This document shows positions 1 through 50,316 of a stretch of 50,316 nucleotides of DNA, piece by piece (position 1 is the stretch's first letter; every line of letters begins with the position of its first letter). A program made the position numbers and the translations under genes. This DNA comes from Actinomycetota bacterium (lineage in GTDB: Bacteria > Actinomycetota > Humimicrobiia > Humimicrobiales > Humimicrobiaceae), in assembly GCA_028717265.1 (NCBI GenBank), contig JAQUOE010000006.1, positions 1-50,316 on the forward strand, given 5' to 3'. Below the pieces are notes generated by a model, which searched no databases, was not told the origin of the DNA, and saw only the letters and a program-made list of their open reading frames with translations.

Positions 1-729
1 TTTCATTGCCTTTCCGGTTATTTCTATAAGGAATGAACTCAGCATATCTCCGGATTGGTTCCAGGAAAACATAATATCTGAGATTTCTTCCGCATTTAAA
101 CCCAGTGCATTCTTCAGTGTCCAGACGCATTCCCCGATAAGCTGCATGTCCCCGTATTCAATACCATTGTGCACCATTTTTACAAAGTGTCCTGCACCAT
201 TAGGCCCAATATAGCTAACACAGGGAATTCCATCTTCAGCTTTAGCTGCTATATTATTAAGTTGGTCCTTTACTAAATTATAAGCTTCAATTTGACCACC
301 GGGCATAATTGCCGGCCCTTTAAGCGCACCTTCCTCTCCGCCGGAAATTCCGGCACCAATATATAAGATGCCTTTTTGGGATAGTTTTTCATTTCTTATA
401 ATAGTATCTTTAAAGTAAGAATTGCCTCCATCGATAATTAAATCTCCTTTACTAAGAAGAGGAGTAAGCTTTTCTATGTATTCATCAACCGGACTGCCTG
501 CTTTGACCATGAGCATTATAATTCTTGGGCTTTCAAGATTTGAAACAAATTCTTTCAGGCTATAAGCTGCAATTATATTTTTTCCTCTGGCTGCAGAATT
601 TATAAAATCCCGGGTTTTAGAGGAGGTTCTGTTAAATACTGTCAATGTATAACCTTTGCTTTCAATATTTAAAGCAAGATTCTCACCCATAACGGCCAGT
701 CCGATTAAACCAATATTTTGTTTTACCAT
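1..729 (-). CDS. gnd: 6-phosphogluconate dehydrogenase, decarboxylating (3' part beyond left edge)
   Basis: Oxidatively decarboxylates 6-phosphogluconate to ribulose 5-phosphate with NAD(P)+ in the cytosolic pentose phosphate pathway. The 243 visible codons form the N-terminal half. They show the Rossmann signature [10 protein letters not shown] near residue 10, the substrate loop SGGEEGA near residue 130, and the catalytic helix segment [15 protein letters not shown] near residue 185. The reading frame is open to base 1, so the C-terminal helical domain lies outside. The ATG at 729 is preceded by AAAGGGA. It starts 21 bp after the stop of the uronate reductase gene, so it is very likely the third gene of that operon, linking hexuronate use to the pentose phosphate pathway. 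Confidence 0.93.
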
Positions 730-750
730 ATTAATTCCCTTTATAAAAAG

Positions 751-2376
751 TTAATAGCATGTCCCCAGATATTTTTTTAACGCCGCACGCACTGCGCCTT
801 TGCCCGTAAGTTGTGCGACAAACATCTCTTCGATCTTATTTCCCAGTCCTGCCTGAAATAAATCCACGGCGAAAAGCACTGAGTTTTTTAAAATGGATTT
901 TAACTCTCCATGATAGGTTTCCGGCTTGCCTGCAACAATGCCGTGCAGTGAAGCCGTAAGCTCACCCAGCACGGGATCGCTGCTTAGTGGCATCGGTTCA
1001 AGCAAATCGTTGGTACCCAGTAAATATCGCAGCCAGCCCGCTATGGCAAGTGGTATAGCAGTAAGGCTGTTTGCGCCCTGTTTTTCATCCGCCAGATAAG
1101 CCTTTATGGTTTCGCCAAAGCGTATCGGTATCTTCTGGCTGGTATCCGTCGCGATACGCTGTGGTGTATCCGGTATATACGGATTTGGCAGCCGTTTTTC
1201 AAGCACCTCCTGCAAGTAAATCTTCGGCTCGAGTATACCCGGATGATTCACTACAGGCAGGCTTTCGCTGTATCCGATGGTTTCGGCCAACCTGACGAGA
1301 TCCGGATCCCGCATTTGTGCCGCTATGCTTGAATACCCGAGAAGACATCCATATACGGCCAGCGCCGTGTGCAGCGGATTCAGACAGGCTGTCACCTTCA
1401 TCTTCTCGGTTTTGTTAACAGTATCCCTGTCAGTAAAATAAACACCTGTGCGTTCCAGTGCCGGACGGCCATTGGGAAAGCGGTCCTCAATCACCAGATA
1501 TTCCGGCACCTCGGCATTCACGAAGGGGGCGATAAACGTATTTTTTTCTGTTACCACAGGTGCTGCTTTTTCCAATCCAAGCTCAATAAGCTGCGCCGCA
1601 ATGATATCGGACGGGCGCGGAGTAATCTTGTCTATCATGCTGAAGGGAAACGACACCCTGTCCTCATCCTGAAGATATGCAACAAATCCCGCATCCACAA
1701 AACCTTTCTCATGCCACGCATTGGCCATTTTCAGCATTGCGGTACGAAGCCTCTCTCCGTTGTGGCTGCAGTTATCAAGACTCAGCAGTGCAAACGGATA
1801 TGCATCCGCCAGATATCGCCGCAATGTCAGTGCCGTCACACAGCCTGTTATGTGGCGCGCTTGCTCCGGTCCGTTTTGCATATCCGCAGCAGCAGTAGGG
1901 AGCAGTTCACCCTGTATGTCTATAAATGAGTATCCCTTTTCAGTGATCGTAAAGCTGACCAGCTGCAGTGCCGGATTTTCAAATACATCATTAAGAAACG
2001 CCATCTGTGCCGGTTCTTCCGGCCTGATACACACAGCTTTAGCGATGCTTGCAATAACCGTTTTCTCTGTATTGCCATCGGGATCGAGACTGACAAGCAG
2101 TGCAAGGTTATCGTGTGGTACATAGATTCTATCGATAATCTCATAATCATATGTTTCCGCAACGATGATACCGCTTTGCGCCGCATCTTCATTTAAAAGT
2201 TCCTGCTGCAGCCGGGCAATATAGCCTCTGAATATATTTCCCGCACCAAAATGTACCCATACAGGATGTGCTTGCGTATGTTTCCGCATGTTTTGTATAT
2301 CGAAGTGCGGCAATAACGCTCCTATTTCTTCCCACGTGCTCCTGTCGTGCAGGCCGTCAAGTGTTAATCTGAGCAT
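751..2376 (-). CDS. uxuB: Mannitol-dehydrogenase-family hexuronate reductase (fructuronate/tagaturonate reductase)
   Basis: Predicted to reduce D-fructuronate (or D-tagaturonate) to D-mannonate (or D-altronate) with NADH. The protein has 541 residues, like the long Thermotoga-type uronate reductases rather than the roughly 485-residue E. coli enzymes. It has a nucleotide-binding start (VHFGAGNIFRG, about 41-51) and the polyol-dehydrogenase catalytic pattern K-x5-N-x2-H at K327, N333 and H336. The start at 2376 has AAGGAG seven bases upstream, and this Shine-Dalgarno overlaps the uxaC stop, implying coupling. Which uronate is the true substrate cannot be read from the sequence. The mannonate or altronate dehydratase is not in the window. 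The gene is visibly richer in G+C than most of the window. Confidence 0.85.
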   Translation of the reverse strand: MLRLTLDGLHDRSTWEEIGALLPHFDIQNMRKHTQAHPVWVHFGAGNIFRGYIARLQQELLNEDAAQSGIIVAETYDYEIIDRIYVPHDNLALLVSLDPDGNTEKTVIASIAKAVCIRPEEPAQMAFLNDVFENPALQLVSFTITEKGYSFIDIQGELLPTAAADMQNGPEQARHITGCVTALTLRRYLADAYPFALLSLDNCSHNGERLRTAMLKMANAWHEKGFVDAGFVAYLQDEDRVSFPFSMIDKITPRPSDIIAAQLIELGLEKAAPVVTEKNTFIAPFVNAEVPEYLVIEDRFPNGRPALERTGVYFTDRDTVNKTEKMKVTACLNPLHTALAVYGCLLGYSSIAAQMRDPDLVRLAETIGYSESLPVVNHPGILEPKIYLQEVLEKRLPNPYIPDTPQRIATDTSQKIPIRFGETIKAYLADEKQGANSLTAIPLAIAGWLRYLLGTNDLLEPMPLSSDPVLGELTASLHGIVAGKPETYHGELKSILKNSVLFAVDLFQAGLGNKIEEMFVAQLTGKGAVRAALKKYLGTCY

Positions 2377-2388
2377 ATTTTTATCTCC

Positions 2389-3792
2389 TTACAATTCACT
2401 TAAGCCAAAATACCGAACGGCATTGTTGTAGCATATATCCTTTATCATGTTACCCATTGCAGGTACATCACAAGCGTATTCACCGTTTTCTATAATAGTC
2501 CCCAGTTTATTGCACAGTATGCGCCTAAAATACTCATGCCGCGAAAAACTGGTAAAGCTGCGGCTGTCTGTCAGCATGCCGATGAACGTGGATATCAATC
2601 CGGTTTCCAGCAGCTCATCTATCTGATTTTGTATGCCGCGTACATTGTCAAGGAACCACCAGGCGCTGCCCAATTGCACCTTGCCGGGTATTTTGCCACA
2701 TGCAAAATTGACCGCCATGGTGGACAGCACCGCGTTGTCGCCTGGGTTGAGACTATACAGTACCGTTCGCGGCAGGCATCCGGCTTTAGAAATGTCATCA
2801 AGCAGTGCACCAATCAGCGCAGGATTCTTCAGGCTCCCCACCGAATCAAAACCCGTATTAGGGCCAAGTTTCTGTATCATTGATGTATTGTTGCTCCGCA
2901 GCGCACCCAGATGCAGCTGCATTGCCATGTTATTTTTACAGTATTCACCCGCAAGAAATCGCAACAGCGCACCCTTATATTGCGCGATCTCATGCTCTGT
3001 CAGTGTCTCACCTGCGAGGGCTCTGGCAAACACAGCCTCCGGGTTGCCGTCCGACGCATACACAAAATCGATAAAGCCATGATCGGAAACCACACAGCCG
3101 GCGCTCTTGAAGTACGCGATTAAAAGTATCAGCGTATTTTTTAGCGCTTCAAAGCTATTGATTTTTATGCCATAGTGCGCCTGCATTTTAGAAATGTACT
3201 CCTTCCAGTCCTGTGCCTCGATATGCAGTACTCTGTCCGGCCGGAAGGAAGGCAATACCTTTATCTTGATTGTATCATCCTGCGCTATTTTCAAGTGCCA
3301 TTCGAGAGTATCGGCGGGCTCATCAGTCGTACATAAAAATTTAACCTTCGCACGCTCCATCATGCCGACAGCGTCGAAACCGGGCTGCCCCAGCTGCATG
3401 TTGCATGTGTCCCATATACTCTTCGCCGTAGCTGAACACAATGGCTCGTCGATATCAAAATACCTTTGCAGCTCCAGATGAACCCAGTGGTAGAGCGGGT
3501 TGCCTGGTATCTTCTCCACAGTCTGTGCCCATTTGATAAACTTGTCATAATCGTCTGCATTACCGGTGATATATGCTTCGTCTATGCCGCACACACGCAT
3601 GACACGCCACTTGTAGTGATCATTTTCCAGCCACACCTGTGTAATATTGTCAAAACATCTTTTTTGGCAGATCTCCTGCGCGGAAAGATGATTATGATAA
3701 TCAAAAATCGGCATGTCCTTTGCATAATTCTCAAAAAGTTCCAATGCTGTTTGATTGGTCAAAAGAAAATTTTTTCCGATGAACTCTTTCAT
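2389..3792 (-). CDS. uxaC: Uronate isomerase (glucuronate/galacturonate isomerase)
   Basis: Amidohydrolase-fold isomerase converting D-glucuronate to D-fructuronate and D-galacturonate to D-tagaturonate, the first step of hexuronate catabolism. The N-terminal metal motif DYHNHLSAQEI and the family segments LHLGALRSNN, DHGFIDF and LTDSRSF are present. Length (467-470 residues) is typical. I prefer the ATG at 3792 (MKEFIGKN): GAGG lies about ten bases upstream, whereas the alternative ATG at 3801 has it only one base away. The gene is first in the operon uxaC-uxuB-gnd and is transcribed from a strong promoter at 3851-3879 whose -10 is overlapped by a palindromic operator. The promoter and first codons lie inside a 165-bp repeat. 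Confidence 0.93.
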   Translation of the reverse strand: MKEFIGKNFLLTNQTALELFENYAKDMPIFDYHNHLSAQEICQKRCFDNITQVWLENDHYKWRVMRVCGIDEAYITGNADDYDKFIKWAQTVEKIPGNPLYHWVHLELQRYFDIDEPLCSATAKSIWDTCNMQLGQPGFDAVGMMERAKVKFLCTTDEPADTLEWHLKIAQDDTIKIKVLPSFRPDRVLHIEAQDWKEYISKMQAHYGIKINSFEALKNTLILLIAYFKSAGCVVSDHGFIDFVYASDGNPEAVFARALAGETLTEHEIAQYKGALLRFLAGEYCKNNMAMQLHLGALRSNNTSMIQKLGPNTGFDSVGSLKNPALIGALLDDISKAGCLPRTVLYSLNPGDNAVLSTMAVNFACGKIPGKVQLGSAWWFLDNVRGIQNQIDELLETGLISTFIGMLTDSRSFTSFSRHEYFRRILCNKLGTIIENGEYACDVPAMGNMIKDICYNNAVRYFGLSEL

Positions 3793-3841
3793 AGACACCA
3801 TACCTCACATTCTTTATATCATAAGAATCAGTTCGTACTAA

Positions 3842-3853
3842 TATACTAGTATA
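3842..3853. promoter_or_regulatory. Palindromic operator, probable GntR site
   Basis: Perfect 12-bp palindrome TATACTAGTATA overlapping the -10 box of the uxaC promoter. The same core (ACTAGT) recurs at 4758-4769, near 4996-5001 and at 5765-5770, each beside a promoter of this locus. The position predicts repression. Assignment to the GntR protein encoded at 5062-5730 is inference from proximity. Confidence 0.65.
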
Positions 3854-3879
3854 GTATCTTTAAATGCTTGATTCGTCAA
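3851..3879 (-). promoter_or_regulatory. Sigma-70-type promoter of uxaC-uxuB-gnd
   Basis: On the minus strand, -35 TTGACG (3874-3879) and -10 TACTAT (3851-3856) are separated by 17 bases. The -10 is overlapped by the ACTAGT palindrome. The element lies about 60 bases upstream of the uxaC start. Confidence 0.7.
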
Positions 3880-3929
3880 CACGCAAATGAGATAAACATT
3901 CGTAGTTTATCGAATTTTTTTGCTTTATC

Positions 3930-4613
3930 TTAAAGAAGCGGAAGGTCACATATTTTATTATACTTAATTCTTCTAAATTTATACTGCAAAAGCTGTTTGG
4001 CCAGATCTGCTGCACCTGAAGCATCCATAGCATAACCATCCGCTCTGATAGAATCTGCATACTCTTGAGTCAGAGGTGCACCACCAACCATTATCCTGGT
4101 ATCTTTAACCTCCTCGTCAGCTTTAACAGCTTCTATTACATCTTTCATGGCCGGCATAGTAGTGGTAAGTAGTGCTGAAAGTGCCAGAAGCCTGGCATTG
4201 TTTTTCTTTATCTCTTCAACAAATTTTTCCGGAGGAATATCAACACCCAGATCAATTACTGTAAAACCGGAACCCTCAAGCATCATCCTAACCAGATTTT
4301 TTCCAATGTCATGGAGATCTCCCCGGACCGTACCTAAAATTACAGTTCCTTTAGTAGGTGCTCCTGTTTCCGTAAGCAGGGGCTTTAAAACATCCATTGC
4401 TGCATGCATTGCCCGGGCTGCAATTAGAACTTCCGGTATGTACATCTCGTTAGCCTTGAATTTTCTACCAACTACACCCATACCGGGTATCAGTCCCTCA
4501 TTTAGAATTTCCACGGGACCTGTACCCTGATCCAGTAGTGTCTGAGTAATTTCTTTGCTCTTTGCATTGTCGCCTCTGATAATTGCATCTGCAAGATCTT
4601 GATACTTTGTCAT
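3930..4613 (-). CDS. Corrinoid (B12-binding) methyltransferase-type protein
   Basis: Methyl-carrier protein of the MtbC/MttC/MtaC type. It carries a helical cap domain (about 1-85) and a B12-binding Rossmann domain with D99-L-H101-D102-I-G104 (H101 is the expected lower axial cobalt ligand), a Ser/Leu stretch near 146 and the GG pair at 177-178. Such proteins pass methyl groups between a substrate methyltransferase and a second methyltransferase, but neither partner is in the window. The C-terminal tail after residue 210 (YKFRRIKYNK and on) looks like an extension, and its last four codons and stop fall inside repeat copy 1, suggesting a recombination junction. The start at 4613 has GAAGGAAG upstream. 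The likely promoter is in repeat copy 2, which would place it under the hexuronate regulator. Confidence 0.85.
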   Translation of the reverse strand: MTKYQDLADAIIRGDNAKSKEITQTLLDQGTGPVEILNEGLIPGMGVVGRKFKANEMYIPEVLIAARAMHAAMDVLKPLLTETGAPTKGTVILGTVRGDLHDIGKNLVRMMLEGSGFTVIDLGVDIPPEKFVEEIKKNNARLLALSALLTTTMPAMKDVIEAVKADEEVKDTRIMVGGAPLTQEYADSIRADGYAMDASGAADLAKQLLQYKFRRIKYNKICDLPLL

Positions 4614-4669
4614 ATCTTCTTCCTTCTTTAGTTCTTTTTAGTTCAATTATAATATTTGCTATTTGAGCT

Positions 4670-4708
4670 TTATGTTGTGCGATGTTTGATGGCTGTGAAC
4701 TCTTCCAT
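4670..4708 (-). pseudogene. 12-codon start-of-gene relic or leader ORF
   Basis: In repeat copy 2 the position matching the uxaC start codon also carries an ATG (4708), reading MEEF and then unrelated codons to a stop: MEEFTAIKHRTT, 12 residues. UxaC begins MKEF at the same place. Repeat similarity ends right after these codons. It is either the severed 5' end of a gene once driven by this promoter or a short leader ORF upstream of the corrinoid gene. Whether it is translated is unknown. Confidence 0.4.
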
Positions 4709-4757
4709 AGCTATTACACCTCACATTCTTTATATCATAAGAATCAGTTCATACTAA

Positions 4758-4769
4758 TATACTAGTATA
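4758..4769. promoter_or_regulatory. Palindromic operator in repeat copy 2
   Basis: The same TATACTAGTATA palindrome as at 3842-3853, again overlapping the -10 hexamer of the promoter on the minus strand. Confidence 0.62.
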
Positions 4770-4795
4770 GTATCTTTAAATGCCCGATTCGTCAA
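4767..4795 (-). promoter_or_regulatory. Promoter in repeat copy 2, likely driving the corrinoid gene
   Basis: -35 TTGACG (4790-4795), 17-base spacer and -10 TACTAT (4767-4772) on the minus strand, as in copy 1. The spacer differs at two bases. No other promoter as good is visible before the corrinoid start at 4613. Confidence 0.6.
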
Positions 4796-4993
4796 CACGC
4801 AAATGAGATAAACATTCGTAGTTTATCGAATTTTTTTACTTTATCTTGAAGAAGCAAAAGGGAGCCTGATATATCCAGAAGGCGGCCTATTAGATATCGA
4901 TATACAAATATACAGGATAATAGTATAATCGAAAAATTAAATTTATGGGGCAAGAAGTTCCCGAACCTAACAAGTTTAAACTAGCATTTTAAC

Positions 4994-5032
4994 ATACTAG
5001 TTGTTGCGTGTTGTGTTATTAAACCGTATAAT
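4994..5032 (+). promoter_or_regulatory. Promoter and operator of the GntR regulator gene
   Basis: -35 TTGCGT (5004-5009), 17-base spacer and -10 TATAAT (5027-5032). An ATACTAGTTG site sits immediately upstream of the -35 (ACTAGT at 4996-5001), with a weaker ACTAGC half-site at about 4980-4985. The arrangement suggests autoregulation. Confidence 0.6.
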
Positions 5033-5061
5033 AGATATTGTTAAAGGAGAGGATAAAAGTT

Positions 5062-5730
5062 ATGGAACTGCTCGAACGTATAACCAGAGAACCAGCGCGA
5101 GATTATGCTTTACGTGTACTAAAGCATAACATCGTTATTCTGGAACTGAAGCCCGGGAGCATTGTCAGTGAAAATGAGCTTGCTGCAGAAATGGGACTTT
5201 CACGTACACCTGTACGCGAAGCACTGCAGGAACTCAGCAAAGTACAGATTGTTGAAATATTTCCGCAAAAGGGCAGCTCAATTACAAAGATCGATTACAA
5301 TCTTGTAGAAGAAGCCAGATTTATGCGTATGGTGTTCGAGACTGCTATTGTGGAACAGGCATGTGATTTATCAACAGATGCGGACATTGAGAAACTTGAA
5401 TATAATATTAAGCAGCAGCGTTTTTATCTGCATAATCCTGAAAAGCTGATGGATCTAGATGATGACTTTCATAAACAATTATTTCATATCTGCAACAAAC
5501 AGCGCATATATAACCTGATAGAAAACATGATGATACATTTTGATAGGGTGCGGAGCATGACCCTTACTGTTATAAAAGACATTAAAATAGTAGAGGACCA
5601 CAATGCAATTCTGAAAGCAATTAAGGCACGAAATAAAACAAAGGCAAAGGAAGTCTTAAAAACGCATCTTACAAGATACAAGATAGACAAGGAACTTATA
5701 ATAAAATCATATCCTGAATACTTTAAATAG
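5062..5730 (+). CDS. GntR-family regulator, FCD (FadR-type) C-terminal domain
   Basis: One-component regulator of 222 residues. The winged-helix N-terminus (about 10-75) carries the GntR signature SENELAAEMGLSRTPVREAL. The all-helical FCD ligand domain (about 85-215) keeps the expected metal/ligand residues D133, H137, H180 and H202, with H159 a further candidate. The start is set at the ATG 5062, preceded by AAGGAGAGG; an upstream in-frame TTG at 5038 lies next to the promoter and is less likely. It is divergent from the catabolic operon and directly upstream of the TRAP genes, so it probably senses a hexuronate or a pathway intermediate and controls both units. The effector is unknown. Confidence 0.88.
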   Translation: MELLERITREPARDYALRVLKHNIVILELKPGSIVSENELAAEMGLSRTPVREALQELSKVQIVEIFPQKGSSITKIDYNLVEEARFMRMVFETAIVEQACDLSTDADIEKLEYNIKQQRFYLHNPEKLMDLDDDFHKQLFHICNKQRIYNLIENMMIHFDRVRSMTLTVIKDIKIVEDHNAILKAIKARNKTKAKEVLKTHLTRYKIDKELIIKSYPEYFK

Positions 5731-5757
5731 ACCGGAACAAAAAATTTCTAAAAACCA

Positions 5758-5786
5758 TTGACCAACTAGTATGCAAGTGTTATAGT
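5758..5786 (+). promoter_or_regulatory. Promoter and operator of the TRAP operon
   Basis: -35 TTGACC (5758-5763), 17-base spacer and -10 TATAGT (5781-5786). An AACTAGTATG site (ACTAGT at 5765-5770) lies within the spacer, where a bound regulator would block RNA polymerase. Confidence 0.65.
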
Positions 5787-5829
5787 ATGCATATTAACAC
5801 CCCGAGATAATTATATGGAGGTATTAAAA

Positions 5830-6909
5830 ATGAAGAAATTTTTTGTAATTCTGATTACCTTGATGATGGTGGTAGTGCTGGTCTCGGCCTGCAAAACTGA
5901 TGAACAGGCTGAGTCTGAAGAGCCCCCTGCTGAGGAGGAAACCGACGAAGAGGTAGAAGCCGAAGAGGGAACCGTCGTTGAAGAGGAGGAACCCGCCGAA
6001 CCAACAGAAATCTTTACTCTTAAAATCGGCAATGTTTTGGCCGATGATGACCCGATTACTATAGGCCTTAGAAAGATGGCTGAAAATGTAGCCGCTCGTA
6101 CTAACGGTGGCATAGTGATCGATGTATACCCGTCGAGTCAACTTGGTGACACTCCAGACATTCTGGAAATGGCTAAGACCGGTTCCAATGTCGGTGTCAT
6201 AATTGATACCGGTTTGCTTGCCGACTATGTACCGGATATAGCTATCTACTCAGCACCTTACGTGTTTGACAACGTTGAGGAGGCACGTGCTTTTATTGAA
6301 ACAGATATCTTCGAAGGCTGGGTAGAGGAACTGGCAACTTTCGGTATGCGTAATTTGAGCCATAACTGGTATCAGGGTGCGCGTCATTTCCTGACCAATA
6401 AACTTGTAGAGACACCTGCCGATCTTGTAAACCTGCGTGTTCGAACAATGGGTAGCGCCGTGGCCCAGGAAACTATGACATCATTAGGTGCTATTCCCAC
6501 CTCAGTTGCGTGGGGTGAGGTATACAGCGCAATACAGTCCAAAGTCATCGACGCCTGCGAGGCACAGCTCCCTGCAGTTTATGGCCAATCCTTATATGAG
6601 GTTATCAGCAACATTGCGGAAACCGGTCACTTCCTGCTTTACACCGGCCTGGTTATCAGCGAGGAGTGGTTCCAGCAGCTGCCGGATGAGTACAGGCAGA
6701 TACTGACCGAAGAATCCATCGCTAACGGCGATTATGCTACGGAACTCACAATTGGGAAAGAAGTAGAGTATAAAGCTGAAATGGAGGATAAGGGCGTTCT
6801 GTTTACCGCAGTGGATATTACACCGTTCAAAGAAGCTACTGCTGCTGTTTACGAGATTATGGAGTGGGCAGATCTTAAGGCTCAGATTGATACAGCTCTC
6901 GGAAAATAA
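5830..6909 (+). CDS. dctP: TRAP transporter solute-binding lipoprotein (DctP family)
   Basis: Extracytoplasmic binding protein delivering a carboxylated solute, most likely a hexuronate given its neighbours, to the TRAP membrane subunits. The start at 5830 follows GGAGG at 5816-5820. The first 20 residues are a lipoprotein signal ending in lipobox VSAC (Cys about 20). A very acidic Glu/Pro-rich linker (about 25-60) follows, then the DctP fold. Conserved DctP features include NLRVRTMGS, with the Arg that normally binds the substrate carboxylate, and AWGEVYSAIQSKVIDACEA. Length is 359 residues. A strong hairpin follows the gene, so the binding protein may be made in excess over the membrane subunits. 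Confidence 0.92.
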   Translation: MKKFFVILITLMMVVVLVSACKTDEQAESEEPPAEEETDEEVEAEEGTVVEEEEPAEPTEIFTLKIGNVLADDDPITIGLRKMAENVAARTNGGIVIDVYPSSQLGDTPDILEMAKTGSNVGVIIDTGLLADYVPDIAIYSAPYVFDNVEEARAFIETDIFEGWVEELATFGMRNLSHNWYQGARHFLTNKLVETPADLVNLRVRTMGSAVAQETMTSLGAIPTSVAWGEVYSAIQSKVIDACEAQLPAVYGQSLYEVISNIAETGHFLLYTGLVISEEWFQQLPDEYRQILTEESIANGDYATELTIGKEVEYKAEMEDKGVLFTAVDITPFKEATAAVYEIMEWADLKAQIDTALGK

Positions 6910-6917
6910 ATAACTCA

Positions 6918-6960
6918 GTAATACTGGGGCAGCGAATGCTGCCCCAGTATTACATTTTTT
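6918..6960 (+). terminator. Strong intercistronic hairpin between dctP and dctQ
   Basis: Perfect 16-bp stem (arms 6918-6933 and 6938-6953; core ACTGGGGCAGC) with loop GAAT, followed within two bases by a run of six T. It has the form of an intrinsic terminator inside an operon, probably partial, allowing higher dctP than dctQM expression, or an mRNA 3'-end stabiliser. Confidence 0.85.
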
Positions 6961-7007
6961 AACACAGAAGCAGTGTATTTTATTCGACGGTAAAGGTGAG
7001 GGTAGAT

Positions 7008-7526
7008 TTGAAAAAAATCAATAGAATGATCGCAAAAGTTGAAATTGCTGTGGGCGTTACAATAACGACGAGTATTGTTCTGCTGGTATTTTTAGCGGCG
7101 CTCACAAGAACAATCAGACATCCCATCATATGGAGCGTGGATTTTGCGCAACTTCTGTTCGTTTGGATGAGTATGATAGGAGCTGATGTTGCATTAAAAT
7201 ACAAGGCGCATATAGGTGTGGATCTACTTGTCAAAAGACTTCCGGCTAAGGTGCAAAAAATCATTGAGATGTTAACCTATATTCTGGCATCGGTTTTTAT
7301 TGGTTTCGTTATATATTGGGGTGCGACACTTTGTATAAACAACGTGCTGCGTCAATACCAGACACTGCATATCAGCTATTCGTACAGCACAGCTGCTGTG
7401 CCCGTTATCGGCATTCTTATGCTATTCACTATGGCCGAGCAAATAGTAGAGCTGATTAAAAACTGGAATTCGCCGATTACTGACGACTCACTAAAGGAAT
7501 GCGGCGGAATACAATCAGAGGAGTAA
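7008..7526 (+). CDS. dctQ: TRAP transporter small membrane subunit (DctQ family)
   Basis: Four-helix membrane protein that scaffolds the large TRAP permease. Hydrophobic segments lie at about 12-35, 45-65, 85-105 and 120-145. Family features include the W-D-F-A-Q-L run at the end of helix 1 and the HIGVDLL stretch before helix 3. I prefer the TTG at 7008 (L/M-KKINRM) because GAGG sits six bases upstream. A GTG at 6996 in the same frame would add four residues but has no good binding site. It is followed after four bases by dctM. Confidence 0.85.
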   Translation: MKKINRMIAKVEIAVGVTITTSIVLLVFLAALTRTIRHPIIWSVDFAQLLFVWMSMIGADVALKYKAHIGVDLLVKRLPAKVQKIIEMLTYILASVFIGFVIYWGATLCINNVLRQYQTLHISYSYSTAAVPVIGILMLFTMAEQIVELIKNWNSPITDDSLKECGGIQSEE

Positions 7527-7530
7527 AAAT

Positions 7531-8814
7531 ATGCAACTCGTAATGATCGTATTTGTTGTTTTATTGATTTTGAAGGTTCCTTTGGCTTTCACCATTGGCA
7601 TTTCCAGCCTGTCGTTCTTTTTCATGACACCGGATGTATCCTGGATCACACCGGTTCAGAGAATGGTCAGCACCACGCAGAGTTTTCCTTTGCTTGCGGT
7701 ACCATTCTTTGTACTGGCTGGCAATTTAATGAACGCTACCGGTATCACAAGGCGGTTGATTGATTTCAGCACAATACTCACAGGCCACATGCGCGGAGGA
7801 CTGGCACACGTTTCCTGCGTGCTAAGCACACTGATGGGTGGTATCTCGGGCTCCGCCTGTGCAGATGCTGCCATGGAAGCGCGTATACTTGGTCCTGATA
7901 TGGTAAAGCGCGGTTATAGCAAAGGTTTTTCTGCAGCTGTTATCGGTCTGACAAGCCTGATAACCGCAACAATTCCACCTGGAATCGGATTGATACTATA
8001 TGGTGTGACAGGCAGTGTTTCCATAGGAAAGCTGTTTGTAGCGGGTATCATACCTGGAATAATCATGATGTTCTTTCTTATGTTTGTATCTTCACGAATA
8101 GCAAAAAAGAGGCAATACCCGGTAGAAAACGATCGCCCGCCGACGGGAAAAGAGGTTTGGAAAGGCTTAAAGGCAAGCATATGGGCGCTTATATTCCCCC
8201 TCATCCTCATCGTAGGTATAAGATTTGGTATATTTACCGCTACAGAAGCGGGAGCATTTGCGGTCGTTTATGCATTTATAATAGGAAAATTCGTTTACAA
8301 AGAACTCACATGGAAGGGCTTTTTCCATGTTGTACGTACCACGCTCTCGGACAACGGCGTTATCATGTTCATCATTATGTGCTCAGGAATATTCGGTTTT
8401 GCTATCACATATGATAAGGTGCCGCAGACCATGGCAACCTTCATAGGCGGTATAAGCCAGAATTCTTATATGATTATCTTCATTGTACTGTTGTTTATAT
8501 TGATTGCCGGTATGTTCATGGAAGCAACCGTCAATACATTGCTGCTTACGCCCATATTCCTGCCGATTGTCAGGGAACTTGGCGTAGATCCGGTGCATTT
8601 TGGCATACTGTTCATGACTCTTATCACGATGGGCGGCATGACTCCGCCGGTGGGCGTGACCATGTACGCTACATGTTCCATTATGAAGTGTCCGGTTGAG
8701 GATTATGTGAAGGAAAGTTTGCCATTTATTGCTGTAATATTGGTGGAGATCATCATACTGGTATTCTTCCCCCAGATATTCATGTGGCTGCCCAATCTGG
8801 TTTTTGGTAAATAA
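7531..8814 (+). CDS. dctM: TRAP transporter large permease subunit (DctM family)
   Basis: Ion-coupled permease of 427 residues with about 12 hydrophobic segments. Characteristic DctM stretches include PLLAVPFFVLAGNLMNATGI, GGISGSACADAAM, TATIPPGIGLILYG and the C-terminal TPPVGVTMYA. The ATG at 7531 is preceded by GAGGAG. Together with dctP and dctQ it forms a complete tripartite transporter next to uronate isomerase and reductase, so hexuronate uptake is the best inference. Dicarboxylates or sialic acid would be alternatives on family grounds alone. Confidence 0.93.
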   Translation: MQLVMIVFVVLLILKVPLAFTIGISSLSFFFMTPDVSWITPVQRMVSTTQSFPLLAVPFFVLAGNLMNATGITRRLIDFSTILTGHMRGGLAHVSCVLSTLMGGISGSACADAAMEARILGPDMVKRGYSKGFSAAVIGLTSLITATIPPGIGLILYGVTGSVSIGKLFVAGIIPGIIMMFFLMFVSSRIAKKRQYPVENDRPPTGKEVWKGLKASIWALIFPLILIVGIRFGIFTATEAGAFAVVYAFIIGKFVYKELTWKGFFHVVRTTLSDNGVIMFIIMCSGIFGFAITYDKVPQTMATFIGGISQNSYMIIFIVLLFILIAGMFMEATVNTLLLTPIFLPIVRELGVDPVHFGILFMTLITMGGMTPPVGVTMYATCSIMKCPVEDYVKESLPFIAVILVEIIILVFFPQIFMWLPNLVFGK

Positions 8815-8901
8815 GGTAACACTGTATAAAAATGACTATAAAACTATAAAGTCTTTGGTGCTTTTAAAATACTATTACTTTTAGTAAATCAAGAACTAAA
8901 T

Positions 8902-8931
8902 AATAAGACCTCAATTGAATGAGGTCTTATT
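8902..8931 (+). terminator. Hairpin after dctM
   Basis: Perfect 12-bp stem AATAAGACCTCA / TGAGGTCTTATT with loop ATTGAA (8914-8919), about 90 bases after the dctM stop. It is followed by AT-rich DNA and, at 8950-8958, a T run. Probably the terminator of the TRAP operon. Confidence 0.7.
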
Positions 8932-8967
8932 TAAACTCAATTAAGAAAAATTTTTTTTAATTCTTTA

Positions 8968-8991
8968 TTAACTGGCCTACTGGCCAGTTAA
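8968..8991. promoter_or_regulatory. Palindrome, possible TetR-type operator
   Basis: 10-bp arms TTAACTGGCC and GGCCAGTTAA separated by TACT. There is no T run directly after it, so an operator is more likely than a terminator. It lies upstream of a decayed SDR gene. A partial copy of one half (ATAACTGGCAT) directly precedes the start codon of the TetR gene at 10850. Confidence 0.45.
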
Positions 8992-9099
8992 ACACTATAC
9001 TTTCAATATCAATAAACCAGACTTTCTATCGTTATAAAGTCATATATTTGAAAATATAATATTATGTATATTAAGATTTAATATTTTACAAAGAGAATT

Positions 9100-9511
9100 C
9101 TTTCCTATGGTACCGTAGATATCCTGGTGAATAACGCTGGTATTATGGATAATTTTGAGCCGGCTGCTCTGATATAACCGATACGATGTGGAATAAAATA
9201 TTTTCAATTAATACCACCTCAGTTATGAGGTCCACAAGGAAAGTATTTCCTGTATTTTTAGCTAAAGGTTCCGGAGTCATTATTAATATTGCATCAGTTA
9301 GAGGCTCGCATGGCAGCACAACCGGAGTTGCCTATACGGCTTCTAAATTTGCTGTTGTTGGTTTTACAAAAAATGTTGGCTTCTAATATGCCATGAAGGG
9401 CATACGCTGTAATGCAATAAACCCGGAGCAGCATTATTCCTGGCTTCAGATGAATCCAATTTTGTTAACGGTGCGGTTCTAATTATTGACGGAGACCGGA
9501 CAGCATATTAA
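9100..9511 (+). pseudogene. Decayed short-chain dehydrogenase/reductase (FabG-like)
   Basis: Several frames together reconstruct a classical SDR: GTVDILVNNAGIMDNFEPAA, then after a frameshift near 9175 MWNKIFSINTTSV, IINIASVRGS and the catalytic YTASK, then a stop at about 9385, then MKGIRCNAINPG and, after an internal deletion, ALFLASDE and NFVNGAVLIIDGD to the stop at 9509. The N-terminal Rossmann GxxxGxG part and some 40 residues after NPG are missing. No complete enzyme can be made. Its former substrate cannot be told. Confidence 0.85.
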
Positions 9512-9607
9512 AAATGATTATCTAATCATTTAATACAGAGATACCTGTATTTCCGTCGTGAAGCAAATAAAACTTCTTATATCAGGTGCTATTATAATTT
9601 GAAAAAT

Positions 9608-9835
9608 CTACATTATATACTTCAACAACTCGTAAATCAGAAATGCAGGCCATACAAGAGCTTTTAAGAAACCGATAAATCCGGCTCCAAAAGTAGCCGC
9701 CTGCTGAATGTAATAGACTGCTGCACCAATAAAAGCCATAAAATAAGCTGCACCTGCGATCCCTGAGCCACTGTTATTTTTCATTTTTTTACTCTCCTTG
9801 ATAGGTTGATTGCATAAATTATCATTGTCAGGCAT
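9608..9835 (-). CDS. Small membrane protein with two possible starts
   Basis: The 75-residue ORF has two hydrophobic stretches, about 25-45 (GIAGAAYFMAFIGAAVYYI) and 52-72 (GFLKALVWPAFLIYELL). Small proteins of this appearance are widespread and uncharacterised. Two in-frame starts each have a good ribosome binding site: ATG 9835 with GGAGG eight bases upstream, and ATG 9784 (MKNNSGSG) with AAGGAG nine bases upstream. The conserved-looking part begins at the second. I cannot decide which is used; both isoforms would be membrane proteins of 58 or 75 residues. Confidence 0.75.
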   Translation of the reverse strand: MPDNDNLCNQPIKESKKMKNNSGSGIAGAAYFMAFIGAAVYYIQQAATFGAGFIGFLKALVWPAFLIYELLKYIM

Positions 9836-9933
9836 TTTACTTTCCTCCCTTCAGTTTTTAAGTGAGAACCAATTCTTTTTCTCAGATTTTTTAATCTCTT
9901 TTAATTTTAATATTATATCGTTTAATTTATTAT

Positions 9934-9993
9934 AAAAGAATAAATAATAATATTTATTACAAAGAGCTTGATTTTTGATAAAATGATAAAGTT
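9934..9993. repeat. 60-bp imperfect direct repeat, copy A
   Basis: Matches 10739-10798 (offset 805). The shared parts are ATAAAAGAATAAATAATAA, ATTTATTACAAAG and GATTTTTGATAAAAT. The two copies flank the UPF0126 gene, and each lies upstream of a rightward gene. Confidence 0.75.
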
Positions 9994-10035
9994 TTTTTGT
10001 GAATTTATTTTTTTAATAAAATAACTTATTATAAA

Positions 10036-10671
10036 ATGTATTATCTGGATCTTATAGGGACATTTGCATTTGCCATAACAGGTGCTTTAAAAGCAAAAGG
10101 CCGGGATCTGCATCTTTTCGGAGCTCTCTTTTTAGGAATAATCACTTCTATCGGCGGTGGAACGGTAAGGGATTTGATAATTGACAGGACTCCGTTATTT
10201 TATCTTAAGGACCCAAATTATTTGATCATGGGAATTATTGCAAGCACTATTACATATTTTGCTCCGACTTTTTTTAAGAAATGGTATTCTTTCTTCAGGT
10301 TTATTGATTCAATCGGATTGTCGGTATTTACAATAATCGGAGTTTCAGTTACGTATTCCCATCTCTTTAAAGATGAAGGTTTCACTACGATTTCATTTCT
10401 CGCTTCAATTCTTCTTGGAATGATTACAGGTTTTGGCGGGGGCATAGTCAGAGATGCAGTTACGGGTGATATGCCGCTTTCTCTTAAAAAAGGTTCCAAT
10501 TATGTATTATCAGCTTTTTCAGGTTCGGTTTCGTTTTATTTATTGATGTTCATAAATACTACTTTAGCAATAATTGTTTCCATATTGATCACTCTTTTTC
10601 TGCGTGAAATAATTTCTTCTTTTGGTTTATATAAAAAAATCTTTAAAAAAACACGGGGCGGACAGAGATAA
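10036..10671 (+). CDS. UPF0126/TRIC-family membrane protein
   Basis: Integral membrane protein of 211 residues with about seven hydrophobic segments and an internal duplication: GGGTVRD (about 42-48) in the first half and GGGIVRD (about 137-143) in the second. This is the signature of the UPF0126 (YicG-like) family, structurally prokaryotic TRIC-type channels; some members are annotated as glycine transporters. The ATG at 10036 has no clear Shine-Dalgarno. It is flanked by two copies of a 60-bp repeat and followed by a short CCGATA/TATCGG hairpin at 10674-10690 without a T run. Substrate not determinable. Confidence 0.88.
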   Translation: MYYLDLIGTFAFAITGALKAKGRDLHLFGALFLGIITSIGGGTVRDLIIDRTPLFYLKDPNYLIMGIIASTITYFAPTFFKKWYSFFRFIDSIGLSVFTIIGVSVTYSHLFKDEGFTTISFLASILLGMITGFGGGIVRDAVTGDMPLSLKKGSNYVLSAFSGSVSFYLLMFINTTLAIIVSILITLFLREIISSFGLYKKIFKKTRGGQR

Positions 10672-10738
10672 TTCCGATATTTTCTATCGGGTTCCATTAT
10701 GAAGTTATTACTTGCCATACTGGACCTTTTAATCCTTC

Positions 10739-10798
10739 ATAAAAGAATAAATAATAAGATTTATTACAAAGGTTCGGATTTTTGATAAAATTGCAAAG
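10739..10798. repeat. 60-bp imperfect direct repeat, copy B
   Basis: Second copy of the 9934-9993 element, placed upstream of the TetR gene. It overlaps one arm of the inverted repeat at 10777-10814. Confidence 0.75.
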
Positions 10799-10814
10799 AT
10801 AGCTATCAAAAATC
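10777..10814. promoter_or_regulatory. Inverted repeat upstream of the TetR gene
   Basis: Perfect 11-bp arms GATTTTTGATA (10777-10787) and TATCAAAAATC (10804-10814) separated by 16 bases, ending 35 bases before the TetR start codon. It could be an autoregulatory site or an RNA hairpin. There is no T run, so it is not a standard terminator. Confidence 0.45.
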
Positions 10815-10849
10815 AAACAGCTCGATTTTAAATATTACATAACTGGCAT

Positions 10850-11431
10850 ATGAAACAGGAAGAAAGAAAAAAAAATACAATAAGTAGTATTTTAAAAGCA
10901 GCAAAGGAATGTTTCGAAAAAAAGGGATATGAGAATACTCTTGTGACTGATATCTGCCGGAGGGCCGGAATAACCAAAGGCGGTTTCTATCATCACTTTA
11001 AAAGCAAACAGGATTTGTTTTTAGAACTTCTTGATGATTGGATAAAAAAGGTATCTGAACGGATAAACATTTCGGAGCTTGAATCCGATGACCTGTACCA
11101 GGTACTTATAGATATTCCTAAAAAGCTTCAACCGGTTTTCGAAGAGAATAAAAGTCAGCTTCCGCTTTTTTTGGAAATTTATCTTAAAGCTATTAAAGAT
11201 TACAGGCTTAAAAAAGTTCTCCTGAAATCAATGAATATGTACATGGCCTTTTTTGGGTATATTATAGACGAATGTATGGAAAAAGGTTTGATAAAAAAAG
11301 TCAAAACTGAAGATGTGTCTAAAATACTTTTTGCGTTGACCACAGGACTATTAATGCAGGGTTTGATGGATCCGGAAGGTACCGATTGGGGGGAGCTGGC
11401 AACCAAAAGTTTGATCATGCTTCTCGAATGA
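10850..11431 (+). CDS. TetR/AcrR-family transcriptional regulator
   Basis: 193-residue repressor-type protein. The N-terminal helix-turn-helix (about 8-58) shows AAKECFEKKGYENTLVTDIC followed by AGITKGGFYHHFKSKQDLF, the TetR signature. The C-terminal half is an all-helical ligand-binding domain that I cannot assign to an effector. The ATG at 10850 lacks a strong ribosome binding site and directly follows ATAACTGGCAT, which resembles half of the palindrome at 8968-8991. Possible targets are itself and the former SDR gene; no efflux pump is adjacent. Confidence 0.9.
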   Translation: MKQEERKKNTISSILKAAKECFEKKGYENTLVTDICRRAGITKGGFYHHFKSKQDLFLELLDDWIKKVSERINISELESDDLYQVLIDIPKKLQPVFEENKSQLPLFLEIYLKAIKDYRLKKVLLKSMNMYMAFFGYIIDECMEKGLIKKVKTEDVSKILFALTTGLLMQGLMDPEGTDWGELATKSLIMLLE

Positions 11432-11473
11432 TAAATATTGCTGCTATCAATTTTAGATAATTTTTTATAAGTA

Positions 11474-11502
11474 TTGATTTTTCTCTTGTAAAATTTTAAT
11501 AC
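11474..11502 (+). promoter_or_regulatory. Promoter for the 54-residue membrane protein
   Basis: TTGATT (11474-11479), 17-base spacer and TAATAC (11497-11502), about 45 bases before the small ORF at 11549. Confidence 0.45.
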
Positions 11503-11548
11503 ATACCTTAAGATTGTATTTATTATTATTTTATGCACAGGAGGTATG

Positions 11549-11713
11549 ATGAGTAAGATTGTACTGATAATTTTAGGAGTCCTTTTGGCTGTCTGGGGAA
11601 TACTCGCCCTGTTCCTGTCAATGTTCCTTCCGGTGTGGCTGGCTATCATCATGATAGTAGTGGGAATAATATGCGTTGTCGTGGGACTAATGGATAAAAG
11701 GAAGGCTGCATAA
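11549..11713 (+). CDS. Small two-helix membrane protein (54 aa)
   Basis: Short ORF preceded by AGGAGG at 11539-11544. Two successive ATGs occur at 11546 and 11549; the second has the better spacing. The product (MSKIVLIILGVLL and on) has hydrophobic helices at about 3-22 and 29-47 and ends in a positively charged DKRKAA tail, probably cytoplasmic. It is followed by a strong terminator. I do not recognise the family. Confidence 0.7.
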   Translation: MSKIVLIILGVLLAVWGILALFLSMFLPVWLAIIMIVVGIICVVVGLMDKRKAA

Positions 11714-11735
11714 TTTAAAGCTGAATAATCTATAT

Positions 11736-11771
11736 AAAAACAGCCGCTATTAGATTATAGCGGCTGTTTTT
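11736..11771. terminator. Bidirectional terminator
   Basis: 15-bp perfect stem AAAAACAGCCGCTAT / ATAGCGGCTGTTTTT with loop TAGATT. A runs on one side and T runs on the other serve both the rightward small ORF and the leftward TrkA gene that ends at 11782. Confidence 0.9.
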
Positions 11772-11781
11772 ATCGATCATT

Positions 11782-12183
11782 TTATTTGATATCTTTTTCA
11801 ATTAATCTTGAAATAATCGAAGTAGGGCTTTCGGCTGCATCCACACCCCAGTTTTTATTGAATAACCACTCATTTTTGGGATGATTTATGATAGATACGA
11901 CCCTTGGCATATTGGACTGAAGCTTTGAAAGCTGAGCTACGACAAGGTTGTCCTCATCGTCTCCCGTGACTGCTACTACGACATCTGTTATTTTTATGCC
12001 GGCTTTTTCAAGAATAACCGGATCACATCCGTCACCACAGTATAATGTGACATTTTTTATTTTTTCAAATCCCTCACAAACGGTCTCGTCTTTTTCTATG
12101 ACCGAAACCTTATGTCCCTTCTCGGCCATGTATTTTGCTATGCTTGTACCAACTTTACCTGCACCTATAATTAAAACATTCAT
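11782..12183 (-). CDS. TrkA-N (RCK) domain protein, NAD-binding domain only
   Basis: Cytosolic nucleotide-sensing protein of 133 residues with the Rossmann motif IIGAGKVGTSIA at the N-terminus and an acidic end of the second strand (VIEKDE). It has only the RCK-N domain; the C-terminal TrkA-C domain is absent. It lies eight bases after the longer TrkA gene, so the two probably form one assembly gating a K+ channel or transporter. No TrkH/KtrB pore gene is in the window. The fold is clear; the partner is inference. Confidence 0.85.
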   Translation of the reverse strand: MNVLIIGAGKVGTSIAKYMAEKGHKVSVIEKDETVCEGFEKIKNVTLYCGDGCDPVILEKAGIKITDVVVAVTGDDEDNLVVAQLSKLQSNMPRVVSIINHPKNEWLFNKNWGVDAAESPTSIISRLIEKDIK

Positions 12184-12191
12184 AATTCCTC

Positions 12192-12839
12192 CTATATTCC
12201 AAGAATTCGTTTAAGCTGGGGTATAGATGACGAAGCTACTGCAATATGAAGCAAATCACCCTGATCCATAATTGTTCCTACTACCGGAATAAAGGCTCTG
12301 CCCAGTTTTGTTATAGATACTACCATAATTTCCCCCGGAACATTGATTTTATCGCATGTAAAACCGGCTAAATTAGAGCTGACTTCTGCCTCCAGTATTT
12401 CTACCTCACCATTCCCAAAGCTTGCCTGTGATAAAACATCGGAGTGGCAGATCAGTTCCTTTATTTTATTTGCACCCCAGGTTGTTGGTGAAATCGTGGT
12501 TATTCCCAGTTTATTGTATACATGAGCTCTCAGGGGGTCGTAGATCCTGGCAATCACAATAGGTACGCCGTATTCTCTTTTCGCTATTAAGGCACCTACG
12601 ATATTTCTGTTATCGCCCTGCGTAACGGAAGTAAAGGCGTCTGCATGCTCTATACCTGCTTTTTCCAGTACTTCTTTATCGAATCCAGAACCGGTGACAG
12701 AAGTTCCTTTAAAACTCTTACCTAACCGGATGAAAGCCTTTGGATTAATATCGATTATACTGACTTTATGTCCTTCCATAGATAAAAGGTTTGCCAGCTC
12801 TGACCCGACTCTGCCGCAGCCCATTATTATAATTTGCAT
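12192..12839 (-). CDS. trkA: TrkA-family K+ transport regulator (RCK-N plus RCK-C)
   Basis: 215-residue regulatory subunit. Residues about 1-120 form the NAD(H)-binding RCK-N domain (IMGCGRVGSELA, VSIIDINPKA), and about 135-215 the TrkA-C ligand-binding domain. Such proteins gate TrkH/KtrB-type K+ uptake. It is upstream of the shorter TrkA-N gene and downstream of a P-type ATPase resembling Na+/K+-ATPase, separated by 115 bases of AT-rich DNA without an obvious terminator, so a monovalent-cation homeostasis cluster is plausible. Confidence 0.88.
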   Translation of the reverse strand: MQIIIMGCGRVGSELANLLSMEGHKVSIIDINPKAFIRLGKSFKGTSVTGSGFDKEVLEKAGIEHADAFTSVTQGDNRNIVGALIAKREYGVPIVIARIYDPLRAHVYNKLGITTISPTTWGANKIKELICHSDVLSQASFGNGEVEILEAEVSSNLAGFTCDKINVPGEIMVVSITKLGRAFIPVVGTIMDQGDLLHIAVASSSIPQLKRILGI

Positions 12840-12954
12840 TTAATCACCTTATTTTTTTTAAATAATATTAATTTTTTTAGTCGATCCGACTTTATTTTAC
12901 TATTTTCTATAACTTTTGTGTCTTTTTTAAAAAAATCCTGTTTATAAATTTTTA

Positions 12955-15735
12955 TCAGGCATAAGAAGTTTTTCTGAAATGCCTTATTATCAGCTTTCTT
13001 ATTTCTTCGATTATCAAGACGGATGGAATAAATAAAATCGGAATTATCCATGAACTCCATCCGATTGGATAATGATCGAAAACACCATTGAGTCCTGGAA
13101 TATAAATCAGCATACTTAATATGGCTATCTCTCCCAGTATGGCCCATAAAAGCAATTTGTTTCTAAAGAATCCTGCTTTAAACACAGAATCATATGTTGT
13201 CCGGTTCGCAAATGCGTTCCCAATTTGTGACAGAACTATTGCGGCAAAAGATGCTGTTATCGCAGATTGATATATTGTACTTGAAACATAATTATTGGGA
13301 TCCACTCCGATTTCCTGAATTTTAGAAAGAGTAAAACCATTGTTGTAATAAACCATAAAAAACGCCAGCATTGCAGCGGCTGCCTCGATGGGTCCCAGCA
13401 GTAGATAAGCTCTGGCCATACCTCTGACGGTCAATAATCTCTCATTCCGCGGCCTGGGAGGTCTTTTCATTATTCCCGGTTCCGGAGGTTCAGAAGCAAG
13501 AGCAAGGGAAGGCAGAATATCTGTTCCCAGGTCGATTGCGAGTATCTGCATTACCGTAAGCGGCAAGGGGATTTTAAATAGGACCATTGAGATGAAAGGA
13601 ATTGCTTCCGGGATGTTGCTGGCCAGGATGTAATAGATAAATTTTCTCAGGTTTTCAAAAACCGTACGGCCCTCTTCGATGGCATTGACGATGCTGGCGA
13701 AGTTATCATCAGTAAGTATCATATCCGAGGCTTCTCTTGCCACATCGGTACCTGAAATGCCCATTGCAATTCCTATATCTGCAGCCTTGAGAGCCGGAGC
13801 GTCATTGACCCCATCACCGGTCATAGCCACGATTTCACCATTTTTCTTTAAAGCAACGGCAATACGCATCTTATGTTCCGGCGAGACTCTTGCAAATATT
13901 ATATTGTCCTGTTTTAGAACCTCCTTTAACTCTTTATCGGACATCTCTTCTATATCTGTTCCGAGATAAATTTTAGATTCGCCCCTGATGATGCCAATCT
14001 TCCTGGCAATTGTATTAGCCGTAAGGCCATAATCACCGGTAATCATTATTATCTTTATTCCGGCCTGGTAGCATTTTTTTATTGCTTCTTCGACCTCGGG
14101 TCTGGGGGGATCGATCATTGCCGTGAGTCCAAGAAATACCAGATCTTTTTCAACATTATCTATAGCGTATTCATTTCGAGAAATTGTCAAATCTTTGTAA
14201 GCTACTGCGAGAACCCTCAGGGCTCTTCCCGCATAATCATCATTGTACTTTAATATGCTGTCTCTAATCTTATCGGTAAGTTCTTTTATCTGACCGTTTA
14301 TCTCTATTTTTTTACAGATCGAAAGCATCTCCCTGGGAGCACCCTTTACAAAAGCCCTGACGCCATCGGATGTTTTGTGAATAGAACTCATTTTTTTACG
14401 GTTGGAATCAAAAGGAAGGAGAAATATCCGGGGTTCGCTTTTAAGTTCATTTTCGTAATCAAAGCCGGTTTTTTTTGCTATAACAAGAAGGGCGCCCTCG
14501 GTTGGATCTCCTTTTATTATCCAGGCGTTATTACTGCTGTCGAAATAAAGCCTTGAATTATTACAATAAGATATTGCCCTTGAGAAGTTTTTGAATGTAT
14601 TCAGGACCTCTTTATTTTCAAGCTTTTTATCGTTTAATAGAAAGTCGCCTTCAGGATTATAACCATGACCGGTGACACTATAACTCCCTCCATTCAACCA
14701 TATTTCTCTTACCGTCATTTCATTCTGGGTCAGGGTCCCGGTTTTATCGGTACATATTACCGTAGTACTGCCGAGCGTTTCGACAGAAGATAATTTTTTT
14801 ATTACTGCGTTCCTTTTTGCCATTTTCTGGACACCGAGTGCCAGTGAAAGGGTGACAGTAGGGAGCAACCCTTCAGGAATAAATGCGACCAGAATACCTA
14901 TGGCAAATATGAAGGAACCTATGAAACCAAGTCTGGCTACAGTCAGAGATAAAATGAAAAATAGAAATCCTATTCCTAATGCGATATATACCAGTGTCTG
15001 GCTTGCCTTATTTATCTCTTTCTGAAGTGGGCTCAACTCTTCTTTTATTCCCTGGGTCAGGTTAGCTATTTTACCGAATTCGGTTTCCATTCCGGTGGCA
15101 TAAACGATTGCCTTGCCGCTTCCGGAACTCACACTGGTACCGGCATAAGCCACATTCGTAAGCCTTAAAGGATCGATTCTCCTTCCTATTATGGGTACGG
15201 TACTTTTGCGCTGCGGGTCGGATTCGCCGGTGAGTACGGAGTTATTGGTTCTTATATTGAATGATTCGATGAGTCTTGAATCTGCAGAAATATTATCTCC
15301 TTCGTTCAGAATAAGAATATCTCCGGGTACAAGCTCCATTGATTGTATTTCGATAACTTCTCCGCCTCTCAGTACTGTAGATTTTGAAGGGAGAAATTTT
15401 TTTAGGGACTCCAGAGCTTTTTCTGCTTTATATTCCTGCATAAAACTAAAAATTGCATTTATTATAATGACAAGAATAATTGCATATCCAAGCTGAGGCA
15501 TATCAACTCCCGGAATAAAGCAGAGCCCCGCAGCAATCCAGAGAATTATTGCAAATAGGTGGATAAAATTATCGATGAATCTTAAAACAAGGGACCTTTT
15601 TTTCTTTTCCCTGATTACATTTGGCCCATAGATCTTGAGTCTTTTTTTTGCTTCCTCAACTGTCAGGCCATTTGCATCCACTTCGAGAGTTTTGAATAAC
15701 TTTTTTTCGTCAAGTTTATAATATTCTATTTTCAT
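12955..15735 (-). CDS. P-type cation ATPase, type IIC (Na+/K+-ATPase-like)
   Basis: 926-residue primary ion pump. Actuator TGES 169-172; phosphorylation loop DKTGTLT from D330; hinge TGDGVNDAP about 639-647; about ten membrane helices. The ion-site segments match the animal Na+/K+-ATPase alpha subunit: TM4 PEGLLPTVT (E288), TM5 SNIPE (N707, E710), TM6 DLGTD (D735, D739), TM8 Q837, TM9 E869, and the C-terminal EEIRKLIIR. MKRPPRPRNERLL after TM6 is also alike. Calcium pumps (type IIA/B) differ at several of these places. No beta subunit gene is nearby. Na+ export or Na+/K+ exchange is the best guess; two TrkA genes follow. The ribosome binding site at 15735 is weak. Confidence 0.9.
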   Translation of the reverse strand: MKIEYYKLDEKKLFKTLEVDANGLTVEEAKKRLKIYGPNVIREKKKRSLVLRFIDNFIHLFAIILWIAAGLCFIPGVDMPQLGYAIILVIIINAIFSFMQEYKAEKALESLKKFLPSKSTVLRGGEVIEIQSMELVPGDILILNEGDNISADSRLIESFNIRTNNSVLTGESDPQRKSTVPIIGRRIDPLRLTNVAYAGTSVSSGSGKAIVYATGMETEFGKIANLTQGIKEELSPLQKEINKASQTLVYIALGIGFLFFILSLTVARLGFIGSFIFAIGILVAFIPEGLLPTVTLSLALGVQKMAKRNAVIKKLSSVETLGSTTVICTDKTGTLTQNEMTVREIWLNGGSYSVTGHGYNPEGDFLLNDKKLENKEVLNTFKNFSRAISYCNNSRLYFDSSNNAWIIKGDPTEGALLVIAKKTGFDYENELKSEPRIFLLPFDSNRKKMSSIHKTSDGVRAFVKGAPREMLSICKKIEINGQIKELTDKIRDSILKYNDDYAGRALRVLAVAYKDLTISRNEYAIDNVEKDLVFLGLTAMIDPPRPEVEEAIKKCYQAGIKIIMITGDYGLTANTIARKIGIIRGESKIYLGTDIEEMSDKELKEVLKQDNIIFARVSPEHKMRIAVALKKNGEIVAMTGDGVNDAPALKAADIGIAMGISGTDVAREASDMILTDDNFASIVNAIEEGRTVFENLRKFIYYILASNIPEAIPFISMVLFKIPLPLTVMQILAIDLGTDILPSLALASEPPEPGIMKRPPRPRNERLLTVRGMARAYLLLGPIEAAAAMLAFFMVYYNNGFTLSKIQEIGVDPNNYVSSTIYQSAITASFAAIVLSQIGNAFANRTTYDSVFKAGFFRNKLLLWAILGEIAILSMLIYIPGLNGVFDHYPIGWSSWIIPILFIPSVLIIEEIRKLIIRHFRKTSYA

Positions 15736-15945
15736 ATAAGTTATCTAAAAAACTTTAATATATAGAAGAAGCCCGGTAATCAAAGTAATATTATAGTATT
15801 TTCTATATAATTAGCTATTGATAATTTAAATACTTGCTGATTCTTGCGTAGAGGAACATAAACAGGATCATTACATGGATATTAGTATCAATTATTTGAT
15901 AAAGGCTGAATATCTCCGGATAAAAATATAGATTCCGGGGTCGAT

Positions 15946-16671
15946 CTATTTCAGGGTAAAAATCACTGTGACCGGTATCATAACTTCTTTTTCTATCGTT
16001 GAGGTATCATAGGTTCCCCAGTCCGAGACTTCGGTGGATCCAACTGGCAGAACCTGTACCACACCAAGGATCGCCGATTTTATGACCCCTATTTCCTTAC
16101 CGCTTCCTTCGGCGATTTTCTGAGCCCTTAATTTGGCGTCATTTATTGCATCCGGAATAAGACTTATTCGCAGTTCCGGAAGTTTAGAGTAAGTATATTC
16201 AAGGGACTGAGTTGAAAATATGACACCCTGATCTATCAGTTGCTGTGTATTTTTCGCCATACTTGTGATCTTTTCAACATCGGTCGATTGAATTTCTACG
16301 GTCTGTCTCAAAGCGTTTTCCTTGGGAGCATTAGGATCATATAAATACAACTGCTCCATAAATACCGGTGATATTATAAGGTCTTCTTCGGTAAATCCAT
16401 TTTTATCAAAAAAATTAAGTACCTTTGCCTGGTCAGTTTGCATCATCTGGTAACCGGACTTTAGTTCCTCAGCCGGAACGGTCCTGGAGAAATTAGAGGT
16501 CCATTTGACAACATCCGAAGTAACCCTTTCCCTGACCGAGCCGGTTACAGAGAGAGTATCCTCCGGTGACCTTACTATATAAAAAGTGAAAGCGCCTATT
16601 GTGGCGCTTATTATCAGGCATATGCCCAGGATAATAGCAAAATAGATAATCTTGTTTGAATTCTCTTTCAT
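15946..16671 (-). CDS. SIMPL-domain (DUF541) protein, membrane anchored
   Basis: 241-residue protein with one N-terminal membrane helix (about 8-32) followed by an extracytoplasmic SIMPL domain (about 38-240). Family traits include the LSVTGSVRERV start of the domain and the helix DAINDAKLRAQKIAEGSGKEIG near 185. SIMPL proteins are oligomeric, periplasmic or surface proteins, some linked to oxidative stress; the biochemical role is not settled. It is monocistronic, with about 210 bases of AT-rich DNA before the ATPase gene in which I see no further signal. Confidence 0.87.
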   Translation of the reverse strand: MKENSNKIIYFAIILGICLIISATIGAFTFYIVRSPEDTLSVTGSVRERVTSDVVKWTSNFSRTVPAEELKSGYQMMQTDQAKVLNFFDKNGFTEEDLIISPVFMEQLYLYDPNAPKENALRQTVEIQSTDVEKITSMAKNTQQLIDQGVIFSTQSLEYTYSKLPELRISLIPDAINDAKLRAQKIAEGSGKEIGVIKSAILGVVQVLPVGSTEVSDWGTYDTSTIEKEVMIPVTVIFTLK

Positions 16672-16849
16672 TATGTATTACCTCGTGATTCCATATTTCA
16701 AACTTTTGTGTATATGATAATTTGTATATCTTTAATAATGATATCAGTTTGAAGTGCATTGTCAATATTCAGGAGGGGAGATTTCGATAGAGAGTAGAAG
16801 TATATGTAAGCCTAATGCTTTATTCTGGTAATCTATTTTATAAAAACAA

Positions 16850-16878
16850 TTGACAAATAAGATTTATTCTTATATAGT
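16850..16878 (+). promoter_or_regulatory. Promoter of the ferritin-like gene
   Basis: Consensus -35 TTGACA (16850-16855), 17-base spacer and -10 TATAGT (16873-16878), 75 bases before the start codon. The rest of the 16672-16953 gap is AT-rich without other clear signals. Confidence 0.7.
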
Positions 16879-16953
16879 TATAAATATAAATTAGAAAACC
16901 GAAAAAAATCTAATCATATTCTAATACTATCAAATAATAGAAAGGGGCATTAA

Positions 16954-17505
16954 ATGGCTAAGGTAACAAGAGAGATGGTAGAAAAAGCGGGATTGAACGT
17001 AGATGAGATAATAGAGCTTTTAGTAAAGAACGCAGGAGCTGAGCTAACTACTTATTACTACTACACTATACTGAGAGCAAACCTGATAGGTCTGCAGGGA
17101 GAAGGAATAAAAGAGATAGCGGAGACTGCGAGGATTGAGGATAGGAATCACTTTGAGGCAATCGTTCCCAGAATTTATGAACTTGGAGGAAAGCTGCCAG
17201 AGGATATGAAGGACTTTCATGATGTATCAGCCTGTCCGCCTGCTGCTTTGCCCGAAGATCCCACGGATGTAATGGCAATTCTTAAGGTACTGGTTGAGGC
17301 CGAGAGGTGTGCAGTAAGGGGTTACACGCATCTCTGTAATATTACAGCAGGAAAAGATCACAGGACATATGACCTGGCTCTATCTATACTTAATGAAGAA
17401 ATAGAGCATGAAAGCTGGTTTTCAGAATTTCTGGGTGAGGGACCATCCGGTCATTTCTTAAGAAGGGGAGAAACTTCTCCGTTTGTAAGTAAATTTCTGA
17501 AATAA
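16954..17505 (+). CDS. Ferritin-like protein of the Dps-like (DPSL/thioferritin) type
   Basis: 183-residue four-helix ferritin-fold protein, probably oxidising Fe2+ with peroxide or O2 and storing it. Candidate metal ligands follow the ferritin pattern: E30 in ELTTYYYYT, E62 and H66 in EDRNHFE, E115 in EAERC, and E149 with H152 in NEEIEHE. Cysteines at 94, 119 and 128 and the C-terminal RRGETSPFVSKF resemble the archaeal/anaerobe Dps-like proteins rather than classical Dps. The start has AAAGGGGC upstream and a consensus promoter. It fits an anaerobe's oxidative defence alongside the superoxide reductase and diiron flavoprotein found further right. Confidence 0.82.
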   Translation: MAKVTREMVEKAGLNVDEIIELLVKNAGAELTTYYYYTILRANLIGLQGEGIKEIAETARIEDRNHFEAIVPRIYELGGKLPEDMKDFHDVSACPPAALPEDPTDVMAILKVLVEAERCAVRGYTHLCNITAGKDHRTYDLALSILNEEIEHESWFSEFLGEGPSGHFLRRGETSPFVSKFLK

Positions 17506-17531
17506 TCATAGATATGTTTGATTATTATAGG

Positions 17532-17568
17532 ATTAGAAGGCTTTGCATCACAGGCAGGGCCTTCTAAT
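17532..17568 (+). other. Hairpin just before the next ribosome binding site
   Basis: 10-bp arms ATTAGAAGGC and GCCTTCTAAT around a 17-base loop. It ends four bases before AGGAGG of the following gene and has no T run. It may be a weak terminator of the ferritin-like gene or may affect translation of the next gene. Confidence 0.4.
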
Positions 17569-17585
17569 TATAGGAGGAAACTTAT

Positions 17586-18332
17586 ATGAAAAAAGTAAAG
17601 TGGCAGTTGATTTTAGGAGTAATTCTAATATCCTTATCTGTGTTGCTTTATATTTTCCATTATATTATTTTTAAAGACATACATCATATTTTCATATATC
17701 TGATGGGGGATATTGCATTTTTACCCATAGAGGTTTTTCTGGTAACAGTAGTTATTCATAGACTCATGAGTGACAGGGAAAAGAAAGCTTTGCTTACCAA
17801 ACTAAATATGGTAATAGGAGCTTTCTTTAGTGAAGTCGGAACAAAACTCTTAATTTTCCTTTCAGACTATGATAAGAACAGCAATGCCCTGATAGATCAT
17901 CTGTCTGGAGTAAAAACATGGACAGCCAGGGACTTCAAAGAAATATATAAAAAATTAAAAAGTTATCAGTCGGATATTAAAATAAATCCAGAAAATTTAG
18001 AGGACTTAAAAAAATTTTTAATTAAAAAGCGGGAGTTTTTGCTAAGGTTATTAGAGAATCCTAACCTGCTGGAGCATGAATCATTTACGGATCTTTTATG
18101 GGCCGTATTTCATTTAACCGAAGAACTTGAGAAGAGAGAAGACTGCAAGAAGTTACCTGATGCAGATTACGATCATCTTATTGGCGATACTAAAAGAGCC
18201 TACGGCATAATGATTCTTGAGTGGATTGCATATATGAGCCACTTAAAAAATAACTATCCGTATTTATTCTCGCTGGCAATCAGAACCAATCCTTTTGACC
18301 TCAAGGCTTCGCCAGTAATAATGACAGATTAA
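17586..18332 (+). CDS. Membrane protein of unknown function
   Basis: 248 residues, not recognised. Two N-terminal hydrophobic segments (about 7-27 and 33-60) are followed by a charged helical cytoplasmic part rich in Lys, Glu and Leu (FKEIYKKLKSYQ, LIKKREFLLRLLENPNLLEH). AGGAGG stands eight bases before the ATG, a strong site. Ten bases separate it from the cytochrome-b5-like gene, so they are probably cotranscribed. Confidence 0.75.
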   Translation: MKKVKWQLILGVILISLSVLLYIFHYIIFKDIHHIFIYLMGDIAFLPIEVFLVTVVIHRLMSDREKKALLTKLNMVIGAFFSEVGTKLLIFLSDYDKNSNALIDHLSGVKTWTARDFKEIYKKLKSYQSDIKINPENLEDLKKFLIKKREFLLRLLENPNLLEHESFTDLLWAVFHLTEELEKREDCKKLPDADYDHLIGDTKRAYGIMILEWIAYMSHLKNNYPYLFSLAIRTNPFDLKASPVIMTD

Positions 18333-18342
18333 AATAAACAAA

Positions 18343-18576
18343 ATGGAAGAGCTTACAAAAGAAGAATTGCAAAAATATGACGGCAAAGAGGGAAGAAAAG
18401 CTTATGTTGCCTGTAATGGGAATATTTATGATGTTACGGATAGTTTTTTATGGAAAAATGGGAAACATCAGGTGATACATCATGCCGGAGAAGATTTGAC
18501 CGGAGAACTAAGGGAAGCTCCGCATGATATAGATTTTCTAAAAAAGTTTCCCGTAATGGGTAGATTGAAGAAATAA
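18343..18576 (+). CDS. Cytochrome b5-like heme-binding domain protein
   Basis: 77-residue soluble stand-alone cytochrome-b5-fold protein of the predicted heme/steroid-binding type. It opens with LTKEELQKYDGKEGRKAYVACNG-like b5 sequence (residues 4-27), then GNIYDVTDSFLWKNGKH and HHAGEDLTGEL, where the His residues are candidate heme ligands, and ends with FPVMGRLKK, the usual family tail. Function is probably electron transfer or heme binding. It is translated right after the unknown membrane protein, which could be its partner. The stop codon abuts the converging ZIP gene. Confidence 0.83.
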   Translation: MEELTKEELQKYDGKEGRKAYVACNGNIYDVTDSFLWKNGKHQVIHHAGEDLTGELREAPHDIDFLKKFPVMGRLKK

Positions 18577-19338
18577 TTATTTTATTAAAATTAAACTTAA
18601 TATCATAACTATCATTCCGGCTATAAAACTTACTATGGGAAGATGAAGATATCCATAAGATTTGGAAACCGGTAAAAGTTCATCGATGGCTATAAAAACC
18701 ATTAGTCCCGCTATGCCTGAGAGCAAATATCCCAATAACTGTGGATTCAAAAAAGGAAGGAGAACAAGGGCTGTAAGCAGTGCCCCTATTGGTTCCACAA
18801 CTCCGGATAAAAATGACCACAGAAAAGCCTTTTTCCTGCTTCCGGTTGCTTTATATATAGGAGCGGATACTGCAACTCCTTCGGGGATATTATGTATGGC
18901 AATAGCAGCGGCTACAGCCATTCCTAATTTAACATCCACCATTGAACTATAAAAACTCGCCATTCCCTCGGGAAAGTTATGAATGGCTATTCCGAGCGCT
19001 ACGAAAAGACCGGTTCTTAAGAGTTTTTTATCGGTACTGTCAGCTAATTTCTCCTTTTGTCCGATATATTCATGGGGTATAAGAGTATCTATTAAAAATA
19101 TAAAGATGAATCCTGCAATGAAAGTAATACTGGCTCTGGTAAATCCTAATTCCTTAAAACCCGAAGGAAGAAGCTCAAAAAAAGAGATTCCTATCATGAC
19201 TCCTGCTGTAAAGCCCAGAACGGCACTCATAAATTTTGAGTTTTCTCTTTTAAACATGAGACCAATCAAACTTCCGATGGTGGTAGAGAGGCCGGCAATA
19301 GAAGTTATAATCAACGGTGTTATTATTTGTGAGTTCAT
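18577..19338 (-). CDS. ZIP-family divalent metal transporter (ZupT-like)
   Basis: 253-residue membrane protein with about eight hydrophobic segments. The metal-site motifs of ZIP transporters are both present: HNFPEGMASF (about 122-131) and HNIPEGVAVSAP (about 150-161). It is expected to import Zn2+ or Fe2+ and related ions. It converges on the cytochrome-b5-like gene without a visible terminator between. The 298-base gap upstream (19339-19636) is AT-rich, contains no ORF and probably holds two divergent promoters; I see no clear metal-regulator box. Confidence 0.9.
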   Translation of the reverse strand: MNSQIITPLIITSIAGLSTTIGSLIGLMFKRENSKFMSAVLGFTAGVMIGISFFELLPSGFKELGFTRASITFIAGFIFIFLIDTLIPHEYIGQKEKLADSTDKKLLRTGLFVALGIAIHNFPEGMASFYSSMVDVKLGMAVAAAIAIHNIPEGVAVSAPIYKATGSRKKAFLWSFLSGVVEPIGALLTALVLLPFLNPQLLGYLLSGIAGLMVFIAIDELLPVSKSYGYLHLPIVSFIAGMIVMILSLILIK

Positions 19339-19636
19339 TTCTGCAAAAATTTCATATAAGGTTTAATTTCACTGATTGTTTTTTTAATCAAATATCCGTT
19401 TTATTATATTGATTTATACCGGGTTTGTCTATTAACCACAGTTGTTTTTTCTTTGATTTAGCATAAAAATAAGTTTTTACAACTATAAATATCTTTTAAG
19501 AAATTATAATACGAGATATAATCTAATCATTATATAGATTTAAATATCAGATAAAAAAAACGATTTTTTTAAAAAATTAATATGCTATAATTGTTTGAAA
19601 TATTATAGATTTATAATAATTATTCAGTAAGGTGAT

Positions 19637-20218
19637 ATGGAAAAAGGCAATAGGTTTTATACAATAAAAGAAGCTACAGACATTCTGGGGATCAGTGAAC
19701 AGGAAGTAATGAATATGATTACACAAAAAAAACTTCCTGCTGTAAAAATGGAGAAATCCATAAAGATAAGAGAAGAGGATCTGGAAAATATACTGAATAG
19801 TTTCGGAATAAAAAAGGTGGAAGATAAAACCGAAGCAGAGAATGACATGGCGATACAGTTAGAAGGAATAGAAGATAGAGTTGGAACCGGAGGGGAATCC
19901 GAAGAGGAGAAAATGGAATCGGAGAAGTTATACGGAGACCTTCTTAAGAAAAAACAGGAATTGGAAGAAGATATAAATTATCTGCAGTATCAATATGATG
20001 AATTTAAAAACAAAATCAAAAATTTAGTTTCTGATGAGTTTAAAATGTTTTTAAAAAAGATAGATGGAGTAAATCCGGCAGAAGGTGATAAAGCCCTCCA
20101 GAATAATTTTGAAGATAATTTGGATATAGATGAAGAAGACGAAGAAATAGATAAAACAGCAGGAAAACAAAAAGGTGGTTACGAAGAAGAAGCGCTACTG
20201 CTGGAAGATGATGAATAA
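19637..20218 (+). CDS. Excisionase-type HTH protein with acidic coiled coil
   Basis: 193 residues. The N-terminus (about 7-55) is a MerR/excisionase-type helix-turn-helix (FYTIKEATDILGISEQEV, KLPAVKMEKSIKIREEDLE), a DNA-binding module with a following beta wing. Residues about 65-150 are charged and helical, including EKLYGDLLKKKQELEEDINY, a probable coiled coil. The C-terminus is strongly acidic. It has AAGGTGAT before the ATG. No phage or plasmid genes are adjacent, so it is more likely a regulator or scaffolding protein than an excisionase. Function unknown. Confidence 0.7.
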   Translation: MEKGNRFYTIKEATDILGISEQEVMNMITQKKLPAVKMEKSIKIREEDLENILNSFGIKKVEDKTEAENDMAIQLEGIEDRVGTGGESEEEKMESEKLYGDLLKKKQELEEDINYLQYQYDEFKNKIKNLVSDEFKMFLKKIDGVNPAEGDKALQNNFEDNLDIDEEDEEIDKTAGKQKGGYEEEALLLEDDE

Positions 20219-20320
20219 ATAGAAAAGATTGCTGTAAGTATTGGTTAAATGAGGTTTTATTATTTTTTTGTAACAATAGAATACAGGTATAAACTGACAC
20301 AAAATAATTTAAGGACTCCA

Positions 20321-20356
20321 AAAAAGTCAGAGGTAAAATTTCACTTCTGACTTTTT
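20321..20356 (+). terminator. Terminator after the HTH/coiled-coil gene
   Basis: 14-bp stem AAAAAGTCAGAGGT / ACTTCTGACTTTTT (one G-T pair) with an 8-base loop, flanked by A and T runs. About 100 bases after the stop codon. Confidence 0.8.
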
Positions 20357-20400
20357 GTTTTGGAATTATATTTATGAGCCGTACGGTGTAATATAAAAAA

Positions 20401-22278
20401 ATGGATATCGAAAAGATTACAAAAGAACAACTGATAGATAAACTGGTGGAATTGAACAGGAAGGTTCTCGATCTGGAAAAATATGAAGCGCAATCCACAC
20501 AGTTAAAAGAATCACTGGCAGAAAGTGAAGGCAAATACAGCAGCCTGATCGAAACGGAGTCCGTGGGGATCCTGACAATAGACAGCAGCGGCATAATAAC
20601 CTCATGCAACGATGCCGTGCTTGATTTTTCAGGTTATTCACGCGAAGAATTAATCGGCAAATACTTCACGAAGCGGGTCAATCTCAGTACGAAAGATATT
20701 CAGAAGTATCTCGAGATATTCAAATCTATCCTGAATGGAAAAGAGGTAAATTCATTTGAAATTACACAGCATCGAAAAAATGGAGATATTCTTTTTGGAG
20801 AAGTCTATTTTGGACCTTTGAAAAATAAAGACAATAAAATTACGGGTTTCAGGATGATTATCAAGGATATTACTGAAAAGAAAAAACTGGAAAACAAGGT
20901 CCGGGAGAACAGAGAAAAATTCGATATGCTTTTCAGATCTTCGATGGAAGGGATCGTTATTCATGATAACGGGAAAATTTTAGAGGTTAATGATGCTTTT
21001 ACGTCTATGTTCGAATGCAGTGCTTCCTATGCTGTTGGCAGGTATTTGCTGGATTTTATAACGCCTGAGTATAAGGAAATTATGACAGAAAAAATTAAAT
21101 CGGAACATGAGATCCCTTATGAAATAGTAGCCCTGAAAAATAACGGTAACAGGATATTTGCCGAAGTGACCGGCAGGCCGACCGTCCACCAGGGAAAGAA
21201 AGTAAGGATGGAGGTTTTTAATAATATAAGCGAACGTAAAAAGGCGGAGAAGAGAATTAGATATTTGAGTTTTCATGATAAACTGACAGAACTTTACAAT
21301 AGAACTTATTTTGAAAAAGTACTTGTAAATATTTACAGAGACAGAGATCTGCCTTTGAATTTTATGATATGTGACCTGAACGGACTCAGATTGGTAAATG
21401 ACGCTTTTGGTTATAATGAAGGCGACAAATTGTTAAAAAGAGTAGCGAAGATATTGAAATTCTGTTCCCGCGAAGAGGACATAATTGCGAGATGGGGCGA
21501 GGACGAATTTTTTGTACTTATGCCCAGATCCACCGAAAATGACGTGGAAGAGATATCGAACAGAATAAAAAGAATCTGCGAAAAAACTGTGGACCAGAAG
21601 ATACCTTTAAATATCTCTATGGGAATTTCAGCAAGAGAAAGCCGGGATCAGGATCTAAAGGATGTTATAAAAGAAGCGGAAAACAATATGTATAAAAATA
21701 AGCTGCTTAAAAGAAAGAGTATTTATAATTCTATAATTTCCTCTCTGGAAAGAATATTATGGGAAAAGAATCGGGAGACGAAGGAGCACGCGGAACGTCT
21801 TAAAAGATTGATACTTCAGCTGGGAATGTCGATTAATTTGCCGCAAAATAAGCTGGACGAGCTGGTACTTCTTTCTACTCTCCACGACATCGGAAAAGTA
21901 GCCATTCCTGATGCAATCTTAATGAAAAAGGGTAAATTAAATACCAAAGAATGGAAAATTATAAAAAGGCATCCGGAAATAGGATATAAGATTGCCGAAT
22001 CTACCCCGCAAATCGCATCGATAGCCGAGGATATTTTATCGCATCATGAATGGTGGAACGGAGATGGCTATCCCCAGGGGCTGAAGGGTAAAGATATCCC
22101 CGTTAATGCATGTATTGCTTCTATCGTGGACGCTTATGATGTTATGACATTTGGAAGGCATTACAAGGAGGCGATTTCCGAGGAAGAAGCAAAAGAAGAA
22201 CTCAGAAGATGTTCGGGGACTCAATTTAATCCGATGTTAGTCGAGAGATTTGTTATGTCCCGGGAAAAAATGAACTGA
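20401..22278 (+). CDS. PAS-PAS-GGDEF-HD-GYP signalling protein
   Basis: 625-residue soluble sensor for cyclic-di-GMP turnover. A short coiled coil (1-42) is followed by PAS 1 (about 43-160), PAS 2 (about 170-285), a GGDEF-type domain (about 290-435) and an HD-GYP phosphodiesterase domain (about 445-620). The HD-GYP residues are intact: H495-D496 with IGK, H524, HHE 548-550, GDGYP 554-558 and DAYD. In the GGDEF domain the active loop reads RWGEDEF, with Glu replacing the second Gly, so cyclase activity is doubtful; it may bind GTP or be regulatory. Net predicted activity is degradation. It is followed seven bases later by the zinc importer genes. Confidence 0.9.
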   Translation: MDIEKITKEQLIDKLVELNRKVLDLEKYEAQSTQLKESLAESEGKYSSLIETESVGILTIDSSGIITSCNDAVLDFSGYSREELIGKYFTKRVNLSTKDIQKYLEIFKSILNGKEVNSFEITQHRKNGDILFGEVYFGPLKNKDNKITGFRMIIKDITEKKKLENKVRENREKFDMLFRSSMEGIVIHDNGKILEVNDAFTSMFECSASYAVGRYLLDFITPEYKEIMTEKIKSEHEIPYEIVALKNNGNRIFAEVTGRPTVHQGKKVRMEVFNNISERKKAEKRIRYLSFHDKLTELYNRTYFEKVLVNIYRDRDLPLNFMICDLNGLRLVNDAFGYNEGDKLLKRVAKILKFCSREEDIIARWGEDEFFVLMPRSTENDVEEISNRIKRICEKTVDQKIPLNISMGISARESRDQDLKDVIKEAENNMYKNKLLKRKSIYNSIISSLERILWEKNRETKEHAERLKRLILQLGMSINLPQNKLDELVLLSTLHDIGKVAIPDAILMKKGKLNTKEWKIIKRHPEIGYKIAESTPQIASIAEDILSHHEWWNGDGYPQGLKGKDIPVNACIASIVDAYDVMTFGRHYKEAISEEEAKEELRRCSGTQFNPMLVERFVMSREKMN

Positions 22279-22284
22279 ATATAA

Positions 22285-23238
22285 ATGAGACATGCATTCG
22301 TAAAGGTTGTTTTTACAATAATTTCAATTTTCTTAATTTCAGGATTTTCAGGCTGTGCCCGCCTGGTCGACACGGGTATAAATAATGATAAAATCAGAGT
22401 CATTGTAAGTATACCGCCACAGGCTGAATTTGCAGAGAAAGTCGGGGGCGATAAAGTAGCAGTAACAGTGATGGTTCCTCCGGGAGCTAATCCTCATACT
22501 TACGAACCTTCCCCGGCTCAGCTGGAAGAAGTAAGCAAAGCACAAATATATGCCAGAGTCGGTTCAGCCGGGATAGGTTCCGGAATCGAGTTCGAGCTGG
22601 CATGGATGGACAAAATAATCAATATAAATAAAAAAATGCTGGTGGTGGACTCATCCAGAGGTGTAAAGTTTGTTGCTGTAAATTATGAAAATGGCGAACC
22701 TGTGCAATATAATGAATATGATGAGAATAATAAAGATGCAAGTAATCCTGAAGGAATCGATCCCCATATCTGGTTATCTCCGTCGAATGCAAAAATAATG
22801 TCAGAAAATATTTATGAGGGGCTGGTCAATGCAGATCCTGAAAATCAGAAGTATTATAAGGGAAATCTGGATAATTATCTGACGGAACTTGAAGAGCTGG
22901 ATGAAGAAATCAGCCGGATGTTTGCGGGAAAAGAAAATAAAGTCATAATGGTTTTTCATCCAACCTGGACCTATTTTGCACTGGATTACGGTATCAAACA
23001 GATGGCTATTGAAGAGGAAGGTAAGGAACCTACGGCCGAAGGTATAAAAGCTTTAATAGATAAAGCAAGGGAATATAACATCAAAGTGATTTTTGCTTCT
23101 CCTGAGTTCAGCACCAAAAGCGCCGAAGCCGTGGCCGGAGAAATCGGAGGATCCGTTGTACTCGTAAGTTCGCTAAAGAAAAATTACGTGGAAAACATGA
23201 AAAAAGTTGCCATGGCTTTTGCAGGATCAATGAAATGA
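22285..23238 (+). CDS. znuA: Zinc-type ABC transporter binding lipoprotein
   Basis: 317-residue cluster A-I solute-binding lipoprotein for Zn2+ or Mn2+. The signal peptide ends in lipobox FSGC (Cys24). The metal ligands of the family can be placed at H71 (ANPHTYEPSP), H161 (DPHIWLSP), H225 (FHPTW) and an acidic residue E274 (ASPEFSTK). The His-rich loop seen in many ZnuA proteins is absent, so Zn versus Mn is not certain. It begins seven bases after the HD-GYP gene and leads znuA-znuC-znuB. Confidence 0.9.
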   Translation: MRHAFVKVVFTIISIFLISGFSGCARLVDTGINNDKIRVIVSIPPQAEFAEKVGGDKVAVTVMVPPGANPHTYEPSPAQLEEVSKAQIYARVGSAGIGSGIEFELAWMDKIININKKMLVVDSSRGVKFVAVNYENGEPVQYNEYDENNKDASNPEGIDPHIWLSPSNAKIMSENIYEGLVNADPENQKYYKGNLDNYLTELEELDEEISRMFAGKENKVIMVFHPTWTYFALDYGIKQMAIEEEGKEPTAEGIKALIDKAREYNIKVIFASPEFSTKSAEAVAGEIGGSVVLVSSLKKNYVENMKKVAMAFAGSMK

Positions 23239-23266
23239 GATCTAATTATATTAGGAACGGACTAAG

Positions 23267-24022
23267 ATGAAAAATGATATAGTAGTTGATCTTAAAAATA
23301 TATACTTTTATTACGGTGAGATACCTGTCCTTGAAGATGTAAGCTTTTCGATAAAAAGGAATGATTTTATGGCCATAATAGGCCCCAATGGAGGAGGAAA
23401 AACCACACTGCTCAAGATTATGCTGGGATTATTAAGGCCGGATTCGGGAACGGTCAGAGTCTTTGGCAAAGGTGCCGAAGATGGCAGAAAATCAATTGGT
23501 TATTTACCGCAGAATATCTTTTTTGATTTAAGCTTTCCAATCAATGTATTTGATATGGTTATTATGGGAAGATACAGGGGACCAATAAAAAAATACTCTG
23601 AAAATGATGAAAAATCCGTACTTAATGCCCTGGAAACAGTAGGAATGCTTGAATATAAAAACAGGCACATAAGCATGTTATCTGCCGGTCAATTACAGAG
23701 AATCCTGATCGCCAGGGCCATTGCAAGGGAACCGGAACTTCTTTTACTCGATGAACCTATGGCAAGCGTGGATCCGGAAACACAAAAATCTATTTATGAA
23801 TTATTTCTTGAATTGAATAAGAAGATGGCTGTCGTATTTGTAACCCATGATATTGGCGCAATTTCAGTTTATATCGATAGTGTCCTCTGCCTTAACCGGA
23901 AACTTTTTTATCATGGTCCAAAAGAAGGCAGTCTGGGTAAACTTGAGGAAGCTTACAGCTGTCCGGTGGAAATACTGGCCCATGGGATTCCGCACAGGGT
24001 ACTGGGGAGGCATAAAAAGTAA
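23267..24022 (+). CDS. znuC: Zinc-type ABC transporter ATPase
   Basis: 251-residue ATPase subunit. Walker [10 protein letters not shown] (about 39-47), Q-loop YLPQN, signature LSAGQLQR and Walker [13 protein letters not shown] followed by the switch His in VTHD. The C-terminal [15 protein letters not shown] is typical for the ZnuC/MntB group. The stop overlaps the permease start (TAATG), so translation is coupled. Confidence 0.93.
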
Positions 24023-24864
24023 TGGAAATCTTTCAATATGAATTTATGCGGAATGCTATAATAGCTGCTGTTCTTGTAAATATAGCTTGTGGTATTGTCG
24101 GAACTTATGTGGTCATCAAAAAGCTGGTGTTTATAAGCGGGGGCATTTCACACGCAGCATTCGGTGGTATCGGGCTGGGTTACTTTCTGGGGATAAGTAA
24201 CCCTATTATTACTGCCATTCCTTTCAGTTTAGTATCTGCAATCACAATAGGCCTTATAAGTAAAAGAAGTAAATTAAGTGAAGATGCGGCAATAGGAATT
24301 ATCTGGGCAGCAGGGATGGCAACGGGTATCATATTTATCAATTTGACTCCCGGCTATGCGCCGGATCTCTTCAGTTATTTATTTGGAAATATTCTGACTA
24401 TCCCTGTATCGGATTTATATATTATGCTTATATTGGATTCTATAATCATTGTGATTGTTGTTCTATTTTTTAAGGAATTCTATGCAGTATCTTTCGATGA
24501 AGAATTTTCGACAGTAGTAGGCATTCCCAACAGGTTTATATATCTTACACTCCTGTGTATGGTTGCTTTGAGTGTAGTTATACTTATAAGGATTGTTGGC
24601 ATTATTCTGGTCATTGCACTGCTTACAATACCGTCATCCATATGCAGGCAATTTACTTATAATATGAAAAAATTGATAATAAGCTCGATTATTGTTGGAA
24701 TCATATTGACCATAGCGGGATTGTGGATTTCTTATTTATTGAATCTGGCATCCGGTGCAACAATAATCATACTTCTGGCAATAATTTTCTTTCTTTCTTT
24801 TTTCGCGAAAAAAATTATTTCATCTTTCAGGCGGTCATGGAAAAAAGATTCCGGTGCAATGTAA
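24022..24864 (+). CDS. znuB: Zinc-type ABC transporter permease
   Basis: 280-residue permease of the ABC-3 family with eight or nine membrane segments. Family features are [21 protein letters not shown] near 35-55 and [18 protein letters not shown] near 90. The start codon overlaps the ATPase stop by one base. It completes the importer. No terminator is obvious before the next gene. Confidence 0.92.
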
Positions 24865-24953
24865 ATAATATACATACTTTTCCAACATTATAACTTTAAA
24901 GGCATTAAACCTCCGGTAAGGTCAATTTGATTCTGACATTAATTTTTTAGAAT

Positions 24954-24983
24954 TTGCACTTATTGCATAAGATAAAATATAAT
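24954..24983 (+). promoter_or_regulatory. Promoter of the diiron flavoprotein gene
   Basis: -35 TTGCAC (24954-24959), 18-base spacer and -10 TATAAT (24978-24983), about 45 bases before the ATG. Confidence 0.6.
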
Positions 24984-25027
24984 ATCCGTGGTTATATACA
25001 ATAAAAATAAAAAAGGGATTGGTTCAA

Positions 25028-26215
25028 ATGAGTATAAAAAAAATAAAAGAAAATATTTACTTTGTTGGAGCCATAGACCGGGATAGAAAGTTATTCGATG
25101 AATTGATACCTCTTCCCGACGGGACCTCATATAATTCCTATCTGATAAAAGGATCGGAAAAAATCGCTCTTCTTGATAGTGTGGACCCGACAATGTACGA
25201 TACCCTGACGGATAATCTAAAAGAAGCCGGTGCCGGCAGGATAGATTACATAATATCCCATCATGCAGAGCAGGATCATTCGGGATCTCTGGGTGAACTT
25301 GTCAGGGCATATCCGCAGTCCGTGATAGTCACGAACGAAAAATGCAAATCGTTTTTAATGGATTTACTTTCGATACCCGAAGAAAAGTTTTTAATAATAA
25401 AAGACAGGGATACGATTTCTCTGGGTGATAAGACTTTGCAGTTTATCTTTACTCCATGGGTGCACTGGCCCGAGACAATGTCCACTTATTTAAAAGAAGA
25501 TAAGATCCTTTTCAGCTGTGATTTCTTTGGTTCCCATTATGCAACGGATGAACTTTTTGTGAGAGATGAAAATAAGATATACAGGGCCGCAAAACGTTAT
25601 TATGCCGAGATCATGATGCCCTTCAGGACCAGCATAATAAAAAATTTAGATATTATAAAAGATCTGGATATCGATATTATAGCTCCCAGTCATGGTCAAC
25701 TTTACGATAAGCCGGCTTTTATCATAGATGCATACAAAGACTGGTCCTCTGAAAGGGTAAAAAATGAAGTAATAATCCCTTATATCTCAATGCATGGCAG
25801 CACCGAAAAGATAGTCGAATATTTTAGTGAATCTTTAATAGAAAAAGGTTTAACGGTCAGGATTTTTCATCTTACGGATTCGGATATAGGAGAGCTTGCA
25901 ATGGCTCTTGTGGATGCGGCAGCAGTGGTGATTGCAACGCCTACGGTACTTACGGGCCCGCATCCGAATATAATTTATGCTGCATATCTGGTGAAGGCCC
26001 TGAGGCCGAAATTAAAATTCATTTCCATAATCGGATCCTATGGGTGGGGCGGGAGAACTGTTGATATACTTGCAGACATGGTCTCTTCTTTAAAGGCTGA
26101 GATTATCGAACCGGTTATTATAAAAGGGTATCCAAAAGAAGCTGATTTTAAAATGCTTGATGAATTGGCCGGAAAAATAAGTAACAAATATAAAGAAATC
26201 GCTATAGAGGATTAA
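25028..26215 (+). CDS. A-type flavoprotein (flavodiiron O2/NO reductase)
   Basis: 395-residue cytosolic flavodiiron protein reducing O2 to water or NO to N2O. The metallo-beta-lactamase domain (about 1-245) carries the diiron ligands H79-x-E81-x-D83 in SHHAEQDHSG, H146, D165 and H222 (PSHG). The flavodoxin domain (about 250-395) binds FMN and starts YISMHGSTEKIVEYF. There is no rubredoxin extension, so an external rubredoxin or ferredoxin must supply electrons. I start at ATG 25028; an in-frame TTG at 25019 lies too close to the Shine-Dalgarno. Typical oxygen defence of strict anaerobes. Confidence 0.93.
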   Translation: MSIKKIKENIYFVGAIDRDRKLFDELIPLPDGTSYNSYLIKGSEKIALLDSVDPTMYDTLTDNLKEAGAGRIDYIISHHAEQDHSGSLGELVRAYPQSVIVTNEKCKSFLMDLLSIPEEKFLIIKDRDTISLGDKTLQFIFTPWVHWPETMSTYLKEDKILFSCDFFGSHYATDELFVRDENKIYRAAKRYYAEIMMPFRTSIIKNLDIIKDLDIDIIAPSHGQLYDKPAFIIDAYKDWSSERVKNEVIIPYISMHGSTEKIVEYFSESLIEKGLTVRIFHLTDSDIGELAMALVDAAAVVIATPTVLTGPHPNIIYAAYLVKALRPKLKFISIIGSYGWGGRTVDILADMVSSLKAEIIEPVIIKGYPKEADFKMLDELAGKISNKYKEIAIED

Positions 26216-26261
26216 GCTTTTCCCCGTAGATAACCTGAAAGGAAAAAAAGAAATCAATACT

Positions 26262-27062
26262 ATGACAGGGATAGATGGGCTTAAAGATGAACTTGATAAA
26301 TTATATTCAAGTTATAATGACAGAAAATTCATTCATCCCGATCCGCTGGAATTTTTATATGACTATGAAAATATAGAGGACCGCGAAATATCGGGTCTTA
26401 TTGCTGCCGTACTGGCATATGGGAAAGTGGCTCAGATATTGAAAAGTGTAAAGCTGGTATTGGAAAGAATGACGCCCGGTCCGTATTTATTTTTAAAAAA
26501 ATCTTCCCCTGATATGCTCTATGATACATTTAAAGATTTTAAACACAGATTTACGACCGGCCATGAATTATTCTGTCTTCTGACAAATATCAAAAATACA
26601 ATAACAAGATACGGAACATTGAATAAATGTTTTTTGCGCAGTATGAAAGAGGAAGAAAAAACAGTTCATTCCGCTGTTCTGGATTTTGCAAAAAATCTCA
26701 ATTTTTCTACTGAAAACAGATGCGATAGCCTCATACCTTCCCCGATGGGCGGAAGTGCATTCAAGAGGTTGAATCTTTATTTACGATGGATGGTACGTAA
26801 GGATAATGTGGATCCGGGTGGATGGACCGGAATTTCAAGATCAAAATTAATTATTCCGCTTGATACTCATATGTACAGGATTTCATTCGGACTTGGTTTT
26901 ACTGTAAGAAAACAGGCCGATATTAAAACAGCTCTTGAGATAACCGATGCATTAAGGAAATTTGATGAAAGGGATCCTGTAAAATATGATTTTGCTCTTA
27001 CACGGCTCGGAATGAATAATATTTACGGATCTTTATTAAAAAAATATATTAAATGTTTTTAA
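26262..27062 (+). CDS. TIGR02757 (DUF2400) family protein
   Basis: 266 residues, cytosolic, all-helical by appearance. Recognisable family stretches are FIHPDPLEFLYDY, EISGLIAAVLAYGKVAQIL, GSAFKRLNLYLRWMVRKDN and LIIPLDTHMYRISFGLG. The fold resembles HhH/endonuclease III-like proteins and the activity is not established. The Shine-Dalgarno GAAAGGAA is rather far from the ATG. It follows the flavodiiron gene by 46 bases and may be cotranscribed. Confidence 0.85.
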   Translation: MTGIDGLKDELDKLYSSYNDRKFIHPDPLEFLYDYENIEDREISGLIAAVLAYGKVAQILKSVKLVLERMTPGPYLFLKKSSPDMLYDTFKDFKHRFTTGHELFCLLTNIKNTITRYGTLNKCFLRSMKEEEKTVHSAVLDFAKNLNFSTENRCDSLIPSPMGGSAFKRLNLYLRWMVRKDNVDPGGWTGISRSKLIIPLDTHMYRISFGLGFTVRKQADIKTALEITDALRKFDERDPVKYDFALTRLGMNNIYGSLLKKYIKCF

Positions 27063-27137
27063 CCTGGTAAGAATGATTGTATAATAGTAAGAAATTTTTA
27101 CTTAATAAAATGTAATTTAATTTTAAAAGGAGTAATC

Positions 27138-28418
27138 ATGCTTAGAAAGATACTTTCCGGTGGCAGGTATTTTTTGATAGTCGTGTTAGTAGGGATTTTG
27201 GTTATAACTATTTTCCCGACAACTCTCAACGGTGGATCAAAAGAGCAGCTGCAGGGTTTTGTAACACGTTTTTATGTACAATGTCTGGAAAGACAGCCCG
27301 ATGCAGGGGGATTGGACCAATGGGTCGGGCGTCTTCTTAATGGTTCCCAAACCGGTGCGGATGTTGCACAGAGTTTTATCTTCAGTCAGGAGTTCAAAGA
27401 AAAAAATCACTCAAACGAAAAGTTCGTGACGATACTTTACAGGGCATTTTTTAACCGTGAACCGGATGCCAGTGGTTATAGCTCATGGTTGGGGAAACTA
27501 TCAAGCGGAACAAGCAGGGAAGCTGTTCTGAATGGATTCCTGGAATCTCAGGAATTTGCAGGTCTCTGTAACAGTTACGGTATAAAACCTTACGCGGGTG
27601 CTTCCACTGCTACAACCACAGCTACCACCACTGCCGCTGCCTCGGGTTACAGTTCAAACGGAGTGTCCGGTTTTCAGGCAGGGAGGAAAGTCAATTTCAT
27701 AATCTGGGGTGATGACAGCGCTTATGACAGACCGGGAGGCCGGGTCACCGGAAGAACCGATATCAATATTTTTGTCCATATAAATCTTGATACAAAAAAA
27801 GCATACCTTGTGACAATACCGAGAGATACCTGGTATGGGGGACAAAAAATCAACGGATATCATGCTTCGGGCGGTAATGCCAGAGCATTGAGTGCCTTCG
27901 AGGGGTTTACCGGAGCAAAGCTCGATTTTTATGTTATCACTGACTTTGACGGATTTGCGCCTCTTATCGATTACTTTGGCGGTGTCGATGTCACAGTCGA
28001 AGAAAATATAGCGGATTCTTTTTCGGGATGCTATCTGACTCCCGGGACACATCATATAAATGGGGCCCAGGCACTTGCTCTTTCCAGGGCAAGGCACGGC
28101 AGATCCCTTTATGGGGGAGGGGCTTATTCGAGGGAGAGACAGTCGGCGATGCTTCTTGCGGATCTACTTTTACAAAAAAGATCTATGCTAAATGCGGGAA
28201 ATCTGGCTGGTTTTCTGAATATAATGGGACAATATGTCTGGACAAATATTTCTATAAGCCAGGCGACTCAAATATTGCCCGTAATACTTTCTTTAAAAAG
28301 GGAAGATATCAATATAAGCACATTTAACTCATGGCCCCAGTGGTTTGGAAAATCAAGTGCTGTCGGTTATAACGAAGCAGAAAAAAATCAATTTTTTCAG
28401 AGTATCCTGAATCAATAA
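27138..28418 (+). CDS. DUF4214 plus LytR-CpsA-Psr (LCP) fusion protein
   Basis: 426-residue surface enzyme. An N-terminal membrane anchor (about 10-28) is followed by two DUF4214-type repeats (about 37-88 and 92-145; FYVQCLERQPDAGGLDQWV and ILYRAFFNREPDASGYSSWL), a Thr/Ala-rich linker (155-170) and an LCP domain (about 185-345). LCP catalytic features are present: TDINI (208), IPRDTW with R229, SRARHG (316-321) and the SRERQ motif (331-335). LCP enzymes attach glycopolymers from polyprenyl carriers to peptidoglycan or proteins. DUF4214 repeats are common in surface/glycan-linked proteins. AAGGAG precedes the ATG. The combination is unusual. Confidence 0.87.
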   Translation: MLRKILSGGRYFLIVVLVGILVITIFPTTLNGGSKEQLQGFVTRFYVQCLERQPDAGGLDQWVGRLLNGSQTGADVAQSFIFSQEFKEKNHSNEKFVTILYRAFFNREPDASGYSSWLGKLSSGTSREAVLNGFLESQEFAGLCNSYGIKPYAGASTATTTATTTAAASGYSSNGVSGFQAGRKVNFIIWGDDSAYDRPGGRVTGRTDINIFVHINLDTKKAYLVTIPRDTWYGGQKINGYHASGGNARALSAFEGFTGAKLDFYVITDFDGFAPLIDYFGGVDVTVEENIADSFSGCYLTPGTHHINGAQALALSRARHGRSLYGGGAYSRERQSAMLLADLLLQKRSMLNAGNLAGFLNIMGQYVWTNISISQATQILPVILSLKREDINISTFNSWPQWFGKSSAVGYNEAEKNQFFQSILNQ

Positions 28419-28495
28419 TCAATATATATTATATATAAGTATATTTCTTGATGATCAGTAATATATACTAAAGGAACATGGCTTGACGTGGAAAT

Positions 28496-29866
28496 ATGAA
28501 ATCTAAAAGAGCGCTGCTGTTAAACGGTAATATAAATACTTTACTATTTAAGTTCTCGGCCCCTGCTGTAGTAGGAATGGTGTCAGCTGCCTTTTATAAT
28601 ATTATAGATACAATCTTTGTAGGTAAAGGTGTGGGTTCGCTGGCCATAGCTGCACTTTCAATAGTATTACCAATACAGTTTATTATAATGGGTATAGGTA
28701 TGATGATAGGTGTCGGAAGCGCATCTATTATTTCAAGGGCTCTGGGAAAAAACAGAAAAGATATCGCACAGAACACCTTCGGAAATACTTTTATTCTCAA
28801 TCTCATGATCAGCGCTGTCTGTATGGCTATTTTTTACGCTTTTATGGAAAAGCTCCTGGTATTTTTTGGAGCATCGGCACAGGTACTGCCCTATGCCAGA
28901 GATTATGCCTGTATAACGCTGATCGGTTTTATTTTCCTCTCTTTTTCCATAATCAGCAATAATTTTATAAGGGCCGAAGGGAATCCCAGAGCGGCTATGT
29001 ATGTAATGGCAATAGGGGCCATATTGAATATCATTCTGGATCCTATTTTTATCTTTGTTTTTCATATGGGTGTAAAAGGTGCAGCTATTGCCACGGTCAT
29101 AAGCCAGGTAATCAGTTCCATATATGTTATTTTGTATATTTCATTTGGAGGAAGTGTCTTCAAGCTGAAACTATCCGTATTTAAAGTAAAATTTTCCATA
29201 ATGAAAGAAATTATTTTTCTTGGTTTTCCCTCTTTTATAAGTTCTGCAACGGCCAGTATAATAATTCTGATTTTTAACAGACTTCTGAGTTTCTATGGAA
29301 GTGATCTTTATATTGCCATAATGGGAATCGGATTAAGAATGTTGAGCCTGATCCAGATGCCTCTTGTGGGGATCACACAGGGATTTAGCACCATTGTTGG
29401 CTTTAATTACGGAGCAAAACTTTATCCCAGAATTAAGAAAGTACTTGGTATAGCAATAGGTTGGACCGTTGCCATTGCAGGTTCCGGATTTTTGGTCATG
29501 ATGATCTTTCCTGCATTTGTAATCAGCTTTTTCAGCAATGATGCCCACTTGATAAGCGAAGGGGTTGGTATTTTGAGAATAGTTATAATATGTTTCCCCT
29601 TTATCGGAGTTCAAATGCTCGGAGGAGGAATGTTTCAGGCTATCGGAAAAGCGGCACCTGCTCTTATTTTAACTATGTCCAGACAGGTATTGTTTCTAAT
29701 TCCTGCGGCTTTTCTTCTCCCTCTGCTTTTCGGATTAAATGGTGTATGGCTGGCTGTTCCTGTTTCGGATTTTCTTTCTATAACGATTACTGCAGGCTGG
29801 ATCTTCAGGGAAATGAAAAACTTCAATAAAATATCAATGACAAAGCCTAAAATTTCTCAGGCTTAA
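28496..29866 (+). CDS. MATE-family multidrug/Na+ antiporter
   Basis: 456-residue membrane transporter with twelve hydrophobic segments in two similar halves. Family features: FKFSAPAVVGMVSAAFYNIIDTI-like opening, GVGSASIISRALGKN, NNFIRAEGNPRAAM and, in the second half, GITQGFSTIVGFNYGAK and GGGMFQAIGKA. It is likely a cation-coupled exporter; the substrate is unknown. It is preceded by 77 bases of AT-rich DNA. A second MATE gene on the other strand (37616-38986) is only distantly similar. Confidence 0.9.
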   Translation: MKSKRALLLNGNINTLLFKFSAPAVVGMVSAAFYNIIDTIFVGKGVGSLAIAALSIVLPIQFIIMGIGMMIGVGSASIISRALGKNRKDIAQNTFGNTFILNLMISAVCMAIFYAFMEKLLVFFGASAQVLPYARDYACITLIGFIFLSFSIISNNFIRAEGNPRAAMYVMAIGAILNIILDPIFIFVFHMGVKGAAIATVISQVISSIYVILYISFGGSVFKLKLSVFKVKFSIMKEIIFLGFPSFISSATASIIILIFNRLLSFYGSDLYIAIMGIGLRMLSLIQMPLVGITQGFSTIVGFNYGAKLYPRIKKVLGIAIGWTVAIAGSGFLVMMIFPAFVISFFSNDAHLISEGVGILRIVIICFPFIGVQMLGGGMFQAIGKAAPALILTMSRQVLFLIPAAFLLPLLFGLNGVWLAVPVSDFLSITITAGWIFREMKNFNKISMTKPKISQA

Positions 29867-29954
29867 AATAAACTAATCTAAATACCGGCAAAACTCTCTA
29901 CTTTTTATATCCTGATATCAGACTCTCTGCTATTGCTTCACCGCATATTTGAAA

Positions 29955-29969
29955 TTATAATACTTATAT
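29955..29969. promoter_or_regulatory. Possible PerR-type box upstream of superoxide reductase
   Basis: TTATAATACTTATAT agrees with the PerR box TTATAATNATTATAA at 12 of the 14 defined positions and lies about 65 bases before the superoxide reductase start. In AT-rich DNA such matches arise by chance. Confidence 0.3.
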
Positions 29970-30033
29970 ATATGGATGAAGATATTTTTGGTAATGGTTA
30001 AAAAAATATTGATAATAAAGGAAAGGAAGAAAA

Positions 30034-30432
30034 ATGACTGAATTAAATGAATTATTGCAAAGCTCGGATTTTAAAATAGAAAAACACGTTCCGGTAATAG
30101 AGGCTATCGATACGGCACAAAAAGGGGAACAAATTACGGTGATTGTAGGTGTAGGAAAAGAAATAGAACACCCTAATACTACGCAGCATCACATAGCATG
30201 GATAACTCTGTACTTTCTGCCAGATGGGGAAAAATATCCAATTCAGATTGGAAAACTTACTTTTAGTGCGCATGGCAGCTCGGTTCAGGGTGCTGATACC
30301 AGTACTGTCTATACAAACCATCGGGGAACCCTGATGTTTAAGACTGAAAAGCCAGGCACTCTTCTGGCTTCCTCTTATTGCAATATACATGGATTGTGGC
30401 AGAGTTGTAAAAGACTTGATATATCAGGATAG
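30034..30432 (+). CDS. Superoxide reductase (neelaredoxin type)
   Basis: 132-residue cytosolic non-heme iron protein reducing superoxide to H2O2. The single Fe centre ligands are visible: H18 with E16 in EKHVP, H46 and H52 in HPNTTQHH, and C116 plus H119 in CNIHGLW. It lacks the N-terminal desulforedoxin domain of desulfoferrodoxins, so it is the one-iron class. GGAAAGGAAG lies before the ATG. It works with the diiron flavoprotein and Dps-like ferritin as oxygen defence. Confidence 0.93.
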   Translation: MTELNELLQSSDFKIEKHVPVIEAIDTAQKGEQITVIVGVGKEIEHPNTTQHHIAWITLYFLPDGEKYPIQIGKLTFSAHGSSVQGADTSTVYTNHRGTLMFKTEKPGTLLASSYCNIHGLWQSCKRLDISG

Positions 30433-30470
30433 GGATATTTAAGATAGAGGGTAAAGATGAAAATATTTAA

Positions 30471-30593
30471 GGCGGCTATACCCCTATTGCAAGTGTTCCC
30501 ACCGGGAAAATTATCAGGAAATTAAAAAGAGAATTGTTCAAAAGAATATGGCATTTTTATCGGTTAAAAATAAACCGGTCGAATAACCGGTAA
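30471..30593 (+). pseudogene. Possible 3' relic of an AMP-forming acyl-CoA ligase
   Basis: In the 366-base gap after the superoxide reductase, an open frame without a start reads GYTPIASVPTGKIIRKLKRE and on to a stop at 30591. The PTGKIIRKLKREL run resembles the C-terminal catalytic-lysine motif of acyl-CoA synthetases. The rest of that gene is absent. The match is short and could be coincidence. An inverted ACCGGT pair overlaps its end (30574-30591). The remainder of the gap, from about 30600 to 30720, is AT-rich with nothing else I can name. Confidence 0.25.
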
Positions 30594-30724
30594 AAAGCCC
30601 TGCCTTTTTTACTCTGAAGCTATACTTACTGCTGTTAATATAATAATTTCTTTGATTATAATTATAATATAATCGAATTATTGAGATTTATACAATTTTT
30701 TAACAATTTCACAATATTCAGGAA

Positions 30725-30753
30725 TTGACAATGATCGGCTTTATACTTATCAT
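30725..30753 (+). promoter_or_regulatory. Promoter of the glycosyltransferase/GH130 cluster
   Basis: Consensus -35 TTGACA (30725-30730), 17-base spacer and TATCAT (30748-30753), 45 bases before the first glycosyltransferase. Confidence 0.65.
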
Positions 30754-30798
30754 AATGCAACAGTTAACTAATAATAAAATTAAAAACAGTAAAAAGTT

Positions 30799-32031
30799 AT
30801 GATAAGAGGAAAACCAATAGTTCTTATTTCAAGTTATTACCCCAGATTATGCGGAATAGCGACATTCTGTGAAGAAGCCAGAGAATTTATACAGAAGGAG
30901 TACCCTGAGAGAGAAGTTCTAATAATTAGCCATAAGGATGGTTCCGGAGAAGGAGTCTACCCGATAATAGATACATCCCACCGGTTCTGGTGGAAGCCTG
31001 TGGCAAAAAAAATCAAAAAATTATCACCATATGTGGTACACATAGAACATGAATATGGTTTATATGAACATGTGGACAATAGGGGTATCGGAGACAGGAA
31101 CCAGGGATTTATTGAATTTCTGGGTTCTATAAATGAATTCCCTATTGTGGTTGAACCGCATACGGTACATGGAAGGCTCAAGGAATTTGAAGAAAATTTT
31201 ATTTATCAGTTATGTGAAGATGCTGATGTAGTTTTGTTTAAAAGTGATTATCAGAAATGGCGATTAAACTGGACTTTCACTCAGAGAGGATGGAAGATGC
31301 CTGAAAATATTATGATCGTCCCTCATGGAGCAAGAGAAGATAAGCAGTGGGATGAAAAAGGAATCCAGAAATTAAAGGTGGAGCTGGGATTAGACAAACT
31401 CGAATATCTGAGTGATAATTTAGTCGGCCTGGTAGGCTGGATACAATCAAATAAAAGATGGGATATACTGACTTCTATGTGGGAAGAAATACTTGTAGAA
31501 ATAAAAAAAAGAACCGGTGAGAATTGGGATCTGCTGGCTGCAGGTACAGTAAGGGATTCAGCCCATGTCGAAGATTATAATAATTATAAAAGAAACCTGG
31601 AAATTTTAGAAAAGAAAGGAATTGCCCATTACTATGAATTTATTCCAAGAGGAGAAATTTACTACAAGGTAATGGCAGTTTGTAATTTCATAGTGCTCCC
31701 TACGGTAGATGAAACTCAATCGGGAACGCTTGCCAGGATAATTGCCTTGAACAAACCCTATATAACCACGGCCCCAATGGAGGCATTAACGGCACAAACA
31801 CTGGAAAGTGAAGGAGGGCTGTTATTTACAAACAAGCAAATGCTGAAAGAAAAAGTCGTCAGGCTTGCGTGCGATGAGGATCTAAGAAAACAACTTTCGG
31901 AGAATTTAAAAAAATATCTGAGAGAAGTCGTGTCATGGAAAATTATTGCCAAAAAATATAAGAATGCGTATAAATTTGCAAGGCTTAAAAAAATAGCGGG
32001 GAAGGAAATAGATTTTCCTTCGGACTTTTAA
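30799..32031 (+). CDS. GT4-like glycosyltransferase 1
   Basis: 410-residue cytosolic retaining GT-B enzyme transferring a sugar from a nucleotide sugar. The N-terminal acceptor domain opens ISSYYPRLCGIATFCEEAREF and includes HIEHEYGLYEH. The C-terminal donor domain has VGWIQSNKRWDIL, AGTVRDSAH and VLPTVDETQSGTLARIIALN, the place of the usual E-x7-E motif. A parallel opening (YVPRKCGIATYTSDL) occurs in the next gene, so the two are paralogues. Donor and acceptor are unknown. First gene of a four-gene rightward cluster with a GH130 enzyme. Confidence 0.85.
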   Translation: MIRGKPIVLISSYYPRLCGIATFCEEAREFIQKEYPEREVLIISHKDGSGEGVYPIIDTSHRFWWKPVAKKIKKLSPYVVHIEHEYGLYEHVDNRGIGDRNQGFIEFLGSINEFPIVVEPHTVHGRLKEFEENFIYQLCEDADVVLFKSDYQKWRLNWTFTQRGWKMPENIMIVPHGAREDKQWDEKGIQKLKVELGLDKLEYLSDNLVGLVGWIQSNKRWDILTSMWEEILVEIKKRTGENWDLLAAGTVRDSAHVEDYNNYKRNLEILEKKGIAHYYEFIPRGEIYYKVMAVCNFIVLPTVDETQSGTLARIIALNKPYITTAPMEALTAQTLESEGGLLFTNKQMLKEKVVRLACDEDLRKQLSENLKKYLREVVSWKIIAKKYKNAYKFARLKKIAGKEIDFPSDF

Positions 32032-32083
32032 TTTTGTCCTTAGAAAGGGAGTTTTTCCTAAAAGAAATTGAGGAAGGTATTAT

Positions 32084-33292
32084 TTGGATAAGCTAAAGAA
32101 AGTTATAAGAGAAACATGTATTGGTATTAATAGTATTTATATATCATCATATGTTCCAAGAAAATGTGGTATTGCTACGTATACAAGTGACTTGACCAGA
32201 GCTATCGATCTTATAAATCCGTACTGCGGATCAAAGATCGTAGCATTGGTAAGGCCCGAAGATAAAATTGATTATCCCCCGGAAGTCAAATTTAAAATCA
32301 GCCAGTATAAGATTGATTCCTATATCAAAGCTGCTGATTATATAAATAAGTCCAGAGCGGATATAGTCGTACTGGAACATGAATTTGGATTGTATGGCGG
32401 TGAATTTGGGGAATATATCATTAAATTATTAGAGCTGATAAAGAAACCTTTAATAATAACCGCTCATACAATTCCTGTTGATCCAGACACAGGATATGGC
32501 CTGGTTTTAAAAGATGTTCTGAAGTTTGCGGATAAAGTAATAGTCATGATGCCTGAAATTTTGCGGAAGCTGGTTAAAAAATATAATTATCCCGAAGAAA
32601 ATATAGAAATTATTCCTCATGGTGTTCCCGATATGTCTATGGAAGTCAATTCCGGATATAAAAAGAAAAAGGGACTGGAGGGAAGAATAGTCCTGGGCAA
32701 TATCAATCTTTTATCGGAAATTAAAGGGCTCGAATATATAATAGAAGCTTTAAGGGAAATCAAAGAGCACTTCTCTAATATTTTATACTTGATAATCGGT
32801 CAGACGCATCCTGTTGTATTACAAACCGAAGGCGAAAAATATAGAAATTTTCTAAAACAAAAAGTGAAACAGTACAATTTACAGGAAAATGTCAGATTCA
32901 TAAATAAATATATGACTTTAAAAGAATTGATTTTATGGTTACAGGTTATCGATATCTATATAACTCCATATCTGGACCCACAGCAAACCGCTTCAGGCGC
33001 TCTGGCATATGCGATTGGTGCGGGTAAAGTATGTATATCGACTCCATACCTATATGCGAAAGATGTTCTGGCAGAGGGTAGAGGAATAATCGTACCTTTC
33101 AGAGATCCCCGGGCCATTGCAGACGCTGTTATGGATATATGTAAAAATCCTCAAAAAAAATTAAAAATGGAAATGAAGGCATATAAATTCGGAAGGTTGA
33201 TGACATGGTACAATGTCGCGCTGCAGCACCTCCGGGTCTTTAATGAAATTCTGGATAAGCATGAGAATAAGAAATTCTTTAAAGCAATTTAA
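32084..33292 (+). CDS. GT4-like glycosyltransferase 2
   Basis: 402-residue paralogue of the preceding glycosyltransferase, with ISSYVPRKCGIATYTSDLTR and VVLEHEFGLYGGEFG in the acceptor domain and GNINLLSEIKGLEYIIEAL, IGQTHPVV and PYLDPQQTASGALAYAIGAGK in the donor domain. It starts at TTG 32084, with GAGGAAGG about seven bases upstream; no in-frame ATG lies before the conserved start. The pair may build a disaccharide or short polymer, perhaps mannose-based given GH130 downstream; that is inference. Confidence 0.85.
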   Translation: MDKLKKVIRETCIGINSIYISSYVPRKCGIATYTSDLTRAIDLINPYCGSKIVALVRPEDKIDYPPEVKFKISQYKIDSYIKAADYINKSRADIVVLEHEFGLYGGEFGEYIIKLLELIKKPLIITAHTIPVDPDTGYGLVLKDVLKFADKVIVMMPEILRKLVKKYNYPEENIEIIPHGVPDMSMEVNSGYKKKKGLEGRIVLGNINLLSEIKGLEYIIEALREIKEHFSNILYLIIGQTHPVVLQTEGEKYRNFLKQKVKQYNLQENVRFINKYMTLKELILWLQVIDIYITPYLDPQQTASGALAYAIGAGKVCISTPYLYAKDVLAEGRGIIVPFRDPRAIADAVMDICKNPQKKLKMEMKAYKFGRLMTWYNVALQHLRVFNEILDKHENKKFFKAI

Positions 33293-33342
33293 TCAGGCTT
33301 TTACAGTTCAATAGCAGAAGTTCTCTAAGTTTCAAAAAATTT

Positions 33343-34335
33343 ATGGATCCTTTAAAAAAATTAAAATCAATGACTTCAGATATTGGGATCTATCAGCATG
33401 GAAAGCTGGATAGACCTGCTCCCGAATTCGGATATGCCCTGGAAGACCAGGCAAGAGCCCTTATTGTTGCTGACGGATTCGGGGATAAGAAATTAAAGGA
33501 TATTTATTTGAATTTCATTTTAAGGGCACAGAGGGATGACGGTCTGCTTTATCATTTTTTTTATGAAAATAATGGTGAAGGTTCATTCGAAAATGAGGAA
33601 CACGATTCGAAGTGCAATATAAAAGAAGCTTACGGCCTGACTTTATGGTCCCTTTTATCAATAAAAAGCAGCAAAGATAGTTTTATAAAAAAAATTGTTG
33701 AAAATTTGATAAAGGATGCCTCAGGCTGGGTCTCACCAAGAGCGATCTCTGCGGCTCTGCTTGGTTTGTTAAATCTTCCCGGCCCATATGACATAGAATA
33801 TAAGCTGAAATCAAATTTGCATGATCTGTATTTTAATACTTTTTCAGATGATTGGGCATGGTTTGAAGACTATCTCGTGTATGCAAACGCCATTATACCC
33901 TGGGCTCTCTGGGAAGCGTATTTAAGGCGGAATTGTAAAACCAGCCTTGAAATTGCCGATAAAACAACCAGATTCTTAATAGAAAGATGTCAGGAGAATA
34001 ATATTCCGGCTCCGGTGGGAAATAAAGGCTGGTATTTCAGGGGAGGTAAAAAAGCTTTATATGATCAGCAGCCAATTGATCCGGCTTATATGGTTTGCTG
34101 TCTTGAAAAAGCATACCGTGCTACAGAAGATAAATTCTTTCTGGACTGGGCAGGTAAATGGTACAGGTGGTTTTCCGGTAATAATTTAAATAATATTTCT
34201 CTTATAGATAAAAACTTTGCATGTTATGATGCATTGAATCCGGAAGGTGTAAATTTAAATCAGGGAGCCGAATCGAATATATGCTTTCTGATGGCATTTC
34301 TTGCTGCGAAGCGGCTGGGGATCATTGATGACTGA
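33343..34335 (+). CDS. Predicted helical-barrel (six-hairpin glycosidase-like) protein
   Basis: 330 residues, soluble, no signal peptide. Repeated amphipathic helix pairs rich in Trp, Tyr and small residues (EDQARALIVADGF, YLNFILRAQRDDGLLYHFF, EAYGLTLWSLLSI, WFEDYLVYANAIIPWALWEA, AYMVCCLEKAYRATEDKFFLDW) look like an (alpha/alpha) toroid as in glycosidases and epimerases. Acidic residues in the helix connections could be catalytic, but I cannot assign a family or reaction. It overlaps the next gene (GH130) by eight bases and follows two glycosyltransferases, so a role in the same glycan is likely. Confidence 0.7.
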   Translation: MDPLKKLKSMTSDIGIYQHGKLDRPAPEFGYALEDQARALIVADGFGDKKLKDIYLNFILRAQRDDGLLYHFFYENNGEGSFENEEHDSKCNIKEAYGLTLWSLLSIKSSKDSFIKKIVENLIKDASGWVSPRAISAALLGLLNLPGPYDIEYKLKSNLHDLYFNTFSDDWAWFEDYLVYANAIIPWALWEAYLRRNCKTSLEIADKTTRFLIERCQENNIPAPVGNKGWYFRGGKKALYDQQPIDPAYMVCCLEKAYRATEDKFFLDWAGKWYRWFSGNNLNNISLIDKNFACYDALNPEGVNLNQGAESNICFLMAFLAAKRLGIIDD

Positions 34336-35395
34336 AAGACTAAAAAATATAAATGTTTTCAGATCAGAAAGAAATCCGATAATAAATCCGGACGATGTGA
34401 TTCCATCGAGGCACGATTTCAAAGTTGTGGGTGTTTTTAATTGCGGGGTTACAAGGTTTGATGGTGAGATTTTACTTCTTATGAGGGTTGCCGAAAAACC
34501 GTTCAATAATGATAAAAAAATAGAAATTGTACCTTTATTGGATCCGGAAGCAGGTAAAATTTCTGTAAAAAAATTTAATAAAGATGATTCTTCTTTTGTA
34601 ATCTCCGACCCCAGATTTATAAGAACAACCTCTGGCTGGTACCTCACAACCATCTCTCATTTAAGGATTGCCAGAAGTAAAAACGGCATTGATTTTATTG
34701 TAGATGAAGAACCCGCTATGTCTCCTGAAAATAAATATGAAAGATTCGGGATGGAAGATCCAAGGATAACTCAAATTAACGGAATTTACTATATAAGTTA
34801 CTGTGCGGTATCCGATTTAAATGGAATTACTACCTGTCTGGCATCGACTACCGATTTTATTGAATTTACAAGATACGGAGTGATTTTTTTACCTGATAAT
34901 AAAGATGTCGCAATATTTCCGGAAAAGATAAATGGTAAATATTATGCTTTGAGCCGTCCTATATCCACCGGATGTGAAGCGAGAGATATGTGGATATCGG
35001 AATCACCCGACTTTATTTGCTGGGGTAACCACATGAAGCTTATGGGGACCAGAAAACAATACTGGGATGAAGGGAGCATAGGCGCTGGAGCAATTCCTTT
35101 TAGAATAAAAGAAGGCTGGCTTGAGATTTACCACGGGTCTTCAAAAATCAATAGATATTGTCTGGGAGCTGTGCTGCTGGATGCCGGCGAGCCCTGGAAA
35201 GTTGTTGCCAGAACGAAAGAACCAATAATCGAACCGGAAATGGATTATGAGAAAAATGGCTTCTTCGGTAATGTGATTTTTACCTGCGGCAGTTTATATG
35301 AAGAGGATAAGGTTAAAATATACTATGGCGCAGCAGATACCTGTATAGCTTATGCAGAGATAGATCTGGATGATATACTTTATCGATTGGACTAA
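34328..35395 (+). CDS. GH130-family glycoside phosphorylase/hydrolase
   Basis: 355-residue five-bladed beta-propeller enzyme of GH130, a family acting mainly on beta-mannosides (for example beta-1,2- or beta-1,4-mannosyl phosphorylases). Features: VFNCGVTRFDGEILLLMRV at about 36-54, the acid Asp in GMEDPRIT (D144), YISYCAVS, then KDVAIFPEKINGKYYALSRP and the tail IYYGAADTCIAYAEIDLD. The ATG at 34328 overlaps the preceding stop; an upstream in-frame extension to 34301 is inside the neighbour and unlikely. Whether it is a phosphorylase or hydrolase, and its linkage, cannot be read here. Confidence 0.88.
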   Translation: MTERLKNINVFRSERNPIINPDDVIPSRHDFKVVGVFNCGVTRFDGEILLLMRVAEKPFNNDKKIEIVPLLDPEAGKISVKKFNKDDSSFVISDPRFIRTTSGWYLTTISHLRIARSKNGIDFIVDEEPAMSPENKYERFGMEDPRITQINGIYYISYCAVSDLNGITTCLASTTDFIEFTRYGVIFLPDNKDVAIFPEKINGKYYALSRPISTGCEARDMWISESPDFICWGNHMKLMGTRKQYWDEGSIGAGAIPFRIKEGWLEIYHGSSKINRYCLGAVLLDAGEPWKVVARTKEPIIEPEMDYEKNGFFGNVIFTCGSLYEEDKVKIYYGAADTCIAYAEIDLDDILYRLD

Positions 35396-35490
35396 TAATC
35401 ATCCTATTTCCTTCTTTTTCTATTGCATAGTAATTGCTCAATATAATAAAATAATAATCTGTGGAATGTTATTAAATATAAATCTATAGA

Positions 35491-36282
35491 ATGCTGACAA
35501 GTAACCGGTTCAAGTATGACAATATAAATTTACATTATATGAAAGGTCCGGATAACGGACCGCCGGTAGTTCTTTTGCACGGCTTGAGTGACAGCTGGCA
35601 GTCATATCTCACTTTGATTCCCTATCTACTTCCATATTATACTTTATATCTTCCTGACTTAAGGGGTCACGGTGAATCATACAGAAGTGAAAACTATAAA
35701 ATAATGGATTATGTTTATGATATTAAATCATTTTTGGAGAATTTGTTCGATGAGCCGGTGTCTCTTGTTGGTCATTCTTTAGGAGCGGCGGTTTTGGTAG
35801 TTATCGCGGCTGAATACCCTGAGAAATGCAGAAGCATCAGCTTAATTGAACCTTTTATTTTTAAAAATAAACTAAATGATAAGGAATTTCGAAAATATTT
35901 CAGCGGCAGTCTTGAATTGTGTAAAAAATACAGGGATATTGACACAATTTCAAAAAACACTAAAGAGACAGGAACACTGGCAAGAAAAAGAGCCGCAGAT
36001 TTTCTTAAACTGGATAAAAGAGCTATTGTGACCGTATTGGAAAATGATGTATTTGATGGATTTGATCCGGATAAACTGCTTCCTGAAATTGCATGTCCCG
36101 TATTGATATTAAGAGGCAATATCGAACTCGAAGGTTTTATAACAAAAGAAAAAACGGATTATTTTAAAGATAAAATAGAAAACTGCGTAATCGAGTATCT
36201 GGAAAAATCAAGTCATGTAGTTCACGTGGACCAGCCTGCTGAAACAGCCAGACATCTGTTAGAATTTTTTGCTTCGGTATAG
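35491..36282 (+). CDS. Alpha/beta hydrolase
   Basis: 263-residue alpha/beta-fold hydrolase. Oxyanion region HGLSDSWQSY (about 30-39), YLPDLRGHGES, nucleophile elbow GHSLGAA (Ser about 97), a later strand CPVLILRGNIE where the acid would lie, and catalytic His in SSHVVHVDQP near the C-terminus. Substrate unknown; esterase, lactonase or acyltransferase activities are all possible. No good Shine-Dalgarno is seen at 35491. Confidence 0.85.
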   Translation: MLTSNRFKYDNINLHYMKGPDNGPPVVLLHGLSDSWQSYLTLIPYLLPYYTLYLPDLRGHGESYRSENYKIMDYVYDIKSFLENLFDEPVSLVGHSLGAAVLVVIAAEYPEKCRSISLIEPFIFKNKLNDKEFRKYFSGSLELCKKYRDIDTISKNTKETGTLARKRAADFLKLDKRAIVTVLENDVFDGFDPDKLLPEIACPVLILRGNIELEGFITKEKTDYFKDKIENCVIEYLEKSSHVVHVDQPAETARHLLEFFASV

Positions 36283-36326
36283 TTTTTTCAGCAGACTATC
36301 ACGCAGGTATAGTTATTACGCCCTGT

Positions 36327-37595
36327 TTATTTCATGATATCCTGAAACATATCCAGTGATCTTTTTATTATGTTTCCGCAGACACTGCTTTCAGAGAAAT
36401 TTTTATCAAAAATACAGGTAAAAAACATTCTCCCCTGATGCGTATTTGCACTTATTACTTTTTCTCCTTTTATGGCACTGAAAATAGGTCCATAAACTTC
36501 TTCGATCTCATAGCTACCGTATTCTTTTTGCATTTGGATCCTACCTAAATTGGAAAGAGAGAAATCATAATCCATGGGCTGACCCGGATTATTTGCAAAA
36601 AATAGCTCAGGATCTTTGATGCCCTTTAGAGCATATTCGTTGAAGAAATAATAACCAACCAGAGGATCGTAATTATCTAATTGATCCTTTAATTTTTTAT
36701 TTATATCCTGTGCAATTTCAGGAATCGTTCTCTCAGGGGAACAATCTATCTCAACCTTTAGAATGCCGTTAAACAGGCCAAAGTATTCCTTTACTTCATT
36801 TACCAAAAATGGCTTAAAACTTACAGGCGTCTGCAATACTCGCTTGAATCCCTCCTCAGGTCCAAATTCCTGTGCAAAAGATTTCAGAAAAACGGCACCA
36901 AGTATACCATGTACTGAAACATTGCTTTTTTTAGCCAGTGATATGATTTTTTTTGCATCATCCTCTGTAAAGGACCAGCTATGGATCATATAATCAGGTT
37001 TAGGGAAAGGTTCTCCTTTAGTATGTTTTAATTCCGTGATCTTTCTATTTTTAAGCCATTCCGGCATTCCTTTGCTCTTTATTACATCGAGAACCTCCTT
37101 TTTAATCAGATTTGTGAATATAGGAGCTTTCGTATATTGACTTATCGGCTGCTCCGGATTTGCCAGGAATGAAAATAAATCGTGCAGGAAAACGACTGCC
37201 GACAATCCGTCGCATATTGCATGATGGAAGATAAGCACAATATCGGAAATATCTTCCTCCCGGGATAAAAAGACACGGATCATTGGCCCTTTAAAAATAT
37301 CAAATGATTTGCAGAGCTCTTCTCCTGCAACGGCTTTCCAATCCGTCTCTTTTTCATTAAACCGGTTTATGGGCACAGGAGGTACATTTTCTGTGGTTAT
37401 ATACTGCTTTTTATCTTCTGTCATTATGACTCTTACTCCTGCCAGAGGATGTTTTTGCTGTAATTTATGGAGAGCTTCCTTCAGTCCATCCTGGCTAAAA
37501 ATACCTTTTACTTTTACCCGGAAAGCAAAATGCATCAGAGAAGTATCCCCCATGTGATATAATATTCTCTCATAAACTGTTGTTTTTCTTTTCAT
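36327..37595 (-). CDS. Condensation-domain-like acyltransferase
   Basis: 422-residue stand-alone member of the CoA-dependent acyltransferase/NRPS condensation superfamily (PapA/alcohol-acetyltransferase-like). The catalytic HHxxxDG motif is present as HHAICDG (H124-G130), and the second-lobe signature reads DFSLSNLGRI near residue 345. It would join an acyl group to an alcohol or amine; no peptide synthetase or carrier protein is nearby, so it probably acts alone on a CoA-bound acyl donor, perhaps in lipid or glycolipid synthesis. It lies 20 bases downstream of a MATE gene on the same strand, probably one operon. Confidence 0.82.
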   Translation of the reverse strand: MKRKTTVYERILYHMGDTSLMHFAFRVKVKGIFSQDGLKEALHKLQQKHPLAGVRVIMTEDKKQYITTENVPPVPINRFNEKETDWKAVAGEELCKSFDIFKGPMIRVFLSREEDISDIVLIFHHAICDGLSAVVFLHDLFSFLANPEQPISQYTKAPIFTNLIKKEVLDVIKSKGMPEWLKNRKITELKHTKGEPFPKPDYMIHSWSFTEDDAKKIISLAKKSNVSVHGILGAVFLKSFAQEFGPEEGFKRVLQTPVSFKPFLVNEVKEYFGLFNGILKVEIDCSPERTIPEIAQDINKKLKDQLDNYDPLVGYYFFNEYALKGIKDPELFFANNPGQPMDYDFSLSNLGRIQMQKEYGSYEIEEVYGPIFSAIKGEKVISANTHQGRMFFTCIFDKNFSESSVCGNIIKRSLDMFQDIMK

Positions 37596-37615
37596 AACCG
37601 TATTATAAAGATTTT

Positions 37616-38986
37616 TTACACAATTTTTGTTTTTTTTGTCAGGTTATGGATCCATTTATTTGAAAGAAAGCGGTAAAAACCGGCTATCATTTTTACTAAT
37701 TCTTCAGTTGCCGCTATGGCCATGACATAATATACCGGCAGTTTTAAAACAAATGCAGCCACTGCTGCCAGTGGTACGCCTACAACCCATATTCCACCAA
37801 GTTCATTTATCATGCTGAAAAGAGTATCACCGCCTGCCCTTAAGATCCCATTCTGAAAGATAATATTCATTACCCTCAGCAGCATAATGCAGGATATTAC
37901 CAGTAGTAAATAATAAAGATAACGGTTGCTCTGTTCGGATAGATTATAAAAACTAACTATATACCCCCTTACGAAAATAAGGGTTACAGCAATTATAATG
38001 GAGAATCCTACTGATATAAAAAGAAAATTCCTGGAATAATCTCTTGCTTTATACTCTTCGCCGGCTCCGATTCTATTACCGACCATTATAGCGCAGGCAC
38101 TTGCCAGCCCCATGAAGAGCAAAAGACTTATACGTTCGATAGAGCAGGCTATGTTATAGGCAGCAAGTGCTGCGGTACTTATGTGTCCGTATATTACACT
38201 GTACATACTGTAACCCAGGGCCCATCCTACACTCTGTCCCATGACCGGTGCCCATATTCTTATATATTTTCTTAACATCTCTTTAGAATAATTAAAAATA
38301 TTTTTTAAGCTGGCAGCTATAGGATATTTTTTTAGGTAGGTAAAACCAAGTATAATACAAAATTCTACACTGCGGGCGATTACCGTTGCGATTGCCGCAC
38401 CTCTGACTCCCAATCCGGGAAATCCGAATTTTCCAAAAATGAGTAAATAATTCAGCACCGTATTAGCAATAAGCCCAATAAGACTTGCAACCATTGGGAA
38501 TTTAACGTTTTCGGTACTTCTCAGTATTGTAGAATATATGATAGATATCGATGTTAAAATTAAACTGATTGCAATTATTCTTATATACTGCGTACCCAGT
38601 TCTATTACCTGCGGATCATTGCTAAATAGTCTTATTAATGCACCCGGGAACAATAGGGTCACTATTGTAAAAGCAGCGGAAAAAATCAGGGCGAAAGTAA
38701 TGCCGATTCCCAGATGTGAAAGTATGTTTTTGATATCTTTTCTACCCCAGTACTGTGCGGTAAAAACAGCGGCACCGGTAGCTATACTGAATATAAACAT
38801 TAAAAAAAGAAAATGTATTTGATTGGCAATACCCACTCCGGCAACTTCTCCTTCACCTAATTGGCCGACCATAAAGACATCTAAAAAATTTAAGGTAGAA
38901 GTAAGAAAGTTCTGCAATATTATAGGAGATGCAATCGCAATTAATTTTGGTATAAATTCTTTATGTTTTGTAAATGACTCAATCAT
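37616..38986 (-). CDS. MATE-family transporter
   Basis: 456-residue twelve-helix exporter. Opening FIPKLIAIASPIILQNFLTS and LDVFMVGQLGEGEVAGVGIA (about 12-55), AVFTAQYWGRKD, and TVIARSVEFCIILGFTYLKK mark the MATE fold of the DinF/NorM kind. The start at 38986 has GGGAG about ten bases upstream. It is the first gene of a pair with the condensation-domain acyltransferase, so it might export that enzyme's product. Confidence 0.9.
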   Translation of the reverse strand: MIESFTKHKEFIPKLIAIASPIILQNFLTSTLNFLDVFMVGQLGEGEVAGVGIANQIHFLFLMFIFSIATGAAVFTAQYWGRKDIKNILSHLGIGITFALIFSAAFTIVTLLFPGALIRLFSNDPQVIELGTQYIRIIAISLILTSISIIYSTILRSTENVKFPMVASLIGLIANTVLNYLLIFGKFGFPGLGVRGAAIATVIARSVEFCIILGFTYLKKYPIAASLKNIFNYSKEMLRKYIRIWAPVMGQSVGWALGYSMYSVIYGHISTAALAAYNIACSIERISLLLFMGLASACAIMVGNRIGAGEEYKARDYSRNFLFISVGFSIIIAVTLIFVRGYIVSFYNLSEQSNRYLYYLLLVISCIMLLRVMNIIFQNGILRAGGDTLFSMINELGGIWVVGVPLAAVAAFVLKLPVYYVMAIAATEELVKMIAGFYRFLSNKWIHNLTKKTKIV

Positions 38987-39059
38987 GATTTTAATGCTCC
39001 CTGAGAGGATAAAAAAACATTCTGTTACAATATTTTTAAAATGTCAATGGGGATTTATT

Positions 39060-39350
39060 ATGAAAAATATGTCTTTTTATGGTAAGAACCTCCAGAATAG
39101 CCACATAATAAAAATTAAAAATTATATGATAGAAAATAAGTATACCTGTAATTATGGCTGTTTTATACTGTTTTGCATTTTTCCTGTTTACTCCTGCGCC
39201 CGCAAGCCGGTTTTTTGTGATTCGATCATTTGCAGAGAGATAGACCCGGTTATTTTTTTTCCTCTGGATGTCATGAATAATTTTAACATCGGAGTCCAAA
39301 AGATTTTCGCAGCCATAGAAGTATCAGAAATCAGGGCCGAAGATATATGA
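39060..39350 (+). CDS. Doubtful 96-residue ORF in a 556-base gap
   Basis: The gap 38987-39542 has no recognised gene. An ORF with a modest Shine-Dalgarno (ATGGGGA) could give 96 residues, with a Cys-rich middle (YTCNYGCFILFCIFPVYSCA) and a more protein-like end (FFPLDVMNNFNIGVQKIF). Another short open stretch with MDFPYPITMDGTFADNV follows to about 39448. It may be a decayed gene. I do not recognise it. Confidence 0.2.
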   Translation: MKNMSFYGKNLQNSHIIKIKNYMIENKYTCNYGCFILFCIFPVYSCARKPVFCDSIICREIDPVIFFPLDVMNNFNIGVQKIFAAIEVSEIRAEDI

Positions 39351-39542
39351 AAATGAATCATATGGATTTTCCATACCCAATCACGATGGATGGGACATTT
39401 GCTGATAATGTATCGGGAAGTATGCTTGAATCTCTTTCTTTTAAATGATATGGGGTTTTAAAGGATTTTAGTTTATTGATGGATTGGATTGTAATATAAT
39501 TACTCCTGTTTGTCTTGAAAATAATTTTTTTTATAGGATATC

Positions 39543-40919
39543 ATGCCTGGTTTAAATTTAAAATTAAGGGATCTCGGGGAAAAAGGAGAATCCATAAAAG
39601 TTGCCATTGCTGGAGTGGGACAGATGGGAAGAAGCCTGATATCCCATATCAGAGATATGGAAGGCATGCAGGTTTTAGCGGTAGCAAATCGGGATATTGG
39701 TAAGATCGCTTCCATACTCAAGGAACTGGAAATAAGCGATGATGAGATCGTGCTGGCAGGGGCTGCAAGCAGATTAGGTCCGGAGAATGACAGTATAAAT
39801 AAAATTATAACTGAAGGCGGTATCCTTCAAAAAAGCGTCAGAGAAAAGTTAAACCGGCTTGCCGGAAAAGGGAAGCTTATAGTGGCAGATGATCTTAATG
39901 TGCTTTTTGCTATTGATGATGTAAATGTGGTAATTGATGCAACAGGTAATCCCGAAGCCGGAGCATTCATAGCTTCCACCGCAATCTTGCATAAAAAACA
40001 TATAATAACCTTAAACGTAGAAGCAGATGTAACCATAGGACCATATCTGAAAAAGATGGCAGATGATGCCGGTGTAGTATATACGGTATCAGCCGGAGAT
40101 GAGCCAGCTGCCCTGAAAGAACTTTATGATTTTGCAGATATACTGGGATTCGAAGTAATTGCTGCCGGAAAAGGTAAGAATAATCCCCTCGACAGGTATG
40201 CAAACCCGGCCTCGCTTAAGGAATATGCCAGGAGCAAGGGTTCGAGCCCTAACATGATGACTTCATTCGTAGATGGCACAAAATCAATGATAGAGATGGC
40301 CTGTATTTCAAATTCTACGGGCCTTGTACCCGACTGCAGGGGAATGCACGGTCCGAAAGCTGATATAAAGGATCTGATAAATGTGTTCCGGCTAAAAGAA
40401 GATGGCGGAATATTATCAGGAAAAGGAGTGGTCGACTTTGCAATCGGAAATCTTGCTCCCGGTGTTTTCTTAATCTATAGTACCAAAAACAAAATGATAA
40501 AAGCTGACCTTGAATACCTTATGCTGGGAAGCGGGCCCTATTATCTTCTTTACAGACCCTATCATCTCACCAGTATTGAGACACCTCTCTCTGTCGCCAG
40601 AGCATATTTTTATGGTGAGTCCACGATCACGCCGGATTGCGGCATGGTATCAGAGGTCATAACTCTTGCTAAAAGGGACCTGAAAGCCGGCGAAGTAATT
40701 GATGGTATTGGAAAATATATGGTCTATGGACTAATTGAAAAATATGGTAAAGCAAAGAAAAAAAATCTGCTGCCTATTGGGATTTCAGAAGGCTGCGTTT
40801 TAAAAAAAGATATAGAAAAAGATAAACCAATAGAGTATAATGACGTGAGTTTTGTTAAAAATTCATTGTTGCAAGAGTTCAGAAGGTCGCAAGATAAATT
40901 ATTTATTTATCTTAAATGA
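39543..40919 (+). CDS. NAD(P)-dependent dehydrogenase with C-terminal SAF domain (COG4091-like)
   Basis: 458-residue cytosolic oxidoreductase. The N-terminal Rossmann domain contains VAIAGVGQMGRSLISHI (about 20-36) and NVVIDATGNPEAGAF. The middle has the homoserine-dehydrogenase-like stretch AGDEPAALKELYDFAD and GKGKNNPLDRYANP. The end carries a SAF/antifreeze-like domain (LPIGISEGCVLKKDIEKDKPI). Relatives act on hydroxy-acid or sugar-acid substrates such as apionate or erythritol derivatives, but the substrate here is unknown. It precedes apbE by 35 bases on the same strand, so it may be cotranscribed with the Rnf genes. Confidence 0.8.
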   Translation: MPGLNLKLRDLGEKGESIKVAIAGVGQMGRSLISHIRDMEGMQVLAVANRDIGKIASILKELEISDDEIVLAGAASRLGPENDSINKIITEGGILQKSVREKLNRLAGKGKLIVADDLNVLFAIDDVNVVIDATGNPEAGAFIASTAILHKKHIITLNVEADVTIGPYLKKMADDAGVVYTVSAGDEPAALKELYDFADILGFEVIAAGKGKNNPLDRYANPASLKEYARSKGSSPNMMTSFVDGTKSMIEMACISNSTGLVPDCRGMHGPKADIKDLINVFRLKEDGGILSGKGVVDFAIGNLAPGVFLIYSTKNKMIKADLEYLMLGSGPYYLLYRPYHLTSIETPLSVARAYFYGESTITPDCGMVSEVITLAKRDLKAGEVIDGIGKYMVYGLIEKYGKAKKKNLLPIGISEGCVLKKDIEKDKPIEYNDVSFVKNSLLQEFRRSQDKLFIYLK

Positions 40920-40954
40920 AATAATCAAAAATTATACAGGAGGAGGAATTCCTG

Positions 40955-41989
40955 GTGCCAATTTTTAAAAAGGGGAAAAAGGTACTCTGGTCATTGATTG
41001 TTTTTGTAATAACTGGTTTTTTATTTCTATCTTTCAGTTCCTGTAAATTCAGTACCATAGATAGAATTGAAGAAACCAGGGAAGCGATGGGAAGTTATGC
41101 GACTATAACCGTATTTTCAGATGAAGAAACCGGAAATGAAGCCATAAATGCCGCCTTTAATAGAATAAAGGAGATCGAGGATATAGCATCAGTTTATAAT
41201 GAGAATAGCGAAGCATCATTTTTGAATAAAAACGGTTATCTTGATGATCCTTCGCCTGATTTTCTAAACCTTATAAATAGTTCCATCGAATATTACAATA
41301 TTACCGGCGGGAGTTTTGATATTACCGTTCAGCCTCTGCTTGATCTCTGGTCCGCAGGCGAATTATGGAAAGAGACTCCGGAAGTTCAGGCTCAGAGGAT
41401 AGAAGAGACTTTTCCCGTGATTGGTTCGGATAAGATAATTGTCAGTGATGATAGAATAGAGTTTAGCGTGGACGGAATGGCCATTACTTTTGGCGGAATT
41501 GCCCAGGGATATGCGGTCGATGAGGCAATAAAAATCATAAAAGGATTTGGAATAAAGCAGGCGCTTGTAAACATAAGCGGGGATCTGTATGCGATGGGAA
41601 TCAAGCCGGATGGAGAAGAATGGATCGTTGAACTGGACAATCCCGACAAATCCGATGATGCAAACACTGATATCGAACCTCTTCCGATATTTTTTTTCAC
41701 GGATAAAGCAGTCACTACTTCCGGGAATTATTACCGTTATTATGACCCGGAAGGCGAAGTGGGGCATATAATGGATCCGAGAACGGGTTATTCTGCCGGC
41801 AGCTGTATAAGTTCAACCGTAATAGCTGACACATGTATAGATGCAGATGTCCTGGCAACGTCGGTTTTTGTGCTGGGACCGGAAGACGGGATGGATCTTG
41901 TTGAATCACTTGATGGAGTGGAAGCTTTTATAATAGATTCAGAAAGAAATCTTTACAGTTCTTCCGGACTTTCGGAATATATAAATTAA
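40955..41989 (+). CDS. apbE: FAD:protein FMN transferase (ApbE), lipoprotein
   Basis: 344-residue extracytoplasmic enzyme that attaches FMN covalently to Thr of target proteins, here presumably RnfD and RnfG. It begins at GTG 40955, preceded by AGGAGGAGG. The N-terminus is a lipoprotein signal with lipobox FSSC (Cys about 32). Conserved ApbE features: MGSYATITVFS, GGSFDITVQPLLDLW, FGGIAQGYAVDEAI, VNISGDLYAMG and HIMDPRTGYSA. Direct position upstream of rnfC supports its role in Rnf maturation. Confidence 0.94.
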   Translation: MPIFKKGKKVLWSLIVFVITGFLFLSFSSCKFSTIDRIEETREAMGSYATITVFSDEETGNEAINAAFNRIKEIEDIASVYNENSEASFLNKNGYLDDPSPDFLNLINSSIEYYNITGGSFDITVQPLLDLWSAGELWKETPEVQAQRIEETFPVIGSDKIIVSDDRIEFSVDGMAITFGGIAQGYAVDEAIKIIKGFGIKQALVNISGDLYAMGIKPDGEEWIVELDNPDKSDDANTDIEPLPIFFFTDKAVTTSGNYYRYYDPEGEVGHIMDPRTGYSAGSCISSTVIADTCIDADVLATSVFVLGPEDGMDLVESLDGVEAFIIDSERNLYSSSGLSEYIN

Positions 41990-42027
41990 AATTATATATA
42001 TTGTTTTTTTTACTTACTAAAAATTAG

Positions 42028-43389
42028 ATGAATATTGAAATAAAGAAAAAAAGAGCATTTAAAGGACTATCTCTGCCGGAAAATAAAATAACAGCTAAAA
42101 AACCTATTGAAGTATTACCTGTTCCGGATAAAGTGGTAATACCTCTTCAGCAAAACATAGGTGCCCCATGTGAGTTCATAGTTGAAAGGGGAGATATGGT
42201 AAAAACCGGCCAAAAAATTGCTGATTCCCAGAACTATGTTTCGGCACCTATTCATTCTTCCATATCCGGTAAAGTTACCAGAATCATTAAAGTAGTGAAT
42301 CCGGTTACGAGCAACGTTATGGATTCGGTGATCATAGAATCCGATGGCCTGGACAACTGGATAGAGCTAAAAAAATTATTCGATATCAAAAAGTCCGATG
42401 ATTTCTCCGGATTAAAAAAAATAATAGACTCCATCGACGGAAAAGAAATAATCAAAAAAATAAAAGAAGCGGGAATCGTCGGCCTGGGCGGTGCCACTTT
42501 TCCGACCCATGTCAAACTCAATCCTCCAAAAGATAAAAAAATCGATACCCTGATCTTAAATGGCTGTGAATGTGAACCGTTTATAACTTCCGATCACAGA
42601 GTAATGCTGGAGTACGGCAAAGAAGTCTTAATGGGTCTTTATATATTAAATAAAGTACTTTCGCCCCAGAATATTTATGTAGCGATAGAGAAAAATAAGG
42701 AAGATGCCATCATTTATTTGGGGAAACTTGCGGAAGAGATGGGACTGGACAGTATTTTTAAAATAATCGCGCTGGAATCAAGATATCCTATGGGGGCAGA
42801 AAAAACATTGATAAGGACCATAACGGGAAGAATTGTTCCAATGGGCGGACTGCCAATGGACGTTAGAGTCATAATGAACAATGTCGCAACTTCCAAATCA
42901 GTCTACGAGGCAGTGATCGAAGGGAAGCCGATGATAGATAGGGTAATTACCGTTACCGGAGCAATCGAAAATCCTAAAAATTTACTTGTAAGACTGGGTA
43001 TAACCATAGATAAACTTGTTGAGAGTTGCGGTAAAACGGAGAGCGGGGTCAATTATTTGATTATCGGGGGACCGATGATGGGTATTTCTATCGTAAATAC
43101 CGATTTTCCGGTAACAAAAGGCATGAATTGCTTACTTTTAAGAAAAAGCAGAATCCCGTTTGAGCAGAATTGTATAAATTGCGGCAGGTGCGTAAACATA
43201 TGTCCCATGAAGCTTATGCCTCTGGCATATGTCAGGTATGTAAAAAAGAGCCAATTTGAAGCATGCAGGGAATACTATATTGAAAATTGTATAGAATGCG
43301 GCTGCTGTTCTTATGTCTGTCCTGCAAATATACCAATTGTAGGTTATATAAAAACAGGTAAAAACCAGCTTTTAAAAACTATCGGTTAA
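42028..43389 (+). CDS. rnfC: Rnf complex subunit C
   Basis: 453-residue peripheral subunit binding NAD(H), FMN and two [4Fe-4S] clusters. N-terminal lipoyl-like domain (GAPCEFIVERGDMVKTGQ), NADH-binding GLGGATFPTHVKL and NGCECEP, and two C-terminal cluster motifs CINCGRCVNICP and CIECGCCSYVCP. This is where NAD+ is reduced (or NADH oxidised) by the chain from ferredoxin. First of the gene order C-D-G-E-A-B. Confidence 0.95.
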   Translation: MNIEIKKKRAFKGLSLPENKITAKKPIEVLPVPDKVVIPLQQNIGAPCEFIVERGDMVKTGQKIADSQNYVSAPIHSSISGKVTRIIKVVNPVTSNVMDSVIIESDGLDNWIELKKLFDIKKSDDFSGLKKIIDSIDGKEIIKKIKEAGIVGLGGATFPTHVKLNPPKDKKIDTLILNGCECEPFITSDHRVMLEYGKEVLMGLYILNKVLSPQNIYVAIEKNKEDAIIYLGKLAEEMGLDSIFKIIALESRYPMGAEKTLIRTITGRIVPMGGLPMDVRVIMNNVATSKSVYEAVIEGKPMIDRVITVTGAIENPKNLLVRLGITIDKLVESCGKTESGVNYLIIGGPMMGISIVNTDFPVTKGMNCLLLRKSRIPFEQNCINCGRCVNICPMKLMPLAYVRYVKKSQFEACREYYIENCIECGCCSYVCPANIPIVGYIKTGKNQLLKTIG

Positions 43390-43397
43390 AATAGAAG

Positions 43398-44345
43398 ATG
43401 GAAAACAATAAATTATTAATTTCGCATGCCCCTCATATATGGGGAGGATTCTCTACCAGTAAGATAATGTTTATAGTTGCATTTGCCTTACTTTTCCCCA
43501 CCGCTGCGGCGATTTATTTTTTTGGATATTATGCAATTTATATGATACTTGCAAGTGTTTCAGCAGCCGTCCTTTCGGAATTTGTCATTAAGAAACTGCG
43601 CAAGAAAAGATTCATAATGGATGGCAGTTCCGTAGTCACGGGACTTCTTCTGGCTCTTACTCTGCCTCCCAGAATACCTTTATGGATGGTGGCAATTGGC
43701 GCCTTTTTCTCAATAGCCATTGCCAGGGAAGCTTTCGGAGGACTGGGGTATAATATATTCAATCCGGCTCTTGCAGGAAGGGCATTCTTATCCGTATGTT
43801 TTCCAGGCGAAATGACTTCCTGGGTCATCCCGCCTCATTTTAATTATGATGCAATAACCGGTGCAACACCGTTAGGCGAAAATTTTACCTATCAGGCGGA
43901 TAAGCTTTCTTTGTATAAAGATCTGTTTTTTGGAAATAGAGGAGGTTCGCTGGGAGAAACATCGGTAATGCTTATTCTGATCGGGGCAGCGATTCTTATT
44001 ATATTACGTATAATAGACTGGAGAATACCTGTATTTTATATTGGAACCGTAGCACTGGGATCGTTTTTGATCGGGAGGGATGTGTTGTTCCAGGTAATGG
44101 CCGGCGGCCTTATGATAGGTGCATTTTTTATGGCTACTGATTATGTGACTTCGCCTGTAACGAGAAACGGCAGGATAATATTTGGCGTATGTCTTGGTAT
44201 TCTGACCGTACTTATAAGAAATTTTGGCAGTTTGCCGGAAGGGGTCGCTTTCTCCATACTTATCATGAATGCTTTCACACCTCTTATTGACAGATATATC
44301 AGAATAAAACCATTTGGTTTTCGTAAAAAAGAAAAAAATGCGTAA
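43398..44345 (+). CDS. rnfD: Rnf complex subunit D
   Basis: 315-residue integral membrane subunit with about nine helices. It carries the flavinylation-type sequence ITGATPLGENF (about residue 155), where the Thr receives FMN, and PARAxL-like features in FNPALAGRAFLSVCFPGEM. It starts nine bases after rnfC and overlaps the rnfG start. Confidence 0.95.
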   Translation: MENNKLLISHAPHIWGGFSTSKIMFIVAFALLFPTAAAIYFFGYYAIYMILASVSAAVLSEFVIKKLRKKRFIMDGSSVVTGLLLALTLPPRIPLWMVAIGAFFSIAIAREAFGGLGYNIFNPALAGRAFLSVCFPGEMTSWVIPPHFNYDAITGATPLGENFTYQADKLSLYKDLFFGNRGGSLGETSVMLILIGAAILIILRIIDWRIPVFYIGTVALGSFLIGRDVLFQVMAGGLMIGAFFMATDYVTSPVTRNGRIIFGVCLGILTVLIRNFGSLPEGVAFSILIMNAFTPLIDRYIRIKPFGFRKKEKNA

Positions 44346-44871
44346 TAAAATATTATCAAATAAAGCTTATCCGGTGATATTCCTGGCTGTAATCGTGACT
44401 GTTGCCGTAGTCTTACTGATAGCAGTCAATAGCGTAACCTCATCCATAGTCGAATCAAGAAAAGCAGAAGAGGTCAAGAATACTCTTGAGAATATTTTTC
44501 CCGGCATAGACCGGTATGAAATTGAAGATGAAGTATATATTGTATATCAGGATGACAACAGGATAGGTTATGCTTTTATGGCAGACGGCAGCGGATACGG
44601 CGGAGATATCGAGATTCTGGTAGGTTTGGATAATAATTTCGGTATCGCAGGAATATCGATACTTGCACAAACCGAAACTCCGGGTCTGGGAAGCAGAATA
44701 ACCGAAAGCTCGTTTACGGATCAATTCAAAGGATTATCCGTAAGTGATATTGCCCTTGCATCGGAGGGTGGTAAAATAGATGCCATAACCGGCGCAACTA
44801 TAAGTTCAAGAGCGGTAGTAGATGCAATAAGAGAGAAGATGATCGAGATACTGGATAATCTGGAAAAGTGA
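44338..44871 (+). CDS. rnfG: Rnf complex subunit G
   Basis: 177-residue subunit with one N-terminal membrane helix (about 12-33) and an extracytoplasmic FMN-binding domain. The flavinylation motif is ITGATISSRAV (about 147-157), the Thr of which takes FMN from ApbE. It also shows the TPGLGSRI stretch. The ATG at 44338 overlaps the end of rnfD by eight bases; there is no clear Shine-Dalgarno, so translation is probably coupled. Confidence 0.93.
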   Translation: MRNKILSNKAYPVIFLAVIVTVAVVLLIAVNSVTSSIVESRKAEEVKNTLENIFPGIDRYEIEDEVYIVYQDDNRIGYAFMADGSGYGGDIEILVGLDNNFGIAGISILAQTETPGLGSRITESSFTDQFKGLSVSDIALASEGGKIDAITGATISSRAVVDAIREKMIEILDNLEK

Positions 44872-44910
44872 TTATTTGATGATTAAATTTAAAGGAAACT
44901 AAAGTTAAAA

Positions 44911-45612
44911 ATGAATGATTGTAAAGAAGATAATAATAAAAATCAGAATCCCGGCAGCGATCTGAAGAAAAAAAATTTAGTAAAATCTAAAAATGGTGCA
45001 GGAAGATTCTGGAAGGAACTGGCAAAAGGGATTATTATATCGAATCCTGTTTTCATACTCACTCTGGGATTATGTCCCACGCTGGCAATTACAAATTCTT
45101 TAACAAACGCATTGGGTATGAGCGCAGGTGTGATATTCGTCCTGCTTTGTTCTAATATTATGATTTCAGGCTTAAGGAAAATAACACCTCCTCTGGTCAG
45201 GATTCCTGTTTTTATAGTCGTGATAGCCACTTTTGTTACCATTTTAAGCCTGGTGTTCGAGGCCTTTCTTCCACCGCTTTACGAATCTCTGGGAATATAT
45301 CTTCCGCTTATTGTGGTAAATTGTATTATTTTAGGAAGGGCAGAAGTATTTGCTTCTAAAAATCCGGTACTGCTTTCGGCTGCAGATGCGATAGGAATCG
45401 GAATTGGTTTTACGATTGCTCTTATAATAATCTCATTTATAAGGGAAGTCATGGGTTCCGGAAGCCTGGAGATATTCGGCAGGCAGTTATTCAGCATCCC
45501 CGGTTTATCCACACATCCACTGACTTTTTTTACTTCTCCTCCCGGGGCTTTTCTGGTGATAGGGATCATGGTAGCATTTTTCCGATTGATAGGGGTGATA
45601 AAAGGTGAATAA
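44911..45612 (+). CDS. rnfE: Rnf complex subunit E
   Basis: 233-residue membrane subunit paired with RnfA around a membrane-embedded iron-sulfur centre. Features: KGIIISNPVFILTLGLCPTLAI, with the Cys expected to take part in the cluster, and YLPLIVVNCIILGRAEVFA. It has a longer, charged N-terminus (about 30 residues, Lys/Asn-rich) than many homologues. Its end overlaps rnfA by eight bases. Confidence 0.94.
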   Translation: MNDCKEDNNKNQNPGSDLKKKNLVKSKNGAGRFWKELAKGIIISNPVFILTLGLCPTLAITNSLTNALGMSAGVIFVLLCSNIMISGLRKITPPLVRIPVFIVVIATFVTILSLVFEAFLPPLYESLGIYLPLIVVNCIILGRAEVFASKNPVLLSAADAIGIGIGFTIALIIISFIREVMGSGSLEIFGRQLFSIPGLSTHPLTFFTSPPGAFLVIGIMVAFFRLIGVIKGE

Positions 45613-46180
45613 TCTTATTACCATATTTATAGCAATGGTTATTGTCAACAATATGGTTCTGACTAAATTCCTGGGACTATGCCCTTTTTTTGGTGTATCA
45701 AAAAAATTATCCAATGCAATCAGTATGGGCATAGCCGTAACTCTGGTTATGTTGATTGCCTCTGTATCCACTTCTGTTATTTATAACTATATACTCGTGC
45801 CTTACGAAGTGGAGTTCATGAATATCGTGATTTATATTCTGGTAATAGCTTCTCTTGTACAAATAGTGGAACTGATTATAAGGAGAACAAATATAACCCT
45901 ATATAATGCACTGGGAATATATTTACCTCTGATCACTACCAATTGTGCGGTACTGGGAATAACGCTAATAAATGCATCAGAGAGTTACTCTATTCTTGAA
46001 AGCGTTGTAAGCGCTTTAGGAGGAGGGATTGGTTTTACCCTGGTACTTATCATCATGTCCGGTATAAGAGAAAAACTTGATTTTGCGGATTCTCCCAAAT
46101 CCATGAAGGGACTTCCGATAGCTTTTCTGACTGCGGCGCTTCTGGCAATGGCATTTATTGGTTTTAGCGGAATGGTATAA
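45605..46180 (+). CDS. rnfA: Rnf complex subunit A
   Basis: 191-residue membrane subunit homologous to RnfE. It starts at GTG inside the end of rnfE. Features: VNNMVLTKFLGLCPFFGVSKK (about 14-34) and YLPLITTNCAVLGITLIN (about 103-120), where the Cys residues correspond to the RnfA/E cluster ligands. Six membrane helices. Confidence 0.95.
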   Translation: MNNLITIFIAMVIVNNMVLTKFLGLCPFFGVSKKLSNAISMGIAVTLVMLIASVSTSVIYNYILVPYEVEFMNIVIYILVIASLVQIVELIIRRTNITLYNALGIYLPLITTNCAVLGITLINASESYSILESVVSALGGGIGFTLVLIIMSGIREKLDFADSPKSMKGLPIAFLTAALLAMAFIGFSGMV

Positions 46181-46214
46181 TAAGATTTTTTAGGGATTCG
46201 AGTTAAGTTTAGTT

Positions 46215-47105
46215 ATGAGCAATATACTGATTATAACAATTTTAAGCGTGATAGGGATAACCTGCGGGATATTGATTTTCCTTGTAAACAGATTTCTTCC
46301 AAAAGAACCCGAATCTCTTAAAAAAATCGAAGAAATTTCCGGATGTCTTCCGGGAGCCAATTGCGGAGCCTGCGGATTTCCAGGATGCTTTGCATATGCA
46401 CAGGCGCTGGCAAAAGATAAGAATATATTTTTTACAAATACATGTGCAACTGTTCTGCAGGAACCCGTGATATTGAAGGGGCTGGAAAAAACACTCGGCA
46501 TCGAGGTGGATTCCTCTAAAATAAATAAAAAGGCGGTGGTTCACTGTTATGGTAATTCAACCGTAATAGGTGATTATGCAGGCATAAAATCCTGTAATGT
46601 CGCAGCTAAAATGATGGGAGGAAACAAGAGTTGTCCTTATGGCTGCCTGGGATACGGTGATTGCGTGGCAATATGTCCCAATAATGCCATATCTATTGAT
46701 GAAGAAATGAATGTGGCAGTGATAGATACTGAAAAATGTATCGGTTGCGGCCTGTGCATCAAAAAATGTCCGAGAGGGATCATTAAGCTCGTGCCTGCAA
46801 AAGCAAATATAGTATATCAGTGCAATTATGAATCCTTAAAAAATATACCCGGCAGAGAAAGATGTGACATGGGATGTCTGCACTGTAAGAAATGTTTTAA
46901 AGCATGCGAGAATGGAGCCATAATATGGGATGAGGAAAAATCCGTTCCCAATTTTGATTTTTCAAAATGTACCTTATGCGGAAAGTGCATTGAAGCATGC
47001 CCGCACAATAGATTAATAGAGCTTTCAAATATTGCTGCCAAGAAAAAGCCGTCTGATATCAGGGAAGATAAAAAAGAGAGTAAAGAATCCGTGAAAGTAT
47101 CCTGA
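46215..47105 (+). CDS. rnfB: Rnf complex subunit B
   Basis: 296-residue electron-entry subunit accepting electrons from ferredoxin. N-terminal membrane helix (about 3-26), the Fe-S domain CLPGANCGACGFPGCFAYA (about 43-61), then several ferredoxin motifs: CLGYGDCVAICP, CIGCGLCIKKCP, CLHCKKCFKAC and CTLCGKCIEACP. The C-terminus is Lys-rich. Last gene of the Rnf operon; it converges with the ATPase gene 20 bases further on without a visible terminator. Confidence 0.95.
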   Translation: MSNILIITILSVIGITCGILIFLVNRFLPKEPESLKKIEEISGCLPGANCGACGFPGCFAYAQALAKDKNIFFTNTCATVLQEPVILKGLEKTLGIEVDSSKINKKAVVHCYGNSTVIGDYAGIKSCNVAAKMMGGNKSCPYGCLGYGDCVAICPNNAISIDEEMNVAVIDTEKCIGCGLCIKKCPRGIIKLVPAKANIVYQCNYESLKNIPGRERCDMGCLHCKKCFKACENGAIIWDEEKSVPNFDFSKCTLCGKCIEACPHNRLIELSNIAAKKKPSDIREDKKESKESVKVS

Positions 47106-47125
47106 GAATATAATAAATGGCATTT

Positions 47126-49258
47126 TCATAACTCAAAATTATTGTATTTACCAGCTTCAAAATTTTTACCGGCTTTATCGAATAATTCTTTTATGTTGTC
47201 ATCCATCGTCAGATAAATAACCTGCCATCCTTTATTTGCAATATCTGCAAGTTTATTTATAAGAATTTCACGTTTTTGCCAGTCCGAATGTTGAAAAGCA
47301 TCATCCAGGATCAGGAACAGGGTATCTTCTTTTAAGATTTTTGAAGTAAATCCGATCCTGAGTGCCAGCATTACCTGCTCTTTGGCTCCCGTACTCAAAT
47401 CTCTTATATCAAAATCATCATACTGGTCCGAAACAATAAGTCTGTCATTATCAAGTGCAAGTTTATTATATCTTCCTGTTATGTCCTTTAATGGAGTCAG
47501 GACCGTTTTTGACTGCAATCCTTCCTGTATTTTTAAATCCTCTTCTTCACGCAATCTTGAGATGACTTTATAAACGCTATAACCTGCCGCTATATTTGCA
47601 GTGATATCCCGCAGTCTGCCCTGTATTTCGAATCTTTTAAGGCGTAAATTTTCTATCAAGTCTTCCCAGCTGATATCTGGATCGTCTCTTGTCTTTTCGC
47701 AGATTCTATATTTTAACTTCCCAATCCTGTCTTCCCGGATCCTGATTGCCTCTCTGACGCTTTCAAGCGCAGATTGGGTTTTCTCATATTCCTGCTGGTT
47801 ATATGTGATTCCGTTATCTTCAGAAATGTAATCTGTTTCCGGTACTGCCAGTTTATACGATTCCCGTGTTTCCTTATCGATCCTGTCTCTCAGGTTCCTA
47901 TTATGAAGCTGTAATTCTTTCAGTATTGTTTCCCTGTCTTTTTCTTTGATTTCCTTTCCGGTAAAACCTTCTATTTTTTGATTGATGGAAGAACTCAGTT
48001 TTAGAAGTTCTTCATTAAGATTGCCTATCTGTTCTTTTATTACTATCGATTCGCTGTTGGATCCTCTTTCTTCGTTAAGGGCGGATTCAAGTAATGCGAT
48101 ATTGGATAAATCCTTGCCGATCCTTGTTTTAAATTCTTTCTTGATTTTAATAAGTTCTCCGGATTGCCCTGCCTGTTTTGAAAAATTTTGAAATTTTTTG
48201 ATATATGCAAAAGAAGACATAAACGAACCCAGAAAGCAAAAACATATAATGACAAGATACAGGATAAATGCTGTGACCGAGGTTTTCTGATAATAGGAAA
48301 ATAAAATTGCCGCAGCAGCTATACCGGCAACTGCAAAAATACCGCTTATAAAAAGTAAAAAGTCGCCGGGTTTTTTTGTAGTTCTTAACGACAGATCTTT
48401 ATAATAAGGGAGAGCGCTTTCGAGCCATTTAAAGTTACTGCTCTTTTTAAGAGTATTTTTATATTTTTCTTCAAGCTGGCTGCAGTATTCTTTTTTACTT
48501 CTATGTAAAGAAAGCTCGTTTTCTATTTTTCTTAACTCATCATCAGGGATATTTTTTAATCCTAAATCCAGTTCTTTTATTTTTTCCGATATAAGGTAAG
48601 CCTTATGTCTCTTGGCTCTGTCAAGGCGGTCCAGATTATCCTCCAGGGATTTTTCTTCGATTTTGTATGTTTTCAATATCCCCTGTGTATATTCGGATTC
48701 TATTTCTTCGAATTGCCTCTCGATACTGTCGAGCTCTTCCAGGGCATCGTTGTAATCTTTACCTTCTCCGAGCAATGGTATGTCAATCTTTCCGCCCTCT
48801 ATTTTCACTTTTTTTATGGTTCTTGAGATATTGGAGTCTTTGCCTATTTTGTCCAGGACATTTATGCCGGATAATAATTCTTTGACAAGGAATTTACTTA
48901 TGCCGTCATCTGTTTCAATCCCTGTTTCTCCGCCTTTCACTACCAGAAGCTTTGCCATTGATACAGGAAGTCCCTTTTCGCTTATTTCCCAGTAATCTTC
49001 GAGTTTTTGCCTGGAGGATGGAGAAAAATCAATCATTTCTTTTTCCAGGCCGCTGACAGTGATTTTCCCCTTTCCTCCCTTTCTCAAGTTGCACCAGCGG
49101 CTGATATTCTTAAATAAGGAACAAATAATAAATTCGGTAAGGAAGGTCTTGCCTTTCTCATTTCTGCTGTATATAAGATTGAGCATGTCGAAACTGGCCG
49201 TAAAGCTCTTAACCGGCCCCAGGTCCTTTACTGATAATTTGTCGATCTTGATTCCCAT
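47126..49258 (-). CDS. SbcC/YhaN-like coiled-coil ATPase with internal membrane segment
   Basis: 710-residue ABC/SMC-type ATPase. N-terminal nucleotide-binding half with Walker A-like SRNEKGKT (about 31-38; the first Gly of GxxxxGKT is Ser). Coiled coils fill about 185-285 and 355-560. Between them, about 300-352, are two strongly hydrophobic segments (FLLFISGIFAVAGIAAAAIL and TAFILYLVIICFCFLGSF), a hairpin known from YhaN-type proteins. The C-terminal half has the signature region LSTGAKEQVMLALR and Walker B LFLILDDAFQHSD. It sits 24 bases downstream of an SbcD/YhaO-like phosphoesterase, so the pair probably forms a nuclease complex in DNA repair, perhaps membrane-tethered. Confidence 0.83.
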   Translation of the reverse strand: MGIKIDKLSVKDLGPVKSFTASFDMLNLIYSRNEKGKTFLTEFIICSLFKNISRWCNLRKGGKGKITVSGLEKEMIDFSPSSRQKLEDYWEISEKGLPVSMAKLLVVKGGETGIETDDGISKFLVKELLSGINVLDKIGKDSNISRTIKKVKIEGGKIDIPLLGEGKDYNDALEELDSIERQFEEIESEYTQGILKTYKIEEKSLEDNLDRLDRAKRHKAYLISEKIKELDLGLKNIPDDELRKIENELSLHRSKKEYCSQLEEKYKNTLKKSSNFKWLESALPYYKDLSLRTTKKPGDFLLFISGIFAVAGIAAAAILFSYYQKTSVTAFILYLVIICFCFLGSFMSSFAYIKKFQNFSKQAGQSGELIKIKKEFKTRIGKDLSNIALLESALNEERGSNSESIVIKEQIGNLNEELLKLSSSINQKIEGFTGKEIKEKDRETILKELQLHNRNLRDRIDKETRESYKLAVPETDYISEDNGITYNQQEYEKTQSALESVREAIRIREDRIGKLKYRICEKTRDDPDISWEDLIENLRLKRFEIQGRLRDITANIAAGYSVYKVISRLREEEDLKIQEGLQSKTVLTPLKDITGRYNKLALDNDRLIVSDQYDDFDIRDLSTGAKEQVMLALRIGFTSKILKEDTLFLILDDAFQHSDWQKREILINKLADIANKGWQVIYLTMDDNIKELFDKAGKNFEAGKYNNFEL

Positions 49259-49282
49259 TAAGTCTTTGATTATGTAATATAG

Positions 49283-50316
49283 TTATTCTTTTAGAATTAA
49301 ATTAAGACCTTTTTCCAGGATATCTTCCTTTGAGACAATTTCATTGTCCCATTCCATTTTTTCAATCTCTTTTATTAATTCTTCTACAATAGCTATTCTT
49401 TCCGGATCATTAAATATGGATACTCCGGTCAGATCGGGTTCTTCATTATTATAAAAAGTAAAATCTTTGAGTGTTTTTTTTGTTATTTCAAGTAGCCTGT
49501 TTTTATCGGAAGTGTATCCCTTGATTCTTAAACGAAGCCTTGCCTTCGGTATCTCATCCCTGTTCAGGTTCCATTTTTTAACCATTTCTTTTATTTTTCT
49601 TTCCATAAATTCGAATTCATTTAAAGCGGGCAGAGATATCAGAGTCTCGTTAAAAAATATATAGTCGGTATCAATTGACTTTTCCATCAGTTCCAGCGTG
49701 CCCGTATTCAATATTAAAAAACTCCTCTTTCCGGTTTCATTTATATCAAGGCCGCATGGCGATCCGGGATAATAGACTTTACCCAGATTTATTTTTTTGT
49801 GTATATGGCCCAGTATGATTCCGGCAGGATTATAGTACCGGACATCATTTCTGGCCAGAGGCATATAAATACCCGGTTCATAAGGATTGGAATCGCGAAG
49901 TCCCGCCACATAGTCCCCATGGCCAATCAGAATCCAGGACCCGGCGGGAAGGCTTTCTTTATACCCGGCAAGGGCTTCCCCCATGGACTTTATTGGCCGG
50001 TAAGGTATAAAAAGAAAGATAGCGGGTGGTTCTCCTAATTTAATGATCTCAGGTTTTGTAAAGACGATGATATTATCCGAAGTAAAATATTGTTGTTTAA
50101 TCGATGGGTCATGATTTCCGGGAATTATATAGAAATTAATCTTATTGGCGATAATTTTTTTATTTTTACAGAACAGGTCAAAATCTGAATAATTCTGGCT
50201 TTCTTCATTGAACAGGTCCCCCGCGATGATTAATGTTTTAATATCTTCGGAAAGCATTTTCTCGACAATGTTTGAAAGTGCGCTCCACCTTTCGGGGGAT
50301 TTTTCTTTAGTTTTCA
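49283..50316 (-). CDS. SbcD/YhaO-like metallophosphoesterase (5' end beyond right edge)
   Basis: Calcineurin-like phosphoesterase, nuclease partner of the downstream ATPase. The frame is open to base 50316, upstream of an internal ATG at 50257, and the missing N-terminus should hold the first D-x-H metal motif. Visible metal motifs are GDLFNEE, PGNHDP, GHGDYVAG and GHIHK. A C-terminal region (about the last 110 visible residues) forms the capping domain that contacts the SbcC partner. The stop is 24 bases before the ATPase start, so they are one operon. Confidence 0.88.
   Translation of the reverse strand, partial: KTKEKSPERWSALSNIVEKMLSEDIKTLIIAGDLFNEESQNYSDFDLFCKNKKIIANKINFYIIPGNHDPSIKQQYFTSDNIIVFTKPEIIKLGEPPAIFLFIPYRPIKSMGEALAGYKESLPAGSWILIGHGDYVAGLRDSNPYEPGIYMPLARNDVRYYNPAGIILGHIHKKINLGKVYYPGSPCGLDINETGKRSFLILNTGTLELMEKSIDTDYIFFNETLISLPALNEFEFMERKIKEMVKKWNLNRDEIPKARLRLRIKGYTSDKNRLLEITKKTLKDFTFYNNEEPDLTGVSIFNDPERIAIVEELIKEIEKMEWDNEIVSKEDILEKGLNLILKE

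Follow-up and report, generated by a model that had tools for sequence, protein, structure and literature searches.

A gene for a corrinoid methyl carrier lies, in the 50,316-nucleotide stretch of DNA analysed here (the window), between two copies of a promoter-operator-start segment, one of which drives the uronate isomerase gene uxaC. As a structure this promoter capture is well supported; as a function we infer it from the intact second copy and from an operator word common to the promoters of the surrounding cluster. Our preferred reading, to which we give a probability of about 0.6, is that a laterally acquired corrinoid gene was inserted between gntR and uxaC, that its insertion duplicated the uxaC promoter segment, and that the second copy now reads into the corrinoid gene. 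The observations behind it are the duplication itself, a stub of uxaC, a corrinoid gene with a trimmed and extended 3' end, a syntenic ortholog of that gene elsewhere in the genome, and a foreign placement of the gene in trees. A methyl-carrier gene has probably become part of a sugar-acid regulon in a single species belonging to an uncultured family. The observation rests on one genome, a 66-contig draft of 1.59 Mb that is estimated to be 95% complete.

The duplicated promoter segment

The segment is a direct repeat of 166 bp, found at 3780-3945 (copy 1, before uxaC) and at 4696-4861 (copy 2, upstream of the corrinoid gene), both on the minus strand and with a spacing of 916. The copies align without gaps and are identical at 153 of 166 positions (92%); the bracketing pair of copies described in an earlier, sequence-only reading, and the gene assigned there to each, are borne out by these coordinates. 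Beyond the repeat, identity is at chance level at once (12/40 on each side). When the whole 1.59-Mb assembly was searched by BLAST with one copy, only these two places matched, the second with E = 4e-65. A mobile element or MITE as the source of the repeat is ruled out, since the genome has two copies only.

In both copies the minus-strand order is -35, -10, TACTAGTATATTAGTA, leader, SD GTGAGGT, and the start ATG-(A/G)AA-GAG-TTC. The -35 box TTGACG occupies 3874-3879 in copy 1 and 4790-4795 in copy 2, and the -10 box TACTAT, after a spacer of 17 in each, 3851-3856 and 4767-4772. Just downstream of the copy 1 -10 lies the palindrome TACTAGTATATTAGTA, a putative operator (3836-3851), to which its counterpart in copy 2 (4752-4767) is identical. 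The same is true of an inverted repeat upstream of the -35, GATAAAC-N7-GTTTATC (3891-3911 and 4807-4827), a possible activator site; a terminator at 3891-3911 was ruled out because the repeat folds no better than shuffles. The earlier claim of a shared -35, -10, operator and coding start holds, and the -35, -10, operator, SD and ATG are free of mismatches.

The differences between the copies are unevenly spread. With element boundaries that were partly picked after the sequence was seen, there were 0/58 mismatches in the -35, -10, operator, SD, ATG and inverted repeat against 13/108 elsewhere (p = 0.003), 0/37 in the elements when the inverted repeat was left out (p = 0.03), and a concentration at the segment ends, 9/36 against 4/130 in the core (p = 1.6e-4). 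Twelve of the 13 differences are transitions.

The two copies open different frames. In copy 1 the start codon opens uxaC (probable start 3792, with the SD 9 nt before it). In copy 2 the same start is uncoupled from its gene and is read as a stub of 12 codons, MEEFTAIKHRTT, followed by a stop (4670-4708, minus strand). The corrinoid gene starts at 4613, 56 nt past the stub stop, and is preceded by its own GGAAGAAG.

The corrinoid gene and its relatives

The gene between the copies (3930-4613, minus strand) encodes a protein of 227 amino acids with the Pfam domains B12-binding_2 and B12-binding (87.7 and 94.5 bits) and with the DxHxxG motif present as GDLHDIG. Against TIGR02370 it scores 202.5, below the cut-off of 215.3, and against MtgC 223.2, where the cut-off is 370. 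Its end sits in copy 1, which contains the last four codons and the stop (within 3930-3945), as the sequence-only reading had noticed. Comparison with relatives places this end outside the family. All 14 of the relatives' corrinoid genes inspected stop within a few codons of a conserved ELL, as ELL(S/Q). The window gene has lost this family stop, and its frame continues through 17 extra codons, YKFRRIKYNKICDLPLL, to a stop inside copy 1 (3930-3983 with the stop, minus strand). The terminator-like hairpins found downstream of several relatives' corrinoid genes are missing after this one.

The unique DNA between the copies (3946-4695) consists of 82 nt before the ATG, the gene, and about 38 nt past the position of the family stop. 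Its edges (82 nt and about 39 nt) matched the gene flanks of the sampled relatives no better than chance; short DNA matches to two relatives (G015:C50 and G034:C40) were considered as donor flanks and ruled out as AT-rich chance matches. A TATAAT-like box is found within the 82 nt, so that a residual promoter of the corrinoid gene's own is possible. On the minus strand no terminator-like site was found from the corrinoid stop to uxaC, and transcripts from copy 2 may therefore continue into uxaC.

A corrinoid relative with E <= 1e-60 was detected in 24 of the 35 family genomes searched, the window genome included, and the window protein is 70-80% identical to most of these relatives. Where the relatives' neighbourhoods were read, the gene mostly lies beside two further conserved genes and what we take, by sequence recognition, to be ribH, ribAB, ribE and ribD. 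The window genome also has a corrinoid gene in this riboflavin-side location, which we take to be the ancestral one, away from the captured promoter. This second protein of the type, encoded on contig C27, is the syntenic ortholog and is only 60-61% identical to the window copy. It clusters with its own genus on a long branch. When the tree was built with the long rows taken out, joining the window protein to its own genus was rejected (AU test, p = 0.0035); it falls instead, weakly, with genera g3 and g7 (support 88/78 and 83/75). A second, syntenic ortholog together with this foreign position indicates that the window gene is an extra copy, which probably came from another lineage of the same family. 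Duplication of the genome's own gene is ruled out, the other copy being so distant and in a different clade.

The C27 ortholog (locus L057, G000:C27; 6605-7237 of the locus) has diverged fast, with 16 of 95 invariant residues changed and an end branch of 0.66, and is separated from ribH by a gene for a 328-aa epimerase-like protein that the relatives do not have there. In genus g3 (L063 and L067; G022 and G008) the corrinoid gene has a place away from the riboflavin genes, where it adjoins a RACo-type activase gene and converges on araD-like and araB-like genes. A genome of the same genus as the window (G006; L041 and L055) has two corrinoid copies, one of them near sugar-ABC-transporter-like genes.

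The window protein keeps 92 of the 95 family-invariant residues. Had the gene been free of constraint from the time the promoter copies separated, one would expect 7-12 departures; three or fewer would then occur with a probability of 0.05-0.002, according to the rate assumed. The count points to a captured gene that still works, if the promoter copies diverged in place.

The hexuronate cluster

The corrinoid gene stands in the middle of a set of sugar-acid genes. uxaC (2389-3792, minus strand; GC 0.47) matches PRK02925 over its full length and scores 547 bits, the curated cut-off being 387. It is followed by a gene of the mannitol dehydrogenase family that resembles fructuronate/tagaturonate reductases (751-2376, minus strand; GC 0.49). 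On the plus strand are a GntR/FCD regulator (5062-5730) and the TRAP transporter genes dctP, dctQ and dctM (5830-8814), which are likely to serve in sugar-acid uptake. The uxaC, reductase-like and dct genes have GC of 0.42-0.49 and GC3 of 0.44-0.54, compared with 0.35-0.44 and 0.29-0.42 for 15 other genes sampled in the window; the GC3 of the corrinoid gene is 0.32. At 1-729, downstream of the reductase-like gene, a 6-phosphogluconate dehydrogenase-like gene with GC near the genome mean runs off the start of the contig. At the far end of the cluster (9186-9386) a short ORF resembles a piece of a short-chain dehydrogenase and is possibly a decayed gene.

No comparable uxaC was found in the genomes of the 34 family relatives, nor does the family contain a close relative of the regulator. 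The uxaC/GntR/TRAP cluster was thus probably acquired horizontally. A sample of 397 genomes from the phylum contained three other uxaC genes, 42-46% identical. No close donor emerged: the best match in the species collection, a metagenome-assembled genome labelled Clostridium sp., is 58% identical and has a different neighbourhood. At the ten uxaC loci of 40-58% identity that were checked, no corrinoid gene was seen in the stretch of surrounding DNA available. Since the 34 relatives lack a comparable uxaC, no one-copy or insert-free allele of the locus was found among them; none was seen to carry both promoter copies.

Origin of the arrangement

The simplest ancestor would have had the order gntR-promoter-uxaC, and one promoter-duplicating insertion into the gap that separates gntR from uxaC, which are read divergently, would give the present order, gntR-promoter-corrinoid-promoter-uxaC. 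Copy 2 would have stayed beside gntR, lost its link to uxaC (leaving the 12-codon stub) and come to feed the corrinoid gene, with copy 1 remaining the driver of uxaC. A single illegitimate event was probably responsible for the insertion. In one route, a template switch would have left uxaC at codon 4, landed 82 nt before the corrinoid start and, about 38 nt past the normal corrinoid stop, jumped back to the upstream edge of the promoter segment. In another, a circle that already carried the promoter and the corrinoid gene would have entered by a single crossover.

A two-step origin has a smaller but appreciable chance of being correct. The corrinoid gene would first have come to lie directly upstream of the uxaC promoter, both would have been duplicated in tandem, and the first corrinoid copy would then have been deleted. 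Tandem duplication is the documented route of citT behind the rnk promoter (PMC5918244), of which the two-step path would be a longer form. The copies cease to be homologous some 15 bp past the corrinoid stop, which would fit a copy 2 that retains the last codons of a lost gene. Against this, the deletion would have to be precise and is one step more than insertion requires, and the DNA between 4862 and gntR keeps no trace of such a first copy. Because the insert edges match no sampled relative, the sequence fits the template switch, the circle and the duplication-deletion alike. The two-step origin differs from insertion in history only, and its regulatory outcome would be the same.

Regulation and possible role

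In the 50 kb of the window the word ACTAGTAT turns up six times, where 1.06 would be expected, and none of 100 shuffles reached six. Two occurrences are in each palindromic operator (copy 1 and copy 2), one is in the gntR promoter region (4994-5001), and one is in the dctP promoter (5765-5772), between the -35 (5758) and the -10. All six are thus in the cluster, in promoters that serve its regulator, transporter and enzyme genes, and the word is accordingly the probable operator for the regulator encoded there. The GntR/FCD protein, the candidate owner, would bind it. Copy 2 would then be transcribed under GntR, perhaps on into uxaC, and the corrinoid protein would be co-induced with hexuronate uptake and isomerisation. 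Since it is placed between two copies of a switch for sugar-acid breakdown, the corrinoid gene was probably rewired and now answers to plant sugar acids, and co-induction with hexuronate catabolism is the most likely role of the methyl carrier. Of the promoter capture proposed in the sequence-only reading, the structural part is well borne out by the duplication, the extra foreign gene copy and the trimmed 3' end; hexuronate control is what we infer from the intact copy 2 and the common ACTAGTAT. The syntenic ortholog elsewhere in the genome had escaped that reading.

It is unlikely that the arrangement is a neutral scar, in which copy 2 has no regulatory effect and the corrinoid gene either is expressed from what is left of its own promoter or is redundant and being lost. 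The syntenic ortholog retained in the genome, the captured protein's missing family stop and 17-aa tail, the TATAAT-like box upstream, and the lack of a cognate methyltransferase gene nearby are all consistent with such a scar. It is opposed by the promoter elements, free of mismatches in both copies, and by the invariant residues, 92/95 of which are kept in the window protein; the drifted copy is the syntenic one, with 16/95 departures.

Partners for the captured protein have been sought. The assembly (estimated 95% complete) contains no member of the MttB superfamily (PF06253), so MttB was rejected as a partner, and the hexuronate cluster contains no cognate methyltransferase; a hexuronate-linked reaction is accordingly not evident. 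The assembly does encode a 310-aa protein with a homocysteine S-methyltransferase domain on contig C3, two proteins of the URO-D family on contigs C1 and C56, and two RACo reductive activases, one RACo gene adjoining a URO-D gene on contig C1. The genome therefore has carriers, activases and possible methyl acceptors. It is improbable that the captured copy has become the cell's working carrier while the C27 ortholog diverges, so that hexuronates now govern a core step of one-carbon methyl transfer. If the captured copy did replace the older one, control of a conserved metabolic gene would have moved to a new signal. Were such control real, demethylation of methylated plant uronates or methanol from pectin might be coupled to their catabolism, a link that is attractive but unsupported so far.

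Selection for the doubled promoter itself, giving more or better-buffered uxaC expression with the corrinoid gene as a passenger, is improbable: both promoters are intact and on the same strand with no terminator-like site from the corrinoid stop to uxaC, but the corrinoid coding sequence is still constrained, and a second promoter 900 bp upstream would be an inefficient means of raising expression. An assembly or binning artefact is very improbable even for a draft of 66 contigs, because the copies differ at 13 sites and share no exact run longer than 52 bp, so that an assembler with longer k-mers should not be confused by them, the RnfC encoded on the contig is closest to same-genus genomes (74-76%), and the corrinoid reading frame is intact across the junction.

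Comparison with known systems

Laboratory evolution has supplied well-documented cases of promoter capture. To our knowledge natural cases have rarely been found that preserve, in readable form, the two promoter copies together with the truncated start, the fusion at the 3' end and the ancestral gene. The window adds to this known class of event a natural example that is unusually easy to read, and its two promoter copies and one operator offer a concrete and inexpensive test of how horizontally acquired catabolic clusters recruit genes of the host's kin. A literature search found no paper with both 'corrinoid protein' and 'uronate isomerase'.

The closest parallel is citT in the E. coli long-term evolution experiment, where tandem duplication placed citT behind a copy of the rnk promoter and expression was shown (PMC5918244). 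In both cases a duplication sets a gene behind the promoter copy of another gene, and a truncated original gene precedes the captured one, an rnk-citG fusion for citT (PMC5918244) and the 12-codon uxaC stub in the window. citT came from neighbouring DNA in the laboratory, whereas the window gene is foreign to its locus, the promoter alone was duplicated, and the case is known from sequence only.

Among corrinoid systems, the window protein resembles MtgC, MtbC and MttC (TIGR02370, NF047996) in its B12-binding_2 cap and B12-binding domain, its GDLHDIG cobalt-ligand motif and a size of about 210 aa. Unlike them it falls under every curated cut-off, has a 17-aa tail and no adjoining methyltransferase, and is found in a genome with no detected MttB. 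The type 1 mlp clusters, which combine URO-D methyltransferases, a corrinoid protein and a Ram/RACE activase (PMC10418091), have the same general type of carrier, and the RACo gene beside a URO-D gene on contig C1 is a further likeness; in contrast to those clusters, the window corrinoid gene is alone, apart from activase and methyltransferase. Finally, the cluster brings its regulator, transporter, isomerase and reductase genes together with a common promoter word, as do other hexuronate clusters that are under GntR/FCD control and contain UxaC and a TRAP transporter, but it differs in having a corrinoid gene inside it.
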